Of a stretch of 64,000 nucleotides of DNA, positions 1 through 64,000 are shown piece by piece. Both the position numbers and the translations under genes were made by a program. Source of the stretch: Clostridiales bacterium (GTDB lineage: Bacteria; Bacillota; Clostridia; Lachnospirales; WQUN01); assembly GCA_031271295.1 (NCBI GenBank), contig JAISVZ010000035.1:1-64000 (forward strand). The letters run 5' to 3'. Within the stretch, counting starts at the first letter, position 1. Each line of letters starts with the position of its first letter. The notes under the pieces are model-generated. The model did no database searches, was not told the DNA's origin, and was given only the letters and a program-made list of their open reading frames with translations.

Positions 1-993
1 GCGGATAAGGTTTACGCCGGGGATATCGCGGCGGCGGTGGGTTTAAAGCTTACCACAACGGGCGACACTTTGTGCATGGAGGATAACGAAATTATTCTTG
101 AATCCATGAACTTCCCGGAACCGGTTATATCGGTTGCAATCGAACCGAAAACCAAAGCCGGGCGCGACAAAATGGGCATCTCCCTTCAAAAATTGGCTGA
201 GGAGGACCCAACGTTTAGAACCTTTACAAACCAGGAAACAGGGCAAACAATTATTGAAGGCATGGGCGAGCTGCATCTTGAAATTATTGTTGACCGCCTG
301 CTTCGTGAGTTTAAGGTGGAGGCTAACGTAGGCAAGCCGCAGGTTGCGTATAAGGAAACGTTTAAGAAAACCGTTGAGGCTGAAGGAAAGTATGTACGCC
401 AATCCGGCGGGCACGGCCAGTACGGGCACTGCAAGGTTCGCTTCGAACCTATAGACGCGAACGATTCCGAAAAATCCTACGAATTTGTTAACGGCATTGT
501 GGGCGGAGTTATCCCGAAAGAGTTTATCCCCGCCATTGATAACGGTATTAAAGAAGCGATGCTTTCCGGTATTTTGGGAGGTTATCCGGTTCTGGGCGTT
601 AAGGCGACGCTATACGACGGCAGCTTCCACGAGGTGGACTCGTCCGAAATGGCGTTTAAAATTGCCGGGTCTATGGCCTTTAAAGACGCTATGCGCCGGG
701 GCGACGCAATCCTTCTTGAACCTATAATGAAGGTGGACGTTACCGTACCGGAGGATTATATGGGCGACGTTATAGGAGATATCAACTCCAGGCGCGGGCG
801 CATTGAAGGAATGGAAGCGAGGGGTAACGCTCAGGTAATACATTCGTATGTGCCTCTTGCGGAAATGTTCGGCTACGCTACAGACCTTCGTTCCAAAACC
901 CAGGGGCGCGGCGTTTACGCTATGGAAATTCACCACTACGAAAGCGTTCCCAGAAGCGTTCAGGAAAAGGTTGTATCGGGTAAAAACGTGTAA
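1..993 (+). CDS. fusA: Elongation factor G, C-terminal part (5' end outside window)
   Basis: The frame is open from base 1 and lacks a start, so the window begins inside the gene; 330 codons are visible. EF-G is the GTPase that drives ribosomal translocation and, with RRF, ribosome recycling. The first residues ([21 protein letters not shown]) match the end of domain [18 protein letters not shown] opens domain III, the GGHGQYGH segment lies in domain IV, and the tail ([28 protein letters not shown]) is domain V. The G domain is not in view. The histidine in GGHGQYGH replaces the arginine I expect there; I would not read function into it. tuf follows 89 nt downstream, as in the str operon (rpsL-rpsG-fusA-tuf). 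Family assignment is certain. Confidence 0.98.
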
Positions 994-1016
994 AAAGAGC
1001 CCGTAAAAAGAAAAGC

Positions 1017-1045
1017 TTGCAAATGTTAAATTTAGTTACTATAAT
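1017..1045 (+). promoter_or_regulatory. tuf promoter between fusA and tuf
   Basis: TTGCAA (1017-1022) and TATAAT (1040-1045) are separated by 17 bp, about 38 nt upstream of the tuf start codon. This would give tuf its own transcript in addition to str operon read-through, as is common for this highly expressed gene. The -10 box is perfect and the -35 box is two mismatches from consensus. Confidence 0.7.
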
Positions 1046-1082
1046 ATTGTACAATTCATTAATTTTAAGGAGGATATAAGAA

Positions 1083-2276
1083 ATGGCGAAAGCTAAGTTT
1101 GAAAGAACAAAACCCCATATCAACATCGGAACCATTGGTCACGTTGACCACGGCAAAACAACATTGACGGCAGCCATCACAAAAACTCTTTTTGAAAGAT
1201 ATAAGCTCGGAGAGTTCGTCGCGTTCGATAAAATCGACAAAGCTCCGGAGGAAAGAGAAAGAGGCATTACAATTTCCACCTCGCACGTTGAGTACGAAAC
1301 CCCCAACCGCCACTATGCACACGTTGACTGCCCCGGTCACGCCGACTATGTTAAAAACATGATCACCGGCGCGGCTCAGATGGACGGCGCAATTTTGGTT
1401 GTTGCCGCAACCGACGGCCCTATGGCTCAAACAAGAGAGCACATCCTTTTGGCTCGCCAGGTTGGCGTTCCCAAAATCGTTGTATTTATGAATAAATGCG
1501 ACGCCGTAGACGACGAGGAACTTCTGGATTTAGTAGAAATGGAAATTCGCGACTTATTAAATGAGTACGAATTCCCCGGCGACGACACGCCGATTATCCG
1601 CGGCTCCGCGTTAATCGCTCTTAACGATTCTTCAAGCCCCTGGGCGGACAAAATCGTTGAGCTTTTCGAGCAGGTGGACACTTACATTCCCACACCTGAG
1701 CGCGAAACCGAAAAACCTTTCCTTATGCCTGTTGAGGACGTATTCTCAATTACCGGGCGCGGCACGGTTGCAACCGGCAGAGTTGAGCGCGGCACTCTTA
1801 AAATTCAGGAGGAAGTTGAAATTGTTGGCTTAACCGACGAATCCCGCAAGGTTGTTGTTACCGGTATTGAAATGTTCCGTAAATTGCTCGACCGCGCCGA
1901 AGCGGGCGACAACATCGGAGCGCTTCTTCGCGGCGTTCAAAGAACGGATATCGAACGCGGCCAAGTTTTGGCAAAACCGGGTTCCATAACCCCTCATACG
2001 GATTTTAACGCTCAGGTTTACGTTCTTTCACAGGAAGAGGGCGGCCGTCACAAACCGTTCTTTAACAACTACAGGCCGCAGTTCTATTTCAGAACAACCG
2101 ACGTTACAGGCGTTATCACATTGCCGGAAGGCGTTGAAATGTGTATGCCGGGCGATAACATCGAAATGAAAATAGACCTTATCACTCCTATCGCTATGGA
2201 TGAGGGCGTTCGCTTCTCTATCCGCGAAGGCGGCAGGACTGTTGGCGCGGGCTCTGTTGTTAAAATTAATAAGTAA
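1083..2276 (+). CDS. tuf: Elongation factor Tu
   Basis: This is a full-length 397-residue EF-Tu, the GTPase that brings aminoacyl-tRNA to the ribosomal A site. The P-loop GHVDHGKT is at residues 19-26, followed by the DCPGH switch II motif and the guanine-specificity motif NKCD near residue 136. Domain III ends with the conserved [10 protein letters not shown] stretch. The ATG at 1083 is preceded by AAGGAGG at 1067-1073 with a 9-nt spacer, so the start is secure. It sits 89 nt after fusA and has its own promoter. A palindromic element begins at the base after the stop codon and may act as a 3' end structure. Confidence 0.99.
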
Positions 2277-2377
2277 TACTAATTCCAATTTAAAAAGTTG
2301 AAGCCAAGCCCCCAAAATCGCCGTGGTTTTCGGCGTTTTTTGGGCACCGATTTCAAACTTTTTAAACAGAATTAGTA
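2277..2377. repeat. Palindromic MITE-like element, copy 1 (101 bp)
   Basis: The ends are inverted repeats: TACTAATTCCAATTTAAAAA on the left matches the complement of the right end (TTTTTAAACAGAATTAGTA) with few differences. The interior is also self-complementary, with CCCAAAATCGCCG facing CGGCGTTTTTTGGG around a short loop, so the whole unit can fold into one long hairpin. A second 101-bp copy lies at 5036-5136, a shorter 77-bp relative at 5698-5774 and a right-end fragment at 45224-45257. No coding capacity is visible. It starts at the base after the tuf stop codon and could contribute to termination. I infer a non-autonomous element; no matching transposase is in the window. Confidence 0.75.
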
Positions 2378-2400
2378 TAAGGTAATTTGTAGCGAATAAT

Positions 2401-2431
2401 AGGCTGTTGCAGTACGCAGCAGCCTTTTTAT
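2401..2431 (+). terminator. Terminator after tuf
   Basis: GGCTGTTGC and GCAGCAGCC form a 9-bp stem with one G-T pair around a short loop, followed by TTTTTATA. It lies between the palindromic element and the next gene and is the likely intrinsic terminator of the fusA-tuf transcript. Confidence 0.7.
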
Positions 2432-2515
2432 ATTCTGGAGGGCGTAGTTTGAAAAAATTTTCATTAAACTAAACTCTGCGGCAGAAAATTAATAAATCCA
2501 TTGGGAGATGAACAA

Positions 2516-3292
2516 ATGGCAAAGGTCGATTCGGAAAACTACGGGGAACTGGTGAAATTTTTTGGGCAGACAAAGGATACTTATGTGTTTAACGATGAAA
2601 CGTCCGTTAACGGGATAAGTATTCTAATTAGCGTGATGAAGGATATGGGGCTTAACCCGAATGTAACTGAGGATTTAAAAAAAGGGTTTATGCATCTGTT
2701 TAATATAGAGTTAATAAATATGCCGGATCTTAACCGAGGGCGCTATATTTTTACGCCGAACCACGTAAGCGATGTGGACGCGCCGATATTGGGGCTGCTT
2801 CACCGCAAAATGAGGATAGTATCCAAAAACGATTGGACAAATAACGAAAAGCTGAAGGGCTTTTTGAGGCTTCATTACGATTTGCGCGGGCTTGACCGTA
2901 CTTCCCTTCAAAGCCTGCGGGATTTGCTAACGAGCTCAATCGCGTATTTTAACGATAACAAAGACGATAACAGGCACTTTTTAGTTTTCAGCCAAGGCAC
3001 TATTTCGGATTTTAACAACAACAGCCTTGAGCGAATTTCAACCATCGCGCAGAAAATATCGGAGAAAACGAACGTGCCTATTGTGAATATTTTTGCGGAA
3101 CAGGTTTCGCTGTCTTATCCAACAAGAATTGTGTTCGATGAACCGATGTTTTTATCCAAAAAGGATGATTTTCGCAAAATTTGGTTAGAACGCGAAAAGT
3201 TTTTGCAGGATTCGCTGCAACCTCCCGCGCGCCGTCCCAACCTAACAACCAAACATCAAAACAATAACAAACCGGGAGACCTTTACTTTTAA
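2516..3292 (+). CDS. PlsC-like 1-acylglycerol-3-phosphate acyltransferase family protein
   Basis: This is a 258-residue protein of the lysophospholipid acyltransferase (LPLAT/PlsC) type, which moves an acyl chain to lysophosphatidic acid or a related acceptor at the inner membrane face. Two family blocks are visible: NHVSDVDAP carries the catalytic HX4D motif, and FSQGTIS stands where FPEGTRS is usual in the substrate block. The divergence of the second block and the lack of an obvious membrane anchor leave the acceptor open. The ATG at 2516 is chosen because GGGAG (2503-2507) sits 8 nt upstream; a TTG at 2501 would have no ribosome binding site. The last codons run into a terminator hairpin. 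It appears monocistronic. Confidence 0.75.
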   Translation: MAKVDSENYGELVKFFGQTKDTYVFNDETSVNGISILISVMKDMGLNPNVTEDLKKGFMHLFNIELINMPDLNRGRYIFTPNHVSDVDAPILGLLHRKMRIVSKNDWTNNEKLKGFLRLHYDLRGLDRTSLQSLRDLLTSSIAYFNDNKDDNRHFLVFSQGTISDFNNNSLERISTIAQKISEKTNVPIVNIFAEQVSLSYPTRIVFDEPMFLSKKDDFRKIWLEREKFLQDSLQPPARRPNLTTKHQNNNKPGDLYF

Positions 3293-3312
3293 AGGCTCCC
3301 GGTTTAATTTTT
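3269..3312 (+). terminator. Terminator overlapping the acyltransferase stop codon
   Basis: AAACCGGGAG and CTCCCGGTTT form a strong stem that begins inside the coding end, has the TAA stop (3290-3292) in its loop region, and is followed by AATTTTTA. It also separates this gene from the converging ffs gene. Confidence 0.75.
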
Positions 3313-3315
3313 ATG

Positions 3316-3588
3316 AAAAAATCCGTGCGCGATACCCTCGACATTTCCCCCCGGACGTTACCGCCGCCGTTAACTCAAACCAAGCGCCCTCGCGGCACAT
3401 AAGCACTCTTGCTTAGCGCTGCTTCCTTCCGAACCTGACGCGGTTCACAAGCGCCTATTGCGCAAGACTCGGCCTTCAACGCCACGTATCGGCGGGCAGG
3501 CTCTATTGAGAAATGCCTGAGGCAAAGCATCACCCCCGCTGTAGCGGATTGCGGGTACAGGGAACCGCTGACTCCCCGGCTAGCACGG
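3316..3588 (-). ncRNA. ffs: Signal recognition particle RNA, large bacterial type (scRNA/6S-like)
   Basis: Read on the minus strand, the RNA starts near TTCCGTGCTAGCCGGGG and contains the universally conserved SRP domain IV hairpin (CAGGTTCGGAAGGAAGCAGC, complement of about 3418-3437). It also contains the Alu-domain block GCCGGGGAGTCAGCGGTTCC. The terminal TCCGTGC pairs with GCACGGA at the 3' end, followed by TTTTTT. At about 270 nt with an Alu domain it is the long form found in Bacillus and Clostridium, not the 4.5S form of E. coli. It forms the SRP with Ffh and targets nascent membrane proteins to FtsY and Sec. The exact ends after processing are not determined. Confidence 0.93.
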
Positions 3589-3614
3589 AATATTTATAAC
3601 TTATTCGCGGCTTT

Positions 3615-3643
3615 AGTATACATTAAGCGGATTGTTTGCGCAA
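3615..3643 (-). promoter_or_regulatory. ffs promoter
   Basis: On the minus strand TTGCGC (3638-3643) and TATACT (3615-3620) are 17 bp apart. Transcription would start about 20 nt before the mature SRP RNA, fitting the 5' leader that is trimmed from precursor scRNA in Bacillus. Confidence 0.6.
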
Positions 3644-3840
3644 GGGTTAAATTACGTTAAAAAAACATACTTAGGCGAAAAAACTTTTAGCTGCATTTGG
3701 ATATTTATGAGCCGTTCTAAAATAAATTCATTAAAAGGCCGGGTGCGAAGCGATAACCCCGGAGCGAATGTACAGGGGGGGTAAAGGCGCAGGAAGAAAG
3801 ACAGTAAAATCAAGGATTGGCGGCAAACGGGGTTTGCATG
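3644..3840. other. No supported gene
   Basis: About 200 bp between the ffs promoter and the CPBP terminator. A 65-codon plus-strand frame starts in it at 3768 but has no clear ribosome binding site, no recognisable product, and runs through the terminator hairpin and into the opposite-strand gene. I see no RNA gene or repeat here. Confidence 0.4.
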
Positions 3841-3871
3841 AAAAACGGATACGAGTTGGTATCCGTTTTTT
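3841..3871 (-). terminator. Terminator of the CPBP gene (bidirectional shape)
   Basis: AAAAACGGATAC and GTATCCGTTTTT form a perfect stem around a 6-nt loop, with a T run on either strand. On the minus strand it lies 55 nt past the CPBP stop codon. Confidence 0.75.
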
Positions 3872-3925
3872 GCGTTTTGGGGAAATAATGCGTACTACAG
3901 AGTATGCTTATTTTGCGCATAGGCT

Positions 3926-4627
3926 TTATCCAAATAAGGTCGAACCGAAATTCACCAGAAAATGACATATCGTTGGGGATATCAGCGAGTTGTATTTACG
4001 ATACAGAAAATTAAATAAAAGATGCATAACAAGCGTAGTTAACAGCCAAAAAGAATTAGCTGCAAAGAAATCTATGAGATTACCGTCATTACGGTTGAAC
4101 AGTTGAAACGGTATGTGCATACCCATAAAAAGAACGCTACCAACGATGACCGCTGCGGCATCTGATTTTATAGCGCCGTACAGCCGCGTTTGTATATACC
4201 CTCTGAAAACCAGCTCCTCTATGAAAGCGATAATTACCAGCATGTAGAAGAAGTTCCACGGTATCGAATCAAACCCCATCCACTGTCCGCCTGACAAAAT
4301 TGTCGGGATAATATTGGCGCATATTGAAAGGATAAGACCCGCCACTGCACCAATTATTAGTGACCGTTTGAAATGACTGAGTGTAAACCCCACTGTGCTG
4401 AATTTCTGCTTGCGTATACGTATGATAACCAAAACCATAGCAGCAAGCAGAACATTCGCAAATATTGCTATTAAATTAGAACCTGAAATCATACCAATGT
4501 ATCCTGCGGCCAAGTACAGCACAATCACACAGATATATAAGCCAACCGCCAATACCGCTTCAATTTTGTTATAGGCCATTGTCATTTGTTTGTAGCTTGG
4601 GTCTGTCGTTAAAATTTTCTTTATCAA
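3926..4627 (-). CDS. CPBP family intramembrane metalloprotease (Abi-like)
   Basis: This is a multi-pass membrane protein with the CPBP (PF02517) active-site motifs: EELVFR (the EExxxR motif, in IEELVFRGYIQ), FMGMH (FxxxH) and HFLVN (HxxxN) near the C-terminus. Members are glutamate-type intramembrane proteases related to CAAX prenyl endopeptidases. Bacterial copies are often linked to bacteriocin immunity or are orphans; no bacteriocin gene is seen here. The start is uncertain. I give a TTG at 4627 because AGGAGA lies 10 nt upstream. The frame is open to a TTG at 4693, but that codon lies inside a 14-bp inverted repeat; an ATG at 4585 lacks a ribosome binding site. The gene is AT-rich and lies between two copies of an ffs 3' segment, suggesting recent arrival. 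Confidence 0.85.
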   Translation of the reverse strand: MIKKILTTDPSYKQMTMAYNKIEAVLAVGLYICVIVLYLAAGYIGMISGSNLIAIFANVLLAAMVLVIIRIRKQKFSTVGFTLSHFKRSLIIGAVAGLILSICANIIPTILSGGQWMGFDSIPWNFFYMLVIIAFIEELVFRGYIQTRLYGAIKSDAAAVIVGSVLFMGMHIPFQLFNRNDGNLIDFFAANSFWLLTTLVMHLLFNFLYRKYNSLISPTICHFLVNFGSTLFG

Positions 4628-4691
4628 TGAAAATCTTTCTCCTATCCAAATGTTGTTCAATATAAATAACTTTCGCTCCGCCTTATCTTTC

Positions 4692-4733
4692 AAAGGCTTT
4701 ACGCTAATGCCTCCGCAACAGCGTAAAGCCTTT
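4692..4733. repeat. Perfect 14-bp inverted repeat upstream of the CPBP gene
   Basis: AAAGGCTTTACGCT (4692-4705) is repeated as its exact reverse complement at 4720-4733 around a 14-nt loop. It lies just before the likely CPBP start and could be an operator, an attenuator or the terminator of whatever lies further upstream on the minus strand; no long T run follows. Confidence 0.6.
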
Positions 4734-4754
4734 AACCGCCGCAGGCGGCAAGTT

Positions 4755-4817
4755 AAAATCCGTGCGCGATACCCTCGACATTTCCCCCCGGACGTTACCG
4801 CCGCCGTTAGCTCAAAC
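4755..4817. repeat. Duplicated 63-bp 3' end of ffs
   Basis: These 63 bases match 3318-3380, the 3' end of the SRP RNA gene, in the same orientation at 62 of 63 positions (one A to G change). The rest of ffs is not repeated upstream of this copy, so it is an orphan fragment. The two copies bracket the body of ffs, its promoter and the CPBP gene. Confidence 0.9.
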
Positions 4818-5035
4818 TCTTCTTAAAATCATCTGACCACTCATTAGGATTTGGATAATAAGCGGTTATCAGCCACAACTCATTTGAACCGACTCCACAA
4901 ACAATATGCAGCAGTTGACTATCTTCCCCCTGTCCCAACACCAAACAGCTTGGGTAAGGATAGTCATCCTGATATTGTTCTATTATTTCCCCATTTAGTA
5001 AAGCGCATATAACGCTAAAATGAGCCGTTGACTGA
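4807..5035 (-). pseudogene. DUF4258 family protein, 5'-truncated by a palindromic element
   Basis: Minus-strand translation from 5040 to the TAA at 4807-4809 gives a continuous C-terminal DUF4258 domain. Visible parts are NGEIIEQYQDDYPYPSCLVL, then LLHIVCGVGSNELWLITAYY and PNPNEWSDDFKK, matching my recollection of the family pattern (EY..D.PYPSCLVLG, LHVVCG, ITAYYPDP..W). DUF4258 proteins are small and RelE/HigB-like and are often found beside an antitoxin-like partner. The start and N-terminal part are missing because the palindromic element at 5036-5136 joins the frame directly. The last codons (KSLS, stop) are read from the duplicated ffs fragment, so the 3' end is rearranged too. Almost certainly non-functional. 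Confidence 0.7.
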
Positions 5036-5136
5036 TACCAATTCCAATTTAAAAAGTTGAAGCCAAGCCCTCAAAATCGCCGTGATTTTCGGCGTTTTGG
5101 GGGCGCCGGTTTCAAACTTTTTAACCAGAATTAGTA
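5036..5136. repeat. Palindromic MITE-like element, copy 2 (101 bp)
   Basis: Same length, orientation and layout as the copy at 2277-2377, differing at roughly one base in ten. The left end is TACCAATTCCAATTT and the right end TTTTTAACCAGAATTAGTA. It adjoins the truncated DUF4258 frame on its left side, so it appears to have inserted in or replaced the start of that gene. Confidence 0.75.
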
Positions 5137-5149
5137 TGACTTTAGAGAA

Positions 5150-5302
5150 TTATACCATACTGCCTTTCGCATTTCTATGGCGAATTTCAGCGTTTGATAT
5201 ATGCTGAAGCGTCAGCGGCACGTTGCTGGCGATATAATTAACGCCGAAACTCCATATAACCCCTGTTGAAGTTGGCGCAAGGGTGTGAAAAGTAAGCGGC
5301 AA
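5150..5302 (-). pseudogene. Possible 50-codon remnant, function unknown
   Basis: A minus-strand frame from TTG 5302 to TAA 5150 reads through TSTGVIWSFGVNYIASNVPL and ends in NAEIRHRNAKGSMV. I do not recognise a domain and there is no ribosome binding site. It ends 14 nt before the palindromic element and lies upstream of the DUF4258 remnant on the same strand, so it may be debris of a partner gene. It could equally be a chance frame. Confidence 0.2.
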
Positions 5303-5553
5303 TATGTTTATAATTCCGAATATTTGTCAATAATTAAGCAAAACGCAAAACGCAAAAACATACCGCAAAGCGTATTAAGCACAAAAAAACCCAGTACATA
5401 AATACTGAGCTAAGAACAAAACCGGTTGCGCAAAACCGCTATTTAAAAGCCGCGCAAACTTTCACAAACCAATTAGCAAAATATTGCACTTAAAACATAT
5501 AAAAATGCTAAAAATTAACGCTAAATTTCATGTAATTTAAGCGAATCAAGCTG
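5303..5553. other. AT-rich intergenic region, no gene seen
   Basis: There are no coding frames with a ribosome binding site and no RNA gene. A weak hairpin (CAGTA/TACTG near 5392-5408) next to an A run could be a poor minus-strand terminator. The rpoBC promoter begins at the end of this stretch. Confidence 0.4.
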
Positions 5554-5583
5554 TTGACAAAAATATCCGCAGTATGATAGAAT
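5554..5583 (+). promoter_or_regulatory. rpoBC promoter
   Basis: A consensus -35 TTGACA (5554-5559) and a -10 TAGAAT (5578-5583) are separated by 18 bp. The predicted start near 5590 leaves a leader of about 355 nt before rpoB. No rplJL genes precede rpoB here, so the operon needs its own promoter. Confidence 0.75.
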
Positions 5584-5589
5584 ACTTCA

Positions 5590-5946
5590 ATGCGCAAACT
5601 GCGCTTTTTAACGGAATCTAAATTATTATAACACGGCGTTTTCCAAATTACAATAATAAATTTTAATTTTCGCCAAATATGCTAAATGCATACCTAATAC
5701 TAATTCCAATTTTGAATAAGGAAAGAATCAATCCCCAAAAACTGCCGGGTTCGGCTTTTTAAACGGAATTAGTATAATGCATTTATTTTTATTCTTTTTT
5801 TATAATTTATTCGGGAATTATTCTTTAAAATTTCTATAACGGTTTAAAATTAAATTCTGATTTTTTCATTTCTTTATGAGGTGGTGTTTTGCGGGTTTTC
5901 GCAAACCCTCCATCCAGGCAATTTTCAATTTTTAAGGAGCGATTAT
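5590..5946 (+). other. Long rpoB leader
   Basis: About 355 nt lie between the predicted transcription start and the rpoB ATG, with no credible ORF. It contains the 77-bp palindromic element at 5698-5774, which would form a hairpin in the transcript. A GGTGG at 5880-5884 is not followed by a convincing gene. The leader may carry regulation, but no known riboswitch or L10-type leader is recognisable to me. Confidence 0.5.
5698..5774. repeat. Palindromic MITE-like element, copy 3 (77 bp, shorter form)
   Basis: It begins TACTAATTCCAATTTTGA and ends TTTTTAAACGGAATTAGTA, the same ends as the 101-bp copies. The interior is shorter and different, with CCCCAAAAACTGCCG facing CGGCTTTTT. It lies inside the rpoB leader downstream of the promoter. 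Confidence 0.65.
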
Positions 5947-8900
5947 ATGGAGAAACACAGAATCAAACCTGTGGGGTATGGAAAAGAAACGAGGATGAGC
6001 TATTCGCGCATAGACGAAGCGCTTGAGATGCCGAACCTTATCGAGGTTCAGAAAAATAGCTATAAGTGGTTTTTAGAGGAAGGCCTTTCCGAGGTTTTCT
6101 CGGACATTTCTCCCATTACGGATTACAGCGGAAATTTAGTTTTGGAATTTATAGGCTATTCGCTGGATTCGGAACCGAAATACTCAATTGAGCAGTGTAA
6201 GGAGCGTGACGCCACTTATGCTGCCGCTTTGCGTGTAAAAGCACGCCTTCGCAATAAGGAAAACGATGAAATAAAAGAGCAGGAAATCTTTATGGGGGAT
6301 TTTCCGCTGATGACGGAGAACGGAACGTTTATAATTAACGGCGCGGAGCGCGTTATTGTAAGCCAGCTTGTACGTTCGCCCGGTATTTATTTCAACATGG
6401 AATACGATAAGGTGGGCAAAAACCTTATAACCTCAACGGTAATGCCTAACCGGGGTGCGTGGCTGGAATACGAAACGGATTCGAACGACGTTTTCAGCGT
6501 ACGCGTTGACAGAACGCGAAAGGTGCCGGTAACGGTTTTAATGCGTTCGTTCGGCCTTGGCACCGACGCGGATATTATAGACATGTTTGGGGAAGACCCT
6601 AAAATTATGGCTACAATAGAAAAGGACGTTAGTAAATCCCGCGAGGAAGGGCTTATAGAAATGTACAGGCGCATTCGCCCCGGCGAGCCGCCCACGGTTG
6701 AAAACTCGGATTCCCTTCTTAAAAGCATGTTTTTCGACCATAAACGGTACGATTTGGCAAAGGTAGGCCGCTATAAATTTAACAAAAAGCTCCATTTTAA
6801 AAACCGCGTAAAAGGCTTTAAGCTTGCGGATAAGGTTGTAGACCCTAACACGGGCGAGGTTATAGGCGAAATTGGGCAAGAAATTACGGCGGAGCTTGCA
6901 ACCCTTATACAAGATACCGGCGTGCCTTACGTTCAGGTTACCGCCGGGGACAGAGTTGTTAAGGTTTTAAGCAACTTAGCGGTAAAAATAGACAGGTATT
7001 TGGAAAGCTCCGGCCTTACAGCTCAGGAGCTTGGCATTAAGGAAAGCGTATATTACCCAACTTTGGTGGATTTGCTCTACACCTACGAAAACCCGAAGGA
7101 ATTAAAGGACGCTATTTTGTCTAACATCAACGCTTTAGTGCCCAAGTATATAACCTATGAGGATATTTTCGCTTCAATGAACTACGCGATGCATCTGGAT
7201 TATGAAGTAGGGCGCAAGGACGATATCGACCATTTGGGCAACCGCAGAATCCGCGCGGTAGGCGAGCTTTTGCAAAACCAGTTCCGTATAGGGCTTTCGC
7301 GTATGGAGCGTGTGGTTAGAGAACGCATGAACATTCAGGATTTGGATATTGTAACACCCCAGGGGCTTATCAACATACGCCCGGTAACGGCAGCTATTAA
7401 GGAATTTTTCGGAAGTTCGCAGCTTTCGCAGTTTATGGACCAAACCAACCCCATGAGTGAGCTTAATCACAAGCGCCGCCTTTCGGCGCTGGGGCCAGGC
7501 GGCTTATCGAGGGATAGGGCAGGGTTCGAAGTAAGGGACGTTCATTCTTCGCATTACGGGCGCATGTGCCTTATAGAAACGCCTGAAGGCCCGAACATTG
7601 GGCTTATAAACTCTTTGGCAACATACGCCAGAATTAACGAATACGGTTTTATAGAAGCGCCGTATCGCCTTGTTGAAAAGATTGACGGCAAAAGCCGCGT
7701 AACCAAGGAATTTGTGTACGTAACCGCCGATGAAGAGGAAAATTATTTCTGCGCTCAGGCAAACGAACCTCTTGATGAAGACGGCTATTTTATAAACCCG
7801 AAGGTATCGGGACGCTTAAAAGAGGATATTCTTGAAATTGAACGGGATAAGGTTGAGCTTATGGACGTTTCGCCGAAGCAAATTGTTTCGGTTGCAACCG
7901 CGCTTATTCCGTTTTTGGAAAACGACGAAAGTACAAGAGCTCTTATGGGTTCGAACATGCAAAGGCAGGCCGTTCCGCTTTTAAAAACGGAAGCTCCTAT
8001 TGTTGGAACGGGTATGGAATATAAAACGGCTATCGATTCCGGCGTTGTTATGCTTGCAAAGCAGGCGGGTGTTGCCGAACGTGTGTCCGCTTCGGAAATT
8101 GTTATAAAAGGCGACGACGGCAAACGCCACTTGTACAAGCTTACAAAGTTTCTGCGCAGTAACCAGGGAACCTGCATAAACCAAGTTCCTATTGTAAAAA
8201 AAGGTCAGGAGGTTAAAGAGGGCGATGTTATCGCAGACGGCCCCTCCACCGACAGCGGAGAATTAGCGCTTGGCAAAAACGTTTTGATAGGGTTTATGAC
8301 ATGGGAAGGCTTTAATTACGAGGACGCCATTTTATTAAGCGAAAAGTTAGTGGAAGAGGACGTTTACACATCCATCCATATCGAGGAATACGAAGCCGAA
8401 GCGCGTGATACCAAACTCGGCGCGGAGGAAATTACAAGGGATGTGCCGAACGTAGGCGAAGAAGCGCTTAAGGATTTGAACGAATCGGGTATTATCCGCA
8501 TAGGCGCGGAAGTTTTCCCCAACGATATTTTGGTTGGAAAGGTTACGCCAAAGGGCGAAACCGAACTTACCGCGGAAGAGCGTCTGCTTCGCGCGATATT
8601 CGGCGAAAAGGCGCGCGAGGTTCGCGATACTTCGCTTAGAGTGCCGCACGGTGAGGGCGGTATTGTAGTGGATGTTAAAATTTTTACAAGAGAGAACGGA
8701 GACGAACTTCCGCCCGGCGTTAACCAGCTTGTTATGGTATATGTGGCGCAAAAGCGAAAAATCTCCGTTGGGGATAAAATGGCCGGGCGGCACGGAAACA
8801 AGGGCGTTATTTCCAGAGTTTTGCCGGTGGAGGATATGCCGTTTCTGCCGAACGGAAGGCCGCTTGATATTGTGCTTAACCCGCTTGGCGTGCCATCGCG

Positions 8901-9852
8901 TATGAATATCGGGCAGGTTTTGGAGGTTCACTTGGGGCTTGCGTCCAAGGTTTTAAACTGGAAAATAGCCACGCCCGTTTTCGACGGCGCAAACGAAATT
9001 GATATTATGGATACGCTGGAACTTGCCAACGATTACATCAATACGGATTGGGAAGATTTCACGAAAAAGTGGAAGGACATTTTAGACGACGATATTTACG
9101 AAAGCCTCAAGGCTAACCATAAAAACCAGAAAGACGAATGGAAGGACGTTATTCTAAACCGCGACGGTAAAATACACCTGCGCGACGGCAGAAGCGGCGA
9201 ATACTTCGATAATCCGGTTACGGTAGGCTTTATGCATTACCTAAAACTTCACCACCTTGTGGACGATAAAATTCACGCCCGTTCCACAGGCCCTTACTCC
9301 CTTGTTACCCAGCAGCCGTTGGGCGGAAAGGCTCAGTTCGGCGGCCAAAGGTTTGGGGAAATGGAGGTTTGGGCGCTGGAGGCATACGGAGCGTCGTATA
9401 CGCTTCAGGAAATACTAACCGTTAAGAGCGACGACGTTGTTGGACGCGTTAAAACTTACGAGGCAATTATTAAAGGGGAGAATATCCCTGAACCGGGTGT
9501 GCCGGAATCCTTTAAGGTTCTGCTTAAGGAATTACAGGCGCTGGGGCTCGACGTTCGCGTTATGCATGAGTGCGATGAGGTTGAAATTAAGGAATCCGTT
9601 GACGAAACCGACGATTTGAACATTAACATTGAAGGCAAGGAGCCGGATTCGGACGACGATACGCACACGGCTGCGGAACCCGAAGGTTTGGTGCTTGAAG
9701 AAGAGGACGATTTGGACGATGATTTGGACGACGATATCGACGACGATATGTTAGACATTAACACCGATAAATACGCCGTACTTGATAAGGACCTATTCGA
9801 CGAAGCGCTAAACGATAAAGACGACCTTGGTATTTTTCTGCAAAATGAGTAA
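5947..9852 (+). CDS. rpoB: DNA-directed RNA polymerase subunit beta
   Basis: The beta subunit of RNA polymerase, 1301 residues. The rifampicin pocket reads [20 protein letters not shown] then [10 protein letters not shown], with the usual D, H and S at the resistance positions, so it looks rifampicin sensitive. The [11 protein letters not shown] and [13 protein letters not shown] blocks are conserved. The start is ATG 5947 because AAGGAG (5934-5939) lies 7 nt upstream; the frame is open to a GTG at 5881 that has no such site. The last ~80 residues form an acidic tail with runs of Asp ([14 protein letters not shown]), longer than a typical beta C-terminus. rpoC follows after 20 nt. The gene lies downstream of fusA-tuf, the reverse of the usual order. 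Confidence 0.99.
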
Positions 9853-9872
9853 AACGAAGGGAAGTAAGGCTT

Positions 9873-12800
9873 ATGCAACAGGGACAGATGCAGCAGGTAC
9901 AAAATAACGACCAGGCAATTTCCTTTGATTCTATAAAAATAGGGTTGGCTTCTCCGGAAGAAATCCGCAAGTGGTCGCGGGGCGAGGTAAAAAAACCCGA
10001 AACCATCAATTACCGCACGCTTAAACCCGAAAGGGACGGCCTTTTCTGCGAGCGTATTTTCGGCCCGAACAGGGATTGGGAGTGTCACTGCGGAAAATAC
10101 AAGCGCATCCGTTATAAGGGTGTTATTTGCGACCGGTGCGGTGTGGAAATTACCAAAAGCAAGGTAAGGCGCGAGCGAATGGGGCATATTGAACTTGCCG
10201 CCCCGGTATCGCATATTTGGTATTTCAGGGGGATACCCAGCCGTATGGGGCTTATTTTAGCTATGAGCCCGCGCGCTTTGGAAAAGGTTTTATATTTCGC
10301 GTCATATGTGGTTTTAGACCCGGGAACGGCGGAGGAGCTTTCCTACAAACAGCTTTTGTCGGAAAAGGAATACCGCGAAGCCGTGGATAAATACGGCGAA
10401 AAGAGTTTCCGCGCGGGAATGGGCGCCGAGGCCGTTAAGGAACTGCTTGAAGCTATTGATATTGAAAAGGAATCCGAGGAATTAAAAATTGCAATTAAGG
10501 AATCCTCCGGGCAGAAAAGCGGCCAGAAGAAAACACGCTTAATTAAAAAGTTTGATGTTGTGGAAGCTTTTCGCGCGTCCAAAAACCAGCCTTCGTGGAT
10601 GATTATGGATACAATTCCGGTTATTCCGCCGGAGCTTCGCCCAATGGTTCAGCTTGACGGCGGGCGTTTCGCCACCAGCGACTTGAACGATTTATACCGC
10701 AGGGTTATTAACCGTAACAACCGCCTTAAAAGGCTGCTTGATTTGGAAGCGCCGGATATTATAGTACGAAACGAAAAAAGAATGCTTCAGGAAGCGGTGG
10801 ACGCGCTTATTGATAACGGCAGGCGCGGAAGGCCGGTAACGGGGCCGGGCAATAGGCCTTTAAAATCCCTTTCGGATTTGCTTAAGGGTAAGCAGGGCAG
10901 GTTCCGCCAAAACCTTCTTGGCAAACGTGTGGATTATTCCGGGCGTTCGGTTATTGTTGTGGGCCCTAACTTAAAGCTTTACCAGTGCGGGCTTCCCAAG
11001 GAAATGGCGATTGAGCTTTTTAAACCCTTCGTTATGAAACGCCTTGTGGACGACCAAACCGCGCACAATATAAAATCCGCGAAGCGAATGGTTGAAAGGC
11101 TTCAAAACGAGGTTTGGGACGTTTTAGAGGATGTTATTAAAGAGCACCCGGTTATGCTTAACCGCGCTCCAACTCTTCACAGGCTTGGAATTCAGGCGTT
11201 CGAACCGGTACTTGTTGAGGGTAAGGCGTTAAAACTGCACCCGCTTGTATGTACCGCCTACAACGCGGACTTCGACGGCGACCAAATGGCGGTTCACGTT
11301 CCGCTTTCGGTGGAAGCTCAGGCGGAATGCCGTTTCCTTTTGCTTGCCCCGAATAACCTTTTAAAACCGTCGGACGGCGCTCCTGTTACCGTTCCTACTC
11401 AGGATATGGTTTTGGGTATTTACTACTTAACCCTTGTAAAGGACGGCGAAAAGGGCGAGGGAAGCGCGTTCATAGACGAACACGAGGCTATTTTAGCCTA
11501 CGATAACGGCGCTATAAGTTTGCACGCAAAAATAAAGGTTAGAAGAACACTTATAATTGACGGCGCAGCGCAAACCAAGCTCATTGATACAACCGTTGGC
11601 CACATTATATTAAACGAGGCAATACCGCAGGATATCGGCATTGTGGACAGAACCAAACCGGAAAACCTGTTCCGCTACGAGGTAGACCAGCTTACAAACC
11701 GTAAAATGTTAAGCCTTATAATAAACCGATGCATCAACAAATACGGCTCTACTAATACCGCCGCCATATTGGATAAAATAAAGGATTTAGGCTTTAAATA
11801 TTCCACAAAGGGCGCAATGACGGTATCCGTATCCGATATGGAAATACCGGAGGCGAAGTACGCACTTTTGGACGCCGCCGATAAGGAAGTAGACAAAATT
11901 GAAAAGCAGTTCCGCCGAGGGCTTATGACGGAGGACGAACGCCACGCAAAGGTTATTGCGGTATGGAACGCGGCAACCGACGATATAGCGGGCGCTCTTA
12001 TGCAAGGGCTTGATAAACACAACAATATATACATGATGGCGGATTCCGGCGCGCGCGGTTCCAGCAACCAAATAAAGCAGCTTGCGGGTATGCGCGGGCT
12101 TCTTGCAGGCCCTACCGGCGACGTTGTTGAAATCCCCATTAAATCCAACTTCCGCGAGGGGCTTTCCGTTCTTGAATACTATATTTCGGCGCACGGCGCA
12201 AGAAAAGGTTTGGCGGATACCGCCCTTAGAACAGCGGACTCCGGCTATCTTACCCGAAGGCTTGTTGACGTTTCGCAGGATATTATTGTGCGCGAGTGGG
12301 ACTGCGTTAAAGACGAGGATGAAAAACCGGGCATGTGGGTTTCCGCTTTTAAAGACGGCGAGAATATTGTTGAACCGCTGAAGGACCGCGTTAGAGGCCG
12401 CTGGCTTTTAGAGGACGTTACAAACCCGCAAACGGGAGAGGTTATTGCCAGAGCGGATACAATGGTAACCCCGGATCAAGCGGAAGAAATTGAAAAGGCG
12501 GGAATAGAGAAAGTATTTATCCGCACCATATTAACCTGCCGTTCCAGAGTAGGTTTGTGCGCGAAATGCTACGGAGCGAACATGGCCTCCGGCAGAGTTG
12601 TGCGTATAGGCGAATCCGTGGGTATTATCGCGGCGCAGTCTATAGGCGAGCCGGGTACCCAGCTTACAATGCGTACCTTCCACACCGGCGGTATTGCGAG
12701 TAACGAGGATATTACCCAAGGTTTGCCGCGTGTTGAGGAACTTTTTGAGGCGCGTAAACCAAAAGGCCTTGCTATTATTTCCGAGTTTGGCGGCAGAGTT

Positions 12801-13589
12801 TCCGTAAACGACACGAAGAAAAAACGCGAGGTTGTGGTTGAAAATACGGAGACGGGAGAATCCAAGGAATACCTTATTCCTTACGGTTCAAGAATAAAGG
12901 TTATGAACGGCGACGTTATTGAAGCCGGCGACGAATTAACCGACGGCAGCGTGTACCCGCACGATATCCTGAAAATTAAAGGTATCCGAGGCGTGCAGGA
13001 CTATATGCTGCAAGAGGTTCAAAGGGTTTACAGGCTTCAGGGCGTTGATATTAACGATAAGCACATTGAGGTTATAGTAAGGCAAATGCTTAAACGCATT
13101 AAAATAGACGAAAACGGAGATACAGCTTTCCTGCCCGGTTCACTTGTGGATTGGCTTGAGTTCGAGGAAGTTAACAAACGCGCCGTAATGCAGGGATACG
13201 AACCGGCTTCCGGTACGCGTGCTCTGCTTGGAATAACCAAAGCTTCCTTGGCAACGGATTCCTTCCTTTCGGCGGCTTCCTTCCAGGAAACCACAAGGGT
13301 ATTAACCGAAGCGTCCATAAAGGGCAAGAGCGACCCGCTTATTGGGCTAAAGGAAAATGTAATTATCGGCAAGCTTATTCCGGCCGGTACCGGAATGCAG
13401 TTCTACCGCAAAATTGATATTGAAACCGAAGCGCCGCCGGTTCCCGAAGTTCCGGCTGCCGCGGAGGATGCGGCGGACGAAAGCGATATTGACGAAAATG
13501 GCGACGCGGGTGCGGATGGTGATAATACGGCGCTCGCGGAAACATCAGTTTCAGATGATGTCGGCGATGTTCAAGAGTTAAAGGAATAA
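9873..13589 (+). CDS. rpoC: DNA-directed RNA polymerase subunit beta'
   Basis: The beta' subunit, 1238 residues, carries the active-site motif [12 protein letters not shown] that binds the catalytic Mg2+. The N-terminal zinc site reads [20 protein letters not shown], and the second zinc cluster is [13 protein letters not shown]. The bridge helix/trigger loop region ([26 protein letters not shown]) is intact. It is translated from ATG 9873, 20 nt after rpoB, behind a purine-rich AAGGGAAG and TAAGG. The final ~50 residues are a low-complexity Ala/Asp/Glu tail ([20 protein letters not shown]) echoing the acidic tail of RpoB. A strong terminator follows directly. Confidence 0.99.
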
Positions 13590-13594
13590 AAATA

Positions 13595-13640
13595 AAAAAC
13601 AGCCGCAAACGAAAATTTGAATTCGTTTGCGGCTGTTTTT
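13595..13640. terminator. Bidirectional terminator between rpoC and helD
   Basis: A perfect 19-bp inverted repeat (AAAAACAGCCGCAAACGAA and its complement) with an 8-nt loop. It starts 5 nt after the rpoC stop and overlaps the helD stop codon, serving both convergent transcripts. Confidence 0.92.
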
Positions 13641-15891
13641 ATTTATTCCCATTTGTGATACGAAACACATTCAGCACATGCAAAGCCCGCGTACAGGCAA
13701 CATACAAAAGGTTGTTATCATATATTTCGCAAACCAAAACCGCGTCAAACTCCAACCCCTTAGACATATAAACCGGAATTACAAACACGCCTGTAACTTC
13801 CTCGCCGCTTTCGCCGGTAATCAGCTTAACCTTAGTTTTATCCTTTATGCTTTCGTAAAGTTTAGAGGCGTATTTTTCCGTTTCGCAAATAACCGCCACG
13901 CTGCCGTAACCGCCGCTTACGCAGTTTTCTATTTCGTGTAATATCATTTCATACAGCTCGCGTTCGGTTTGCGCCTCTAAAATTTCAGGCATTTTCCCAG
14001 TGCGGTTAAAGCTTTTTACGGATACGCCGTGCGGCAAAAAGGACGCGCTGAAATTCAGAATTTCGGTTGTGCATCTAAAACTTTTATCCATAGTTACAAG
14101 GGATGCCTTTTGCTTTTTCAAAATTGCGCCGATTTGAGCGTAGAGCGATAAATCCTCTTTTTTCTCCAAGGTTTGGTTATAGTCCCCAAGGACGGTGTAT
14201 TTTGCGTTTTCAAAAAGCAGCGCGAATATTTCAAAGTGCAAAGGGTAATAATCCTGCGCCTCGTCTATCACAACCTGTTTTATATGCCTGTATTCTCTTG
14301 CCCCGCAAAGTTTTAGCTTTAAGTAAGCCATTGCGGCGGCATCGTCGTAAAAAATTGCGCCCGCGCTTAGGTTAGAGCGCGTGTATTCGAAAATTGCGCC
14401 CGTGTTAATGTTGGAGCGCGTGTTATCGAATATTTCCCTCGTTGGGTTGGAGCGCGTGTAGTCGAATATTTCCCTCGTTGGGTTGGAGCGCGTGCATTCA
14501 GCTATTTCCCTTTCGCTCTCCGGTTGGTTAAGTTCTGCGCATAGCTTTGAAAAGTACGCGTAATCTTCGAACAGCCTCCGGTAAAGTTCTTTTACGTTAA
14601 GGTCGGTAATTTTTCGTATTTCGGTTTTTATTCTTTGATATTCCGCTTTTCCGCCGCGTTCGTTTATTTTCTCCTGCGCGGTTTCCAAAATAAATTCCTC
14701 TATAAGCTCAAGCCGCGAAAGTAAACGGGAGTTTTTTCTGCCGGATGAAAATTTTTCGCTTATTTCCTCTTTGGAAAGCAGCAGCTTTTTGCCGAAAAAA
14801 ACATCCTCAAATTCTATGAATTTTTCCGGTATATCCTCGGCGAAACGGTTCAGTAAATTTACGAAGAAAGGGGAGTTTTTAAATATGGCGGCGCTTTTCA
14901 TTATTTCCGCTTGAGCTTGCCTCTTGCTTGTAAGCAGTGTTTCTAAAAACCGGTTCCGGGTTTGAATGCGCGCATCTCCTAATATGTTTGTGAGTATTTC
15001 CTCAAACACTGCGGAAATTACGTTATCCTCGCCAAGTTCCGGCAAAACCCCGGAAATGTAGCGTTCAAAAACTGTGTTCGGCGAAATAATCATAATGTTG
15101 TTTGCGGCAAGCTTTCCGGACATTCCCCTGTACATAAGGTACGCCGCGCGGTGAAGCGCAACGGAGGTTTTGCCGCTGCCGGCAACACCCTGCACCATCA
15201 TTAAATCGTTTTCCATATCGCGGATAATTATATCTTGCTCCTTTTGTATTGTTTCCACTATCGCCTTCATTTTGGACGATGTGTTTTGCGAAAGGAGTTT
15301 GCGCAAAAACTCATCCACAATTTGCACGTCCGCGTCGAAAAAATATTCCAAATTTCCGCGTTTTATTTCGTACTGGCGCTTTAGGCTTATTTCGCCCTCA
15401 ATTTTTCCGGCGGGCGCATCGTAGTACGCCCTGCCCGACGAAAAACGGTAGAACATACTTGATACGGGAGCGCGCCAATCGTACACAAACATTTCAAAGT
15501 CGGAATCCTTCGTGAGCGACGAGCGGCCTATATAAATTTTCGCAGGTAAATCCTCGTCGTCGTACTTAAAATCTATTCTGGCGAAATAGGGGGAATTAAC
15601 CGCGCTTTTAAGCATCGCAATTTTGTTTTCCGTCATTTCGTACTGGTTTATTTTGTCCGTTACCGGGTTTATGTATTGGCTTATAGCGGCAAGCGCCTCG
15701 AAAGCGTCGCTGTCGTAGAGGTTTCCAACGGAGTGCTGTGTGTTTTCGCGCAGTTCCTGCTTGGCGGCAATTATCGCCGCTTTGTTTTCCTCATTGGCTT
15801 GCTGCGCTTTTAAAAGCAAATCATTCGCAAGCGCAACTGTTTGCGCCAATCTTTCCTTTTCCGCTTCAAACTCGCTTCGGTTAATCTCCAT
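13639..15891 (-). CDS. helD: HelD-like superfamily I helicase (RNA polymerase recycling factor)
   Basis: A 750-residue UvrD/Rep-family ATPase of the HelD group, which binds stalled or idle RNA polymerase and releases nucleic acid from it. Residues 1-60 are a charged helical region fitting the HelD coiled-coil arm. The block around 100-150 (YFARIDF, VYDWRAPVSSMFY) is typical of HelD. Walker A is GVAGSGKT (235-242), Walker B VIDEAQD (541-547), and motif VI VACTRA lies near the end. Residues 467-514 hold a four-unit tandem repeat (TRSNPTREIFDY-type) just before Walker B, unusual for the family. The ATG at 15891 overlaps the stop of the upstream permease gene by 11 nt, so the two are translationally coupled. 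It is the last gene of a minus-strand run converging on rpoC. Confidence 0.88.
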   Translation of the reverse strand: MEINRSEFEAEKERLAQTVALANDLLLKAQQANEENKAAIIAAKQELRENTQHSVGNLYDSDAFEALAAISQYINPVTDKINQYEMTENKIAMLKSAVNSPYFARIDFKYDDEDLPAKIYIGRSSLTKDSDFEMFVYDWRAPVSSMFYRFSSGRAYYDAPAGKIEGEISLKRQYEIKRGNLEYFFDADVQIVDEFLRKLLSQNTSSKMKAIVETIQKEQDIIIRDMENDLMMVQGVAGSGKTSVALHRAAYLMYRGMSGKLAANNIMIISPNTVFERYISGVLPELGEDNVISAVFEEILTNILGDARIQTRNRFLETLLTSKRQAQAEIMKSAAIFKNSPFFVNLLNRFAEDIPEKFIEFEDVFFGKKLLLSKEEISEKFSSGRKNSRLLSRLELIEEFILETAQEKINERGGKAEYQRIKTEIRKITDLNVKELYRRLFEDYAYFSKLCAELNQPESEREIAECTRSNPTREIFDYTRSNPTREIFDNTRSNINTGAIFEYTRSNLSAGAIFYDDAAAMAYLKLKLCGAREYRHIKQVVIDEAQDYYPLHFEIFALLFENAKYTVLGDYNQTLEKKEDLSLYAQIGAILKKQKASLVTMDKSFRCTTEILNFSASFLPHGVSVKSFNRTGKMPEILEAQTERELYEMILHEIENCVSGGYGSVAVICETEKYASKLYESIKDKTKVKLITGESGEEVTGVFVIPVYMSKGLEFDAVLVCEIYDNNLLYVACTRALHVLNVFRITNGNK
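14350..14505 (-). repeat. In-frame coding minisatellite in helD (36-39 bp units, four copies)
   Basis: Units beginning GAGCGCGTG (plus strand) recur at 36-39 bp spacing. They encode TRSNPTREIFDY, TRSNPTREIFDN, TRSNINTGAIFEY and TRSNLSAGAIFY. Two adjacent units are nearly identical at DNA level, showing recent expansion without loss of frame. Confidence 0.85.
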
Positions 15892-17101
15892 TTTTTATCA
15901 CCGTTTTTTTAACCTTTCTAAGAATAAACAGTTTTGCGGCGGCCGCAACCGGCACGGCAAATATCATTCCCGCAATACCCGCCGCTTCGCCCGCAACCGC
16001 AAGCGATATTATTACCGCCGCGGGGCCAAGGCGCACACGCTCGCCAATAACCTTCGGAGCGATAATAAACGTATCTATTTGCTGAATTATTATTATGCCT
16101 ATCGCGGCGCAAAGCGCGGTATAGGGCGACGCCGAAATAAACGCAACCGATACCGCCAAAACAAAGCACACTACAGCGCCCAAATACGGTATTAAATTCG
16201 CGATACCGGAGAGTACGGCAATAAATGGCGCGTAATCCACCCCGATAACGGTAAGAAAAAAGAACATAATACACGCGACAATGGTAGCATCCGCAACCTG
16301 GCCGCGTATATACCCGGAAAAAACCCAGTGGATATCCGAAGCTGTTTTTCTGAGTTTACTTGCCGCCTTTTCGGACAAAACAGCGTTTGTAAAGCTGTGG
16401 ATTCCTTCTTTTATGGCATATTTATCCCTAAGGAAAAAGAACGCGATAACAAGCCCCAAAAAAATATTTAAAATGAAACTTACGGCGGCGGGCAGGGTTA
16501 CGGCGGCTTTGCCGGTTAGTGTTTTCAAAACACCGGCGGTTTTTTCGTAAATCGCGGTAAGCACATTCACAAGAAATTTTTGAGATCCGCGCCCGGTAAA
16601 GGCAGTATTCAGTTTTTGAACAATTGCGCGAAGCCCTTCGCCCATTTGGTTAAGCGAACGCGAAAACCCTGATAACATTTCCCCAGCGCCGTTTTCGTTA
16701 ACGGCCTTTACAAGCGCGATAACCGGAGCAGCTAAAAGAGAGAGCAAAATTATATAAAGCAAAACAGTTCCGCATGTGCGGCGGTTAACATTTGCGTTTT
16801 TGCGCATTTTGTTTGCGTTTTTATATGTCTTTTTGCGCAAATGTTTAATTTTATTTGCCGCCGTTTGCAAATAATCCACAACAGGATCGAACAGGTAGGC
16901 AATAACAAACCCGGCTATTGCGGATTTTATAACCGAGAAAAACTTTGCCGCGGCAAGCAATACGGAATTTACGGCCTGCGGCAAATGAAAAAGCAAGTGC
17001 GCCGAAGCGTCTAAAATGAGCTTCAGCGCGTAAAGCACCGCAAAGGTTATTATTACATGAAAGGAAATTAATAAATACTTTTTGTCCCACGGAAGTTTCA
17101 T
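15881..17101 (-). CDS. AI-2E family transporter (PerM/TqsA-like permease)
   Basis: A 406-residue membrane protein of family PF01594. Hydrophobic segments lie near residues 10-30, 60-75, 112-130, 205-225, 275-300, 300-330, 335-355 and 365-395, matching the eight-helix plan. The GLVIAFFFLRDK segment and the C-terminal GIANLIPYLGAV and GPAAVIISLAVAGE motifs are typical. Members export autoinducer-2 or other small molecules, or act as cation/proton antiporters; the substrate cannot be read from sequence. A basic, Lys/Asn-rich cytoplasmic loop (about 84-108) is longer than usual. It starts 48 nt after pepD and overlaps helD by 11 nt. The upstream ribosome binding site is weak. Confidence 0.85.
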   Translation of the reverse strand: MKLPWDKKYLLISFHVIITFAVLYALKLILDASAHLLFHLPQAVNSVLLAAAKFFSVIKSAIAGFVIAYLFDPVVDYLQTAANKIKHLRKKTYKNANKMRKNANVNRRTCGTVLLYIILLSLLAAPVIALVKAVNENGAGEMLSGFSRSLNQMGEGLRAIVQKLNTAFTGRGSQKFLVNVLTAIYEKTAGVLKTLTGKAAVTLPAAVSFILNIFLGLVIAFFFLRDKYAIKEGIHSFTNAVLSEKAASKLRKTASDIHWVFSGYIRGQVADATIVACIMFFFLTVIGVDYAPFIAVLSGIANLIPYLGAVVCFVLAVSVAFISASPYTALCAAIGIIIIQQIDTFIIAPKVIGERVRLGPAAVIISLAVAGEAAGIAGMIFAVPVAAAAKLFILRKVKKTVIKNGD

Positions 17102-17149
17102 ATACGCTGCCCCGCATTCTTTTCTTTAGTATGTAGGGGCGGCAATTTT

Positions 17150-18664
17150 TTACGTATCCAGATTTGCCAATTCCGCAAGCACGGCAAGCAAAAACTCCCA
17201 CATGCGTTTTGCCGATGATAACGACATTTTTTCATCCGGCGTGTGCGCTCCGAAAATATCCGGCCCAAAGGCTATCATATCCGTGCTGCCTATTTTTTTC
17301 GAAAACACGCCGCATTCAAGCCCGGCGTGAACTCCCGAAACTTCCGGTTTCTTGCCGTACATTCTTGCATAAACAGAAGTAAAAGTATCACGGATTTTGG
17401 AACTTGCGGCTCTTTCCCATTCGGGGTAGTCGCTGAACGAGTTTTCATACCCGCCGGAAAGCTTGGCTAAATTCTTTATTTTTTCGTGTAAAAGCTGTTT
17501 TCTGGACAAAACGGAGCTTCTTACGGCGTTTTGAATTGTAAGCTCGCCTCCCTCTGTGCGCATAACTCCGGCGTTGGTCGAGGTTTGTACGCTCTTTGCG
17601 GTTTCGTCGTCGTAAAAATAAACGCCGTTTGGAATTACGGTTAAAAGCGAAATCACGCGGCCTAAGCATTCGGCGGTCACGGTTTGCGCATTGGACGAAG
17701 CGTTTTTTTCGGAAGATGCCGCATTGGATATAGCCTTTCCGGAAGCTTCCTCTTTAGAAACTGCCGCCTCTACAGAAATATCGGGGTCCTCGTATTCGTA
17801 TTCGTGTTTTATAATCTGCGCTATTTCACGCGTTAATACCGCCAGCTTATCAAAATCGGCGGGAGAAACGTACAAAACGGCAACGGCTTCCCTTGGTATC
17901 GCGTTATCCTTTAAACCGCCGTTTAAAGAGGCAAGCCTAAAATCAATTTTTCCGAGCAAATGGTTTAAAACGCGCCCCATTAATATGTTGGCGTTTGCCC
18001 GCTGTTTTTTAATTGCAAAACCGGAATGCCCGCCTTTTAAGCCTTTAATGCTAACGGTAACCTCCGTTAGTTCCGGCGGAGTTTCTTCAAAAATAAGCGG
18101 CAGGCGCACCAAGGATTTTACGCCGCCCGCGCAGCTTACAACAAAATTACCTTCGGTTTCCTCGTCTATATTTATCAGGCGTTTGCCTGAAAGCGACGAG
18201 GTATCCAAAAGCAGAGCGCCCGTCATTCCCGTTTCCTCGTCCGCCGTCAGCACAATTTCCAGCGGGGGATGAGTATAATTGCCGTCCATAAGTTCCATTG
18301 CGTAGGCAAGCGCAATTCCGTTATCCGCGCCGAGTGTTGTGCCGCTTGCGCGAATAAAATCCCCTTCGGTTATAAGTTTAAGCGGCTGAGTTTTAAAATC
18401 GAATTCCGTATCCGCGTTTTTTTCGCACACCATATCAAGATGCCCTTGTATTATTACCGGTTTGGCATCATTGCCGCAATCGGCGCTCGCGGGTTTTTTA
18501 ATTATCAGGTTAAAGTGTTCGTCCCTGTAAACCGAAAGGTTACGTTCCTTCGCGAAGTTTTCGATATATTCGCATATTTCCCCTTCGTTTCCCGAACCGC
18601 GCGGTATGGAGCTTATTTTTTTGAAATAGCCCAAAACCTTTTCCGCTGAATTGTTGTTGTCCAT
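17150..18664 (-). CDS. pepD: Cytosol non-specific dipeptidase (aminoacyl-histidine dipeptidase, M20C)
   Basis: A 504-residue zinc dipeptidase of the PepD/M20C family that cleaves Xaa-His and many other dipeptides in the cytoplasm. Metal and catalytic motifs are in order: GHLDMV, GTTLGADNGIALAYAM, TADEETGMTGA with the general-base glutamate, HSG in the lid domain, HAGLECG, and AHTPDEKM at the end. The start is ATG 18664 with AAGGAGG 7 nt upstream; the frame is open 24 codons further but without a ribosome binding site. Around residues 300-330 a low-complexity Ala/Ser/Glu/Lys stretch (KEEASGKAISNAASSEKNAS) looks like an insertion in the lid domain. It is second in the UPF0210-pepD-permease-helD run. 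Confidence 0.93.
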   Translation of the reverse strand: MDNNNSAEKVLGYFKKISSIPRGSGNEGEICEYIENFAKERNLSVYRDEHFNLIIKKPASADCGNDAKPVIIQGHLDMVCEKNADTEFDFKTQPLKLITEGDFIRASGTTLGADNGIALAYAMELMDGNYTHPPLEIVLTADEETGMTGALLLDTSSLSGKRLINIDEETEGNFVVSCAGGVKSLVRLPLIFEETPPELTEVTVSIKGLKGGHSGFAIKKQRANANILMGRVLNHLLGKIDFRLASLNGGLKDNAIPREAVAVLYVSPADFDKLAVLTREIAQIIKHEYEYEDPDISVEAAVSKEEASGKAISNAASSEKNASSNAQTVTAECLGRVISLLTVIPNGVYFYDDETAKSVQTSTNAGVMRTEGGELTIQNAVRSSVLSRKQLLHEKIKNLAKLSGGYENSFSDYPEWERAASSKIRDTFTSVYARMYGKKPEVSGVHAGLECGVFSKKIGSTDMIAFGPDIFGAHTPDEKMSLSSAKRMWEFLLAVLAELANLDT

Positions 18665-18742
18665 AGTACGCCTCCTTAGGATGTAAAACCGGCAGCGCGA
18701 AGATTCCGCTACGCGTCCCCGGCATATATTTTGCAAATATTT

Positions 18743-20101
18743 TTAATTTCTGAAGCTGTGTACCGGCGGTGGAATTCTGCCGCCTCGTTCAATAAAATCC
18801 TTGCAGGAATACGGGTTTACCGGCATTATAGGCGCGTAGCCCAAAAGCCCGCCGAACACCGCGCTTTCCCCAACGGATTTTCCTATAACGGGAATTATCC
18901 TAACCGCCGTGGTTTTGCTGTTAATCATGCCTATTGCCATCTCGTCCGCAATAATGCCGGAAATAGTTTCCTCGGAAGTATCGCCGGGAATGGCAACCAT
19001 ATCCAGCCCCACGGAGCAAACGCATGTCATAGCCTCAAGCTTTTCCAGCGTCAGCGCGCCTTTTTGCGCCGCCTCTATCATGCCCGCGTCCTCGCTTACG
19101 GGAATAAACGCGCCGCTTAACCCGCCCACATAAGAAGACGCCATTATGCCGCCTTTCTTAACGTTGTCGTTAAGTATGGCTATTGCCGCCGTTGTGCCGG
19201 GTGCGCCCGCCATTTCAAGCCCCATTTCGGTTAAAATTTCGGCAACCGAATCCCCAACGGCAGGTGTGGGCGCCAACGACAAATCTATTATTCCAAACGG
19301 AACGTTCAAACGTTTGGATGCCTCCTGAGCAACAAGCTGCCCAACGCGCGTAATTTTAAACGCGGTTTTCTTTACGGTTTCGCAAAGCGTTTCAAAATCC
19401 CGCCCTTTAACGGTTTCCAGTGCGCGTTTAACAACGCCCGGCCCGCTTACGCCTACGTTTATAACGCTGTCGCGTTCGCCAACGCCGTGGAACGCGCCCG
19501 CCATAAACGGGTTATCCTCAACGGCGTTGCAGAAAACAACAAACTTGGCGCACGCGGACGAATCCGTATCCTTTGTTAAGTTCGCCATCTCCTTTATAAT
19601 CTGCCCCATTTTTTTAACCGCATTCATATTAATTCCATTTTTTGTGGAGCCAACGTTTACAGAGGAGCAAACGCGCTCGGTTTGCGCCAAAGCTTCGGGT
19701 ATGCTTCGCACCAAAACAATATCGCTTTCGGTGGAGCCTTTTTGCACAAGCGCGGAAAACCCGCCGATAAAATTTACCGAGGAATTTCGCGCAGCCCTAT
19801 CCAAAACCTTCGCCGTTTCAACGTAACTTTTAGCGCCCGTACCCGCTGCGGCAATGGCTATGGGGGTTACGGAAATTCTTTTGTTAACTATCGGGATGCC
19901 GAACGTTTTGGCAATATCGTCGCCGCATTTAACTAAGTTTTCCGCCGTTTTGGATATTTTATCGTAAATTTTTTGGTTAAAGGTTTCAATTGAAGAGGCG
20001 GTGCAGTCCAAAAGGCTTATGCCAAGGGTTATTGTGCGCACGTCGAGGTTCGCCTCTTCTATCATTTTATTGGTTTCTTGGATTTCGTAGCGTGAAATCA
20101 T
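18743..20101 (-). CDS. UPF0210 / DUF711 (PFL family) protein
   Basis: A 452-residue protein of the conserved UPF0210 family (annotated PFL family because of a glycyl-radical-enzyme-like fold). Conserved stretches include [12 protein letters not shown] near the N-terminus, [25 protein letters not shown] and [11 protein letters not shown]. Its biochemical role is not established. In many Bacillota it sits beside an ACT-domain UPF0237 gene; no such partner is in the window. The ATG at 20101 has AGGAGA about 9 nt upstream. It is the first gene of the four-gene run, with 78 nt to pepD and a plausible promoter just upstream. Confidence 0.92.
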
Positions 20102-20122
20102 TTATCATCATCTCCTGCCAAC

Positions 20123-20151
20123 AATGTAACATATATTGCGCAGGTTATCAA
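20123..20151 (-). promoter_or_regulatory. Promoter of the UPF0210-pepD-permease-helD run
   Basis: On the minus strand TTGATA (20146-20151) and TACATT (20123-20128) are 17 bp apart, ending about 20 nt upstream of the UPF0210 start codon. The -10 box is imperfect and the leader very short. Confidence 0.5.
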
Positions 20152-20358
20152 TTGACATTAATATGCTGGCGCAGATAAATGTTCTGCTTTTAAACATAGC
20201 AGAAACAAAAACGGCTTGTACAAATTATTTATTGAGATGTTTTGTTTTTGTTTTTATGTTGATAAAAAGCATTGTGCAAAATAAAATAAATTACAAAGAA
20301 GATTGAATAATTAAAATCAATGTAATCATAAACAATAACTTGAAGATTTCAATTTGTA
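20152..20358. other. AT-rich divergent intergenic region, no gene seen
   Basis: Roughly 200 bp of strongly AT-rich sequence between the minus-strand promoter and the promoter of the ABC operon. There are no coding frames with start signals and no RNA gene. Base composition shifts to lower GC from here to about 24.9 kb. Confidence 0.4.
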
Positions 20359-20388
20359 TTGACATGTTAGATAAACAAAGCCTATAAT
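20359..20388 (+). promoter_or_regulatory. Promoter of the ABC/FtsX operon
   Basis: TTGACA (20359-20364) and TATAAT (20383-20388), both full consensus, are separated by 18 bp. Transcription from about 20395 would cover the short ORF at 20474 and the ABC genes. Confidence 0.75.
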
Positions 20389-20473
20389 TGTCATTAGGTA
20401 ACAAAAAAAATACCAATAACTTTGAGAAATGCGCACCTCTTGTCGCTTACGGCAAATCTTTATTTTTTAGAGC

Positions 20474-20650
20474 TTGAAAATTCTTGATTTAAGGGGTGTT
20501 TCCAATGGGCTTGCTTATCTTGAAAATTGTTTGCGCTACTTAAGAATCTTATCATTACCTTATTTTAAGGAATACGAAGAATTGCTTAAAGACGGTTCGC
20601 TTCTTAATATTGATTACATCGAAAATAAGATATTCTTAATTCATCAGTAG
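20474..20650 (+). pseudogene. 58-codon ORF or C-terminal remnant ahead of the ABC operon
   Basis: From TTG 20474 to TAG 20650 a frame encodes a leucine-rich acidic peptide, including GLAYLENCLRYLRILSLPYF and DGSLLNIDYIENKIFLIHQ. It looks protein-like in composition. It has no convincing ribosome binding site and an in-frame stop lies two codons upstream, so it may be the surviving tail of a larger gene. It ends 17 nt before the ABC ATPase and lies inside the predicted transcript. I do not recognise a family. Confidence 0.3.
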
Positions 20651-20667
20651 AAGGGCAAGGGCTAAAA

Positions 20668-21336
20668 ATGTTAAAAGCCGAAAAATTAAACAAAATCATC
20701 AAAAACAAATCGCATGATTTGCATATCGTAAAGAATGTTTCTTTTACGGTTGACGAGGGTTCCATTTCAAGCATAATGGGGCCAAGTGGTTGCGGAAAAA
20801 CCACATTACTTGGGATGTTAGGCGGGATTGACGCGCCAAACTCCGGCCGCGTTTTGCTGAACGGGGAAAGCCTGTATGAAAAAAAAGGCAGCGATTTAAA
20901 CGCCTTCCGCGTCCGCAACATTGGATATGTTCTGCAAGACCACCACTTGGTTAACGAGTTAAATTGTTATGAGAATATTTTGCTGCCATTGCTTTTTGCA
21001 AATGAACATACATACAAAGAAAATGAAAAACGCGTCGGCGAATTAATTGAAGCGCTCAAATTATCAAAGGTAAAAAACCGGTTTCCCTATCAAATGTCGG
21101 GCGGCGAAAAACAACGCACTGCTATGGCGCGCGCGTTAACACGAAGGCCGCGTCTTTTGCTGGCGGACGAACCCACAGGCAACTTAGACCAGATGAACGC
21201 GCAAAACGTAATGAAATTGCTTAACAATATTGTCGAAACCTTTAAAGTTACTGTTATTATAGTTACTCATGACAAAAACATAGCCGATCAGTGCGGCCGC
21301 GTATTTCAAATGCTGGATGGGGAGTTTGTGCAATGA
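20668..21336 (+). CDS. ABC transporter ATP-binding protein (MacB/LolD/BceA type)
   Basis: A 222-residue ABC ATPase. Walker A is GPSGCGKTT (about residue 38), the Q-loop is VLQDHH, the signature MSGGEKQR, Walker B LLLADEPTGNLD and the switch histidine is in IIVTHD. The DEPTGNLD motif and length place it in the LolD/MacB/FtsE/BceA group, which pairs with FtsX-fold permeases to move peptides, antibiotics or lipoproteins by mechanotransmission. The start codon follows a purine-rich AAGGGCAAGG. Its TGA overlaps the ATG of the permease (ATGA), so the two are co-translated. BceAB-like detoxification or peptide export is inference; no two-component pair is adjacent. Confidence 0.92.
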   Translation: MLKAEKLNKIIKNKSHDLHIVKNVSFTVDEGSISSIMGPSGCGKTTLLGMLGGIDAPNSGRVLLNGESLYEKKGSDLNAFRVRNIGYVLQDHHLVNELNCYENILLPLLFANEHTYKENEKRVGELIEALKLSKVKNRFPYQMSGGEKQRTAMARALTRRPRLLLADEPTGNLDQMNAQNVMKLLNNIVETFKVTVIIVTHDKNIADQCGRVFQMLDGEFVQ

Positions 21337-23783
21337 AGAAATTAAGCGTCCTTTTTAGTACATATTATAAATTTACCAAAAGTGAACGAATGGGATTATA
21401 TATTTCTATAATCCTTTTTTCGGTTCCGATGATTGTTGCCTCAATTGTATATCTGAATGGGGTTGTTACAAATAAAGCGGCACAAGAGGGGTATAAACAA
21501 TCCGATGCAAATGTTCAATTTAATGCTCCGTTTGATGAAGGAAACGCTTTAAAGATAGGCAGTGAACGTATTTTTGATTCTGTTAAGGAAAAGGGCGGGC
21601 GTGTAAGTGTGCAGATGTCTATGCGTATGACGTATTATAAAGATTCCATCTATGCACCCGTTGACCTTCGCTTTTTTGATGATTACAATTATAATACTCC
21701 AATTATTTATACTGATTTAGCGCAGAAATGTATTTTGAATGTGGAAGCGGCAAATGCTTTAAAGGTTAAAAACGGTGATACATTGCAGCTGGATTTTTTA
21801 GCATCGCCGCTGCAAGTTTTACGTGTTATGCCAACGGATTTCACACCTATAAACATGGAAAGCGTCGGTTGTGTTACTTTAGACCCAAGCTTGTTTGGTG
21901 ACGCCTTAGCGTTTGTCGGACAGGAAAAAGACTTAGATTGGGCGTTCAGGATAGATATTGACGATGATTTAAAAATCCAAAATGAACTGAATGAATTAGG
22001 GCAAGTAATAAAAAACGCGGGATATTTTGCCCGTGTTAACGACGGTATTGACACAGGATGGATTTTTGAAAGCAGCTTTACAACGAACAAAGCGATACCT
22101 CATTTAAATGCTGTTGTGTGTTTAACAATTGCAATGCTCGGCATGTTGGCACTGCTTCATTTAAAAGAAATCCGGCTCTCGAAGCAGAACGCCGTACTTC
22201 GGTTAATAGGCATGACCCGCACTGACAGCATTTTGTTATCGCTGTTTGACTCGGGTATTTTGTCATTAATCTCTTGCGTAACCGGAACGCTGGCTGGTTC
22301 CATTATTTTCTTATTTAACTCAGAACAAATGACGGGGGTTGTATTGACCATACCCGCTTTATTGATGGAATCATCCGTATTATTTTTGATTAACATGGCA
22401 ATGTGCTTTGCGGTTGCTTTCGCGTGTCATTTGTGGATGTACGATAAGGTTTTCAGTTCAAATATTGCCGCCATATTACAAAAACGCGGTATTGGCATTC
22501 GCGGACGAAAACCTGTATTGTGGCTGATTGTAGGTTGGTTGGTTTACTCACTGATAGCGCTTTTGGTTTTTGATTCCGCGTATACGTTAACTTTTGTACT
22601 GTTCGCCTTGTTGATTTTATTATTATGTTATATATTGTTTTCGCTTATATTAACAGTACTGCGCCGTTTTCGGTTTAAAATACGAAATATTTGGCTGGCG
22701 GCTTTTGTTTTTGTGACGCGCCGGAAACAGTTTATTGCTGTTACGGGTACAGTTGCCGTAGTGTTGTCGCTGTGTTTAATAATTACATATAACGCTCTAT
22801 TTGGTTTTGGCAATTTTATTGACGATATGATGGAGGAAGAAATTGCGCTTAACACAGCGGTTATTGAGATACCGCCCCATAAGCTTGATACGGTAAAATC
22901 GTACCTTAGCGAACAAGGGCATGACTTTGTTACTACATATACTAAAGTATTTATAATGGATAATCCCGGACATTTTGAGAGTATTTCTCTCGCGGTTATT
23001 GACGATAAGCGCCAAACAACAAAAAATATCGCGCCGGGTAAAGGTTTATTTTCCGCGGCTGATTATGTAATTTTCCGCGGTTTATTACCCCAGTCCAAGG
23101 TTAGTGATAACTTATACGAGTTTTCCGGTTTTTTTTCAGAAGATGCAGATTCACTGACGCTGCGCTATTTGGCTAATTCGATGCCGAATCAACATGTACA
23201 TTCTACAACAGGTTTTAATATAGGCATTAATTATGAAGACGCATATGAGTATATTGACGATTCATTTATGATCGGCTTGTCTTTACGTATGAATGAAAAG
23301 CAGCAGAAGGAACTGATTTCGTGGGCGCAAGTAAACCAATTGCAGGTGGAAACAGCGGCATCCTCGCTATCAAGGAATTCGGTTATTCTTCATTATATTA
23401 TTTTTATAGTCGCTTTAGCGATAGTATTGCTTTTTATTACTGTTTTGGTTTTCTGTTTTTCTTTAAGCCATGCGTCTATTTTATCACGTAATCATGAAAT
23501 TCTAATGTACAAGATGTTAGGAGCCGGTAAAAGGCAAATAAATATTTTATTAATTATGGAAAACATATATATTTCCATTAGTGCCACTCTTGTTTCGTTG
23601 TTGGTTAATCATTTTATAATTAACGCGATAAGCAGGAGTATTGTTGATTTAACTTTATACAGTATACCAATTTATATCGTCATTTGTATTTTTTTAATCA
23701 CACTTGCCGTATCTTTTTTCACATCTTGGGTTGCAATAAAAATTATGGGCATTGAAAACCCGGCGAAGGTGTTGCGTGTTTAA
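21333..23783 (+). CDS. FtsX-family ABC transporter permease
   Basis: An 816-residue membrane protein, partner of the preceding ATPase. It has one N-terminal transmembrane segment (about 21-42), an extracellular domain (about 50-240) and a three-helix FtsX unit (about 255-360). A middle set of helices (390-510) is followed by a second extracellular domain (about 515-680) and a final FtsX unit near the C-terminus. That is about ten helices, the doubled layout of large MacB/BceB-like permeases. The start is ATG 21333, which overlaps the ATPase stop codon; an upstream GTG at 21291 lies inside the ATPase gene and is rejected. The gene is AT-rich relative to the rpo region, suggesting acquisition. 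Substrate unknown. Confidence 0.88.
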   Translation: MKKLSVLFSTYYKFTKSERMGLYISIILFSVPMIVASIVYLNGVVTNKAAQEGYKQSDANVQFNAPFDEGNALKIGSERIFDSVKEKGGRVSVQMSMRMTYYKDSIYAPVDLRFFDDYNYNTPIIYTDLAQKCILNVEAANALKVKNGDTLQLDFLASPLQVLRVMPTDFTPINMESVGCVTLDPSLFGDALAFVGQEKDLDWAFRIDIDDDLKIQNELNELGQVIKNAGYFARVNDGIDTGWIFESSFTTNKAIPHLNAVVCLTIAMLGMLALLHLKEIRLSKQNAVLRLIGMTRTDSILLSLFDSGILSLISCVTGTLAGSIIFLFNSEQMTGVVLTIPALLMESSVLFLINMAMCFAVAFACHLWMYDKVFSSNIAAILQKRGIGIRGRKPVLWLIVGWLVYSLIALLVFDSAYTLTFVLFALLILLLCYILFSLILTVLRRFRFKIRNIWLAAFVFVTRRKQFIAVTGTVAVVLSLCLIITYNALFGFGNFIDDMMEEEIALNTAVIEIPPHKLDTVKSYLSEQGHDFVTTYTKVFIMDNPGHFESISLAVIDDKRQTTKNIAPGKGLFSAADYVIFRGLLPQSKVSDNLYEFSGFFSEDADSLTLRYLANSMPNQHVHSTTGFNIGINYEDAYEYIDDSFMIGLSLRMNEKQQKELISWAQVNQLQVETAASSLSRNSVILHYIIFIVALAIVLLFITVLVFCFSLSHASILSRNHEILMYKMLGAGKRQINILLIMENIYISISATLVSLLVNHFIINAISRSIVDLTLYSIPIYIVICIFLITLAVSFFTSWVAIKIMGIENPAKVLRV

Positions 23784-23786
23784 TTT

Positions 23787-24737
23787 ATGGATAAACTTAA
23801 ACTAATAATTAAAAATAATTTGTTTATGCTTGCGTATATTAAAAAGTATAGGCCGAGTCACATCTATATTACAGTATTTATGTCTTTATTCGGTTCACTT
23901 GCTTCCGTTGCTAATTTGCTCATTACGAGGTATGTCGTTAATCAATTACAAGCAAGTACGGAAGAAGATATTTTTCCTATTGTCCTGACGATGGTTTTGG
24001 CATTGTTCGTATTTAATGTTATGTATTCATTTATTAACAGCTATATACAGCATAAAATAATACCTGTTAACAATCAAATCATCAATCAAAAAATGCAAAC
24101 TGAGTTATATTCACATGCCGCAATAGTGCAAGCTTCTTACTATGATAATCCTGTTTATTTTAATCAATTATCTATGGCATTGCAGCAATCAGACGCAAGA
24201 GCGCATGGCGTATTATCTGTTAAATGTCTTGCCGCAAATCTACGAACATAATTTGTATATTGAAAATTTTAAGGATTTTTTAAAATGTGAAGCACCGGAA
24301 AATCTTATGAAAGGAAATCAAATAAAAGGTGTTAATTCTATTGTTCTGAAAGACGTATCGTTTTCATATCCTGAAAAGAATAATTTGGTGTTGTCGGGTA
24401 TTAACATAAGTATATTGCCCGGCCAATCAGTTGCGCTGGTGGGTGAAAACGGAGCCGGAAAAACTACTTTAACCAAGCTTCTTACCGGTTTGTATGAACC
24501 TACCTTTGGTGAAGTTTTAATTAACGGCATAAAACTGTCAGAAGTTAATTTGCAAGTATATAGAAAATGTGTCGGCATCGTTTTTCAAGACCATAAACTC
24601 TTTAAATTACATTAGCGCGTATGTATGCAAATAATTATAGCCTGATGATATTCGATGAACCTTCAAGTTCACTGGATGTGATAAGCAAAAAAAGTATGAT
24701 GGCAAATATGAAGGCGTTAACCCAAAATAGTCAGTAA
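23787..24737 (+). pseudogene. Decayed ABC exporter (fused TMD-NBD), two internal deletions and frameshifts
   Basis: Three pieces of one ABC exporter can be read in order. Piece 1 (from ATG 23787, to about 24210) is the first part of a transmembrane domain with helices near residues 27-50 and 65-85. After a deletion and frame change, piece 2 (about 24205-24612) has the linker IYEHNLYIENF and an ATPase start with Walker A VGENGAGKTT and the Q-loop VFQDHKLF. After a second deletion removing the signature region, piece 3 (24615-24737) carries Walker B LMIFDEPSSSLD and stops. Most of the transmembrane domain and the LSGGQ segment are missing, so it cannot make a working exporter. It begins 3 nt after the permease stop, so it was once part of the operon. 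Confidence 0.8.
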
Positions 24738-24904
24738 CGAGTTTTTGAAGTGTAAGCGTCAAAACAGGGAGTTCCTCCCGCTATTTGCGATAATCAGATA
24801 TACTTTATGACATAACATAATTGCGCTGTTTTGCCTTCTTGGGCATCACGAAAACGAATTGAATGTTGTATGCCAGTAAGCGGAATTTAGGGTTTTTTAA
24901 AATT

Positions 24905-24957
24905 AAAAAGAGAAGAATTCCTTGAATTTATGCGGATTTCTTCTCTTTATTTTTTTA
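24905..24957. terminator. Terminator between the ABC operon and the HD-GYP gene
   Basis: AAAGAGAAGAA and TTCTTCTCTTT pair around a ~20-nt loop, followed by ATTTTTTT on the plus strand and preceded by A-rich sequence usable on the minus strand. It lies between convergent transcripts. Confidence 0.7.
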
Positions 24958-24992
24958 AGTGTCACAAAAATTTATATATTCACACCTCATCC

Positions 24993-26546
24993 CTACGCAT
25001 GTTCGTTTCCCTTCCAAATCTTTTCATAAAGCGAGTCGAACACTTCGAAGAACACCTCCGAAATTGTTGGGTCGAAGAAAATAGCTTTGCCGTCTTTTAT
25101 AATTTGCAGGCATTCATCAACCGGCAGAGCTTTTTTGTAGCAGCGAGTGTTAATCAGCGCGTCGAAAACATCTATTATTGAGGTAATCCGGGCGGCAACG
25201 GGAATTTGGTCTTCCTTTAGGCCGTAGGGATACCCTGTTCCGTTCCATCTTTCGTGGTGGTACATCGCAATTTGCTTGCCGAGTTCTATGTATTGCAGGT
25301 TGGATTTATTGTAATCCATAACGGATTGCAAAATTTCCGCGCCCTTTTCCGAATGTTCCTTAACGCGGGCAAATTCGCTGTCGTTCAATTTGCCGGGTTT
25401 AAGCAAAATATCGTCCGGCACGGAAATTTTCCCTATATCGTGCAAGGTGGAGGAAAGCCCTATCATATCTATCATTTTCTCATCTATTTCGGATTCGTAA
25501 ATTTTGCGTTTATGTAATTCCTTTGCCAAAAGTTCCGTGCCAAGGGCAATTCGAAACACGTGCTTGCCGGTATCGCCGTCGCGCCCTTCGGTTATTTGCG
25601 CCAGCGACATTACTATGGATTTATGCGCCTTTAAAAGTTCGTGATACAAAATTATGTTGCTTAACCCTATGGAGATGTTGGCAAAGAGCATTTTGAGCAT
25701 TTTTTCTTTTATATCGCTTAACGGCGGAATTTGATCGAAGTAGATAATATACGCCTCGGTGGATGTTTCGTACAGAGTTTTTACAATAAAGGTGCGTGGT
25801 TGCGGCGGCTCTTTATCCCAATGCAATTCCTGTTCATGAATAAGGTTTTCAATTTGTACATAGTCCGGTTCGTCCGTATAAAGGGCGGTGGACGCCAAAA
25901 CGTGCCATGTGCCGTCCTTTTTATTTTGCACGCAAATTGTACCGTCGCAGTCAAGGTCTAAAACTGTTTTAAACTGTTGCAGAATATTTGAGGCAAAATC
26001 GTTCATGGCCTGAATTTGAAAAAGCACGACAGACGCGTTTATTACGTTTTCCAGCCCGTCCCTGATATATTCAAGGCGCGACATATCATCGTACGCACGC
26101 AGAGCGGATACTGTTGTTGTAAACAATTTGGAGGACGATAACTCCGTTTTGGTTTTATAATCGTGCAGGTCGTAGTTGAGTATTATTTCAGGTTCCGGCG
26201 CCTGACCGGGCTGACCGGTACGCAGAATTATCCGCGTGGAGGGATTTATTTTGGATTCTCTAAACCATTTTACGAAATTTAGCCCGGCGTTATCCGTTTC
26301 CATAACAACGTCTAAAAACATAATGGCGATATCCCTGTTTTGATGTACGATATATTTTGCTTCCTCCGCGCTGTACGCCTCAAGCCAGTTTATTTTTTTG
26401 CCCTTAAAAGTAAAATCGGACAGAACGTATTTAGTGGCTTCGTGAATTGAAGGGTCGTCGTCAACAATTAAAACATTCCATGTTTCATGTTGTGCTTCTT
26501 CACCTGAAATAGAATCGTCTAAAAGAAAATTCATTAAATCCGACAT
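24993..26546 (-). CDS. Response regulator with HD-GYP output (DUF3369-type), probable c-di-GMP phosphodiesterase
   Basis: This 517-residue protein has three parts. A receiver domain (about 24-150) carries the acidic pair VDDD and the phospho-acceptor Asp79 in FLDVV. A middle region (about 160-305) fits the DUF3369 sensor-like domain found in this architecture. The HD-GYP domain (about 305-515) has LHDIGK (368-373) and HHERWNGTGYP (430-440), the metal-binding and GYP motifs that hydrolyse cyclic di-GMP. A good ribosome binding site (GGAGG, 7 nt spacer) precedes the ATG. It lies 23 nt downstream of the giant kinase and almost certainly takes phosphate from it, linking signal input to second-messenger turnover. 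Enzymatic activity is inferred from intact motifs. Confidence 0.92.
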   Translation of the reverse strand: MSDLMNFLLDDSISGEEAQHETWNVLIVDDDPSIHEATKYVLSDFTFKGKKINWLEAYSAEEAKYIVHQNRDIAIMFLDVVMETDNAGLNFVKWFRESKINPSTRIILRTGQPGQAPEPEIILNYDLHDYKTKTELSSSKLFTTTVSALRAYDDMSRLEYIRDGLENVINASVVLFQIQAMNDFASNILQQFKTVLDLDCDGTICVQNKKDGTWHVLASTALYTDEPDYVQIENLIHEQELHWDKEPPQPRTFIVKTLYETSTEAYIIYFDQIPPLSDIKEKMLKMLFANISIGLSNIILYHELLKAHKSIVMSLAQITEGRDGDTGKHVFRIALGTELLAKELHKRKIYESEIDEKMIDMIGLSSTLHDIGKISVPDDILLKPGKLNDSEFARVKEHSEKGAEILQSVMDYNKSNLQYIELGKQIAMYHHERWNGTGYPYGLKEDQIPVAARITSIIDVFDALINTRCYKKALPVDECLQIIKDGKAIFFDPTISEVFFEVFDSLYEKIWKGNEHA

Positions 26547-26569
26547 TTAATTTCCTCCTTTGATTTTTT

Positions 26570-29500
26570 TTATACCGGAAGTTTTATAATAAAATCCGTG
26601 GATTTGCCGGGTTCGCTTTTGCACAAAACTTTCCCGTTCAGCGTTTGCGTTACATGCGTAAATACAATGTGCGTTCCCAAACCGCTTCCGCCGAACTGCC
26701 GTTTTGTGGTGTAAAAGGGCTGGAACAGTTTAGTTATTTCGTCCTCGGTCATACCCTTGCCGTTATCCGAATATGTAATTGTTACATGGGTATTGTCGCT
26801 GTCATAGGCTATTTTAATCCGGCAGTTATCCCTCGGTTTGTTTTCAAAACCGTGGATTACGGAGTTCATAATAAGGTTTGTAAAAATCTGCGTTAAAGCT
26901 CCGGCGCAGGAAACAAAAGTAAAGTTTTCGTCGCCTGTAATTTCTATGTCCGATATTTTTTTCTTTATCGCGGGGCGTATGTATTCTACAATATTTGTCA
27001 GTGTGGTATAAAGGTTTAGGCTTTCGAAAACCTCGTTGGACTGGTTGGCGGAAACCTTCTTAAAGTTTTGAATAAGCCCTACGGCGCGTGATACGTTCGC
27101 TTCCGCAATTGCGCAACCCTTTAGGATTTCCTCAAAATAATTTACAAGATCAGTTTTGGATAGCGTTTGTGCGCCAAACTTTTCGCGGCTTAATTTAGTT
27201 AGGTTAAGCATATGGGAAACCACCGTTACGCAAACGCCAACCGGAGTATTTATTTCGTGGGCGATACCCGCAATCATGGAGTTAAGCAGCGTTGAATGCT
27301 CCTTCAGGCGTTTTTCAACCGTATTTGCGTAGTCGTTTAATTCGTCGTAATAAATTGCGTTTTGGAAAAGCGGCGCTGTTTGGGAAATTATTGTGGAAAC
27401 CATGTTAACCCGTTCGGCCGAAAAAATGCCGGATAAGGAGTTGTTCTCCAAGTAAACGGCGCCTATAACCTTTTCGTTAAGCCGCATAGGCACGCAGATA
27501 AACGCTTCGGGGTTATGTATTTTGTAATATATATCCGAAAAAAGCAGATGCTTTTCGGTTGCGTAATTAATGTTAAGCGTAACCTTTTTGGAAAGCACGT
27601 ATTCAACCGCTTTAACCGGAAAATCCATCTCTTCCGCTTTGGAAAGCGGCATAGGCAAAAGGCTAAGCGATATGTTGCCGGGCTGAATAGCGGAATAATA
27701 AACCGATTCAATAATTGGGCGCGAATCCTGCAAAATTACAACAAACCCGCGCGTTGCGCCGCTGTTTTGAATAAGGCATTCCAAAAGAGCGCTGCTCATA
27801 ACCGAAATATTAACATCCTGCGTCAATGTTGTAACAATGCTCAAAATGGCTTCAATATCGATATTTTTATTTGTAAGGAGCATATCTGTGCTTTGGCTTA
27901 AACTGATGGATGAATCCCTGTTGCTGTAAAGCGCGTAATCTGAAATTAAAGGCTCAAGCGCAGACCATTTTGCGAAAAAGCCATAATCCTTATACACCCT
28001 GTACGCGGTGTAGCGATGGTGCGAGGAATAGTCGGAAACGCTTTTTCCCCGCCAAAACGTAGCCATAAGTTCATGAACAATGGCCAAAAGCGGGCTGTTT
28101 TTCTTTGCCGTTAAAAGCTGCAAGGCTTCGGTATATGTTGGCATAAGCTTTCGGGGTTCGTCCTCGGTAATTTCTATTGCTACCTGGGCGCACAAATACC
28201 ACTCTCTGAAATTGCCGGGGTTTTTTTCAGCCCATTCCTGCAACAGCTTCTGGTTGGATTTTGCGGCAACGGCGTAGGTTTTGTTTTGCATTTTATTAGA
28301 CAGGCAAACGAGCAGTATTGTATAAAAAAAGCTTACCATAACCATAAGAAGCGACCCGCTTTGTACCGTCCACATTGGCTCAAGTTTTTCCGCGTGTTCC
28401 TGCGCCTGTTCGTAGCGTGCGTTCACTACAAGCGCTATAAGCTTATATGAGTGGTAATAATACATAATTGTTTGCTCTTCGGCGTTTTTCGCAACAAATT
28501 CATCTTCGTTAAAGTTAACGTCGGAGAACGAATCGGGCGAGTTGGTTTTGCCGGTAACGCATTTTACAAACTGCCGCAGCACGCCGGATAATATCTTCGA
28601 GCACAAATCCAAAGAAGAAATACCGGCGTTTTGAATTGCCAGATCTATTTCCTTTCCAACTTCCAAAGGAGCGCAGGTAAGGAAAAAACGCGTATCAAGT
28701 ATCATTAAATCCGCAAGGGTTGTTTCGCGGTTTAAGCCTTCCGTTGAGGCGCTCATTTTCGCCTCTTTGTAAATGTCGAAGGTTTTTTCTATGGGGTTGC
28801 GCCAATGGGAAATAAGCCCGCCGAGCCTTACCAGCGCACGGGATTTTGAACCGCCGTAGCGGTCGGTATACCGTATGCATTGGTTAATTAGATGCTCCGC
28901 AATTTCATAATTCATTGATTTTACGGCGCGAAGCGCACCGTTATAAAAAACAGTATCGAAGTTGTCGAAGATGCCGTTTTGGGCGGCGAAACAGTACACA
29001 ACAAAGTGATAATAATTGGAGCGCTCATCCTTTAATGACCACATCGCGTCGGATAAAAGCGCGGTTATACTGCCCGTGCGCAGAGCGTTTTCATCCTTTG
29101 CGAATTCCAAATCAGCGTCGGGGTTAATCGGGTTATGCATTACAATATCGGTAAAAAGCCTTTCGTATTGCTTGTAGGATAAGGCAGGGTCCGCCTGTTC
29201 TTCTAAGAGTATTTCCTTTCCCTCTAAATATTTTTCGCCAAGCGAAATGGCAAACCTGTATTTACCCGCCGAAACGCACTGCTTCATGGTTTGGTTATAA
29301 TAGCGGAATTTATCCTCATCGTTTTGTATATTTTCAAGCAGCTTGGCGGATACGGTTTCAAAATCCGCGAAGTTCTCCTTCGCCAAGCAAGAAAGGGCGC
29401 AGTTTATTGAAAGATCTACCGCCAATTTGTAATCTGCGTTAAAAATGGCGCTGCCGCATACCGACAGCCCCTTTTTATAGTATACTGTGGCGTTGGTGGC

Positions 29501-31702
29501 ATCGCTCGTGTTTAAGCACATATTCCCTGTTTCAAGGTTAAGGCGGGCAACCAAAAGCCGCTCTTCCAGCCCGTTTATTATCGGCTCCGCCTCATTAAAA
29601 TGCGACGTTATGCTTTCGCAGTATCTCGCCCAGTCCTTAGGGTCGTTCTTGTACTCTTCGTACATGTTTTTGCCTATTTCATAGTGGAGCTTCATGCGCT
29701 GTGTAATGTTCAAACTGTTTGATACAAATACTCTGAAAAGGCTGTCCTCGAACCGGTATGTTCCCTGACCCGTTTCGCTTAATATTTTAACGTCGGTAAG
29801 GGGTTTCATTTTGAAGCTGAGTTCGCTTTCGTCTAAGGAACGGTCGTAATAAACGCTGCCGTAAACGCTTAAATAATCCAAAAGCGAACGTGCGCTTTCA
29901 GACAGGGATTCGTAGAGTTCCCTGTATTTGCTCTGCGCGTCTAAGTTAAAATCCGTGCGCTTAATCTCTTCCAAATCCCAAACAAAGCTCTGCTTTTCAC
30001 CGTCGTATTTAAGCAGTTTTTTCTGGCTCAGCGCGTTTACTAAGTTAGTTACCTCGTAAGGACGCCCGCCGGTTAAGTTGAAAATATAATCCACCAAATC
30101 GTCGGTTCCCTGAGAATAATCGCCGAATAATTCCTCCAAAAAATCCCGAATGTCGGATGTTGTCAGGTATTCCAAGTTTATGTGGGTAACCTTTATTCCC
30201 GGAGTGTCGAACTCGGCAATAAGGTCTTGAACTTGCGGGTTGGTTTCGTATTCCTCCGGCCTCATTGAAAGCACCGCCATAAAGTTTAGAACGTTTTCGT
30301 CGCGCATTGCCGCCAAAAGCATTTGCAGGCTTTGCCTGTCTGCGGATTGGGCGTTATCCACAAGCAAAACTATAGGCAGCGCGGAGGATGTTATAACCTG
30401 CAAAAATGTTGTAAACACATGCTGGTTGCGGCGCTTTTCCTCGGCATAACTAAGCGCGGCGGGCTCGGGGTGTTCGCCAATAAGGTCTGACAGAAACGGC
30501 ATCATTTTTAACAGCGTACCCGCGTTGCCGCCAAGGTTATGTAAAAGCACGCGCTTTAACCCGGAAAGGTCCGTGCCGTAGTTTACAAGCCTGTTGTAGT
30601 ATTGCCTAAACGCGCGGCTTATCGCGTAATACGGCTCGGTGAGTTTTTTATAGTCGTAAACCGCGTGCAGGCATATCCCGTCGGATTTTAAAACGAACTC
30701 CTCAAATTCGGCGGTAAGCTCACTTTTGCCGGAATACGGCGGCCCGGAGATAATAACGGCCTCCGCCCGCCTGCCCGATATGTGGTTGTAAATATTTCTG
30801 AGCTGTTTAAAATAGCTGTCCCTTCCCATGAGGTAATTTTCCGGAATAAGGCGCACAAACGAATCCGCTGTGCCAAGCGGGAATTTTTTAAGCATTCTGT
30901 CCTTATTAAGCTGGCTTAGGCAAAGAACAAAATCGTACTCCAAACTTTCCGCGGACATGTACCTGTCGTCCGGGGATTTTTGAATAAGTTTCATTACTAT
31001 ATCAGAAAGAACTTCGCTTACATTGGCAACATGCGACGGAGGAGGCGGCATTACCGCTATATGCGCGTGGAGAAGCTGCATACTGGTTTTATAATCGAAC
31101 GGCATACGCCGCGTTAGCAGGTAGTACAGGGTTATACCAAGAGAATATAAGTCGCTTCGAAAATCCACAGGAAGGTTCACCCGCCCTGTTTGTTCAGGAG
31201 AAATAAACTCCCTTGTGCCCGCAAGCCCGTCGCGGGGGAGCTTTTTTTCGTCGTCGCGGCTAATTGAAATGCCGAAATCTATAAAATATATATCAAGCGT
31301 GTTAACGTCTATCAGCATGTTTGCGGGTTTTACATCGCGGTGAATTATTCCCCGTTTATGTATAGTGGAAAGAGCCGACGCCGCGTTTTTTGCCACAGTA
31401 ACAAATTCGCGCACGGTTAATGATTTGTTTTCAAGATATGAGTTTAATACAACAGCGCCCTTATCCTCCATAATTAAGTAGGCGTTGTCGCTGCCGTAAA
31501 CAAGGTTCAACACATTGGCAACGCCGTCCATATGGTTTTCCTTTAAAATTTCGTACTCGCGCTTTAAAAGGTATTCGTCTTCGGGGTTTTTGCGGGTTTT
31601 GATAATTACAGGCCTGGAATCGGACTTTCGCACTGCTTTATAAATTAAAGTTTTCGCGCTCTCGTATAGGGTTTCCGATATGTCGAAGTTTCTTGATATC
31701 AC
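26570..31702 (-). CDS. Ser/Thr kinase - AAA-type ATPase - GAF - histidine kinase hybrid sensor
   Basis: A 1710-residue multidomain sensor. Residues about 1-265 are a Hanks-type kinase with HRDVKPAN and the DFG motif (IDFGIS). Then comes a large STAND/AAA-like ATPase with Walker A GPPYSGKS (about 320) and Walker B IVLLVDNAQ. A long helical, TPR-like region spans about 700-1270, followed by a GAF domain (about 1280-1430). The C-terminal histidine kinase has an H-box (IAGIAHEINTPVG), an N-box (NLIMNSVIHG) and G-boxes (DNGKGM, GGSGLGTHI). No transmembrane segment is evident, so it should be cytoplasmic. I start it at GTG 31702, 9 nt after AAGGAG; a TTG at 31711 abuts that site. The HD-GYP regulator follows in the operon. 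Confidence 0.92.
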   Translation of the reverse strand: MISRNFDISETLYESAKTLIYKAVRKSDSRPVIIKTRKNPEDEYLLKREYEILKENHMDGVANVLNLVYGSDNAYLIMEDKGAVVLNSYLENKSLTVREFVTVAKNAASALSTIHKRGIIHRDVKPANMLIDVNTLDIYFIDFGISISRDDEKKLPRDGLAGTREFISPEQTGRVNLPVDFRSDLYSLGITLYYLLTRRMPFDYKTSMQLLHAHIAVMPPPPSHVANVSEVLSDIVMKLIQKSPDDRYMSAESLEYDFVLCLSQLNKDRMLKKFPLGTADSFVRLIPENYLMGRDSYFKQLRNIYNHISGRRAEAVIISGPPYSGKSELTAEFEEFVLKSDGICLHAVYDYKKLTEPYYAISRAFRQYYNRLVNYGTDLSGLKRVLLHNLGGNAGTLLKMMPFLSDLIGEHPEPAALSYAEEKRRNQHVFTTFLQVITSSALPIVLLVDNAQSADRQSLQMLLAAMRDENVLNFMAVLSMRPEEYETNPQVQDLIAEFDTPGIKVTHINLEYLTTSDIRDFLEELFGDYSQGTDDLVDYIFNLTGGRPYEVTNLVNALSQKKLLKYDGEKQSFVWDLEEIKRTDFNLDAQSKYRELYESLSESARSLLDYLSVYGSVYYDRSLDESELSFKMKPLTDVKILSETGQGTYRFEDSLFRVFVSNSLNITQRMKLHYEIGKNMYEEYKNDPKDWARYCESITSHFNEAEPIINGLEERLLVARLNLETGNMCLNTSDATNATVYYKKGLSVCGSAIFNADYKLAVDLSINCALSCLAKENFADFETVSAKLLENIQNDEDKFRYYNQTMKQCVSAGKYRFAISLGEKYLEGKEILLEEQADPALSYKQYERLFTDIVMHNPINPDADLEFAKDENALRTGSITALLSDAMWSLKDERSNYYHFVVYCFAAQNGIFDNFDTVFYNGALRAVKSMNYEIAEHLINQCIRYTDRYGGSKSRALVRLGGLISHWRNPIEKTFDIYKEAKMSASTEGLNRETTLADLMILDTRFFLTCAPLEVGKEIDLAIQNAGISSLDLCSKILSGVLRQFVKCVTGKTNSPDSFSDVNFNEDEFVAKNAEEQTIMYYYHSYKLIALVVNARYEQAQEHAEKLEPMWTVQSGSLLMVMVSFFYTILLVCLSNKMQNKTYAVAAKSNQKLLQEWAEKNPGNFREWYLCAQVAIEITEDEPRKLMPTYTEALQLLTAKKNSPLLAIVHELMATFWRGKSVSDYSSHHRYTAYRVYKDYGFFAKWSALEPLISDYALYSNRDSSISLSQSTDMLLTNKNIDIEAILSIVTTLTQDVNISVMSSALLECLIQNSGATRGFVVILQDSRPIIESVYYSAIQPGNISLSLLPMPLSKAEEMDFPVKAVEYVLSKKVTLNINYATEKHLLFSDIYYKIHNPEAFICVPMRLNEKVIGAVYLENNSLSGIFSAERVNMVSTIISQTAPLFQNAIYYDELNDYANTVEKRLKEHSTLLNSMIAGIAHEINTPVGVCVTVVSHMLNLTKLSREKFGAQTLSKTDLVNYFEEILKGCAIAEANVSRAVGLIQNFKKVSANQSNEVFESLNLYTTLTNIVEYIRPAIKKKISDIEITGDENFTFVSCAGALTQIFTNLIMNSVIHGFENKPRDNCRIKIAYDSDNTHVTITYSDNGKGMTEDEITKLFQPFYTTKRQFGGSGLGTHIVFTHVTQTLNGKVLCKSEPGKSTDFIIKLPV

Positions 31703-32052
31703 TGAATTCAACTCCTTGTGGAAGGGTGTATGCTGTGTGTTTGGAGGTTATTATAACATGAAACGGGGATAAAGGAAAGTGCGCGAAATGGGTGGCATCT
31801 GTCGTTTTTTTGCTTTTTTTGTTTGTCTTTTGCGGCGTATTACTCCGGTTTGTACTTTCGCTTATTGCTACCGTGCGGATAAATTGCAGAGATTTTAACG
31901 GTATAATGCACTTGCGCTTCGTAAAAAAGCCGCCTTGTATTTACAAGGCGGCTAAATGAAGCTTAAATTTAAACATAACAGTAAAACCTAATTTCAAAAC
32001 CTTACTTCAAACCCTTTCTTCAAAACAGATACGCAGAAGCAGCCGCCCCGCA
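31703..32052. other. Intergenic region with probable kinase promoter
   Basis: About 350 bp without a gene. On the minus strand a consensus -10 (TATAAT, 31750-31755) lies about 48 nt upstream of the kinase start, with no recognisable -35 box. The terminator of the small membrane protein gene is at 31922-31952. The remainder holds nothing I can identify. Confidence 0.45.
31922..31952 (-). terminator. Terminator of the small membrane protein gene
   Basis: GCCGCCTTGTA and TACAAGGCGGC form an 11-bp stem with a tiny loop; on the minus strand it is followed by TTTTTT. It closes the minus-strand transcript that includes 32053-32256. Confidence 0.85.
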
Positions 32053-32256
32053 TCACGTTAAAGACTTTATAATCAACATAATCCCAACGAGCAGCAGCGG
32101 TATGCCCACAATAAGCCCAACAACCGTTATGCTGAGTAAAATGCCGATAATCATAGTTATAACCCCAAGCGTTACTCCTATAAGCCTGCCGGTTAAATTA
32201 AAAATTATACTAACCAATGTCCAAATCAGCTTAAACGGAAAAAATATAATACCCAT
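32053..32256 (-). CDS. Small two-helix membrane protein, function unknown
   Basis: This 67-residue, very hydrophobic protein has two predicted membrane segments (about 3-28 and 32-64) joined by a short turn with one arginine, ending in KSLT. A GGGGA ribosome binding site lies about 8 nt before the ATG, and a strong terminator follows 100 nt downstream, supporting a real gene. I do not recognise a family; similar small membrane proteins are common in Bacillota. It follows the PG-binding gene by 55 nt and may share its transcript. Confidence 0.6.
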   Translation of the reverse strand: MGIIFFPFKLIWTLVSIIFNLTGRLIGVTLGVITMIIGILLSITVVGLIVGIPLLLVGIMLIIKSLT

Positions 32257-32311
32257 AGCAAATTCCCCTTTTTAATTTTATAAATTATGATTAATTTATA
32301 GAATATACGCC

Positions 32312-34603
32312 TTAGAAGCGGGAAAGTTTCCTCATTTGCGCCAGAGCAAGCATCATCATACCCTGTGCGGAATTATCCGGCCAGCCGCCGAAATTTCTCG
32401 TAAAGCCGCCGAATTTCTCCGTTAAGCCGCTAACATCTCTCGTAAAGCCGTCGAATTTTTCCGTAAAGCCGCTAAAATCCCTTGTAAAACCATCGAATTT
32501 CTCCGTAAAGCCGCCGAAATTCTCCGCCGTAACGCTTCGTGCCAGCGAACACTGCCGCATAATGGCGTCCCATGTGGCTTTGCCCACAATCCCGTCCGCT
32601 TTAAGCCCAAAAATACTTTGAAATTTGGTAACTGCGTTTTTGGTTCCGCCTCCGAAATTCCCGTCCTCGGTAAGCCTTGGAATTGACGGGTTCGACGAAG
32701 ATATGCGGTTTAAACACCGCTGAATTTGCGCTACGTAGTTGCCGCTGCTGCCTTGGCTTATAATATACCCCGGATAGGCGCTGGTATTTGTTCCCGCTTG
32801 GCACTCGGATATAATTTTATTCCATGTTTGCCGCCCAACAATGCCGTCCTGCGTTAAGCCGAAAATTCGCTGGAAAGCGACAACCGCGTTTTTTGTGCCG
32901 TTGCCGAACCTGCCGTCCTCCGCAAGTTTGCCTATCGCCGGATACCGTGCGGAAATATTGTTCAGGCAGCTTTGAATTTTTCTTACATAATCCCCGGTGT
33001 TGCCAACCGACAGGTTATAACCCGGATACCCGTTGCCTGCGCCGTCCGTTGGAACGTTAACCTTATCTCTCAGCTCCCAGTAAACGGTATAAAGTTTTCG
33101 CCATGTGCCGGGGCCAACAATGCCGTCCTGCGTTAACCGAAACGCCTTTTGAAAATCCTTCACCGCGCCCGTTGTGCTTCTTCCGAAATTATAATCCTGA
33201 ATTACAAACGGCACCTCCGGATAAAAGTTGGCGATATAATTCAAAAGATATTGCAGCCTGCCCACGTTTGTGCCGCGTGAGCCTTCGCTTATTACCGCCG
33301 TGGGGGGAGTTTTCCCAACTCCTATTACCTCGCCCTCGCTGGTAAGTTCCGCAAGCCGCTTAACCCCGCCGGAATAAACGTAGGATATTTTATACCAAGT
33401 AGCTTTGCCCACGTTGCCGGTTGCGGAAAGCCCAAATTCCGGCACGCGCTGAAACGCCTTAACCGACGCCGTTGTATCCGCGCCGTAATAGCCGTTCGGG
33501 TTTGATATTTGAGGAATGGTTGGGAAATTTATTCGAATGCGGTTTAAGTAAGTTTGCATTTGCCGCACATAGTCGCCGCTCGTTCCTTCCTTTAAGGTAT
33601 AACCCGGATACGATTCCTCAATGCCTTGGATATTGTCCGTTTCCACAATCTGAATATCGTCCGGGTAGTAATATTTTAAAATTTCAAGCGGGTTATAACC
33701 CTGATTCGCCAAATAAACGCTTCCCCACTGTTTAAGGCCGGGGCACTGCGCAATTTTCCCGTCGCAGTATTCGGTGTAAAACGGCTCCTTATGCCCGGTG
33801 CGCCGCACAAAGCGGTTAAAAACATGGTCTACAATGCTGTTGATATTCGCGAATGTGTTCGACCCGTGCACATAATACTGGTCGTAGCCCGTATCGTTCG
33901 TAATGTCGAAAGAGTACCCGCGGGATCTGTACCATTCCGTATAAACGCGGTTTAACGCCAAGGATATTTGGCAGTAAATATTCGCCTCTATGGCGGCCTC
34001 CGGCCATGTGGCGTAAATTTCGTTGGAGCATACGTTTTTGATGTAATTCCTGAATGTGACGGTTACGTTAGACGCGTTAGACGATGGAGAACCAAGATGT
34101 ACGGTAATATACATAGGAATAATAACTTCTCTTAAAATTCTTTCCCTGCCCGCATCCGCAAATTCGTGGTTTCTTACCTCGTTCGGCTTAACAAGCTGAT
34201 GCTCGCCAAGCTTAATTTCCAAAGAGTTTTCCTCATCGTTTGCGGTTTCCCCGGAGCCTTGCGGCGATTCAATATAATCGTGCGCCGCAAGCGGTATCAT
34301 ATTAACAATAAGTGTTGAAGTTTGCGTATCCAGCACCTTCACGTTTGTAATTTTTTCCGCCGCGAACCCTTCGGCTTTTACCGCAACGTCGCATAACGCG
34401 TACGGCTCGCCGCTATAATCCTCGTTTACGGTAAGCGCTTTATCCGGCGTTTGTATTTCTATTTTTGAAACAACACCCTCGTCGTCCGAGACCGATTCAA
34501 AAAGAACCTCGCTGCCTTTTGTAATAGTTACTGCCGCGTTCGGTATCGGAATGGCGTTAAAATCCGCCGCAGTTACTGCTACCTGCAAATATCCTGTGCC
34601 CAT
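32312..34603 (-). CDS. SpoIID-like domain protein with four peptidoglycan-binding repeats
   Basis: A 763-residue protein. Residues 1-120 resemble a carboxypeptidase-regulatory-like beta domain (PIPNAAVTITKG). Residues about 160-330 resemble a SpoIID-like domain (VTFRNYIKNVCSNEIYATWP, CPGLKQWGSVYLANQG). Four PG_binding_1-type repeats follow, each with the signature GxVGxxTW (GNVGKATW, GIVGPGTW, GIVGRQTW, GIVGKATW). The C-terminus carries six heptads of the GFTEKFD/GFTRDFS type. SpoIID proteins are lytic transglycosylases in sporulation, but the catalytic residues of this branch are uncertain. No N-terminal signal peptide is visible, so export is not obvious; it may act in spores or after lysis. 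GGGAGA precedes the ATG. Confidence 0.8.
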   Translation of the reverse strand: MGTGYLQVAVTAADFNAIPIPNAAVTITKGSEVLFESVSDDEGVVSKIEIQTPDKALTVNEDYSGEPYALCDVAVKAEGFAAEKITNVKVLDTQTSTLIVNMIPLAAHDYIESPQGSGETANDEENSLEIKLGEHQLVKPNEVRNHEFADAGRERILREVIIPMYITVHLGSPSSNASNVTVTFRNYIKNVCSNEIYATWPEAAIEANIYCQISLALNRVYTEWYRSRGYSFDITNDTGYDQYYVHGSNTFANINSIVDHVFNRFVRRTGHKEPFYTEYCDGKIAQCPGLKQWGSVYLANQGYNPLEILKYYYPDDIQIVETDNIQGIEESYPGYTLKEGTSGDYVRQMQTYLNRIRINFPTIPQISNPNGYYGADTTASVKAFQRVPEFGLSATGNVGKATWYKISYVYSGGVKRLAELTSEGEVIGVGKTPPTAVISEGSRGTNVGRLQYLLNYIANFYPEVPFVIQDYNFGRSTTGAVKDFQKAFRLTQDGIVGPGTWRKLYTVYWELRDKVNVPTDGAGNGYPGYNLSVGNTGDYVRKIQSCLNNISARYPAIGKLAEDGRFGNGTKNAVVAFQRIFGLTQDGIVGRQTWNKIISECQAGTNTSAYPGYIISQGSSGNYVAQIQRCLNRISSSNPSIPRLTEDGNFGGGTKNAVTKFQSIFGLKADGIVGKATWDAIMRQCSLARSVTAENFGGFTEKFDGFTRDFSGFTEKFDGFTRDVSGLTEKFGGFTRNFGGWPDNSAQGMMMLALAQMRKLSRF
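32384..32526 (-). repeat. 21-bp heptad-coding tandem repeats in the PG-binding gene
   Basis: Six or more 21-bp units, alternating in pairs (42-bp period), encode GFTEKFD and GFTRDFS variants. Neighbouring units differ by a few synonymous and conservative changes, so the repeat has expanded in frame. Confidence 0.85.
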
Positions 34604-34663
34604 TTCGCATCTCTCCCGATGGAATTTTACTTTATTTCATCGTATGCGTAGGGTTTTGAAAAG

Positions 34664-36331
34664 TTACAGGATGGATTTAAAAAGCGCCGCAAGCTTTGTG
34701 TTCAGTTTGTTCGGAAGTTCGTAATCCGAGTTCATATACAAACCGAACGATTCCTCGTGATATGTATGATAGTTAAAATGCACGCCGTATTTTTCGCACA
34801 GCGATATCATATCACGTACCCACTGGAGCGCTCCCCGGTCATTCACATACGCGTTCGATACCACGCCGAATTCCCCCAAATAAACCGGAACATTGTTTTG
34901 TCTGCCGAATTTGATGTTCTCTTGCATATTGCTTTCAAGGTACTGCTTGTTAAACGAATGGATATCGGCGCCGTTTATAAAATCTATTCGCGGGTTGGTA
35001 ATTGCAGAATCCGCGCAGTTTTCCCGTTTAACCCAAGCGGAAATTACATATTTAAAACCTTCCTTTAATTCGAAAGGTTTGCCCGAAAAAATGCTGTCAT
35101 CGGTTGTGCCTTTTATATAGAGAGAAGTTTTGTCCCCGAAGCCGGTATTGGATGATTTTCCAAAACTTCCGGAGCCGTTACTTGACCAAAACCAAAAATC
35201 CGGCTTATCACTTGGGTTTACAAGGATAATGTCGGTTTTATTGCCGTCCTTGTCGTATTCGGATATTTTTATTTCGTCGAAATATGCAGTTCCGGCTTTG
35301 CCTGTGCCAAACGCCTGGCATGATACTCTGCCCATGTTGAACTGCGACGTTCTTTTAACGGGCGTACTTTCGTAATACTCCCAGCCGCTTTGCCGCGTTC
35401 CCTTATTGCTTGCCGCCTCGCATCCCAACCATTCGTCATCGCTCTTATAGCTTATTACCTCGCTCGACGGATAAAATTTGACAGCGCCTTTGGTGTTTGC
35501 CCAATCGGTATCCTGATGGGTGAACTGATGGGGCGCATAATCGTGAAATTCGTATACAACATTGCTGTCGTCAAGCAGGAAATGGCTGAAATTTACCTCG
35601 TTTGAGTAAAATGTTTTCCCCGTTTCAAGGTTTTTAATCATCAAAGGTTTTTCCACAAAAATAATATGGTTTTTATCCGCCGTCCTTACGGTTTTTGCCA
35701 AGCTTTTAATATAACTTGTGAAAATATTTAAACTTTCGTCCACCGTATTTTTTAACGGAACGCCCGGCTCGTTTATAAGCCCGTAGCCGATTATTGCGGG
35801 TTCGTTTTTGTACCTTTTCGCAATTTCCGCCCACAGGGCGCTAAGCCGTTTCAGGTTGCCGGTTTCAGTCCATAACGCCATGCCGCCGCCCATAGACTGA
35901 AAGCCGCCCTGCGGCACATGCATGTTTAAAATGAGTTTTATACCGTATTTTTTTGCCCATTTAATGTTTAAATCGATCCAGTCAAAACCGCTTTGCTTGT
36001 ATTTATACGGCTCGTCGTCGTCCTCAAACAGATTGTAGTTGAGGTAAAACCGGACACAGTTAAAACCCATTTCCGAAATTTCCTTATAAGAGAGCTCGGT
36101 ATGGTGGGTTTTGCTTGGGGTTTCCGGTTCGCTCCACACGCTGTTTCCGAAGGAAATCCCCTTGATTGTAAATTCTTCGTTTTCCGGGCTTAGAATTTTA
36201 TCCGCGCTTACATGAAAGAATTTCGTGTTGGCGGGGTTGGCGCTTTGAGTGTTTTCGGCTGCGGAGGTTGCATTTACGCCAAAAGAGCAAAGCAGAGAAA
36301 AGCTTGTAAGCACTGCGGTTAGTTTTTTCAT
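34664..36331 (-). CDS. Secreted glycoside hydrolase family 5 enzyme with inserted CBM-like domain
   Basis: A 555-residue protein with a signal peptide (MKKLTAVLTSFSLLCSFGVN, cleavage near ATSAA). The GH5 (cellulase/mannanase-type) TIM barrel shows the acid/base Glu188 in GLINEP and the nucleophile Glu487 in VYLGEFG, with His263 in EFHDYAPH. Between about residues 290 and 455 an extra beta-rich segment (SGWEYYESTPVKR, FWFWSSNGSGSFG) interrupts the barrel and looks like a carbohydrate-binding module. It would hydrolyse beta-linked polysaccharide outside the cell; the exact substrate is open. AAGGGGAA precedes the ATG, and a plausible promoter lies about 100 nt upstream. It lies next to the SpoIID/PG-binding gene but with its own promoter. 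Confidence 0.88.
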   Translation of the reverse strand: MKKLTAVLTSFSLLCSFGVNATSAAENTQSANPANTKFFHVSADKILSPENEEFTIKGISFGNSVWSEPETPSKTHHTELSYKEISEMGFNCVRFYLNYNLFEDDDEPYKYKQSGFDWIDLNIKWAKKYGIKLILNMHVPQGGFQSMGGGMALWTETGNLKRLSALWAEIAKRYKNEPAIIGYGLINEPGVPLKNTVDESLNIFTSYIKSLAKTVRTADKNHIIFVEKPLMIKNLETGKTFYSNEVNFSHFLLDDSNVVYEFHDYAPHQFTHQDTDWANTKGAVKFYPSSEVISYKSDDEWLGCEAASNKGTRQSGWEYYESTPVKRTSQFNMGRVSCQAFGTGKAGTAYFDEIKISEYDKDGNKTDIILVNPSDKPDFWFWSSNGSGSFGKSSNTGFGDKTSLYIKGTTDDSIFSGKPFELKEGFKYVISAWVKRENCADSAITNPRIDFINGADIHSFNKQYLESNMQENIKFGRQNNVPVYLGEFGVVSNAYVNDRGALQWVRDMISLCEKYGVHFNYHTYHEESFGLYMNSDYELPNKLNTKLAALFKSIL

Positions 36332-36429
36332 GGGTATTCCCCTTTCGAATTTGGTTTTTTTGTTTGGAACTACGTATTTAACTTGACCATTGGTTTAGCA
36401 TTTATTCTTCAATATTAGCGTTTGTAATT

Positions 36430-36459
36430 ACTATACACTTCTAAAGTATATTCTTGCAA
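36430..36459 (-). promoter_or_regulatory. Promoter of the GH5 gene
   Basis: On the minus strand TTGCAA (36454-36459) and TATAGT (36430-36435) are separated by 18 bp, about 100 nt upstream of the GH5 start codon. Confidence 0.5.
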
Positions 36460-36523
36460 GCGTGAATAAAACGTTTGTTGTTTTTTATTTTTTTGTTCTT
36501 GCCCCCAACTGCATCTTAGCGCG

Positions 36524-36552
36524 TTGATAAAACCCCTATCCTGTGGTATAAT
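36524..36552 (+). promoter_or_regulatory. Promoter of the PIN module
   Basis: TTGATA (36524-36529) and TATAAT (36547-36552) are separated by 17 bp, leaving a leader of about 120 nt before the PIN gene. The rest of the 340-bp gap between the divergent GH5 and PIN genes is AT-rich and shows no gene. Confidence 0.7.
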
Positions 36553-36678
36553 GATGATATCTCAAACGAACCGTTTGTACAAAATTGGCTTGCTTTAAAC
36601 GTTCATTTTTCAAGCGGAGGGGCACCGATTTTACGGGATTTTATTGTCGTATGCCGAATATGTGAGGAGATGTTGAAA

Positions 36679-37161
36679 TTGAGAAAACTAAAACTGTATC
36701 TTGATACCTCGGTGATTTCCTATTTAGTCGCGATAGACACACCCGACAAAATGAAAGATACCTTGAGGTTATGGGACGCTATTAAGGCAAAGCACTATGA
36801 CGTATATGTATCCGCCATAACTATTGGTGAAATTCAAAGATGCCCGGAGCCTAAGCGAACTCTTTTAATTAATTATCTCGCTGAAATAGAGCATACTGTA
36901 ATAGAGGCAACCGAGGAAATAGAAGTTATAGCTCAGTGTTTTATAGATAACAAAATTCTAACGGATAACAGCCGCGATGATTGCCGCCATATTGCATATA
37001 CAATCGTTTCCGGCTGCGATGTAATAGTGTCATGGAATTTTAAACATATAGTTAATTATAAAACTATTAGAGGAGTAAAACTTGTATCCGCTTTATCCGG
37101 TTACAATGAAATTGCCATATATACCCCAACTATCTTAATTGAAGGGAATGAAGAATCATGA
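36679..37161 (+). CDS. PIN-domain protein, probable toxin of a type II toxin-antitoxin pair
   Basis: A 160-residue protein opening with LYLDTSVISYL, the first acidic motif of PIN nucleases. Further acidic positions follow (GEIQR in the middle; SRDDCRHIAY and DVIVSWNFKHI towards the end), as in VapC-like PIN toxins that cut tRNA or rRNA. The start is uncertain: AGGAG (36665-36669) abuts an ATG at 36670 but stands 9 nt before TTG 36679, so I prefer the TTG. The stop overlaps the start of the next small gene (ATGA), indicating coupled translation. A toxin gene placed before its partner is the less common order. Target unknown. Confidence 0.8.
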   Translation: MRKLKLYLDTSVISYLVAIDTPDKMKDTLRLWDAIKAKHYDVYVSAITIGEIQRCPEPKRTLLINYLAEIEHTVIEATEEIEVIAQCFIDNKILTDNSRDDCRHIAYTIVSGCDVIVSWNFKHIVNYKTIRGVKLVSALSGYNEIAIYTPTILIEGNEES

Positions 37162-37343
37162 ATGAGCCTGCATTGAGCTTAGAGTTTACTGTTGACGATA
37201 TACACAAGTTGAGGAAATTCAATAATGACAGACGCAAAGATATGACATTCGAAGAGTATAAAGCCGACCTTCAAAATGAAGCGAGTGAAGTAATTGAAAC
37301 TATAGATAGGCTTAGGATGGAAAGGAGAATGTTAGCACAATAA
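37158..37343 (+). CDS. Putative antitoxin partner of the PIN protein
   Basis: A 61-residue charged protein whose ATG overlaps the PIN stop codon. It contains LEFTVDDIHKLRKFNNDRRK and a helical acidic C-terminal half (EASEVIETIDRLRMERR). From recall, similar small proteins accompany PIN genes in other Bacteria, but no named DNA-binding fold is obvious. The role is inferred from overlap, size and charge. A terminator follows at 37395, so the two genes form a closed two-gene operon. Confidence 0.65.
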   Translation: MNEPALSLEFTVDDIHKLRKFNNDRRKDMTFEEYKADLQNEASEVIETIDRLRMERRMLAQ

Positions 37344-37394
37344 TCGCTATAATTTTAAAAAAACCGTAGTTTTAAAATATATGTTGAAAATTTG

Positions 37395-37437
37395 AAAACA
37401 AGCCATACTTAGAAAGCGGTAAGGCTTGTTTTATTAT
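37395..37437 (+). terminator. Terminator of the PIN module
   Basis: AAAACAAGCC (37395-37404) and GGCTTGTTTT (37423-37432) form a 10-bp stem followed by ATTATA. It ends the PIN-antitoxin transcript. Confidence 0.75.
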
Positions 37438-37542
37438 ACCCGAAACACCCGTCCACATTTTACCTATTATATTATTTTTCGAATGCCAAATAATAAGCAC
37501 GTTACCAAAATTAAGAATTATCTTTATAATGGCGGGTGCTTT

Positions 37543-38460
37543 ATGAAAAATCCAAAATTTTTAAGTGTTTGCAGAACATTAACTTTTACTGTTTTATCTG
37601 TTATAATTATCTGCGGGGTAGCCTACGCGCAAAAGGAAATTCTTTTTAAGAACGTAATTGAGCGCGAAGTTACCGTAACCGCCGAAATGCTGAATTTGCG
37701 TACCGGCCCCGGGCTTAACTTTCCGGTTGTTGGCACGGTAACTAAGGGGCAGAAGTTAGAGGTTATCGGCACGCTGAACAATTGGTATATTGTTATTTTG
37801 CCGGATAGCTCCATCGGCGTTATATCCTACGAATACGTTAAGGTTTCCAAAATGGGCGAGAGCGTTTTTCTGCGCGATACCGGCGAGGGCTCCGCAGATG
37901 AAACAGGCGGTTATCCCGCTTCGCAAATTTCGGCACCGCGCTCCGAAACGGATGAATATGATTCGGCGCAAGCATCGTCCGCAGAAGGAAACGGCAAAGA
38001 TAAAACCGCTTCGCTAAAAAACGGAAGTTATGAAAACGAATCGGCTGAAGGAGACGCCGCGCAAGAAGCGGAAATTACTGCATCCGACGCGGAAATAATG
38101 TTCGATTTAATAAACAAGGCTCGTGTTGAAAATAAAGCTAACCCCTTTGTTTGGGATGAAAAGCTTAACCGGATAGCTGAACTAAAAGCGGCGGATATGC
38201 GCGACGGAGGTTATTTCGGGCACGATTCGCCGGTTTACGGAACGCCGTTTGCCATGCTTAAAGAAATGGATGTTTCGTATAAAAGCGCGACGGAAAACAT
38301 AGCGGAGAGTAATTCCGCCCGGAGCGGGCATTTGGAAATTATGTCCGAGGTTCACCAGCGGGTAAACGTGCTGAATTCGCGCTTTAACAAGGTTGGCATA
38401 GGAATTGTGGACGGCGGCGAATGGGGAAAAATAATTGTGGAGATTTTTATTGAGGAATAG
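37543..38460 (+). CDS. Secreted SH3-CAP (SCP/YkwD-like) protein
   Basis: A 305-residue protein with an N-terminal signal or anchor helix (MKNPKFLSVC then a hydrophobic run ending CGVAYA). A bacterial SH3 domain follows (LNLRTGPGLNFPVVGTVTKG, about 45-100), then a Ser/Glu/Ala-rich linker (about 105-180) and a CAP/SCP domain at about 185-305 (INKARVENKANPF, MRDGGYFGHDSPVYG, ATENIAE, NKVGIGIV). SH3b modules bind cell wall; CAP domains have varied, often unknown roles and occur in spore and wall proteins such as YkwD. ATG 37543 is chosen because it begins the signal peptide; the frame extends upstream without start signals. A -35/-10 pair at 37502-37530 would give an almost leaderless mRNA, so the promoter is unclear. 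Confidence 0.82.
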   Translation: MKNPKFLSVCRTLTFTVLSVIIICGVAYAQKEILFKNVIEREVTVTAEMLNLRTGPGLNFPVVGTVTKGQKLEVIGTLNNWYIVILPDSSIGVISYEYVKVSKMGESVFLRDTGEGSADETGGYPASQISAPRSETDEYDSAQASSAEGNGKDKTASLKNGSYENESAEGDAAQEAEITASDAEIMFDLINKARVENKANPFVWDEKLNRIAELKAADMRDGGYFGHDSPVYGTPFAMLKEMDVSYKSATENIAESNSARSGHLEIMSEVHQRVNVLNSRFNKVGIGIVDGGEWGKIIVEIFIEE

Positions 38461-38551
38461 GTATTTACGCGCGTACAGCCGCGTTAATAAAATTTGCGGC
38501 AAATGTTTACGTATGCGCGTATGGCGATTGCATAGAAAAGGTGTGGGGATA

Positions 38552-40552
38552 ATGGAAGTAAACATGAATTTAACAAACCGTCCGCAAACGGCGCAAATTA
38601 GCGGCGCTTCATCCGATACCTCCGTTAAAACCTCCGCGCCTTTGAAAGACGGGGGAACAATAAACGGCCATATATCGGATATCCGAGGCGATAAGCTGAC
38701 GGTTAAAATGGCGGACGGAAGCGAAATTACCGGGAAAACCGAAAACACCGCCGGGCTTCATATTGGGGACAGGCAGAGTTTTAAGGTTACGGTTAAGGAC
38801 GGCGAGGTATTGCTTACGGCAAATAATCCATCCGGCGAGGAATTAAACGGCAAGGTTTTGGGCGATATTCTTAAAACTTACGGTATGAAACCTACGCAGG
38901 AAAATATAAAAATGTTGGAGTTTTTGCTTAAAAACCAGCTTCCGGCAACTCAGGAAAATTTGAAATTCATTAATCAGGCGTTTAAGCTGCTTGGCGCAAG
39001 CGAAGCCAAAACCGCGTTTTTTCTGGAAAACCAAATTAAGCTTAACGTGAAAAACGCGGATCTTGTTTCAAATTTGGCGCAGCATAAAACCGTTTTCGGC
39101 ACACAGCTTGAAAACCTGTTTAATTCCGTGTTGGAACTTCCGGACGGAGCGCTTAAGGAAAGTATTCTGCGGGATTTACTTGGCGGAAATGCGGCGGCGG
39201 GCGAAGCGGCGGGGACGGGAAGCGCGGCGAACTCCGGTACGGCGGCGGGCGGTGCGGGAAACCCCGGTACGGCGGCGGGTAATGCGGCGGCGAATTCCGG
39301 CGAGGTTTTGGCAAACGCTTTGGCGGATTCCATTGTTGCGGCAGGCACAGAAGCAAACTCCGGCACAGCGGCGGCAAACGCGGCGGGTAGTGCGGGTAAC
39401 ACGGCGGCAAACGCGGCGGGTAATGCGGGTAACACGGCGGCGAATTCCGGCGCGGTTTTGGCAAACGCTTTAGCGGATTCCGGCACGGCGGCAAGCAGCG
39501 CGGCTTCGGCAAATGCGGCGGGTAATACTGCGAATTCCGGCGCGGAAATTACCGGAGAAGCGAACGAAGTTAATCAATCCGGGCAAGTGTCCGCGAACGC
39601 GGGGGATGTAAACGAAGAAGCCAATAGAAACGCGCTAAAATTAATTAAGGACTCGTTAACGGGAATTTTTACGCAAGCGGATTCGCAGACGTTAACACCG
39701 GAAGCCTTATCGAATTCCATTGCCGAAAAACTCTCGGAATTTGCGGCTAAACATGCCGGACAGTTACCGGACGAGCAAGTAAAAAACATAAATTCGCTTA
39801 TTGAAACGGCGAAAAACGCGGAAAGCGGCAAAGCGGTAAATACGCGGGAAACACTTGAACTTTTGAGCAAACTTCTTCCGGATGAAGCGGACGCGGCAAT
39901 GCGGCAAAAAATTTCCGAGAGTTTGAAAAACATATCCGAAAACCGCCAAATAAAAGACGCTCTGCTTAATAAGTTTTTGCTAAACCCGGAGGATTTAACA
40001 AAAGACGAATTAGCTTCGCGTATGCGTGAAATTAAAGAAACTCTTAGCGCAATTGCCGAAAAACACGGCGAAAACCCGCTAACTTCGAAGGTTATGTCGG
40101 AAATACGAAACATTGCCGATAACTTAACGCTTTTATCAAATATAAAGGAGAACACATTTATTCAAATTCCGTTAATTCTGAATTCGAACCGGGCAACGGG
40201 CGAGCTTTACATATTTAAGGACAAAAAGAAAAAGAAAACCGGCGCGCAGGATGTTTCGGCGCTTATCGCTTTGGATACCGCGAACCTTGGAAGGTTTGAG
40301 GCATATATAGTAAAGCAAGGCAGAAACGTTAACTTCCAGTTTCGCTTGAACAATGCCGAGTGCGAAAAAACCATAAAGGAAAATATACATTTGCTAAACG
40401 ACGCGCTAAATGCGCACAACCTTGTTATAAGCGGAGTTTCGTATAAAAAAATTACGGAACGGTTTTCGCTGCTCGACAAACAGCCCGCAGGTGCGGATGA
40501 AGGGGAGAAGCCGTTCGACATCAGCGAGTTTATTTTCGATAAGCGCACTTAA
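38552..40552 (+). CDS. FliK-like (flagellar hook-length control type) protein with Ala/Gly/Asn-rich repeats
   Basis: A 666-residue protein. The C-terminal 130 residues (IQIPLILNSNRATGELYIFK, then LIALDTANLGRFEAYI and LNDALNAHNLVISGVSY) resemble the C-terminal domain of FliK-like proteins, which in flagellar export switch substrate specificity by contacting FlhB. The N-terminal 150 residues and a helical region (about 385-540) flank a low-complexity block at about 215-335 built from AANSGTAAGN-like and VLANALADS-like repeats. FliK rulers vary in length through such middle regions. GGGG lies 3-4 nt before ATG 38552; an alternative ATG is at 38564. No flagellar genes are nearby, so it may belong to the FliK/FlhB-like pairs found outside flagellar operons. 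Confidence 0.65.
   Translation: MEVNMNLTNRPQTAQISGASSDTSVKTSAPLKDGGTINGHISDIRGDKLTVKMADGSEITGKTENTAGLHIGDRQSFKVTVKDGEVLLTANNPSGEELNGKVLGDILKTYGMKPTQENIKMLEFLLKNQLPATQENLKFINQAFKLLGASEAKTAFFLENQIKLNVKNADLVSNLAQHKTVFGTQLENLFNSVLELPDGALKESILRDLLGGNAAAGEAAGTGSAANSGTAAGGAGNPGTAAGNAAANSGEVLANALADSIVAAGTEANSGTAAANAAGSAGNTAANAAGNAGNTAANSGAVLANALADSGTAASSAASANAAGNTANSGAEITGEANEVNQSGQVSANAGDVNEEANRNALKLIKDSLTGIFTQADSQTLTPEALSNSIAEKLSEFAAKHAGQLPDEQVKNINSLIETAKNAESGKAVNTRETLELLSKLLPDEADAAMRQKISESLKNISENRQIKDALLNKFLLNPEDLTKDELASRMREIKETLSAIAEKHGENPLTSKVMSEIRNIADNLTLLSNIKENTFIQIPLILNSNRATGELYIFKDKKKKKTGAQDVSALIALDTANLGRFEAYIVKQGRNVNFQFRLNNAECEKTIKENIHLLNDALNAHNLVISGVSYKKITERFSLLDKQPAGADEGEKPFDISEFIFDKRT
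39198..39545 (+). repeat. Ala/Gly/Asn/Ser-coding low-complexity repeat block
   Basis: GC-rich imperfect repeats include GCGGCGAATTCCGGC units and a longer duplicated segment (about 39291-39335 and 39437-39482, both coding for AANSGxVLANALADS). All units keep the frame. Confidence 0.8.
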
Positions 40553-40631
40553 TGTAAAATGTCAGGAATTTCTTTACAATATATATGCTCGTGTTTTGAT
40601 TTCTCGTTAAATTTAAAGTGATTCGACATAA

Positions 40632-41717
40632 CTACTTTAATAAATTTTCAACAACCTTATCTCCAAACTCCTTAGTGCCGACTTTTTTAAGAGACGGGTC
40701 GTTTTTATCATGTAAATCTGCGGTTCTGTAGCCGTCAGTAAATGTCTTATTAACCGCATTTTCTATGTCATTGGCAATTTCGGTATTATGAAACGAATAT
40801 TTGAACATCATACCGGCACATAAAATCGAGCTAACGGGATTAGCCATATTTTTACCTGCAATGTCCGGTGCGGAACCGTGGATGGGTTCATATAGTCCAA
40901 AATCATTTTCTCCTATACTTGCTGACGGAAATAACCCAATCGAGCCTGATAATACGGAAGCCTCATCAGACAATATATCGCCAAACATATTGGTTGTTAA
41001 AACAACGTCAAATTGTTTCGGATTTAAAATTAGCTGCATACTTGCGTTATCTATGTGCATATAATCCAAAACTACTTCGGGATATTCCTTTGCTATTTCA
41101 CCAACAACTTCACGCCACAAAATACTGCTTATTAATATATTTGACTTCCCGATTAGAGTAACTTTCCGTTTTCTGTTCAGTGCGTACTCGAACGCTCTTT
41201 TTGCTATTCGGGCGATTTCATGCTCATTATAAGACTCCACATTATAGCATTCCCTGCCATACGGAGTTTGTCTCTCTCCGCTTTCTCCAAAATAAATACC
41301 CGAAACCAATTCTCTGACGATTAGTATATCTATGCCGTCGATTACATCTCTTTTGACATTTGAAAAGTTGATAAGCTCCTTGATTGTTTTAACATATCTA
41401 AGATTGGTATAGAGGTTAAATATTTTTCTAAGCGGCAATATCGCACCTCGCTCTATGTTGCTCCACTTCGGGTCGTTGATTAATTCCGGAGGTCCCCCGA
41501 ATGGTCCTTTTAATAAGACGTCGCAACTTTTACATTTTTCTATGGAGCTGTTTGGCAATACTTCACCATATTTGTCGTATGCTTCACCGCTGGCTTCGAT
41601 AAAATCAAATTGAATACCGTATTTATATTTTTTATCTGCGGCTTCAAGAACTTTTATTGCCTCTCCCGTAATTTCAGGACCGATATAGTCGCCTTGCAAA
41701 ACACCGATTTTTTTCAT
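40632..41717 (-). CDS. leuB: 3-isopropylmalate dehydrogenase (isocitrate/isopropylmalate dehydrogenase family)
   Basis: A 361-residue NAD-dependent beta-decarboxylating dehydrogenase. It carries the family blocks for substrate (GPEITGEA, then RELVSGIYFGE with the catalytic Tyr), the catalytic Lys in GKSNILISS and the metal/cofactor block (MFGDILSDEAS, then GLYEPIHGSAPDIAGKNMAN). LeuB oxidises 3-isopropylmalate in leucine synthesis. Oddities: GDYIGPEI replaces GDGIGPEI, and LLKGPFGGPP replaces the usual LLGAVGGP, so this is a divergent branch and a related dehydrogenase role is possible. It stands alone, with no leuA, leuC or leuD nearby, and is AT-richer than its neighbours, suggesting transfer. 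AGGAG precedes the ATG. Confidence 0.82.
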   Translation of the reverse strand: MKKIGVLQGDYIGPEITGEAIKVLEAADKKYKYGIQFDFIEASGEAYDKYGEVLPNSSIEKCKSCDVLLKGPFGGPPELINDPKWSNIERGAILPLRKIFNLYTNLRYVKTIKELINFSNVKRDVIDGIDILIVRELVSGIYFGESGERQTPYGRECYNVESYNEHEIARIAKRAFEYALNRKRKVTLIGKSNILISSILWREVVGEIAKEYPEVVLDYMHIDNASMQLILNPKQFDVVLTTNMFGDILSDEASVLSGSIGLFPSASIGENDFGLYEPIHGSAPDIAGKNMANPVSSILCAGMMFKYSFHNTEIANDIENAVNKTFTDGYRTADLHDKNDPSLKKVGTKEFGDKVVENLLK

Positions 41718-41745
41718 AATTTTCTATCTCCTTCTTATGCACTCT

Positions 41746-41774
41746 TTTATACAGCAAATAACAGAAATATTCAA
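41746..41774 (-). promoter_or_regulatory. leuB promoter
   Basis: On the minus strand TTGAAT (41769-41774) and TATAAA (41746-41751) are separated by 17 bp, about 29 nt upstream of the leuB start codon. The short leader leaves no room for a T-box or leader peptide. Confidence 0.6.
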
Positions 41775-41822
41775 CCCATACCGGAATCTTAATTATTCAA
41801 AACTTAATTTCGCTCATAATAT

Positions 41823-42581
41823 TTATACCTCGCCCGCAAAACACCGCGTAACATTGGGGATAACAACCACCCCGCCGGTTTGATACCTGCCGAAAATATC
41901 TTTTAGCCCGTCAACATAGGTAGCATAGTTTTCGCTGCCCGCTTTCGGCGCGTAAGACGACGACAAATTTCCGCCTATAAATTGTTCTTCATTTAAAGCA
42001 TAGTCGTTTTGAAACTCCAAAACCTCATATTTGCCTTCAAATAAACCGCTGAAATCATCGTCCTTGGAATCGCCGCGAAGCGCGCCGTCCGATCGCCCTT
42101 TGTAACTATCGCAGAATTTTCCCGTAAGGATATCGGTTTCCCGCATAAAATCGTTCTCATCAAGTTTTCGGTTCCAAACCAATACAACCTTCCCGCCCGG
42201 TTTTAAAATTCTGCGGCATTCGGCTTTGAAATTTTGCGCGTTAAACCAATGAAATGCCTGCGCTACGGTAATAATATCCGCGCAGTTTGCTTCAAGCCCC
42301 GTATTTTCCGCAGGCATCGCCACGGATATGTAATTTGCGAAATCCTTTAAATCCCGCTCCGCAATACGGCGCATATCTGCGTTTGGCTCCACCGCGTATA
42401 TTTTGCCGCACCGGGGCGCAAGCTGGGCGGTAAGTTTGCCCGTGCCGGAACCGATATCGGCAATAACGCTGTTTTTATCCGCGCCAAGCTCCGTAAATAT
42501 GTAATTAATAAATTCCGGCGCGTAATTTGGGCGAAAACGCGCGTAAATTTCCCCCATACCGTCAAACCTTGATTCGTTCAT
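41823..42581 (-). CDS. Class I SAM-dependent methyltransferase
   Basis: A 252-residue methyltransferase of the Methyltransf_11/25 type. Motif I is VIADIGSGTGKLT, the acidic residue binding the SAM ribose lies in YAVEPN, and motif IV/post-I elements are ADIITVAQAFHWF with RRILKPGGKVVLVW. The YARFRPNYAPEFINYI and AQAFHWF pattern is that of the widespread ubiquinone/menaquinone-methyltransferase-like group, whose substrate varies. ATG 42581 is chosen because AGGGAGAGA precedes it; the frame is open 39 codons further through a tandem repeat region without start signals. It lies downstream of pcrA on the same strand, separated by that repeat. Confidence 0.85.
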   Translation of the reverse strand: MNESRFDGMGEIYARFRPNYAPEFINYIFTELGADKNSVIADIGSGTGKLTAQLAPRCGKIYAVEPNADMRRIAERDLKDFANYISVAMPAENTGLEANCADIITVAQAFHWFNAQNFKAECRRILKPGGKVVLVWNRKLDENDFMRETDILTGKFCDSYKGRSDGALRGDSKDDDFSGLFEGKYEVLEFQNDYALNEEQFIGGNLSSSYAPKAGSENYATYVDGLKDIFGRYQTGGVVVIPNVTRCFAGEV

Positions 42582-42600
42582 AATTTTCTCTCCCTTCATA

Positions 42601-42717
42601 ACAGCGATATACACAAAATGCGATACCAAAATATTTATTTGAAACAGCGATATGCAAAACGCGGTACTAAAATATCTATTTAATAAAGCGATACACACAA
42701 AGCCGATATTAAACTGC
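42601..42717. repeat. Three imperfect ~42-bp tandem repeats
   Basis: Units starting at 42601, 42644 and about 42685 share GCGATA, CACAAA/GCAAAA, CGATACCAAAATAT and TATTT blocks; the third is cut short. They fill the gap between pcrA and the methyltransferase gene. Confidence 0.7.
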
Positions 42718-42735
42718 CAGTTTTAACCGGCAACA

Positions 42736-44940
42736 CTAAAACACCTGCGACAACCCCTGATAATCGAAGCGTATCTGTTTTACTCCAACCAAAAACCGGA
42801 TTGTATATGTTTTTGTAACCTCGTCCGCGTCCTCAATTACGCCTTCGCCGAAAACCTTATGCTTAACGTTTGTTCCTTTTTCGAAATAATTTTCCGCGCA
42901 ATTGCGCCGCATTACCGTTTGAAGCGCGTATTCCGCCATGATATCCGCGCCGATTTCGCCTATCCGTTTAATGTTTTCGTCCGCGATATCGAATAAAAAC
43001 CGCGACGGCGTTCGCGAATAACCTTTAAAGCCGTAACCTTCGCTTTCGGTTATGAATAATTTTTGCTTTGCCCTTGTCATTGCCACATAGGCCAAGCGCC
43101 GTTCCTCCTCTAAAGCTTCCTCTCTGCGTTCCTCTAACGCCCGCGCGGACGGAAAGGTTTTTTCGCTCATGCCCGCCACAATAACCGTGTTAAACTCCAA
43201 ACCTTTGGATGTGTGCGCCGTCATAATTTTAACGTTGTCCTTATTCTCGTCCTCTTCGGTATCGCGGTGCAAGGATATATCCTGTAAAAAGACACTCAGC
43301 GTAAGCGGTTCGCCGTAATCCGCCTCTAACTGCGCAATGGAACGCAAAAGCTCGGAAACGTTATCGAGCCTGTCCATTTCGCCGCTTTCGCGTATGTACT
43401 GCTCGTAGCCGGAATCTATCAAAAGTTTTTGCAAAAGTTCCGATACCTGCAAAGAATCCGACGCTTCCTTTGCGGATTCAATTACCTCAATAAATTTTTT
43501 TGCGCCGGTGTTCGCAAAAGACGGCGAATGCGCGTTTTCTTTCAGCGCCTCGTACAGTGTGGTTTTACTTTTTGCGGCATATTCCTTCAAAATCGCCGTT
43601 TTGTTTTTTCCCAAACGTCGGCGCGGAATGTTTGATATGCGCAAAAACGAAAGGTCGTCCCCGTAGCAAACAAGGCGCATGTAGGATAAAACGTCTTTAA
43701 TCTCCCGCCGCTCGTAAAAGCCGAACCCGCCGAAAACCACATACGGAATGTTCGCTTTTAAAAAACCCTGCTCTATAAAGCGCGAAACGTATGCCGAACG
43801 GTACAGCACCGCGATATCGGAATATTTGCCGCCGTCTTTTACGTGGGCATTAATTTTTTCCGCTATGTAGCGGATTTCCTCCTTGTCGTTCTTGCCGTGA
43901 AAATGCTCCGGCATTATGCCGCTTGGGTTATCCGTGAACAAATTTTTTTCTATGCGGTTTTGGTTTTTGGAAATTAAACTGTTGGACGCGTTTAGAATTT
44001 CCGGCGAAGAGCGGTAATTTTGGTTCAGCAAAACCGTGTAAAACTCCGCTTTCAGCTCATTTTTTTGCTGCTGCGGAATGTACGAATCCGCTCCGTCCGC
44101 AAAATATTTGCGCAAATTTTCCTCGAAATTCAGCAAAACCTCCATTTTCGAACCGCGCCATTCGTAAATATTCTGGTCAGGGTCGCCAACCGCAAAAAAG
44201 TTCTGGTGCTTTTCCGTTAAATGGCGTATCAGTTTAAATTCCTTCATCGTAATATCCTGAAATTCGTCCACCATAATGTAATTCATCCGGTTTTGCCACT
44301 TTTCCAAAATATCCGTATGGTTTCGGAAAAGATAGATTGTAAAATTTATAAGGTCGAAAAAATCCAGCCCAAAATACTTCTTTTGCTTTTCCATGTAGCG
44401 GTAGATTATTTTCTGTTCCAAATCCTTTGGTACCGCGCCGCTTATTTCGTTTCCCGGCACAGCCAAATAATCCAAATATGTAATCAAATTCTTTTCGTAG
44501 CGGATTTTATCTATCATAAACTCGAATGTTGCCGTATCCATTTTTATGTTAAGCTCTTCGTAAATTTCCTCAAGAATGCTTTTCTGGTCCGAATTGTCCA
44601 AAACCACAAAATTTTCGGGGTAAAAAAGCCGCCCGATATCCTCGCGCAAAACCCGCGTGCAAAAGGCGTGCAGGGTTGAAACAAAGGAAGTATCTATTCC
44701 GTCGCCCAGAAAATAACGCAGCCGCTTTTTCATTTCCCGAGCCGCTTTGTTTGTGAAGGTTATGCACAAAATATTGGACGGTGAAATGCCAAGCTCCTGC
44801 ACAAGATAAGCGTAACGCGCGGTTAATGCGCGTGTTTTGCCGCTGCCCGCCCCCGCTATAACGCGCACATAACCCTCGGTTAACAGCACCGCCTGCTTTT
44901 GCTCTTCATTTAAAGACGCAAGTAATTTTTCGGTATCCAT
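42736..44940 (-). CDS. pcrA: ATP-dependent DNA helicase PcrA/UvrD
   Basis: A 734-residue superfamily I 3'-5' helicase. Motifs in order: Q-motif region LNEEQKQAVL, Walker A AGAGSGKT, CITFTNKAA (Ia), VDEFQDI (II), GDPDQNIYEWRG (III), NYRSS (IV), TAHTSKGLEF (V) and YVAMTRAK (VI). The C-terminal ~70 residues (KVFGEGVIEDADE, TIRFLVGVKQIRF) are the Tudor-like tail PcrA uses to bind RNA polymerase. It works in repair, replication restart and removal of RecA. ATG 44940 has GGGGTG upstream; a TTG at 44985 is not supported. Length and motif set fit PcrA. Confidence 0.93.
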   Translation of the reverse strand: MDTEKLLASLNEEQKQAVLLTEGYVRVIAGAGSGKTRALTARYAYLVQELGISPSNILCITFTNKAAREMKKRLRYFLGDGIDTSFVSTLHAFCTRVLREDIGRLFYPENFVVLDNSDQKSILEEIYEELNIKMDTATFEFMIDKIRYEKNLITYLDYLAVPGNEISGAVPKDLEQKIIYRYMEKQKKYFGLDFFDLINFTIYLFRNHTDILEKWQNRMNYIMVDEFQDITMKEFKLIRHLTEKHQNFFAVGDPDQNIYEWRGSKMEVLLNFEENLRKYFADGADSYIPQQQKNELKAEFYTVLLNQNYRSSPEILNASNSLISKNQNRIEKNLFTDNPSGIMPEHFHGKNDKEEIRYIAEKINAHVKDGGKYSDIAVLYRSAYVSRFIEQGFLKANIPYVVFGGFGFYERREIKDVLSYMRLVCYGDDLSFLRISNIPRRRLGKNKTAILKEYAAKSKTTLYEALKENAHSPSFANTGAKKFIEVIESAKEASDSLQVSELLQKLLIDSGYEQYIRESGEMDRLDNVSELLRSIAQLEADYGEPLTLSVFLQDISLHRDTEEDENKDNVKIMTAHTSKGLEFNTVIVAGMSEKTFPSARALEERREEALEEERRLAYVAMTRAKQKLFITESEGYGFKGYSRTPSRFLFDIADENIKRIGEIGADIMAEYALQTVMRRNCAENYFEKGTNVKHKVFGEGVIEDADEVTKTYTIRFLVGVKQIRFDYQGLSQVF

Positions 44941-45066
44941 CCGGTTCACCCCGTTGTTTGCAATAGATGAATGATGATAGTTCAAACAATTTTTAATTAG
45001 CGCCTATATGATACTAAAATGCGCTGAAGATATCAACAAGACATATTATTTTCGCGCGGCGCCCTC

Positions 45067-45160
45067 CTGTAACATTTGCAGGATAGCTGCGCAAAGTACG
45101 GATAACTTCTACGCCGAAGCCGCTGTAACCCTTAATGGATAGCTACGCAAAGTACGGATA
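45067..45160 (+). repeat. Two direct copies of a ~38-nt motif
   Basis: CTGTAAC followed 7 nt later by GGATAGCTRCGCAAAGTACG and GATAA occurs at 45067-45105 and 45123-45161, offset by 56 bp. The GGATAGC...GGATA block (24 bp) differs at a single base. Function unknown. Confidence 0.75.
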
Positions 45161-45180
45161 AAGACAACGGCTAACTATTT

Positions 45181-45210
45181 GGAATGATGACAGAAAAATG
45201 TCATCATTCC
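45181..45210. repeat. Perfect 12-bp hairpin
   Basis: GGAATGATGACA and TGTCATCATTCC pair exactly around a 6-nt GAAAAA loop. No T run follows on the plus strand (GGAAAAAAG does), so it is not a standard terminator there; it may be a structured element end or a minus-strand terminator, where TTTTTTCC precedes it. Confidence 0.7.
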
Positions 45211-45223
45211 GGAAAAAAGAATA

Positions 45224-45257
45224 GCGCCGGTTTCAAACTTTTTAAACGGAATTAGTA
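45224..45257. repeat. Right-end fragment of the palindromic element (copy 4)
   Basis: GCGCCGGTTTCAAACTTTTT followed by AAACGGAATTAGTA matches the right arm of the 101-bp copies (closest to 5103-5136). The left arm is absent. Confidence 0.7.
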
Positions 45258-45328
45258 TTAGACCGTGTCGTGAAAATTAACATGTTATGCTGTTATAATA
45301 TTCACTGGCGCAATGTAATAAAAATACG

Positions 45329-45357
45329 TTGACATGTTTTAAAAATCGACATATAAT
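45329..45357 (+). promoter_or_regulatory. Consensus promoter of the putative type I toxin
   Basis: TTGACA (45329-45334) and TATAAT (45352-45357) are both perfect and separated by 17 bp. Transcription should start near 45364, 45 nt before the toxin reading frame. Confidence 0.85.
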
Positions 45358-45408
45358 TTTGCTAAGCTATTGCGGGCGGACGGGCTAAACCCTAAAGGTG
45401 GTGAAGCC

Positions 45409-45498
45409 ATAACGATAACCTTAACACATTTTGAGTTCATATACCTGATTCTTCTTGTTGTGTCGATAATTGTCGGTTGCAGAAATGCAAAAAAATAA
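45409..45498 (+). CDS. Putative type I toxin peptide (29 codons, ATA in start position)
   Basis: The frame from ATA 45409 to TAA 45496 encodes a single-helix peptide: ITITLTHFEFIYLILLVV, then a hydrophobic stretch ending in GCRNAKK. A short polar start, a ~15-residue membrane helix and a basic tail are the layout of holin-like/Fst/TxpA-type toxins that damage the membrane. AAAGGTGG (45394-45401) lies 7 nt before the ATA, so this codon is where initiation is expected; no ATG, GTG or TTG is available in frame nearby. I infer that an ATG has mutated to ATA, which would cripple or weaken translation, unless ATA is used. The stop codon lies in the terminator stem of the facing RNA. Confidence 0.6.
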   Translation: MTITLTHFEFIYLILLVVSIIVGCRNAKK

Positions 45499-45617
45499 GC
45501 CGCCCAATTCGCAATGTGCCGGCTTATTTCTCGTTTTCAAATAAACGGGGTTTAGTCATAACTGCCGCAGCAATAGTGACCACCCAGAGAGAGCCGCTGT
45601 GCTCTCTCTTTTATTCT
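45489..45617 (-). ncRNA. Putative antisense RNA antitoxin (~129 nt)
   Basis: A minus-strand transcript is predicted from the promoter at 45624-45652 to an intrinsic terminator. Its stem pairs 45493-45502 with 45520-45529 (AAATAAGCCG/CGGCTTATTT), and the minus-strand RNA then ends in TTTTTTT (complement of 45489-45495). No protein is encoded. The whole RNA is complementary to the last codons and 3' untranslated region of the toxin mRNA, as with RatA/TxpA and SR4/BsrG, where pairing blocks translation or triggers RNase III decay. This is inferred from promoter and terminator placement only. Confidence 0.6.
45586..45615 (+). terminator. Terminator of the toxin mRNA
   Basis: AGAGAGAGC (45586-45594) and GCTCTCTCT (45601-45609) form a perfect 9-bp stem with a 6-nt loop, followed by TTTATT. 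It gives a toxin mRNA of about 250 nt. Confidence 0.8.
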
Positions 45618-45623
45618 AACTAA

Positions 45624-45652
45624 ATTTTACAGTTTTTATTCGAAGCTGTCAA
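45624..45652 (-). promoter_or_regulatory. Promoter of the antisense RNA
   Basis: On the minus strand TTGACA (45647-45652) and TAAAAT (45624-45629) are separated by 17 bp. It directs transcription back into the toxin gene. Confidence 0.75.
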
Positions 45653-45670
45653 GTATTAAAATAGCTTTCA

Positions 45671-46051
45671 TTATGGTTTTTCATTTTCATTTTTGTTTTC
45701 CTTCTTAAAAAACTCTGCGCATCCCATAACAAGCAGAAAAACCCCAAACATTATTTTAAGCCAATCCCCGTCTAACCGGGACGCGATAACCGCGCCTGCG
45801 GCGGCGGATAAGAGCCCGGAAACTATCAGCCTGCGCATAATTTTTTTCTCAATATCGCCGTTTTTTGCGTGGGTAAAAACAGCTATCACAGCCGACGGTA
45901 TAAAATAAATTAAATTTATACTCTGAGCCTCGCGCTGTCCCATATTCAAAATAAAAATCAACGCGGGAATAAGCAAAGTGCCGCCGCCAATGCCAAGCCC
46001 CGTAAGAGCGCCGGATAATAGCCCTATTATAATATACAAAACGATTGTCAT
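45671..46051 (-). CDS. TauE/SafE family protein, half-length (second of pair)
   Basis: A 126-residue membrane protein with the TauE/SafE (PF01925) opening GALTGLGIGGGTLLIPAL and QREAQSINLIYFIPSA. It has about four membrane segments and a charged tail (KKENKNENEKP). Full-length family members have about eight segments and two such halves in one chain, exporting sulfite, sulfoacetate or other organic anions. The ATG at 46051 overlaps the TGA of the upstream half gene (ATGA) and has AAGGATG ahead. The two halves probably form a heterodimer. Substrate unknown. Confidence 0.85.
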   Translation of the reverse strand: MTIVLYIIIGLLSGALTGLGIGGGTLLIPALIFILNMGQREAQSINLIYFIPSAVIAVFTHAKNGDIEKKIMRRLIVSGLLSAAAGAVIASRLDGDWLKIMFGVFLLVMGCAEFFKKENKNENEKP

Positions 46052-46401
46052 AATATCATCCTTATAGCCGCCGCAATCATACACAAAGCAAAAATTTTAT
46101 GCAAAGCGTTTACCGAAAGCTTTTTTAAAAACTTCGCGCCTAAAAACGAACCCGCAGCGCCTCCCGCCGAAACAAACAAAACGGCAGTCCAATCTATATA
46201 TCCGCCCCGCAAATAAACAAACATGCTGATAACCGAAAGGGGCAGAATTACAGCCAAAGCCGTGGCGTGTGCTTTGCGCGTTTCTATGCCCAAAAATTTT
46301 TGCATCGCCGGAACTAAAATCATGCCGCCGCCCGCGCCGAAAAGCCCGTTGGCGAAGCCGGATAAAAGCCCTATTAACGCCTGCGCAAAGTTTTTCTTCA
46401 T
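46048..46401 (-). CDS. TauE/SafE family protein, half-length (first of pair)
   Basis: A 117-residue membrane protein starting with the family motif GLLSGFANGLFGAGGGMILV, with THATAL-like KAHATALAVILPLS and about four membrane segments, ending KIFALCMIAAAIRM. It is homologous to the gene downstream, which it overlaps by 4 nt. ATG 46401 has AAAAGGAG about 9 nt upstream; the 14 codons before it are not supported. Together the two genes equal one normal TauE/SafE transporter. Confidence 0.85.
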   Translation of the reverse strand: MKKNFAQALIGLLSGFANGLFGAGGGMILVPAMQKFLGIETRKAHATALAVILPLSVISMFVYLRGGYIDWTAVLFVSAGGAAGSFLGAKFLKKLSVNALHKIFALCMIAAAIRMIL

Positions 46402-46520
46402 ATTTGCATACTCCTTTTCTTGTAGTATTTTCAAATGTGCCAAAAAATATAAGAAGGAAATTTTTCCGAGCGTTCATTTTGCGTTTTACCGGTGTGAATA
46501 GCAACACCGCTTAGTTTTAC

Positions 46521-46550
46521 GCGGAAGTAAGCGGAAGTAAGCGGAAGTAA
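46521..46550 (+). repeat. Three 10-bp tandem repeats (GCGGAAGTAA)
   Basis: GCGGAAGTAA is repeated three times without change, followed by GC. It lies upstream of the promoter of the BrxD-like gene. Confidence 0.9.
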
Positions 46551-46563
46551 GCTTAAATCCGTC

Positions 46564-46592
46564 TTGACAATTGCTGCCTTAGCAAACATAAT
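46564..46592 (+). promoter_or_regulatory. Promoter of the brxD-brxHI pair
   Basis: TTGACA (46564-46569) and CATAAT (46587-46592) are separated by 17 bp. The leader of about 120 nt carries the 40-bp duplicated motif. Confidence 0.65.
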
Positions 46593-46593
46593 A

Positions 46594-46672
46594 GCGATAA
46601 CAGCGTTTAAACCGGCGCAGGAAGCCTCGGTTGGCGATAACAGCGTTTAAACAGGCGCGGGAAGCCTCGGTT
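46594..46672 (+). repeat. Two tandem 40-bp repeats in the brxD leader
   Basis: GCGATAACAGCGTTTAAA followed by C/A, GGCGC, A/G, GGAAGCCTCGGTT occurs at 46594-46632 and 46634-46672, with two differences. Being inside the predicted leader, it may be regulatory; two copies are too few for a CRISPR array. Confidence 0.85.
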
Positions 46673-46717
46673 TAAGCATCGGTTTGAATAATACTTACAA
46701 TAAATACGGTGACTTTT

Positions 46718-48058
46718 ATGGATAACACTAACGCAACGAACAGCTCCTCCGCCGTGCCGCGGCGCATAGCGAACATAATTATAAACGCCTTAAAAGGCGG
46801 CGTAGTGCCGCGTGTGGGTTTGGAATACGTTACCGTTGGGCGAACGCAGGAGATTAACGCCATTTTGCGCGATATCGCCATAATTGAAGACGGCGGGGCA
46901 ACATTTCGTTTTGTGGTTGGCAAATACGGAAGCGGCAAGAGCTTTTTGCTGCAAACCATACGAAACTACGCCGCCGAAAAGGGCTTTGCCGTAGCGGACG
47001 CGGACCTTTCGCCGGAGCGGCGTTTTGCCGGAACCAAAGGGCAGGGGCTTGCAACATATAAGGAGCTTATAAGGAACCTGTCCACAAAATCCAAACCGGA
47101 CGGCGGCGCGTTGCCGCTTGTTTTGGAAAAATGGATTTCGGGAGTTTTAACAAGCGTGCGCGGCGAATATCCCGAAGGGCATCCGGAATTTGACATTGCT
47201 GCCGAAAAGCGTATTTTTGCGGTAACAAACAGCTTAGAGGGAATGGTAAACGGGTTTGAGTTCGCCAAGGCGGTAAACTGTTATTACAAGGCGTACCGCA
47301 CCGGGGACGATACGTTAAAATCCAACGTTTTAAAATGGTTCAGGGGTGAATACCCGTCAAAACTTGAGGCAAAAAAGGATTTGGACATAAACCTTATCGT
47401 AACCGACGAAACATGGTACGATTTTCTGAAAATATTCGCGTCATTTATGGTAAGCGCTGGGTATAAGGGCATTATTGTTTTTGTAGACGAACTTGTGAAT
47501 ATTTTTAAAATTCCCCATTCGGTTACAAGGCAAAACAATTATGAGAAAATTCTTACTATGTATAACGATGTTTTGCAGGGCAAGGCAAGCCATATAGGTT
47601 TTTTAATGGGCGCAACTCCGCAGTGCGTGGAGGATAGATACCGCGGAATATATAGCTACGACGCGCTCCGTTCGCGCTTAAAGGACGGGCATTTTTCGTC
47701 CGACGGCTTAAAGGATTTATCCGCGCCGATAATACGCCTTAATATGCTAACCTCGGAGGAAATGTATGTGCTTCTTGAAAAATTGAGGGATATGCACGCC
47801 GGGCTTTTCGGGTACGGCAACACGCTTACCCATGAGGATTTGATGTATTTTCTAAACGCCGAATACAACCGCGTTGGCGCGGATACCCACATAACGCCAA
47901 GGGAAATTATCCGGGATTTTATAGAGCTTATAAATATAATTCACCAAAACCCAGGGCTTGATGTTGCGGGCTTGCTTGGAAGCAACAGCTTTGCGCTGTC
48001 TAAAAATTCGCTTACCGAAAGCGAACAGCATTCCGACTTTGTGGGGTTTGATATTTGA
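46718..48058 (+). CDS. BrxD-like ATP-binding protein (DUF2791 / BREX BrxC-BrxD family)
   Basis: A 446-residue P-loop ATPase. Walker A GKYGSGKS is at residues 68-75 and the probable Walker B is GIIVFVDEL in the middle. PRRIANIIINALKGGVVPRV near the start and PREIIRDFIELINI near the end agree with DUF2791 (BrxD) proteins of BREX-type phage defence loci. BrxD works with the Lhr-like helicase BrxHI, here the next gene. ATG 46718 has GGTGA just upstream. The last 35 bp of the gene are repeated 74 bp downstream, where the copy ends in TAATG at the start of the helicase. No pglX, pglZ, brxA or brxB is present, so this is a stand-alone pair in this window. Confidence 0.8.
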   Translation: MDNTNATNSSSAVPRRIANIIINALKGGVVPRVGLEYVTVGRTQEINAILRDIAIIEDGGATFRFVVGKYGSGKSFLLQTIRNYAAEKGFAVADADLSPERRFAGTKGQGLATYKELIRNLSTKSKPDGGALPLVLEKWISGVLTSVRGEYPEGHPEFDIAAEKRIFAVTNSLEGMVNGFEFAKAVNCYYKAYRTGDDTLKSNVLKWFRGEYPSKLEAKKDLDINLIVTDETWYDFLKIFASFMVSAGYKGIIVFVDELVNIFKIPHSVTRQNNYEKILTMYNDVLQGKASHIGFLMGATPQCVEDRYRGIYSYDALRSRLKDGHFSSDGLKDLSAPIIRLNMLTSEEMYVLLEKLRDMHAGLFGYGNTLTHEDLMYFLNAEYNRVGADTHITPREIIRDFIELINIIHQNPGLDVAGLLGSNSFALSKNSLTESEQHSDFVGFDI

Positions 48059-48130
48059 GCGAAATGCATTTTGCCGTAAAAGTTTGACGTTATACCGAAC
48101 AGCATTCCGACTTTGTGGGGTTTGATATTT
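48022..48130 (+). repeat. 35-bp direct repeat of the brxD 3' end
   Basis: The 35 bases at 48022-48056 (CGAACAGCATTCCGACTTTG onward) recur exactly at 48096-48130. The first copy is followed by TGA, the second by AATGG, which makes a TAATG stop/start overlap with the helicase. The 39 nt in between are non-coding. Confidence 0.93.
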
Positions 48131-48131
48131 A

Positions 48132-50291
48132 ATGGATGTTTTTAAAAAATTAGCGCCGTTTATTCAGGATTATATTTACGACAACGAGTGGAGCGAGCTT
48201 CACGGAAACCAAATTGCCGCGTGCGAGGTTATTTTCGATACGGATTATAATTTGCTGCTTTCCTCCGGAACCGCGTCCGGGAAAACCGAGGCGGCGTTTT
48301 TGCCGGTGCTTACCGAAATTTATAATAATCCCCCAAAATCCGTGGGCGTATTGTATATTAGCCCGCTGAAAGCGCTCATTAACGACCAGTTTAAAAGGAT
48401 AGAACAGCTTTTGCAGCAATGCGCGATACCGGTTACAAAATGGCACGGCGACGCGTCTTTGGCAAAAAAGAACAAACTCATTAAAAACCCGTCGGGTATT
48501 TTGCAAATAACGCCGGAATCTCTTGAAAGCCTTTTGATAAACAAAAAAAGCTCCTGCCTGAAGCTTTTTGGGGATTTAAAGTATGTAATAATAGACGAAG
48601 TTCACCATTTTATGCGCGATGTACGCGGAATTCAGGTGCTTTGTTTGCTTGAGAGAATGCAAAAGCTAACGGATAATATTCCAAGGCGGATTGGCCTTAG
48701 CGCAACCCTCGGCGATATTGACGCGGCAAAAACCTGGCTTAACTCCGGAACGAACCGAATCTGCGCCGCGCCGGTAACGGACGAGGGCAAGCGCAGCGTA
48801 AAAATATTTGTTCACCGGTTTATAAAAACGCAGCAGGATAACGAAACACGCGCCGATTCCGGGGATAGGGAGCATTACGAATACCTGTTTAAAATGACGC
48901 TCGACAAAAAGACGATTATTTTCACAAATTCCAGGGAGGAAACGGAATTTGCGATAGCAAACCTCAGAGTTATTGCCGAAAAGAACAAAGCGCCGGATAT
49001 TTACCGTGTGCATCACGGAAATGTTTCGGCTTTTTTACGTGAGCAAACCGAGGACGAAATGAAAACCTCCGACGAAAAAATTGTAACGGGCGCAACCGTA
49101 ACGCTGGAGCTTGGCATAGATATCGGCTCGCTGGATCAGGTTGTGCAAATAGGCGCGCCGGGAAACGTATCCAGCTTTGCGCAAAGGTTGGGGCGCTGCG
49201 GCAGGCGCGGGCAAATTCCCCAGCTTTTATTCACCTTTACCGAGGATATAAACGCCACCGCCTCGGATTTTTTAGGCCCTATTAACTGGAACTTTATCCG
49301 CCTTATCGCGATAATTGAAAAATACACAAAGGAGCGGTGGATAGAGCCTTTAACGCTTCTAAACCATCCGTACTCTCTTTTGTACCACCAAACCATGAGC
49401 TATTTGGTATCGAACGGCGAGATGTACGCGGCGGAGCTTGCGCAGCAAATACTAACAATAAATTGCTTTAAGCACATAACTTTGGAGGATTATAAAACCC
49501 TGCTTAGCCATATGCTGGATACCGAACATTTGGAAAAAACCGAAAACGGCGGCATAATTATCGGCAGAGCGGGCGAGCACGTTGTTAACAATTTTCATTT
49601 TTACACCGTGTTTACCGTGCCGGATTATTATTTGGTAAAGGATGAAAACCGCGCGATAGGCACCGTGGATAAAATTTACCCGGTGGGTATACGGTTTTCC
49701 TTGGCGGGTATAACATGGGAAACAACGGATGTTAACCAAAACGCGAAGGTTATTTTCGTAAAGCGCGTACCGGGTATTTCCGTTGTGGATTGGAATGTGG
49801 ATTTTGAAGGGGAGCTTCACACAATTTTGGTAAGAAAAATGCGCGATATTTTGCTTGGAAACGAGGAATTTGCCTATCTTTCGGATAGCTGCGCCGAAAG
49901 GCTGAGCGAAATACGCTTTTTGGCAAGAAACTGCGGCATTTTGGAAAATATCGTAACGCCGCTTTCGGAAAAAAAGTTCGCTATATTCCCGTGGGTTGGC
50001 ACAAGGCAACTGCACACGCTGCACTACGCGCTGTTATCCCGCGGGGTTAAAAGCAAAATACTTTGGACAACATGCATATACTTGGAGGCTTTCTTTAACG
50101 GAACGGCAAAAGAGCTTGAAGATATAATATTGGGTATTGTAAAAACAAACCTTGACGTGCACAAGCTACCTTTGCCGGACGATGCGCAAATAGAATACAA
50201 ATACAACGAGTTCATTCCCAAAGGGCTTTTGCGCAAGCAGTTCGCCGAGGATTTTTTGGATTTTAAAGGTCTTAGGAGTGATTTATGCTAA
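48132..50291 (+). CDS. BrxHI/Lhr-like DEAD/DEAH-box helicase
   Basis: A 719-residue superfamily II helicase. Motif I is SGTASGKTEAA, Ia YISPLKALI, II IIDEVHHF (DEVH), III LSATLGD and VI QRLGRCGRRG. The following region (GPINWNFIRLIAIIEKY) resembles the Lhr-type winged-helix and beta-bundle region. With the preceding BrxD-like ATPase it matches the BrxHI-BrxD pair of some BREX subtypes. It starts at ATG 48132 within TAATG; the GGGG of the repeated brxD end, about 11 nt upstream, serves as ribosome binding site. It converges on addA 54 nt downstream. Defence function is inference from the pairing. Confidence 0.85.
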   Translation: MDVFKKLAPFIQDYIYDNEWSELHGNQIAACEVIFDTDYNLLLSSGTASGKTEAAFLPVLTEIYNNPPKSVGVLYISPLKALINDQFKRIEQLLQQCAIPVTKWHGDASLAKKNKLIKNPSGILQITPESLESLLINKKSSCLKLFGDLKYVIIDEVHHFMRDVRGIQVLCLLERMQKLTDNIPRRIGLSATLGDIDAAKTWLNSGTNRICAAPVTDEGKRSVKIFVHRFIKTQQDNETRADSGDREHYEYLFKMTLDKKTIIFTNSREETEFAIANLRVIAEKNKAPDIYRVHHGNVSAFLREQTEDEMKTSDEKIVTGATVTLELGIDIGSLDQVVQIGAPGNVSSFAQRLGRCGRRGQIPQLLFTFTEDINATASDFLGPINWNFIRLIAIIEKYTKERWIEPLTLLNHPYSLLYHQTMSYLVSNGEMYAAELAQQILTINCFKHITLEDYKTLLSHMLDTEHLEKTENGGIIIGRAGEHVVNNFHFYTVFTVPDYYLVKDENRAIGTVDKIYPVGIRFSLAGITWETTDVNQNAKVIFVKRVPGISVVDWNVDFEGELHTILVRKMRDILLGNEEFAYLSDSCAERLSEIRFLARNCGILENIVTPLSEKKFAIFPWVGTRQLHTLHYALLSRGVKSKILWTTCIYLEAFFNGTAKELEDIILGIVKTNLDVHKLPLPDDAQIEYKYNEFIPKGLLRKQFAEDFLDFKGLRSDLC

Positions 50292-50300
50292 GGTGCGCAA

Positions 50301-50330
50301 AAAATGCCAAGCGTAGTTCTTGGATTTTAT
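50301..50330. terminator. Weak bidirectional hairpin between brxHI and addA
   Basis: AAAAT-G-CCAAG and CTTGG-ATTTT pair around a 7-nt loop in the 53-nt gap between the convergent genes. It is the only terminator-like structure there. Confidence 0.4.
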
Positions 50331-50344
50331 CGTGCCGCCGAATT

Positions 50345-53300
50345 CTAAACCTCGCATAGAACGGCTTTTCCGGCTGAAAACAAATGCAGGTAAACCTCCG
50401 CAACCGGCATAGCCTCGCTTTGTAAAAGCGCCTTTTTATAAACCGCAAGCTGCGGGATATACTTTTTTACAACACCGTCCGTTTCCCCGTCCTTGGTAAA
50501 GTCGGACTTATAGTCCAAAAGCACCAACGCGCCGTTTTCTTCAAAAAACAAATCAATTATTCCGTGCAGTAAAATGGATTCGTCCAAGTTTTTATATTCT
50601 TCATCAAAATAAATTTCTTTCGGTTTAAGGGATATTACAAACGGAGTTTCCCGCTTAACGCGCGTGCTTTTTCTGATGCGGTTAGCCAAATCCGAATTCA
50701 TAAAATCGGCTATTTTCATAACGGGTATTTTCTCCGCGTCCTGTTTGTTCAGCAGTTGTTTTTCGGTTAGCTTAGCAATAAGTTCGTTTATTTGCTCCCG
50801 CGTTGTATCTTGGAAAAAATCCGCGTGCTCCATAACCGTATGTATAGCCGTTCCCAAATCCGCCGCTTTGCGCTTTTCTACGCCCGTTATAAACGATGGC
50901 ATCTCGAAACTTATATCGCCCGGAAAGTAAGGCGCGGAATCCGGCCCGGACATTTCCAAATAATGAAGCCGCTTTAATTCCGATATGGATACCTTAGACG
51001 GCAAAACCTCCGCCGCTTTATACGGGTAGCGCCAGGCGAATAAATCCGCAATTTTGCGTACTTGCGCTTCGGTTGTACAAGAGGATGTGCTTGGCAAACC
51101 TGGATTTTGCGCCGTTTGGTTTAATACACTCACGGGCGCATATTCCAAGGCGTTTCTTACAAACATTCCGTTTACAATATTTACGGAAAATCTGCTTTCC
51201 TCATACGGCAGAGCCATGCCTTCGCCGCGCCGCAGAATTGCCGGCATTATAAAATCCAGAAAAGTCAGCGATTTTTGCATATAAAATTTCGGGAATTTAA
51301 GCGTGCTTAAATTCAATAACTTACCCCATTTTTTTAACTTTTTGTTGTATTTAGGTACCGTTCCGGTTAAAATCAGTTTTTCCTTAGCGCGGGTTAGCGC
51401 CACGTATAATACTCTAAGCCTTTCGGATACTTCCTCGTTTAAAGCTTTTTGCATAAGCGCGGTTCTTGAAATTGTGTTGTATTTTATGCGGTAAGTTAAA
51501 TCCGTATATGTTCCGCCAAAACCGTAATCAGCGTCTAAAACGATGCTTTTTCTTCTGTCGGCCATGTTAAAGCTGCGCCCCAAAGACGAGGCGAACACAA
51601 CCGGAAACTCCAAACCCTTAGAGGCGTGTATTGTCATAAGGCGCACAACATTTTCGTTTTCCGCGGCAATTTTAGCCTCCGATAAATCCGTTTTGGAAAG
51701 CTGCAATTTCTCCACATATTTCAGAAAATGAAACAAACCTTTAAAGCGCGTATTTTCATAAGATAATGCCCATTCAATAAGCGCGCGCAAATTGGCTCTT
51801 CTGATATTGCCCGAATGCATGGCTCCGGCGTATTCAAAATAATTGGTTTTGTCGTAAATTATATTAAGAAGTTCGCTTATCGGCGTAAAAACCGCAGTCT
51901 CTTGGAAATCATAAAGCTGCGCTAAGAATGAATTTATTTTTTCCGTCAACGCGGCGTCTTCTCCCGATACGGCGTATTCAAGCAGGCAATCGTAAAAACT
52001 GCCGCTCTCTTTTGCCGCGCGAATGAAAACAAGCTCGTCGCTCGAAAAGGAATATATCGGCGAATGCAAAACTCCTATAAGGTGGATATCCTGTTTGGGG
52101 TTATCTATAATGTGCAGAATATCAAGTATCGTTTTAATTTCAAGCGCGCGGAAATACCCGCCCTGCGAATTAACAATAAGCGGGATATCGTATTTTTTAA
52201 ACTCTTCGGTAAAAACGGCGGCAACGCTTTTAACCGACGGGCATAAAATTACAATATCGCTGTATTTTGCCGCGCGGTATGTTCCGGCGGCCTTGTCATA
52301 AACATACTGCTTGTTTTCCGATTTTACCATTTCGTTAATTTTACTCGCGATAAAGCGTACCTCTGCTTCGGTTTTGGTAAGCTCTGCGGTTTCGTCCGGC
52401 TCGGATTCAAAATTTTCATCCTCGTCAAAATCGGAATCGTCAATAAAATCCGGCTCGCTTGAAGCCAAATCCTGCATATAATTTGGCTCGCCTGAAGCCG
52501 AATCCCGCATAAAATCCGGCTCGCCTGAAGCCAAATCCTCCGGCGTATTACCGGCTAAATCATCAAACGAAGCGGTCGTTTCTATCAGATAAACATCCAC
52601 GCTGTCATCCGCGTTGGCTTTTGTTTCCGGGAAGGACGCGCCCAAATATAGCGCCGCGTTTTTGTCGTAATCTATTTCACCCGCGCCGATGCTCATAAGC
52701 TGAAAAAACAGGAAATTTATCGCGTTTAAAATGTTTTCCCTGCTTCTGAAATTTTGAAACAAATTAATTTTTACCTGAGGCGCGTTTCTGTTTTCGGAAA
52801 GGAGGCTGTATTTTAAATACTTTTCAATAAATATCTCCGGTTTTGCCTGGCGGAAGCGGTAAATGCTCTGCTTAATATCGCCCACCATAAAGCGGTTTCC
52901 CGGCCTTGATACCGCGCTTAAAATGAGTTCTTGAATGTAATTGGAATCCTGATATTCGTCGGTTAAAACTTCCTCGAAATAGTTTTGCGCGTCAATTGCG
53001 TACTGAGAAATTGTGTGGTTTTCAATATCCGAATCCTGCGTGTATAAAACTTTTAACGCAAACTGCTCCAAGTCGTTAAAATCAAGCATGTTCCTGTCCG
53101 CTTTTGCTTCGGCGTACATTTCCGCGAATTTTACGGTTACGTCCGTAAGGCTTCTAAACACGGGGTAGAGCTTTGCCAAGTCCTCAATATATTCGGTTAA
53201 AGGTTTCGCGAAATACGCCGCTAAAACCTTCTTCACAATTTCCTTTGCGTCGTTTCGTATTTTTTGCGCCGAATTTTTAAGCTCCTCGTCCACCGGTTCC

Positions 53301-54175
53301 GTTTTTTTGTAAGACGGAATGCGTTTAACCGTAAACTCAAAGGCGGAAAATTTGGGATACGCGGCTTCCAAACCGTTTTCAAGGGCTTTTATCAGTAAAA
53401 CAACATCGTTTATATCGTCGTTTAAAACCGGCAGGTACTTTTCGGGGCCGTTATCTTCCAAGCAAACCTCTTTGGCGCAGTTAAGCTCAAAAACAGCGCC
53501 TTCAAGCCGCGTTTTAACGGTATCCGAAAAAAGACGCGCCCATATTGTTTCGTCTATTGAGTTTATATTTGACACATTGTACATTTCCACAAAATTTTCT
53601 ATGCGTTTAAAAGGCCACGGCGAGGTAAACATAAATGTGTGAACCTCAAAAATCAGTTCGCGCAGGGAATTGTCCTTGTAGCGGTCGGCGTACATTTCCA
53701 CTAAATTTGTAAAGTCCGCGTTGTTTTCCTTTAAATATTCATCCTCCAATAATTCTTCCATTAACTCCTGTTTTAAAACAAGAAGCTCCGCCGGTTCGCC
53801 AATTTTAAACTTAGGGTCAAGCTCAAGTGCGTCCGAATTTTCGGATACGACTTTGCGGCAAAAGGCGTGTATCGTCATAATATTTGAATGCGGCAAAAGG
53901 GAAATTTGGCGTTTTAGGTCAAGGTTTGACATGTCCTTTTTGTAGATTTCGTTAAGGGCGCGGTTTAAGCGGATTCGCATTTCCGCCGCCGCAGCTTCGG
54001 TAAAGGTTACAACAAGAAGCTTGTCTATATCAACAGGGTGCACCTTATCCGTAACGGTATTTATTATGCGTTCCACAAGAACCGCGGTTTTGCCCGAACC
54101 TGCCGCCGCGGAAACTAAAATATCCGCGCCTCTGGTGTAAATTGCGTCTTTTTGCTGCGGTGTAAATTCCGGCAT
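50345..54175 (-). CDS. addA: ATP-dependent helicase/nuclease subunit A
   Basis: A 1276-residue AddA, the UvrD-like helicase plus nuclease that processes double-strand breaks with AddB (the RecBCD equivalent). Motifs: FTPQQKDAI, Walker A SAAAGSGKT, VVTFTEAAA, VLTDEYQDSN (II), GDIKQSIYRFR (III), TIHASKGLEFPVV (V), LYVALTRAKEK (VI). The C-terminal RecB-like nuclease shows HGIIDLFFEE then LVLLDYKSD. ATG 54175 has AAGGGAGG upstream. An insertion near residues 545-600 holds three 11-residue repeats (DLASGEPDFMR-like) and an acidic run, absent from typical AddA. No addB is next to it, though addB normally precedes addA. Confidence 0.95.
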   Translation of the reverse strand: MPEFTPQQKDAIYTRGADILVSAAAGSGKTAVLVERIINTVTDKVHPVDIDKLLVVTFTEAAAAEMRIRLNRALNEIYKKDMSNLDLKRQISLLPHSNIMTIHAFCRKVVSENSDALELDPKFKIGEPAELLVLKQELMEELLEDEYLKENNADFTNLVEMYADRYKDNSLRELIFEVHTFMFTSPWPFKRIENFVEMYNVSNINSIDETIWARLFSDTVKTRLEGAVFELNCAKEVCLEDNGPEKYLPVLNDDINDVVLLIKALENGLEAAYPKFSAFEFTVKRIPSYKKTEPVDEELKNSAQKIRNDAKEIVKKVLAAYFAKPLTEYIEDLAKLYPVFRSLTDVTVKFAEMYAEAKADRNMLDFNDLEQFALKVLYTQDSDIENHTISQYAIDAQNYFEEVLTDEYQDSNYIQELILSAVSRPGNRFMVGDIKQSIYRFRQAKPEIFIEKYLKYSLLSENRNAPQVKINLFQNFRSRENILNAINFLFFQLMSIGAGEIDYDKNAALYLGASFPETKANADDSVDVYLIETTASFDDLAGNTPEDLASGEPDFMRDSASGEPNYMQDLASSEPDFIDDSDFDEDENFESEPDETAELTKTEAEVRFIASKINEMVKSENKQYVYDKAAGTYRAAKYSDIVILCPSVKSVAAVFTEEFKKYDIPLIVNSQGGYFRALEIKTILDILHIIDNPKQDIHLIGVLHSPIYSFSSDELVFIRAAKESGSFYDCLLEYAVSGEDAALTEKINSFLAQLYDFQETAVFTPISELLNIIYDKTNYFEYAGAMHSGNIRRANLRALIEWALSYENTRFKGLFHFLKYVEKLQLSKTDLSEAKIAAENENVVRLMTIHASKGLEFPVVFASSLGRSFNMADRRKSIVLDADYGFGGTYTDLTYRIKYNTISRTALMQKALNEEVSERLRVLYVALTRAKEKLILTGTVPKYNKKLKKWGKLLNLSTLKFPKFYMQKSLTFLDFIMPAILRRGEGMALPYEESRFSVNIVNGMFVRNALEYAPVSVLNQTAQNPGLPSTSSCTTEAQVRKIADLFAWRYPYKAAEVLPSKVSISELKRLHYLEMSGPDSAPYFPGDISFEMPSFITGVEKRKAADLGTAIHTVMEHADFFQDTTREQINELIAKLTEKQLLNKQDAEKIPVMKIADFMNSDLANRIRKSTRVKRETPFVISLKPKEIYFDEEYKNLDESILLHGIIDLFFEENGALVLLDYKSDFTKDGETDGVVKKYIPQLAVYKKALLQSEAMPVAEVYLHLFSAGKAVLCEV
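52443..52541 (-). repeat. Three 33-bp in-frame tandem repeats in addA
   Basis: Units at 52443, 52476 and 52509 are each 33 bp and encode DLASGEPDFMR, DSASGEPNYMQ and DLASSEPDFID. They lie in a linker between helicase domains and keep the frame. Confidence 0.9.
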
Positions 54176-54333
54176 GGGGTGCCTTACCTCCCTTGGGTTG
54201 TTTTCCGTTTATTTTACACGCACGAGGTAATATTGCAAGTTTATTTGTGTGAAAGTAACGAAAGTGAAAGTAACCGAAAGCAAACACTCGAACCTCACAA
54301 TTTTGCGACTTTCGGAATTCTCGCCGCTTGATA

Positions 54334-54342
54334 TGCTATAAT
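54334..54342 (+). promoter_or_regulatory. Extended -10 element upstream of the S-layer gene
   Basis: TGCTATAAT, an extended -10, lies about 140 nt before the start codon without a clear -35 box; a second TATAAT is at 54387-54392, also without one. Between them AGACC and GGTCT can pair, leaving a possible structured leader. The 305-bp gap from addA holds no gene. Confidence 0.45.
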
Positions 54343-54480
54343 TAGACCGGTAACTAAAGGCTCGCAGGCGCGGGTCTTTATCTGTTTATAATGTATTGCG
54401 GTTCGTAATTAAGGGAGGAAGGTTACCGTGCTTTGCCATTAAAGGCATGGGCTTTTACATTTTTAAAGGGAGGAATCGGC

Positions 54481-57400
54481 ATGAAGAGAATAATATTATC
54501 AAGGCTGCTGCCGGCGCTGGCTATCACTGCCGCGCTGACGCTGCTGCCTAAGGCGGCGAACGCCGCCGGGAACGGCGGCGCGTTTACCATAGGCAGTACT
54601 GCGTACGTAACATTGCAAGAGGCGGTTGCCGCCGCCGAAGACCATGACGTTATTGTGATGCGCGATCATTTTATGGCGAATGGGGAAACGGAAATAGTAA
54701 CCAACAAGACACTGACCATAGACATGAACGGGTTTATGTGGTTTCTAAGCCGGGACACGCAGTCAAACCCCGGCTCCATTTATTTATCGGCGCTGACTTT
54801 TGCCAGCCCCGAAGACACCGCGCCGGCCAATATCGCCATTAACAACGGTATCTTTTTAGATAATAGCGTATTAGAAAGAAACAATCCCGCGACGGTCGGC
54901 GTGCGAGCAAACAATGTTATTTTGAACCTGAACAACATATCTATTGGCGACCCCGATAAAGACTACTCCGCGCAGCCGAGCCCCGATATTAGCAATAACA
55001 CTTTTAATAACGCTATGGACGTCGCCCTGTTTCTGGAAAAAGGAGCGGAGGTATCGGTTTCCGGCAACGGTCTTTATGTCGGCTATTATATCTCCGTGAT
55101 AGTGGCATCGGGAGAAAGCGGCAAGGTTCACTTTGGGGCAGGCTCGAATACCTTCTACAGATACAAGGGTTCCAAGAACCCCTTGTTTTCCTGCCACAGG
55201 GAAACGTTTGCGGCATCGGCGAATATTAATTCGGACTGTTTTAACAATGGAAATGACAATTTTGCGTCCTACACCGCCAACGAATCAGCTTATGAGCCTT
55301 TTCTGCGCAAAAGGGAGGATAGCTACGGCAGTTTCCAAGACGCGTTCGCGGCTGTCAGCGGCGGCAGCAAATACGATAACGTCATTGAAATGACAAGGGA
55401 CGTATATTTTTCCGGCGGCTCCGGCCTTGATGTTACAAACATCGGCTCCGGCGGCAACCCGAAGAATTTTATTCTTGACTTACGCGGTAACACACTTTAC
55501 TGCAACTCCGGCAGTGCTATCGGCAACAGTGCCGTCTTTCTGCTGAACGGCGGCAGCGACGTATTGGTTAGAAACGGCACAATCTATGCGGACGCGCAAA
55601 ACGCCGGTTTTTTAGGCGTGTTCAATGTGGTAGGCGCAAGTACACTGACGCTGGAAAACGTAAATATCACAGCCGTCGCCTCCGACCCGGATAAAAGCCA
55701 CGAGCTGCTATCCGCCGCAAGGGTGGCCGAAGGTACGCTGAATGTTTCCGGCTCCATCCTGCGCGGCAACCGTTTAGCTATCAACAAGGTTGAGGCGCAG
55801 GCAACGACAGTCAACATAACAAGCGGCGAGTTTCACGGCGGCACAAGCGCTTTTGGCGGAGATGGCCTGAACTTAAATATCAACATGCCGCTAGGCCCTG
55901 AGAACGAGCCTAACTACGGCGTTTACCCGCCAAATTACCGCGTGGCGGGCGTAAAGTCGGTATATATCGTCGCCGATCCCGTTATTTTTATTGAGGATGT
56001 CGGCTATTTTACCGAGCTTATCGCTCCCGTGTTCAATTATACCGACGGCGAAAACCCGGCCAATCACGGCAGAACGGTTACGCTTCTGCGCGAATTCACG
56101 GCGGATATGTCCATGATGATCAATAACCCGCAGAATGTAACTTTTGACTTAAACGGTCACACCATTACCTGGACGGAAAACAGCTATTCCAATAAGCTGA
56201 CCGGCGACCCCTGGCCGAGCGTCCTCGTGCAGGACAACGGCTCTTTAACGATCAAAAACGGCAGTTTGCGGAATTTATTCCAGCGCAGTGATTCTATAGG
56301 AGGCAGCGGCAGTACCTATGTTTTGGGCTGCTACGTCAACGCCAAGGTGTTGCTGGAAGGGGTTAGCACCTCCAGCCGGGACGGGCAGGCCGGCAATCGG
56401 GAGCGCTTGTTTTATCTGGAACGCGGCTGCGACCTCACCGTTAACGGCGGCGATCATTACGCGGCGGATATCCTCTGCGCCGGCAACATCGATACAAATA
56501 CCCTTACCCTCAAAAGCGGTACTTTCGCTTTAAGCCGTGCGGTTCCCTTAGACGCCAATATACTCTTTTACGCAGCCGAGCCGGTTAACGTGATAATTGG
56601 TAACGGCAGCATTAAGAGCGAAAACAAAGTCGGCTTTCCGACGTCCGGTCAAACCGGCTTTGAGATAATCCAATACGGGGCGGACGACGACCTGTATTTC
56701 ACAGGCGAGATAGCGAATAAACCGGCGTTTTACAAGTCGCTGGCAGCCGCTGTTACCGCCGCGGCGGAGGGCGAAACCGTTTATCAGCTTGGCGACGTCA
56801 CGCAAGACGGCGCCGTAACAATTGATACCGGCAGGAACTTTACGCTGGATTTGCTGGGACGAACGCTTACCGCGCCAAGCGGCGTAAACACCATGTTTGC
56901 TATTACTAACGGGCATCTCACAATTACTAACGGTACGGTAAACAGTCAGGGGGAGCATGTCGCAAGCGTAACCGGAGGCAGCGCCGCCATCTCCATCGGC
57001 AGCGGTTATTATTCCTCGCAGGAGAATGTTATTTATGCCGGAGGCGCGGCGAAAATCTATTTCAGCGGGGAATCCGTCATAGAGTCTTTAGGTAATTTTC
57101 GGGCTATTACCACAATTCTCGGCGCTGAAGTGGTGATAGACGGCTATATTCCCAATGTCAACGGCTGGGAAGACGACAGAAGACTGACGATTACGCGGGT
57201 AATTTTCAGTACCGGCGGCGCATACTACTTTTCGCTGAATGACGCCGCGCGAGCCGTTACCGAGGACGGCCAGGTGATACTGCTGCATAATGACTTGGAA
57301 ACCACGGCGGTAATGCAGTTAGAAAGCTCCAACGGCTACGATATAGTATTGGATTTGGGCGGCCACACGATAAATATGGTAAGCGACAGCACGGGCAATA

Positions 57401-60400
57401 ATATCGCGCTTTCCATCGCCGCCAAGCAGAGAAAACAGGACGAGGCGGTACTGACGGTGCGCGGCGGTACGGTCAATAACAGTATGCCTGTCTCATTCCG
57501 AAGCGATGAGATCGGCTACGCCATCCACATTCAGAGCGCACGAGTCATTTTGGACAATGTGCGGGTTGCAAATTCCGGGGTCGGCTTAAACGCGGCCGCC
57601 AACTCCTATGTGACGGTGCGCGGCGGCAGTTCCTTTGCCGCCTACCGCGCGGCAGGCTGGAGCATCGGCCATTCGGCCATCTATGTGGAGGACGGCTCCT
57701 TTACCGATATTCCTCACTCGCAGGATCTTATGGGTTACTATATCCTCAGCTTAAACAGCCCAACTTCCACCACCGGCGCTATAAGCGGCGTGAATATGCA
57801 TGATTATTTTCTGGACGGCGTGAAAATATCGGAAGAGGAAGCATTCCGGGCATCGAAAGGTACGGTAAGCATTAAATCGCGCATAGAAAGCGAGGTAGGC
57901 ATTACGCCCGCAAACCCACCCGGCGGCGGCATTGTTATAAGCAGGGGAAGCTCTCTGGCGGAAGCCGGCCGATACATGAGCGAGGGCTGCACAATCACCC
58001 TTTTAGGCGATAACACCCTGACCGAACCGCTGGATCTTCCCTCGGATATGAGCTATACCCTAAATTTGAACGGCTATACCATATCGGGCGCGTTTTGGGA
58101 GGAATATCTGCTACGGGCGGCGGGCGGCGGACGGACGCTGATTGTCAAAAACGGCGCTCTCGAAGCCGCGGGCAATGCGGCGCTTGTTTTAGACGGCGGC
58201 TACGCCGAGCTTTCGGGCATTACCGCTATATCCGAAGGTTCAAGCCCGCTCATTTTAAATAACGGAGCGCAGGCGCTGATAGATGACTGCGAGCTGACGG
58301 GAGATAATCACGCCATAGAGTTTGCGGACGCGGCGTCAAGTGCGGAAATCGTCACCGGCTATTTTGAAGCAAGGGGCGGCAACACCGCTTTCGGCGACAG
58401 CGCCCGCGTGAGCATTGACCCCAACGCCGCAATATTTCCGGATAACTGGCAAAGCGCCGGCGTGGTTATTGTTTCCGAAAACATGCACTATAACATTGAA
58501 ATTGCGCCCGTCGCGGACGATAGAGCAACCGTCAGCACCGGCCCAAGTAACAACGCGATGGCGGGCGTAAGGGTAACGGTTTATATCAGTGATATGGAGC
58601 GGAGCTATCACCTGAAATCCGTGACAGTAAACGGCGGCGACGGCGAGGAAATACCCGTTTTCCCTCTCATCGGCGGCAGAGAGTATGAGTTCGTAATGCC
58701 CGCGCAGAGCGTTACGGTAAGAGTGGAGACGCAGCGGGATACAGACGTAACGAACGCGGAGGTTTACGGCTTGCCGGTGTGGGAAACCAACCTCCATGCC
58801 GTGCTGGAGCCGGAAGGCTCAAGGCCATTCAGCATTGAGTGGCGTATTTCTCCGTGGGAGAATTACAAAGAGGATTACGAAGCCGGCGGGTATAGTGAGT
58901 ATGAGATACTTGGCTACGAACCTGTAATAACCCTCCCGGATCAATATAACGGAAGAAAGAGCGGCTACTATTTGTATTTCTTGGTTAACCGCTTGGAGGG
59001 TGATGACATTCTCCTAAGTCTGGGGGAAATCAAAGAACATGCGAACACTCCAAATTGGCAGGATGAGTATGGTACGCCCATATCCTCGCTTACAATCACA
59101 GGAACTCCCCTTCAGGGAGAAACTCTTACGGCGAGCGTTGCTCCGGACGACGCGGCAATTCTCGGATTCATGTGGTATGCGCGCGATGGTGAGCAGGAGC
59201 AACTGCTGACATCAATTACGTCCGGCTCGGCCATACAATATACTCTGACGGAGAACGAGGTTGGCAAGGAGGTGTTTGCAAGGGCTGTTACCGCCGTTGG
59301 GCCTATCGCCGCAAGTAGCGAGCTGCCAATTAGCGCCGCCGGCACGGAGGCGGCAAGCGTTACATTTAGCGGCACTGCAAAGGTTGGCGAAACCCTGCTG
59401 GCTTCGGTTAGCCCTTATGACGCTGCGGCTGTTTCTTACCAGTGGTACGCGGCCGTTGGAAGAACCGGAACGGGTATTCCGATAACCGGCGCCACAGGCA
59501 GCTCCTACCGATTAACTGCCGCTGAGGCAGGCCGGTACGTCTATGTTGTTGCAAGAGGCATAAACGGCTCGGAAGCGGTAAGCGAAAGAACAGGCGCGGT
59601 GGAAGCGGACGACAATCCCGGAGATAATCCCGGAGAAGATCCCGGAGAAGACCCCGGAGATAATCCCGGAGATAATCCCGGAGAAGACCCCGGCGACAAT
59701 CCCGGTGAAGACCCAGGCGATAATCCGGGCGTTGAGGTGGCGAGCGTCACATTAAGCGGCACGGCAAAGGTTGGCGAAACCCTGTGGGCTATGGTAAGCC
59801 CTTATAACGCTGAGGCTGTTTCTTACCAGTGGTATGCGGCTATTAGCCCAATTGGAACGGGTATGCCGATAATAGGCGCTTCCGCCGCCGCTTATAGTTT
59901 GACTGCCGCTGAGGCAGGGCGGTACATTTATGTAGTGGCAAGAGGTATAAACGGCTCGGAAGCGGAAAGCGAAAGAACAGGCGCGGTGGAAGCGGCAGGC
60001 AACTATCCGGGCGGCGGCGGTCCCGGCGGAGGTTATCCGGGCGGCGGCGGTTCGGGCGGAGGTTATCCGGGCGGCGGCGGTTCGGGCGGCGGAAACGGCG
60101 GAGGTGACCCGGATAGCGGAGAAAACGGCGGTATTACTGTTAATACGCCCGGTGAACAGGAAATACCGGGCGGCGGTACGGTAGATACTCCGGAGGGCGG
60201 AACTCCCGTTAAGAATGACGACGGTTCCGTAACCCTGCCGGGCGGCGGCACGATAACAAGACCTGACGACACGGAGGTTGATGCTCCGGGCGGTGCGGTA
60301 ATTGATGAAGACGGTACAATTGTTCTCCCCCCAAACGGCGGCGGCTCTATCAAAACGCCAAACGGCGGCACAATCGAAGTTCCGCCGAAAACGACGATAA

Positions 60401-61104
60401 CGCCGGAGGGAGAAGTTATTGTTCCAAAAGGCGGCGCAGAAGTAAAAATCAACGATGACAACGGCTTTACCTATTATATTCCCGAAGGCGCAACCATTAT
60501 CCTCGACGGGAATCTGCGGCAGGGTTATCTTATTTTAGTTAATAACCATTTTGAGGATATCTCAGAGGATAGCTGGTATTATGATGACGTTTTGTTTGTC
60601 TACTCGCACGGTTTGATGCGCGGAACAAGCGCAAGCCCCGTGCTGTTTAGTCCGGGCATTGCGGCAACGCGCGGCATGATAGTGACGATACTCTATAGTC
60701 TTTCCGGAGAGCCGGACGTGAGAAACATGACGAACCCGTTTCTTGATGTATCCGACAGCCAATGGTACGCCGACGCGGTGAAATGGGCGGCGCAAAGCGG
60801 TATCGTAAGCGGCATTGGCAAAGAGCTCTACGCGCCTGATATCGCTGTTACGCGGCAGGATTTGGCGGTGATTCTGAATAACTACGCCGAGTTTGCGGGT
60901 ATTGCCCTGCCGGAACTGCGGGATTATCCCGGCTTTGCCGACGACGCGGACGCAGCGAACTACGCAAGGGAGGCAATAGAGCGGTTCGTTAAGGCTATGA
61001 TACTAAGCGGTAAGGGCGCAAACACCATTGACCCGAAAGGCGAGGCGACACGGGCAGAGGTTGCGGCGATGCTCCATAGATTTATCGCGGCAACAGAGGA
61101 ATAG
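54481..61104 (+). CDS. Giant SLH-anchored surface protein with beta-helix and Ig-like repeats
   Basis: A 2207-residue exported protein. The signal peptide (MKRIILSRLLPALAITAALT, cleaved near ANA-AG) is followed by about 1400 residues of parallel-beta-helix-like sequence. At least four modules open with a YxTLQEAVAAA-type phrase and a VTL-rich stretch (near residues 35, 290, 755, 915). Two or three Ig-like/invasin-type modules follow (SGTAKVGETL, VSYQWYA, LTAAEAGRYIYVVARGINGS), then linkers of NPGEDPGD repeats and Gly-rich GGGYPGGGG repeats. The C-terminus has three SLH domains (DISEDSWYYDDV, DVSDSQWYADAVKWA, ATRAEVAAMLHRFI) that bind secondary cell-wall polymer. Codon use looks different from neighbours (more CTG and GCC). 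ATG 54481 has GGGAGG upstream. Likely a surface adhesin or glycan-binding protein; ligand unknown. Confidence 0.9.
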   Translation: MKRIILSRLLPALAITAALTLLPKAANAAGNGGAFTIGSTAYVTLQEAVAAAEDHDVIVMRDHFMANGETEIVTNKTLTIDMNGFMWFLSRDTQSNPGSIYLSALTFASPEDTAPANIAINNGIFLDNSVLERNNPATVGVRANNVILNLNNISIGDPDKDYSAQPSPDISNNTFNNAMDVALFLEKGAEVSVSGNGLYVGYYISVIVASGESGKVHFGAGSNTFYRYKGSKNPLFSCHRETFAASANINSDCFNNGNDNFASYTANESAYEPFLRKREDSYGSFQDAFAAVSGGSKYDNVIEMTRDVYFSGGSGLDVTNIGSGGNPKNFILDLRGNTLYCNSGSAIGNSAVFLLNGGSDVLVRNGTIYADAQNAGFLGVFNVVGASTLTLENVNITAVASDPDKSHELLSAARVAEGTLNVSGSILRGNRLAINKVEAQATTVNITSGEFHGGTSAFGGDGLNLNINMPLGPENEPNYGVYPPNYRVAGVKSVYIVADPVIFIEDVGYFTELIAPVFNYTDGENPANHGRTVTLLREFTADMSMMINNPQNVTFDLNGHTITWTENSYSNKLTGDPWPSVLVQDNGSLTIKNGSLRNLFQRSDSIGGSGSTYVLGCYVNAKVLLEGVSTSSRDGQAGNRERLFYLERGCDLTVNGGDHYAADILCAGNIDTNTLTLKSGTFALSRAVPLDANILFYAAEPVNVIIGNGSIKSENKVGFPTSGQTGFEIIQYGADDDLYFTGEIANKPAFYKSLAAAVTAAAEGETVYQLGDVTQDGAVTIDTGRNFTLDLLGRTLTAPSGVNTMFAITNGHLTITNGTVNSQGEHVASVTGGSAAISIGSGYYSSQENVIYAGGAAKIYFSGESVIESLGNFRAITTILGAEVVIDGYIPNVNGWEDDRRLTITRVIFSTGGAYYFSLNDAARAVTEDGQVILLHNDLETTAVMQLESSNGYDIVLDLGGHTINMVSDSTGNNIALSIAAKQRKQDEAVLTVRGGTVNNSMPVSFRSDEIGYAIHIQSARVILDNVRVANSGVGLNAAANSYVTVRGGSSFAAYRAAGWSIGHSAIYVEDGSFTDIPHSQDLMGYYILSLNSPTSTTGAISGVNMHDYFLDGVKISEEEAFRASKGTVSIKSRIESEVGITPANPPGGGIVISRGSSLAEAGRYMSEGCTITLLGDNTLTEPLDLPSDMSYTLNLNGYTISGAFWEEYLLRAAGGGRTLIVKNGALEAAGNAALVLDGGYAELSGITAISEGSSPLILNNGAQALIDDCELTGDNHAIEFADAASSAEIVTGYFEARGGNTAFGDSARVSIDPNAAIFPDNWQSAGVVIVSENMHYNIEIAPVADDRATVSTGPSNNAMAGVRVTVYISDMERSYHLKSVTVNGGDGEEIPVFPLIGGREYEFVMPAQSVTVRVETQRDTDVTNAEVYGLPVWETNLHAVLEPEGSRPFSIEWRISPWENYKEDYEAGGYSEYEILGYEPVITLPDQYNGRKSGYYLYFLVNRLEGDDILLSLGEIKEHANTPNWQDEYGTPISSLTITGTPLQGETLTASVAPDDAAILGFMWYARDGEQEQLLTSITSGSAIQYTLTENEVGKEVFARAVTAVGPIAASSELPISAAGTEAASVTFSGTAKVGETLLASVSPYDAAAVSYQWYAAVGRTGTGIPITGATGSSYRLTAAEAGRYVYVVARGINGSEAVSERTGAVEADDNPGDNPGEDPGEDPGDNPGDNPGEDPGDNPGEDPGDNPGVEVASVTLSGTAKVGETLWAMVSPYNAEAVSYQWYAAISPIGTGMPIIGASAAAYSLTAAEAGRYIYVVARGINGSEAESERTGAVEAAGNYPGGGGPGGGYPGGGGSGGGYPGGGGSGGGNGGGDPDSGENGGITVNTPGEQEIPGGGTVDTPEGGTPVKNDDGSVTLPGGGTITRPDDTEVDAPGGAVIDEDGTIVLPPNGGGSIKTPNGGTIEVPPKTTITPEGEVIVPKGGAEVKINDDNGFTYYIPEGATIILDGNLRQGYLILVNNHFEDISEDSWYYDDVLFVYSHGLMRGTSASPVLFSPGIAATRGMIVTILYSLSGEPDVRNMTNPFLDVSDSQWYADAVKWAAQSGIVSGIGKELYAPDIAVTRQDLAVILNNYAEFAGIALPELRDYPGFADDADAANYAREAIERFVKAMILSGKGANTIDPKGEATRAEVAAMLHRFIAATEE

Positions 61105-61135
61105 CACCGCGCCATCTCTTATATGGAATAATTTG

Positions 61136-61184
61136 AAACAAGCCGTCAGCCTTTCTAAATACAGGGCTGACGGCTTGTTTTTTT
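61136..61184 (+). terminator. Terminator of the S-layer gene
   Basis: A 15-bp perfect stem (AAACAAGCCGTCAGC, 61136-61150, with 61166-61180) is followed by a T run to 61184. Confidence 0.9.
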
Positions 61185-61230
61185 ATTTGCGGTTTTATGG
61201 CGTGAGGGAATATAGCATTAAGAGCGAAGG

Positions 61231-61259
61231 TTCCAATAATTCTAAATATATGATACAAT
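61231..61259 (+). promoter_or_regulatory. Possible promoter of the terminal operon
   Basis: TTCCAA (61231-61236) and TACAAT (61254-61259) are 17 bp apart, about 100 nt before the 139-residue gene. The -35 box is weak. Confidence 0.4.
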
Positions 61260-61358
61260 GCTGACAGACTGTTTAATCTATACCAAGCCAAAGCACTGTC
61301 CGCATCAATAAAATTTGCGGAAAAATCCGCGTGCCGGCGTACGGGAGGAATAATTTCA

Positions 61359-61778
61359 ATGACTGTATTTATCAGGCTTAAATCCGCGGGCAAACGCCGC
61401 GCCGTTTTGGAAAACGTGCCGTATACCATTTCGGATACCGTATTAACGCTGCGGCGGTTAATAACGGAAATTGTTCATTTGGAAACGGAAAAGTACAACA
61501 GCCGAATGGGTGAGAGCAAGATTATGCCGTTTCTTACGGAGGATGAAATATCGGATAAAAGCCAAACCGGAAAGGTGGGTTTTGGCAGCATATACTCCGA
61601 TAAAAAGGCGGACGCCGCAAAAGCCGTTGAAACGGCGCTGCTTTGCTTTGCGGACGGGTTGTTCCGCGTAATATTAAATGAAACAGAAATAACCGGGCTT
61701 GACACACCTGTTGAAGTTAAAGAAAACGACGTAATTACATTTATCCGCTTAACATTCCTTGCCGGGCGGTTATGGTAG
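61359..61778 (+). CDS. Conserved 139-residue protein, possible beta-grasp fold
   Basis: Good start signals (GGGAGG 9 nt before ATG 61359). The sequence opens MTVFIRLKSAGKRRAVLENV, has TLRRLITEIV in the first half, a mid-protein LTEDEISDKSQTGKVGFGSI, and ends in VITFIRLTFLAGRLW. Alternating strands, one helix and a C-terminal strand suggest a ubiquitin-like beta-grasp arrangement, but this is reading by eye. I recall similar proteins with the LTxLAGRxW ending next to very large HEAT/DUF4132-type proteins, as here, where the next gene starts 102 nt downstream. No enzymatic motif is seen. Function unknown. Confidence 0.65.
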   Translation: MTVFIRLKSAGKRRAVLENVPYTISDTVLTLRRLITEIVHLETEKYNSRMGESKIMPFLTEDEISDKSQTGKVGFGSIYSDKKADAAKAVETALLCFADGLFRVILNETEITGLDTPVEVKENDVITFIRLTFLAGRLW

Positions 61779-61880
61779 CGCCGCGCGGCTGTTCGGTTTT
61801 TTCATATCTTGCAGTGCGGTTGTGGTAAGGTTGCCGCGGTTCGGTTTTCGCCCAAGCAAACGCAGAAACGGAGGTTTATT

Positions 61881-64000
61881 ATGTTTGACAGCAAAAATTC
61901 GCAAAGAAACTCAACTTTGGTAAAAGAATACTTTAAGCGTGCAAAAAAGCTAAGGCTTGGCGCGTCCGCAGACATCATTACTTCTATTTGGAATTCATTC
62001 GCAGGCGTAAGGGGAATGAGTATTAACACTGATTTATTAAGTACATATCCCAACCGGTTAGGGGATTTTAACAAGGCGTTTAAAGATTTGTGCGGGTACG
62101 ATACCTCAAAGTGCGAAATACTTGACGATTTTTTTTGCCCGAAAATGATTTCCGCCTTAAACTCATTTTTTGAAAAGCGGGAAACGGAGCGAATCCGCAG
62201 GGAATGCGAGCTTATTATGCAATGCTCTTATTCTTATTCGCTGTATCGCCCCTCTTACCGTTCGCGGTATGCGGCAAATTATATAGATTTATTTTTCTAT
62301 GCTTTCGGCAACGCAATTAATTTTGTAACTCTGGGCTTACCTTTGGAAGAGGCAATGAAAATTAAACAGTCGGATTTTAGCCGTTATTCCAATAACGCGA
62401 ATAATACTGCGGATTTTCTTCCGGATTTTTCAAACCATATTGCGCTTGCTCTGCAAGACGGTAACGAAGCGGTTTTCGATTTGGTGCAAGAGGCGATATA
62501 TGGCGATAACAGCGAAATTACGCTAAACCATGATATTATAAAAGGCATTGTAAAGAGCGGAAACAGCCGCGCGCTTGAACTTTTGGGCAAACTTTTGCTG
62601 GCGGCAAAAGCTCAGGAGGGGCTAAGGCAGTCTATTCTTGAAACGTGCGACAGCGGAACAATTGAAAGCCATATTTATTTTATAAGGATGATTCTTGAAA
62701 ATGATCTGTGCCGTTTTTCGTCCGTTATCCGCGCGTTTGATACGTGGTCGGGCTTGGGTTTCGGCGATATGAAGCAAAAAGCGGCGGAAAAATGTATGTC
62801 GCTTGCGCTTAAATATTTAACGGATAAAAATGAAATTGAAAAAGGAATTGCTTCTAAGGATACAACGGAAATTTATTTGGCGTTATGGGCAATTTCCTGC
62901 CGCGATGTTATAAGCGCAACCGAAAGCAGCCGGAAGCTAATTGAAAGCCCCGAAAAATACAAACGGCTTGTTGGCTGGTATTTTGTAACACATACAAACG
63001 GAGTTTCGTTTCGCCACAATATTGCGGTAAATTATTTGCATGTGCGCGACGCCGAGGAATTGGCGTGGGTTTGCGAAAACCTGCATGTAAACGGCAACGC
63101 GAACTCTTATTACTATTTTAAACCGGAAAATCCGTTAGGGTTAAAAAAATATTACGACAGCATATATCCGAAGGAAAAACTTGAACGCGCGGCTTTGTTT
63201 GATAAATTGGCGGAAATTGCGGAGTTTATCGGCAAAAAGGAAAAAATGTTTGAGCAGAGCGTTTTTCCGTGGTACACGCAAAAGTTAAGCGTTTCGCAGC
63301 CAATAGGCGTTATGATATCGCTGGCGGCTTACGATTTTTCAGCCGAATTAATACTGAAGTTAGAAAAATTCATCTCGCTTATGGATACCGACGGGCGTTT
63401 GTTTTACTACACCAAACTTTTGAATTTCAGAAATTTGCGGCACAGAGAAATTTTGCTGGAGGGTTTGTCCGATAAAAGCGTAAAAGTGCGCGAGCGTATT
63501 GTGGAAATATTAAATAACGCGCCTTTGTTATTAACCGAGATGGAATCTATCGCCGAAAAGCTTTCCACTCAAAGCTCCGCGCTGCGTAAAAGTTTTATCG
63601 GCTTATTAAAAAACCAAAACAAACGGCTCATAGACCCCGCTATTCAAAAATTATTGGATTCTCAGGATAAAAACCGGTTAATTGCGGGTGTGGAACTGGT
63701 TGAAATTTTTTCGAAGGATAACGAAGGTTTTGCCATAAAGTATTACGATAAACTTGCCGCAATAAAAGCATCCGAGAAAACGCCGCAGGATGTATTTAAG
63801 CTTATTGAAAAAATTACGCAAACCTATCAAGGCGAGGACGAATTTAACGAAAATAACGGATATGGTTTATTCAATCCCGCTTCCGGAGTTTTTTCATATC
63901 CGGCATACGAGGCAAAGCGTCCTGCTGTGGTATCTTTAGGAGGTAACGAACTTAAATCCCGTATTGTGCCGGATGAAAACGAAGTTGAGGCGCTGTACCT
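61881..64000 (+). CDS. Large alpha-solenoid protein, possibly DUF5724/DUF4132 (MolR-like) family, 3' end outside window
   Basis: The frame runs without a stop from ATG 61881 to the window edge (706 codons visible); GGAGG lies 6 nt upstream. The sequence is almost entirely helical with HEAT-like periodicity, for example REILLEGLSDKSVKVRERIV and ESIAEKLSTQSSALRKSF. A run FEQSVFPWYTQKLSVSQPIG breaks the pattern near residue 458. This composition and the small partner upstream suggest the DUF5724/DUF4132 group (relatives of E. coli MolR/YehI), whose genes often cluster with a MoxR-type AAA ATPase and a VWA protein. That assignment is tentative. What follows beyond the window would decide it. Confidence 0.6.
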   Translation, partial: MFDSKNSQRNSTLVKEYFKRAKKLRLGASADIITSIWNSFAGVRGMSINTDLLSTYPNRLGDFNKAFKDLCGYDTSKCEILDDFFCPKMISALNSFFEKRETERIRRECELIMQCSYSYSLYRPSYRSRYAANYIDLFFYAFGNAINFVTLGLPLEEAMKIKQSDFSRYSNNANNTADFLPDFSNHIALALQDGNEAVFDLVQEAIYGDNSEITLNHDIIKGIVKSGNSRALELLGKLLLAAKAQEGLRQSILETCDSGTIESHIYFIRMILENDLCRFSSVIRAFDTWSGLGFGDMKQKAAEKCMSLALKYLTDKNEIEKGIASKDTTEIYLALWAISCRDVISATESSRKLIESPEKYKRLVGWYFVTHTNGVSFRHNIAVNYLHVRDAEELAWVCENLHVNGNANSYYYFKPENPLGLKKYYDSIYPKEKLERAALFDKLAEIAEFIGKKEKMFEQSVFPWYTQKLSVSQPIGVMISLAAYDFSAELILKLEKFISLMDTDGRLFYYTKLLNFRNLRHREILLEGLSDKSVKVRERIVEILNNAPLLLTEMESIAEKLSTQSSALRKSFIGLLKNQNKRLIDPAIQKLLDSQDKNRLIAGVELVEIFSKDNEGFAIKYYDKLAAIKASEKTPQDVFKLIEKITQTYQGEDEFNENNGYGLFNPASGVFSYPAYEAKRPAVVSLGGNELKSRIVPDENEVEALY

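What the first reader, a model, noticed from the sequence alone, without database searches (positions are those of the whole stretch)
2277..2377. Family of short palindromic elements placed at highly expressed genes
Two 101-bp copies (2277, 5036), a 77-bp variant (5698) and a right-end fragment (45224) share the ends TACTAATTCC...GGAATTAGTA and fold along their whole length. One abuts the tuf stop codon and one lies in the rpoB leader. This looks like a MITE or REP/RUP-like family that may supply terminators or RNA processing sites.
Basis: partly seen in the sequence, partly recalled or inferred. Interest (0 to 1): 0.6.

Follow-up and report, generated by a model that had tools for sequence, protein, structure and literature searches.

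The report
Hairpin MITEs inserting at TNA sites
These short hairpin-forming repeats are non-autonomous jumping elements (MITEs): about 57 copies lie in this bacterium, they duplicate a three-base TNA target that is often a gene's own stop codon, and elements with the same ends but unrelated middles occur in other families of its class, although the enzyme that moves them was not found.

Summary
The 101-bp element at 2277-2377 has about 57 copies in the assembled 3.7-Mb genome; whole-element search found it in none of 145 relatives. It is a MITE. Of 50 copies with both ends, 43 are flanked by an identical 3-bp repeat, always TNA, in a C|TNA|G context. That argues against the TA duplication of RUP/IS630 and against REPs, and points to an IS5/PHIS-type DDE transposase, which is inferred only: no autonomous copy was found. 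Elements with the same first 10-17 bp and the same TNA duplication, but unrelated interiors, occur in at least two further families of the class, probably three, so one end-recognition system has captured many fillers. 'Placed at highly expressed genes' is not supported: neighbours are ordinary genes. Instead, 14-15 copies duplicate exactly a gene's stop codon (including tuf TAA), against 4-7% expected (P about 1e-6); one of three other lineages repeats this. Full-length copies carry an intrinsic-terminator-like core, but mutations break pairs freely and private substitutions are as frequent in the core as elsewhere: no sign of selection for RNA function. At tuf a stronger terminator-like hairpin lies 24 bp downstream. 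New family of a known kind, with an orphan transposase.

The parts
2277..2377 (+). MITE copy A, 101 bp, full length, directly after the tuf stop codon
   Evidence: about 57 copies genome-wide
2274..2276 (+). Left target-site duplication TAA = tuf stop codon
2378..2380 (+). Right target-site duplication TAA of copy A
2319..2341 (+). Terminator-like core of copy A: stem CGCCG/CGGCG followed by a T run
   Evidence: present in most full-length copies, absent from the short variants
2401..2425 (+). Separate, stronger terminator-like hairpin (10-bp stem, then TTTTTAT), presumably the native tuf terminator
5036..5136 (+). MITE copy B, 101 bp, flanked by TGA (5033-5035 and 5137-5139)
5698..5774 (+). 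Short MITE variant C, 77 bp, flanked by TAA (5695-5697 and 5775-5777), in the presumed rpoB leader
5554..5583 (+). Promoter-like site upstream of rpoB (TTGACA-18-TAGAAT), which would place copy C in the transcript leader (inferred)
45224..45257 (+). Right-end fragment D of a truncated copy, followed by TTA (45258-45260)

Best explanation
A family of MITEs, non-autonomous cut-and-paste DNA transposons. Shown: about 57 dispersed copies with terminal inverted repeats TACTAATTCC..., insertion at TNA (preferred C|TNA|G) with 3-bp duplication, interiors forming one long hairpin, size variants, and decay after insertion without detectable structural constraint. Shown: elements with the same ends and the same duplication but unrelated interiors in other families of the class. 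Inferred: a DDE transposase of the IS5/PHIS type recognises only about 10-17 bp at each end and moves anything between them, acting in trans; its gene is lost, unassembled or not linked to these ends. Inferred: the stop-codon bias arises because TAA and TGA match the TNA target and an insertion there re-creates the stop codon and leaves the protein intact, so such insertions survive. Possible side effect, untested: the hairpin core terminates or slows transcription in both directions.
For: Copies. Target duplication: 43 of 50 identical 3-mers, all TNA; middle base agrees in 45 against 17 expected; C before in 31/50, G after in 25/50. The C|TNA|G target equals that of eukaryotic NuwaII transposons of the IS5-related PHIS superfamily (PMC4482050), and the bacterial IS5-family element IS1237 makes TTA/TAA duplications (PMC2516522). 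Same ends elsewhere: TNATACTAATTCC 31 times in G081 and 22 in G169 against 0-1 control hits; paired ends with identical TNA in G081, G169, G011 and in f74 genomes G439, G481, G620, G654; shared ends in G445. The smallest paired element is 34 bp, so ends may suffice. Neutral decay: 120 pair-breaking single changes against 42 pair-keeping and 13 double compensating; private substitutions 14/1144 in the core and 36/2568 outside, P 0.76. Stop codons: 14/50 against 4-7% expected, P about 1e-6; 14 of 21 copies within 30 nt of a stop lie exactly on it, expected 36%, P 0.004.
Against: No autonomous element with these ends was found in any sequence examined, so mobilisation by an IS5-type enzyme rests on the target signature alone; other DDE families also make 3-bp duplications. 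All-copy substitution rates are lower in the core (1.8% against about 3.9%, P 0.0009), which could hint at some constraint, though private changes do not show it.
Confidence: 0.85

Rival explanations
1. Exapted regulatory hairpins: the elements were mobile but are kept because they act as bidirectional transcription terminators or RNA processing sites at gene ends.
For: The CGCCG-loop-CGGCG-TTTT core matches an intrinsic terminator and is intact in 30 of 46 long copies; copies sit on stop codons more than expected, 12 of 15 in the element's + orientation.
Against: Pair-breaking changes outnumber pair-keeping ones; private substitutions are no rarer in the core; no excess between convergent genes (4 of 47 against about 15% expected); at tuf a stronger terminator-like hairpin lies 24 bp downstream; short variants lack the core.
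Confidence: 0.1
2. RUP-like or Correia-like elements moved by an IS630/Tc1-type transposase at TA.
For: Size, hairpin folding and intergenic placement resemble these; ends begin with TA; one IS630-type gene exists on contig C97.
Against: The duplicated unit is TNA with the middle base copied, not TA; the C97 gene is not flanked by these ends.
Confidence: 0.03
3. The stop-codon bias is active targeting by the transposition machinery (for example coupling to translation or transcription ends) rather than survival of harmless insertions. This is a variant of the MITE explanation, not an alternative to it.
For: Exact stop sites are preferred even over other TNA sites within 30 nt downstream (14 of 21 against 36%); repeated in G081.
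Against: Not seen in G169 or f74; survival of insertions that leave both the upstream protein and the downstream leader intact explains the same pattern.
Confidence: 0.15

Closest known systems
IS5-superfamily (PHIS) transposons: NuwaII group and bacterial IS1031/IS1237-type elements
   Same: 3-bp TNA duplication; NuwaII prefers C|TNA|G exactly as here (PMC4482050); IS1237 duplicates TTA/TAA (PMC2516522)
   Different: Those encode a transposase; here none was found with these ends, and the one IS5-type gene fragment seen in the genome (contig C24) lacks these ends within about 300 bp of its stop codon
RUP elements (Streptococcus pneumoniae) and Correia/NEMIS elements
   Same: About 100-bp hairpin-forming MITEs in many intergenic copies
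   Different: Those use TA targets, RUPs with an IS630-type enzyme (from general knowledge); here TNA, and no sequence relation known
QMITEs of Coxiella burnetii
   Same: Palindromic MITEs, one type mainly in 3' untranslated and intergenic regions (PMC5896051)
   Different: Different ends; QMITE2 repeats are 7-11 nt of variable sequence; duplication of the stop codon is not described in the passages read
REP/BIME elements with RAYT transposases
   Same: Palindromic, mostly intergenic, proposed roles in termination and mRNA stability
   Different: REPs are 20-40 bp, many GTAG-tagged, proposed to be moved by tyrosine transposases (PMC3733652), without target duplication (general knowledge)

Membership tests
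MITE (non-autonomous DNA transposon) | Short, non-coding, many dispersed copies | tested here: met
   57 unique copies, mostly 99-106 bp
MITE (non-autonomous DNA transposon) | Terminal inverted repeats | tested here: met
   TACTAATTCC / RGAATTAGTA at both ends
MITE (non-autonomous DNA transposon) | Target-site duplication of fixed length | tested here: met
   43 of 50 identical 3-mers, all TNA
MITE (non-autonomous DNA transposon) | Autonomous partner with the same ends (usual, but not strictly required) | tested here: inconclusive
   None found in the own genome or in fetched loci of other carriers, but the assemblies are drafts and repeats are easily lost from them
IS5/PHIS-mobilised element | TNA or similar 3-bp target duplication | tested here: met
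   PMC4482050, PMC2516522
IS5/PHIS-mobilised element | IS5-type transposase gene between the same ends | tested here: not met
   Only a fragment on contig C24, without these ends; membership is therefore not claimed, only a similar target
RUP / IS630-type MITE | TA dinucleotide duplication | tested here: not met
   Duplicated unit is TNA
REP / RAYT | GTAG-tagged hairpin without target duplication | tested here: not met
   Clear TNA duplications; no GTAG tag at the ends
Known structured RNA family | Rfam match | tested here: not met
   No Rfam family above threshold at any copy in the window

The most novel reading that the evidence does not exclude
A class-wide system of 'empty' elements sharing only their 10-17-bp ends and a TNA target, mobilised in trans by a still unidentified, possibly domesticated transposase that is not itself flanked by these ends, and that favours stop codons as landing sites.
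Probability: 0.2. Interest if true: 0.65.

Novelty: new member of a known kind. Interest (0 to 1): 0.42.

Why it matters
It defines a set of bacterial MITEs recognisable by ends and target alone across several families of one class, with no transposase attached, which makes 'what moves them' a concrete, searchable question. The coincidence of a TNA target with TAA/TGA gives a simple route by which a transposon can land on stop codons harmlessly and place a hairpin directly at the 3' end of genes such as tuf. It also corrects the view that these sequences mark highly expressed genes.

Tried and rejected
TA duplication and IS630 origin: rejected by the 3-bp duplications. Parent element in own genome: DDE_Tnp_1, DDE_Tnp_1_2 and DDE_3 genes found, none with these ends; other transposase families were not searched. 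A 1127-bp pair of ends in G081 (L167:6078-7204) proved to be two short elements either side of an ordinary membrane-protein gene. Single ends in own genome, G081, f74 and G445 look like truncated or imperfect MITEs, not insertion sequences. 86 viral contigs with the end motif had no paired second end, so they were taken as chance. One alphaproteobacterial exact match in the genome collection is probably chance and was not examined. No match in plasmids or phages. Selection on the RNA fold: not supported. Excess between convergent genes: not seen. The end string in the paper library: 19 papers hold it, and none of the ten listed is about a bacterial repeat, judged by title.

Full report
Observation. 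Copies A (2277-2377) and B (5036-5136) are 92% identical and fold along their whole length. The 77-bp variant C (5698-5774) folds more weakly (z -2.2). D (45224-45257) is only a right end.

Copies in the genome. The window's assembly (3.685 Mb, 220 contigs, 94% complete) holds at least 40 near-full copies in a capped search. Three searches together with a profile over fetched loci give 57 unique copies, plus a few single ends. Fifty have both ends; lengths are mostly 99-106 bp, with one of 116 and several of 63-79 bp. The long variants come from extra AAGCC units and the short ones lack the central hairpin. One pair of loci (contigs C144 and C176) shares its left flank and shows a later deletion inside one copy. 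No whole-element match was found in 145 relatives, in plasmids or in phages; an exact-pattern scan of the public genome collection gave one hit in an alphaproteobacterium, probably chance and not examined.

Transposition signature. In 43 of 50 copies the three bases on either side are identical, always TNA: TAA 20, TGA 11, TTA 10, TCA 2. The middle base agrees in 45 of 50 against 17 expected. No longer or shorter duplication fits. The base before is C in 31/50 and the base after G in 25/50. This C|TNA|G target is that of the NuwaII group of the IS5-related PHIS superfamily (PMC4482050), and the bacterial IS5-family element IS1237 duplicates TTA/TAA (PMC2516522). It differs from the TA of IS630-type elements. 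The assignment to an IS5-type enzyme is an inference from the target only.

Other genomes. TNATACTAATTCC is strongly enriched in two order-mates, G081 (31 hits, control 0) and G169 (22, control 1). Fetched loci show elements of 34-233 bp in G081 and 91-102 bp in G169 with paired ends and identical TNA; G011, in the window's own family, has a 136-bp element with TAA on both sides. A class-wide sample adds G439, G481, G620 and G654 (family f74; elements of about 157 and 245 bp, mostly with identical TNA) and G445 (family f85; 147 bp, flanks TCA and TAA). By eye the interiors are unrelated between these lineages; only TACTAATYCCAWT and a few further bases are shared. So the ends are the conserved unit. 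A 34-bp element with TAA on both sides suggests that little more than the ends is needed.

No autonomous partner. In the own genome, transposase searches gave four DDE_Tnp_1 matches, one of them the IS5-type fragment on contig C24, and one IS630-type gene; none carries these ends. A 1.1-kb candidate in G081 was two short elements around another gene. Single ends in the other carriers look like truncated elements. Repeated insertion sequences are often missing from draft assemblies, so absence here is weak evidence.

Where they insert. Most copies lie between genes. About 30 neighbouring proteins scanned include a radical SAM enzyme, a phosphomannose isomerase, a response regulator, histidine kinases, an ABC transporter ATPase, hisB, mnmG, DNA polymerase III alpha, SipL, an SLH protein and a Csp-type protease; tuf and rpoB are exceptions, so placement at highly expressed genes is not supported. 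What stands out is the stop codon: 14 of 50 scorable copies (15 counting one missed after emptying the locus) duplicate exactly the stop codon of the adjacent gene, against 6.7% of usable TNA sites in the emptied loci and 4.5% in the window (P about 1e-6). Within 30 nt downstream of a stop, 14 of 21 copies are exactly on it, expected 36% (P 0.004). G081 repeats the bias (5/12, P 0.004); G169 (1/12) and f74 (2/12) do not. The simplest reading is that TAA and TGA are TNA sites, and that insertion there restores the stop and harms little. Active targeting is not excluded.

Does the hairpin do anything? The consensus folds at -49.9 kcal/mol and contains a stem CGCCG/CGGCG followed by TTTTT, and on the other strand by ATTTT: a possible bidirectional terminator. 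But single changes that break pairs (120) outnumber those that keep them (42 single, 13 double). Substitutions private to one copy are about equally frequent in the core and in the arms (1.2% and 1.4%, P 0.76); the lower rate in the core for all substitutions (P 0.0009) therefore comes from differences shared between copies. There is no excess between convergent genes. At tuf, a 10-pair terminator-like hairpin stands at 2401-2425, 24 bp beyond the element, so the gene did not need the insertion for termination (inferred). At rpoB the 77-bp variant lies in the presumed leader downstream of a strong promoter-like site. Effects on expression remain untested.

Verdict. A new MITE family; the mechanism of insertion is well supported by sequence, the enzyme is unidentified. 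The wider set of unrelated fillers with common ends in several families of the class is the most interesting part.

Noticed in passing
window 3323-3372 and 4757-4807: About 50 bp from one end of the large SRP RNA gene (3323-3588, minus strand) is repeated at 4757-4807, apparently a partial duplicate of the SRP RNA gene.
   Followed up: no
L064:2040-2130: A 75-bp copy lies exactly between a response regulator stop (TGA) and the start of a histidine kinase; the element's last A plus the duplicated TGA forms ATG, which is the called start codon of the kinase.
   Followed up: partly
full-length copies, element positions 33-37 and 64-67: Two stem subfamilies (CCCC/GGGG and CTTG/CAAG) and hybrids with one arm of each, plus single copies with compensated arm changes; suggests recombination or template switching between palindromic copies.
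   Followed up: partly
L030 and L057, right flanks: Two copies share the same right flank (TAAATTGCTATCTGCG) but differ on the left, and L030 has unequal flanking triplets (TGA/TAA): possible recombination between copies.
   Followed up: no
L361-L369 (genomes G439, G620): The 245-bp elements with these ends carry nested hairpins (AGCTTCCCCTCGAGGGGAAGC, GATGAGGTGTAG) that look like repeats captured between the ends.
   Followed up: no
window 45180-45224: The truncated copy D is preceded by another short hairpin (GGAATGATGACA...TGTCATCATTCC).
   Followed up: no
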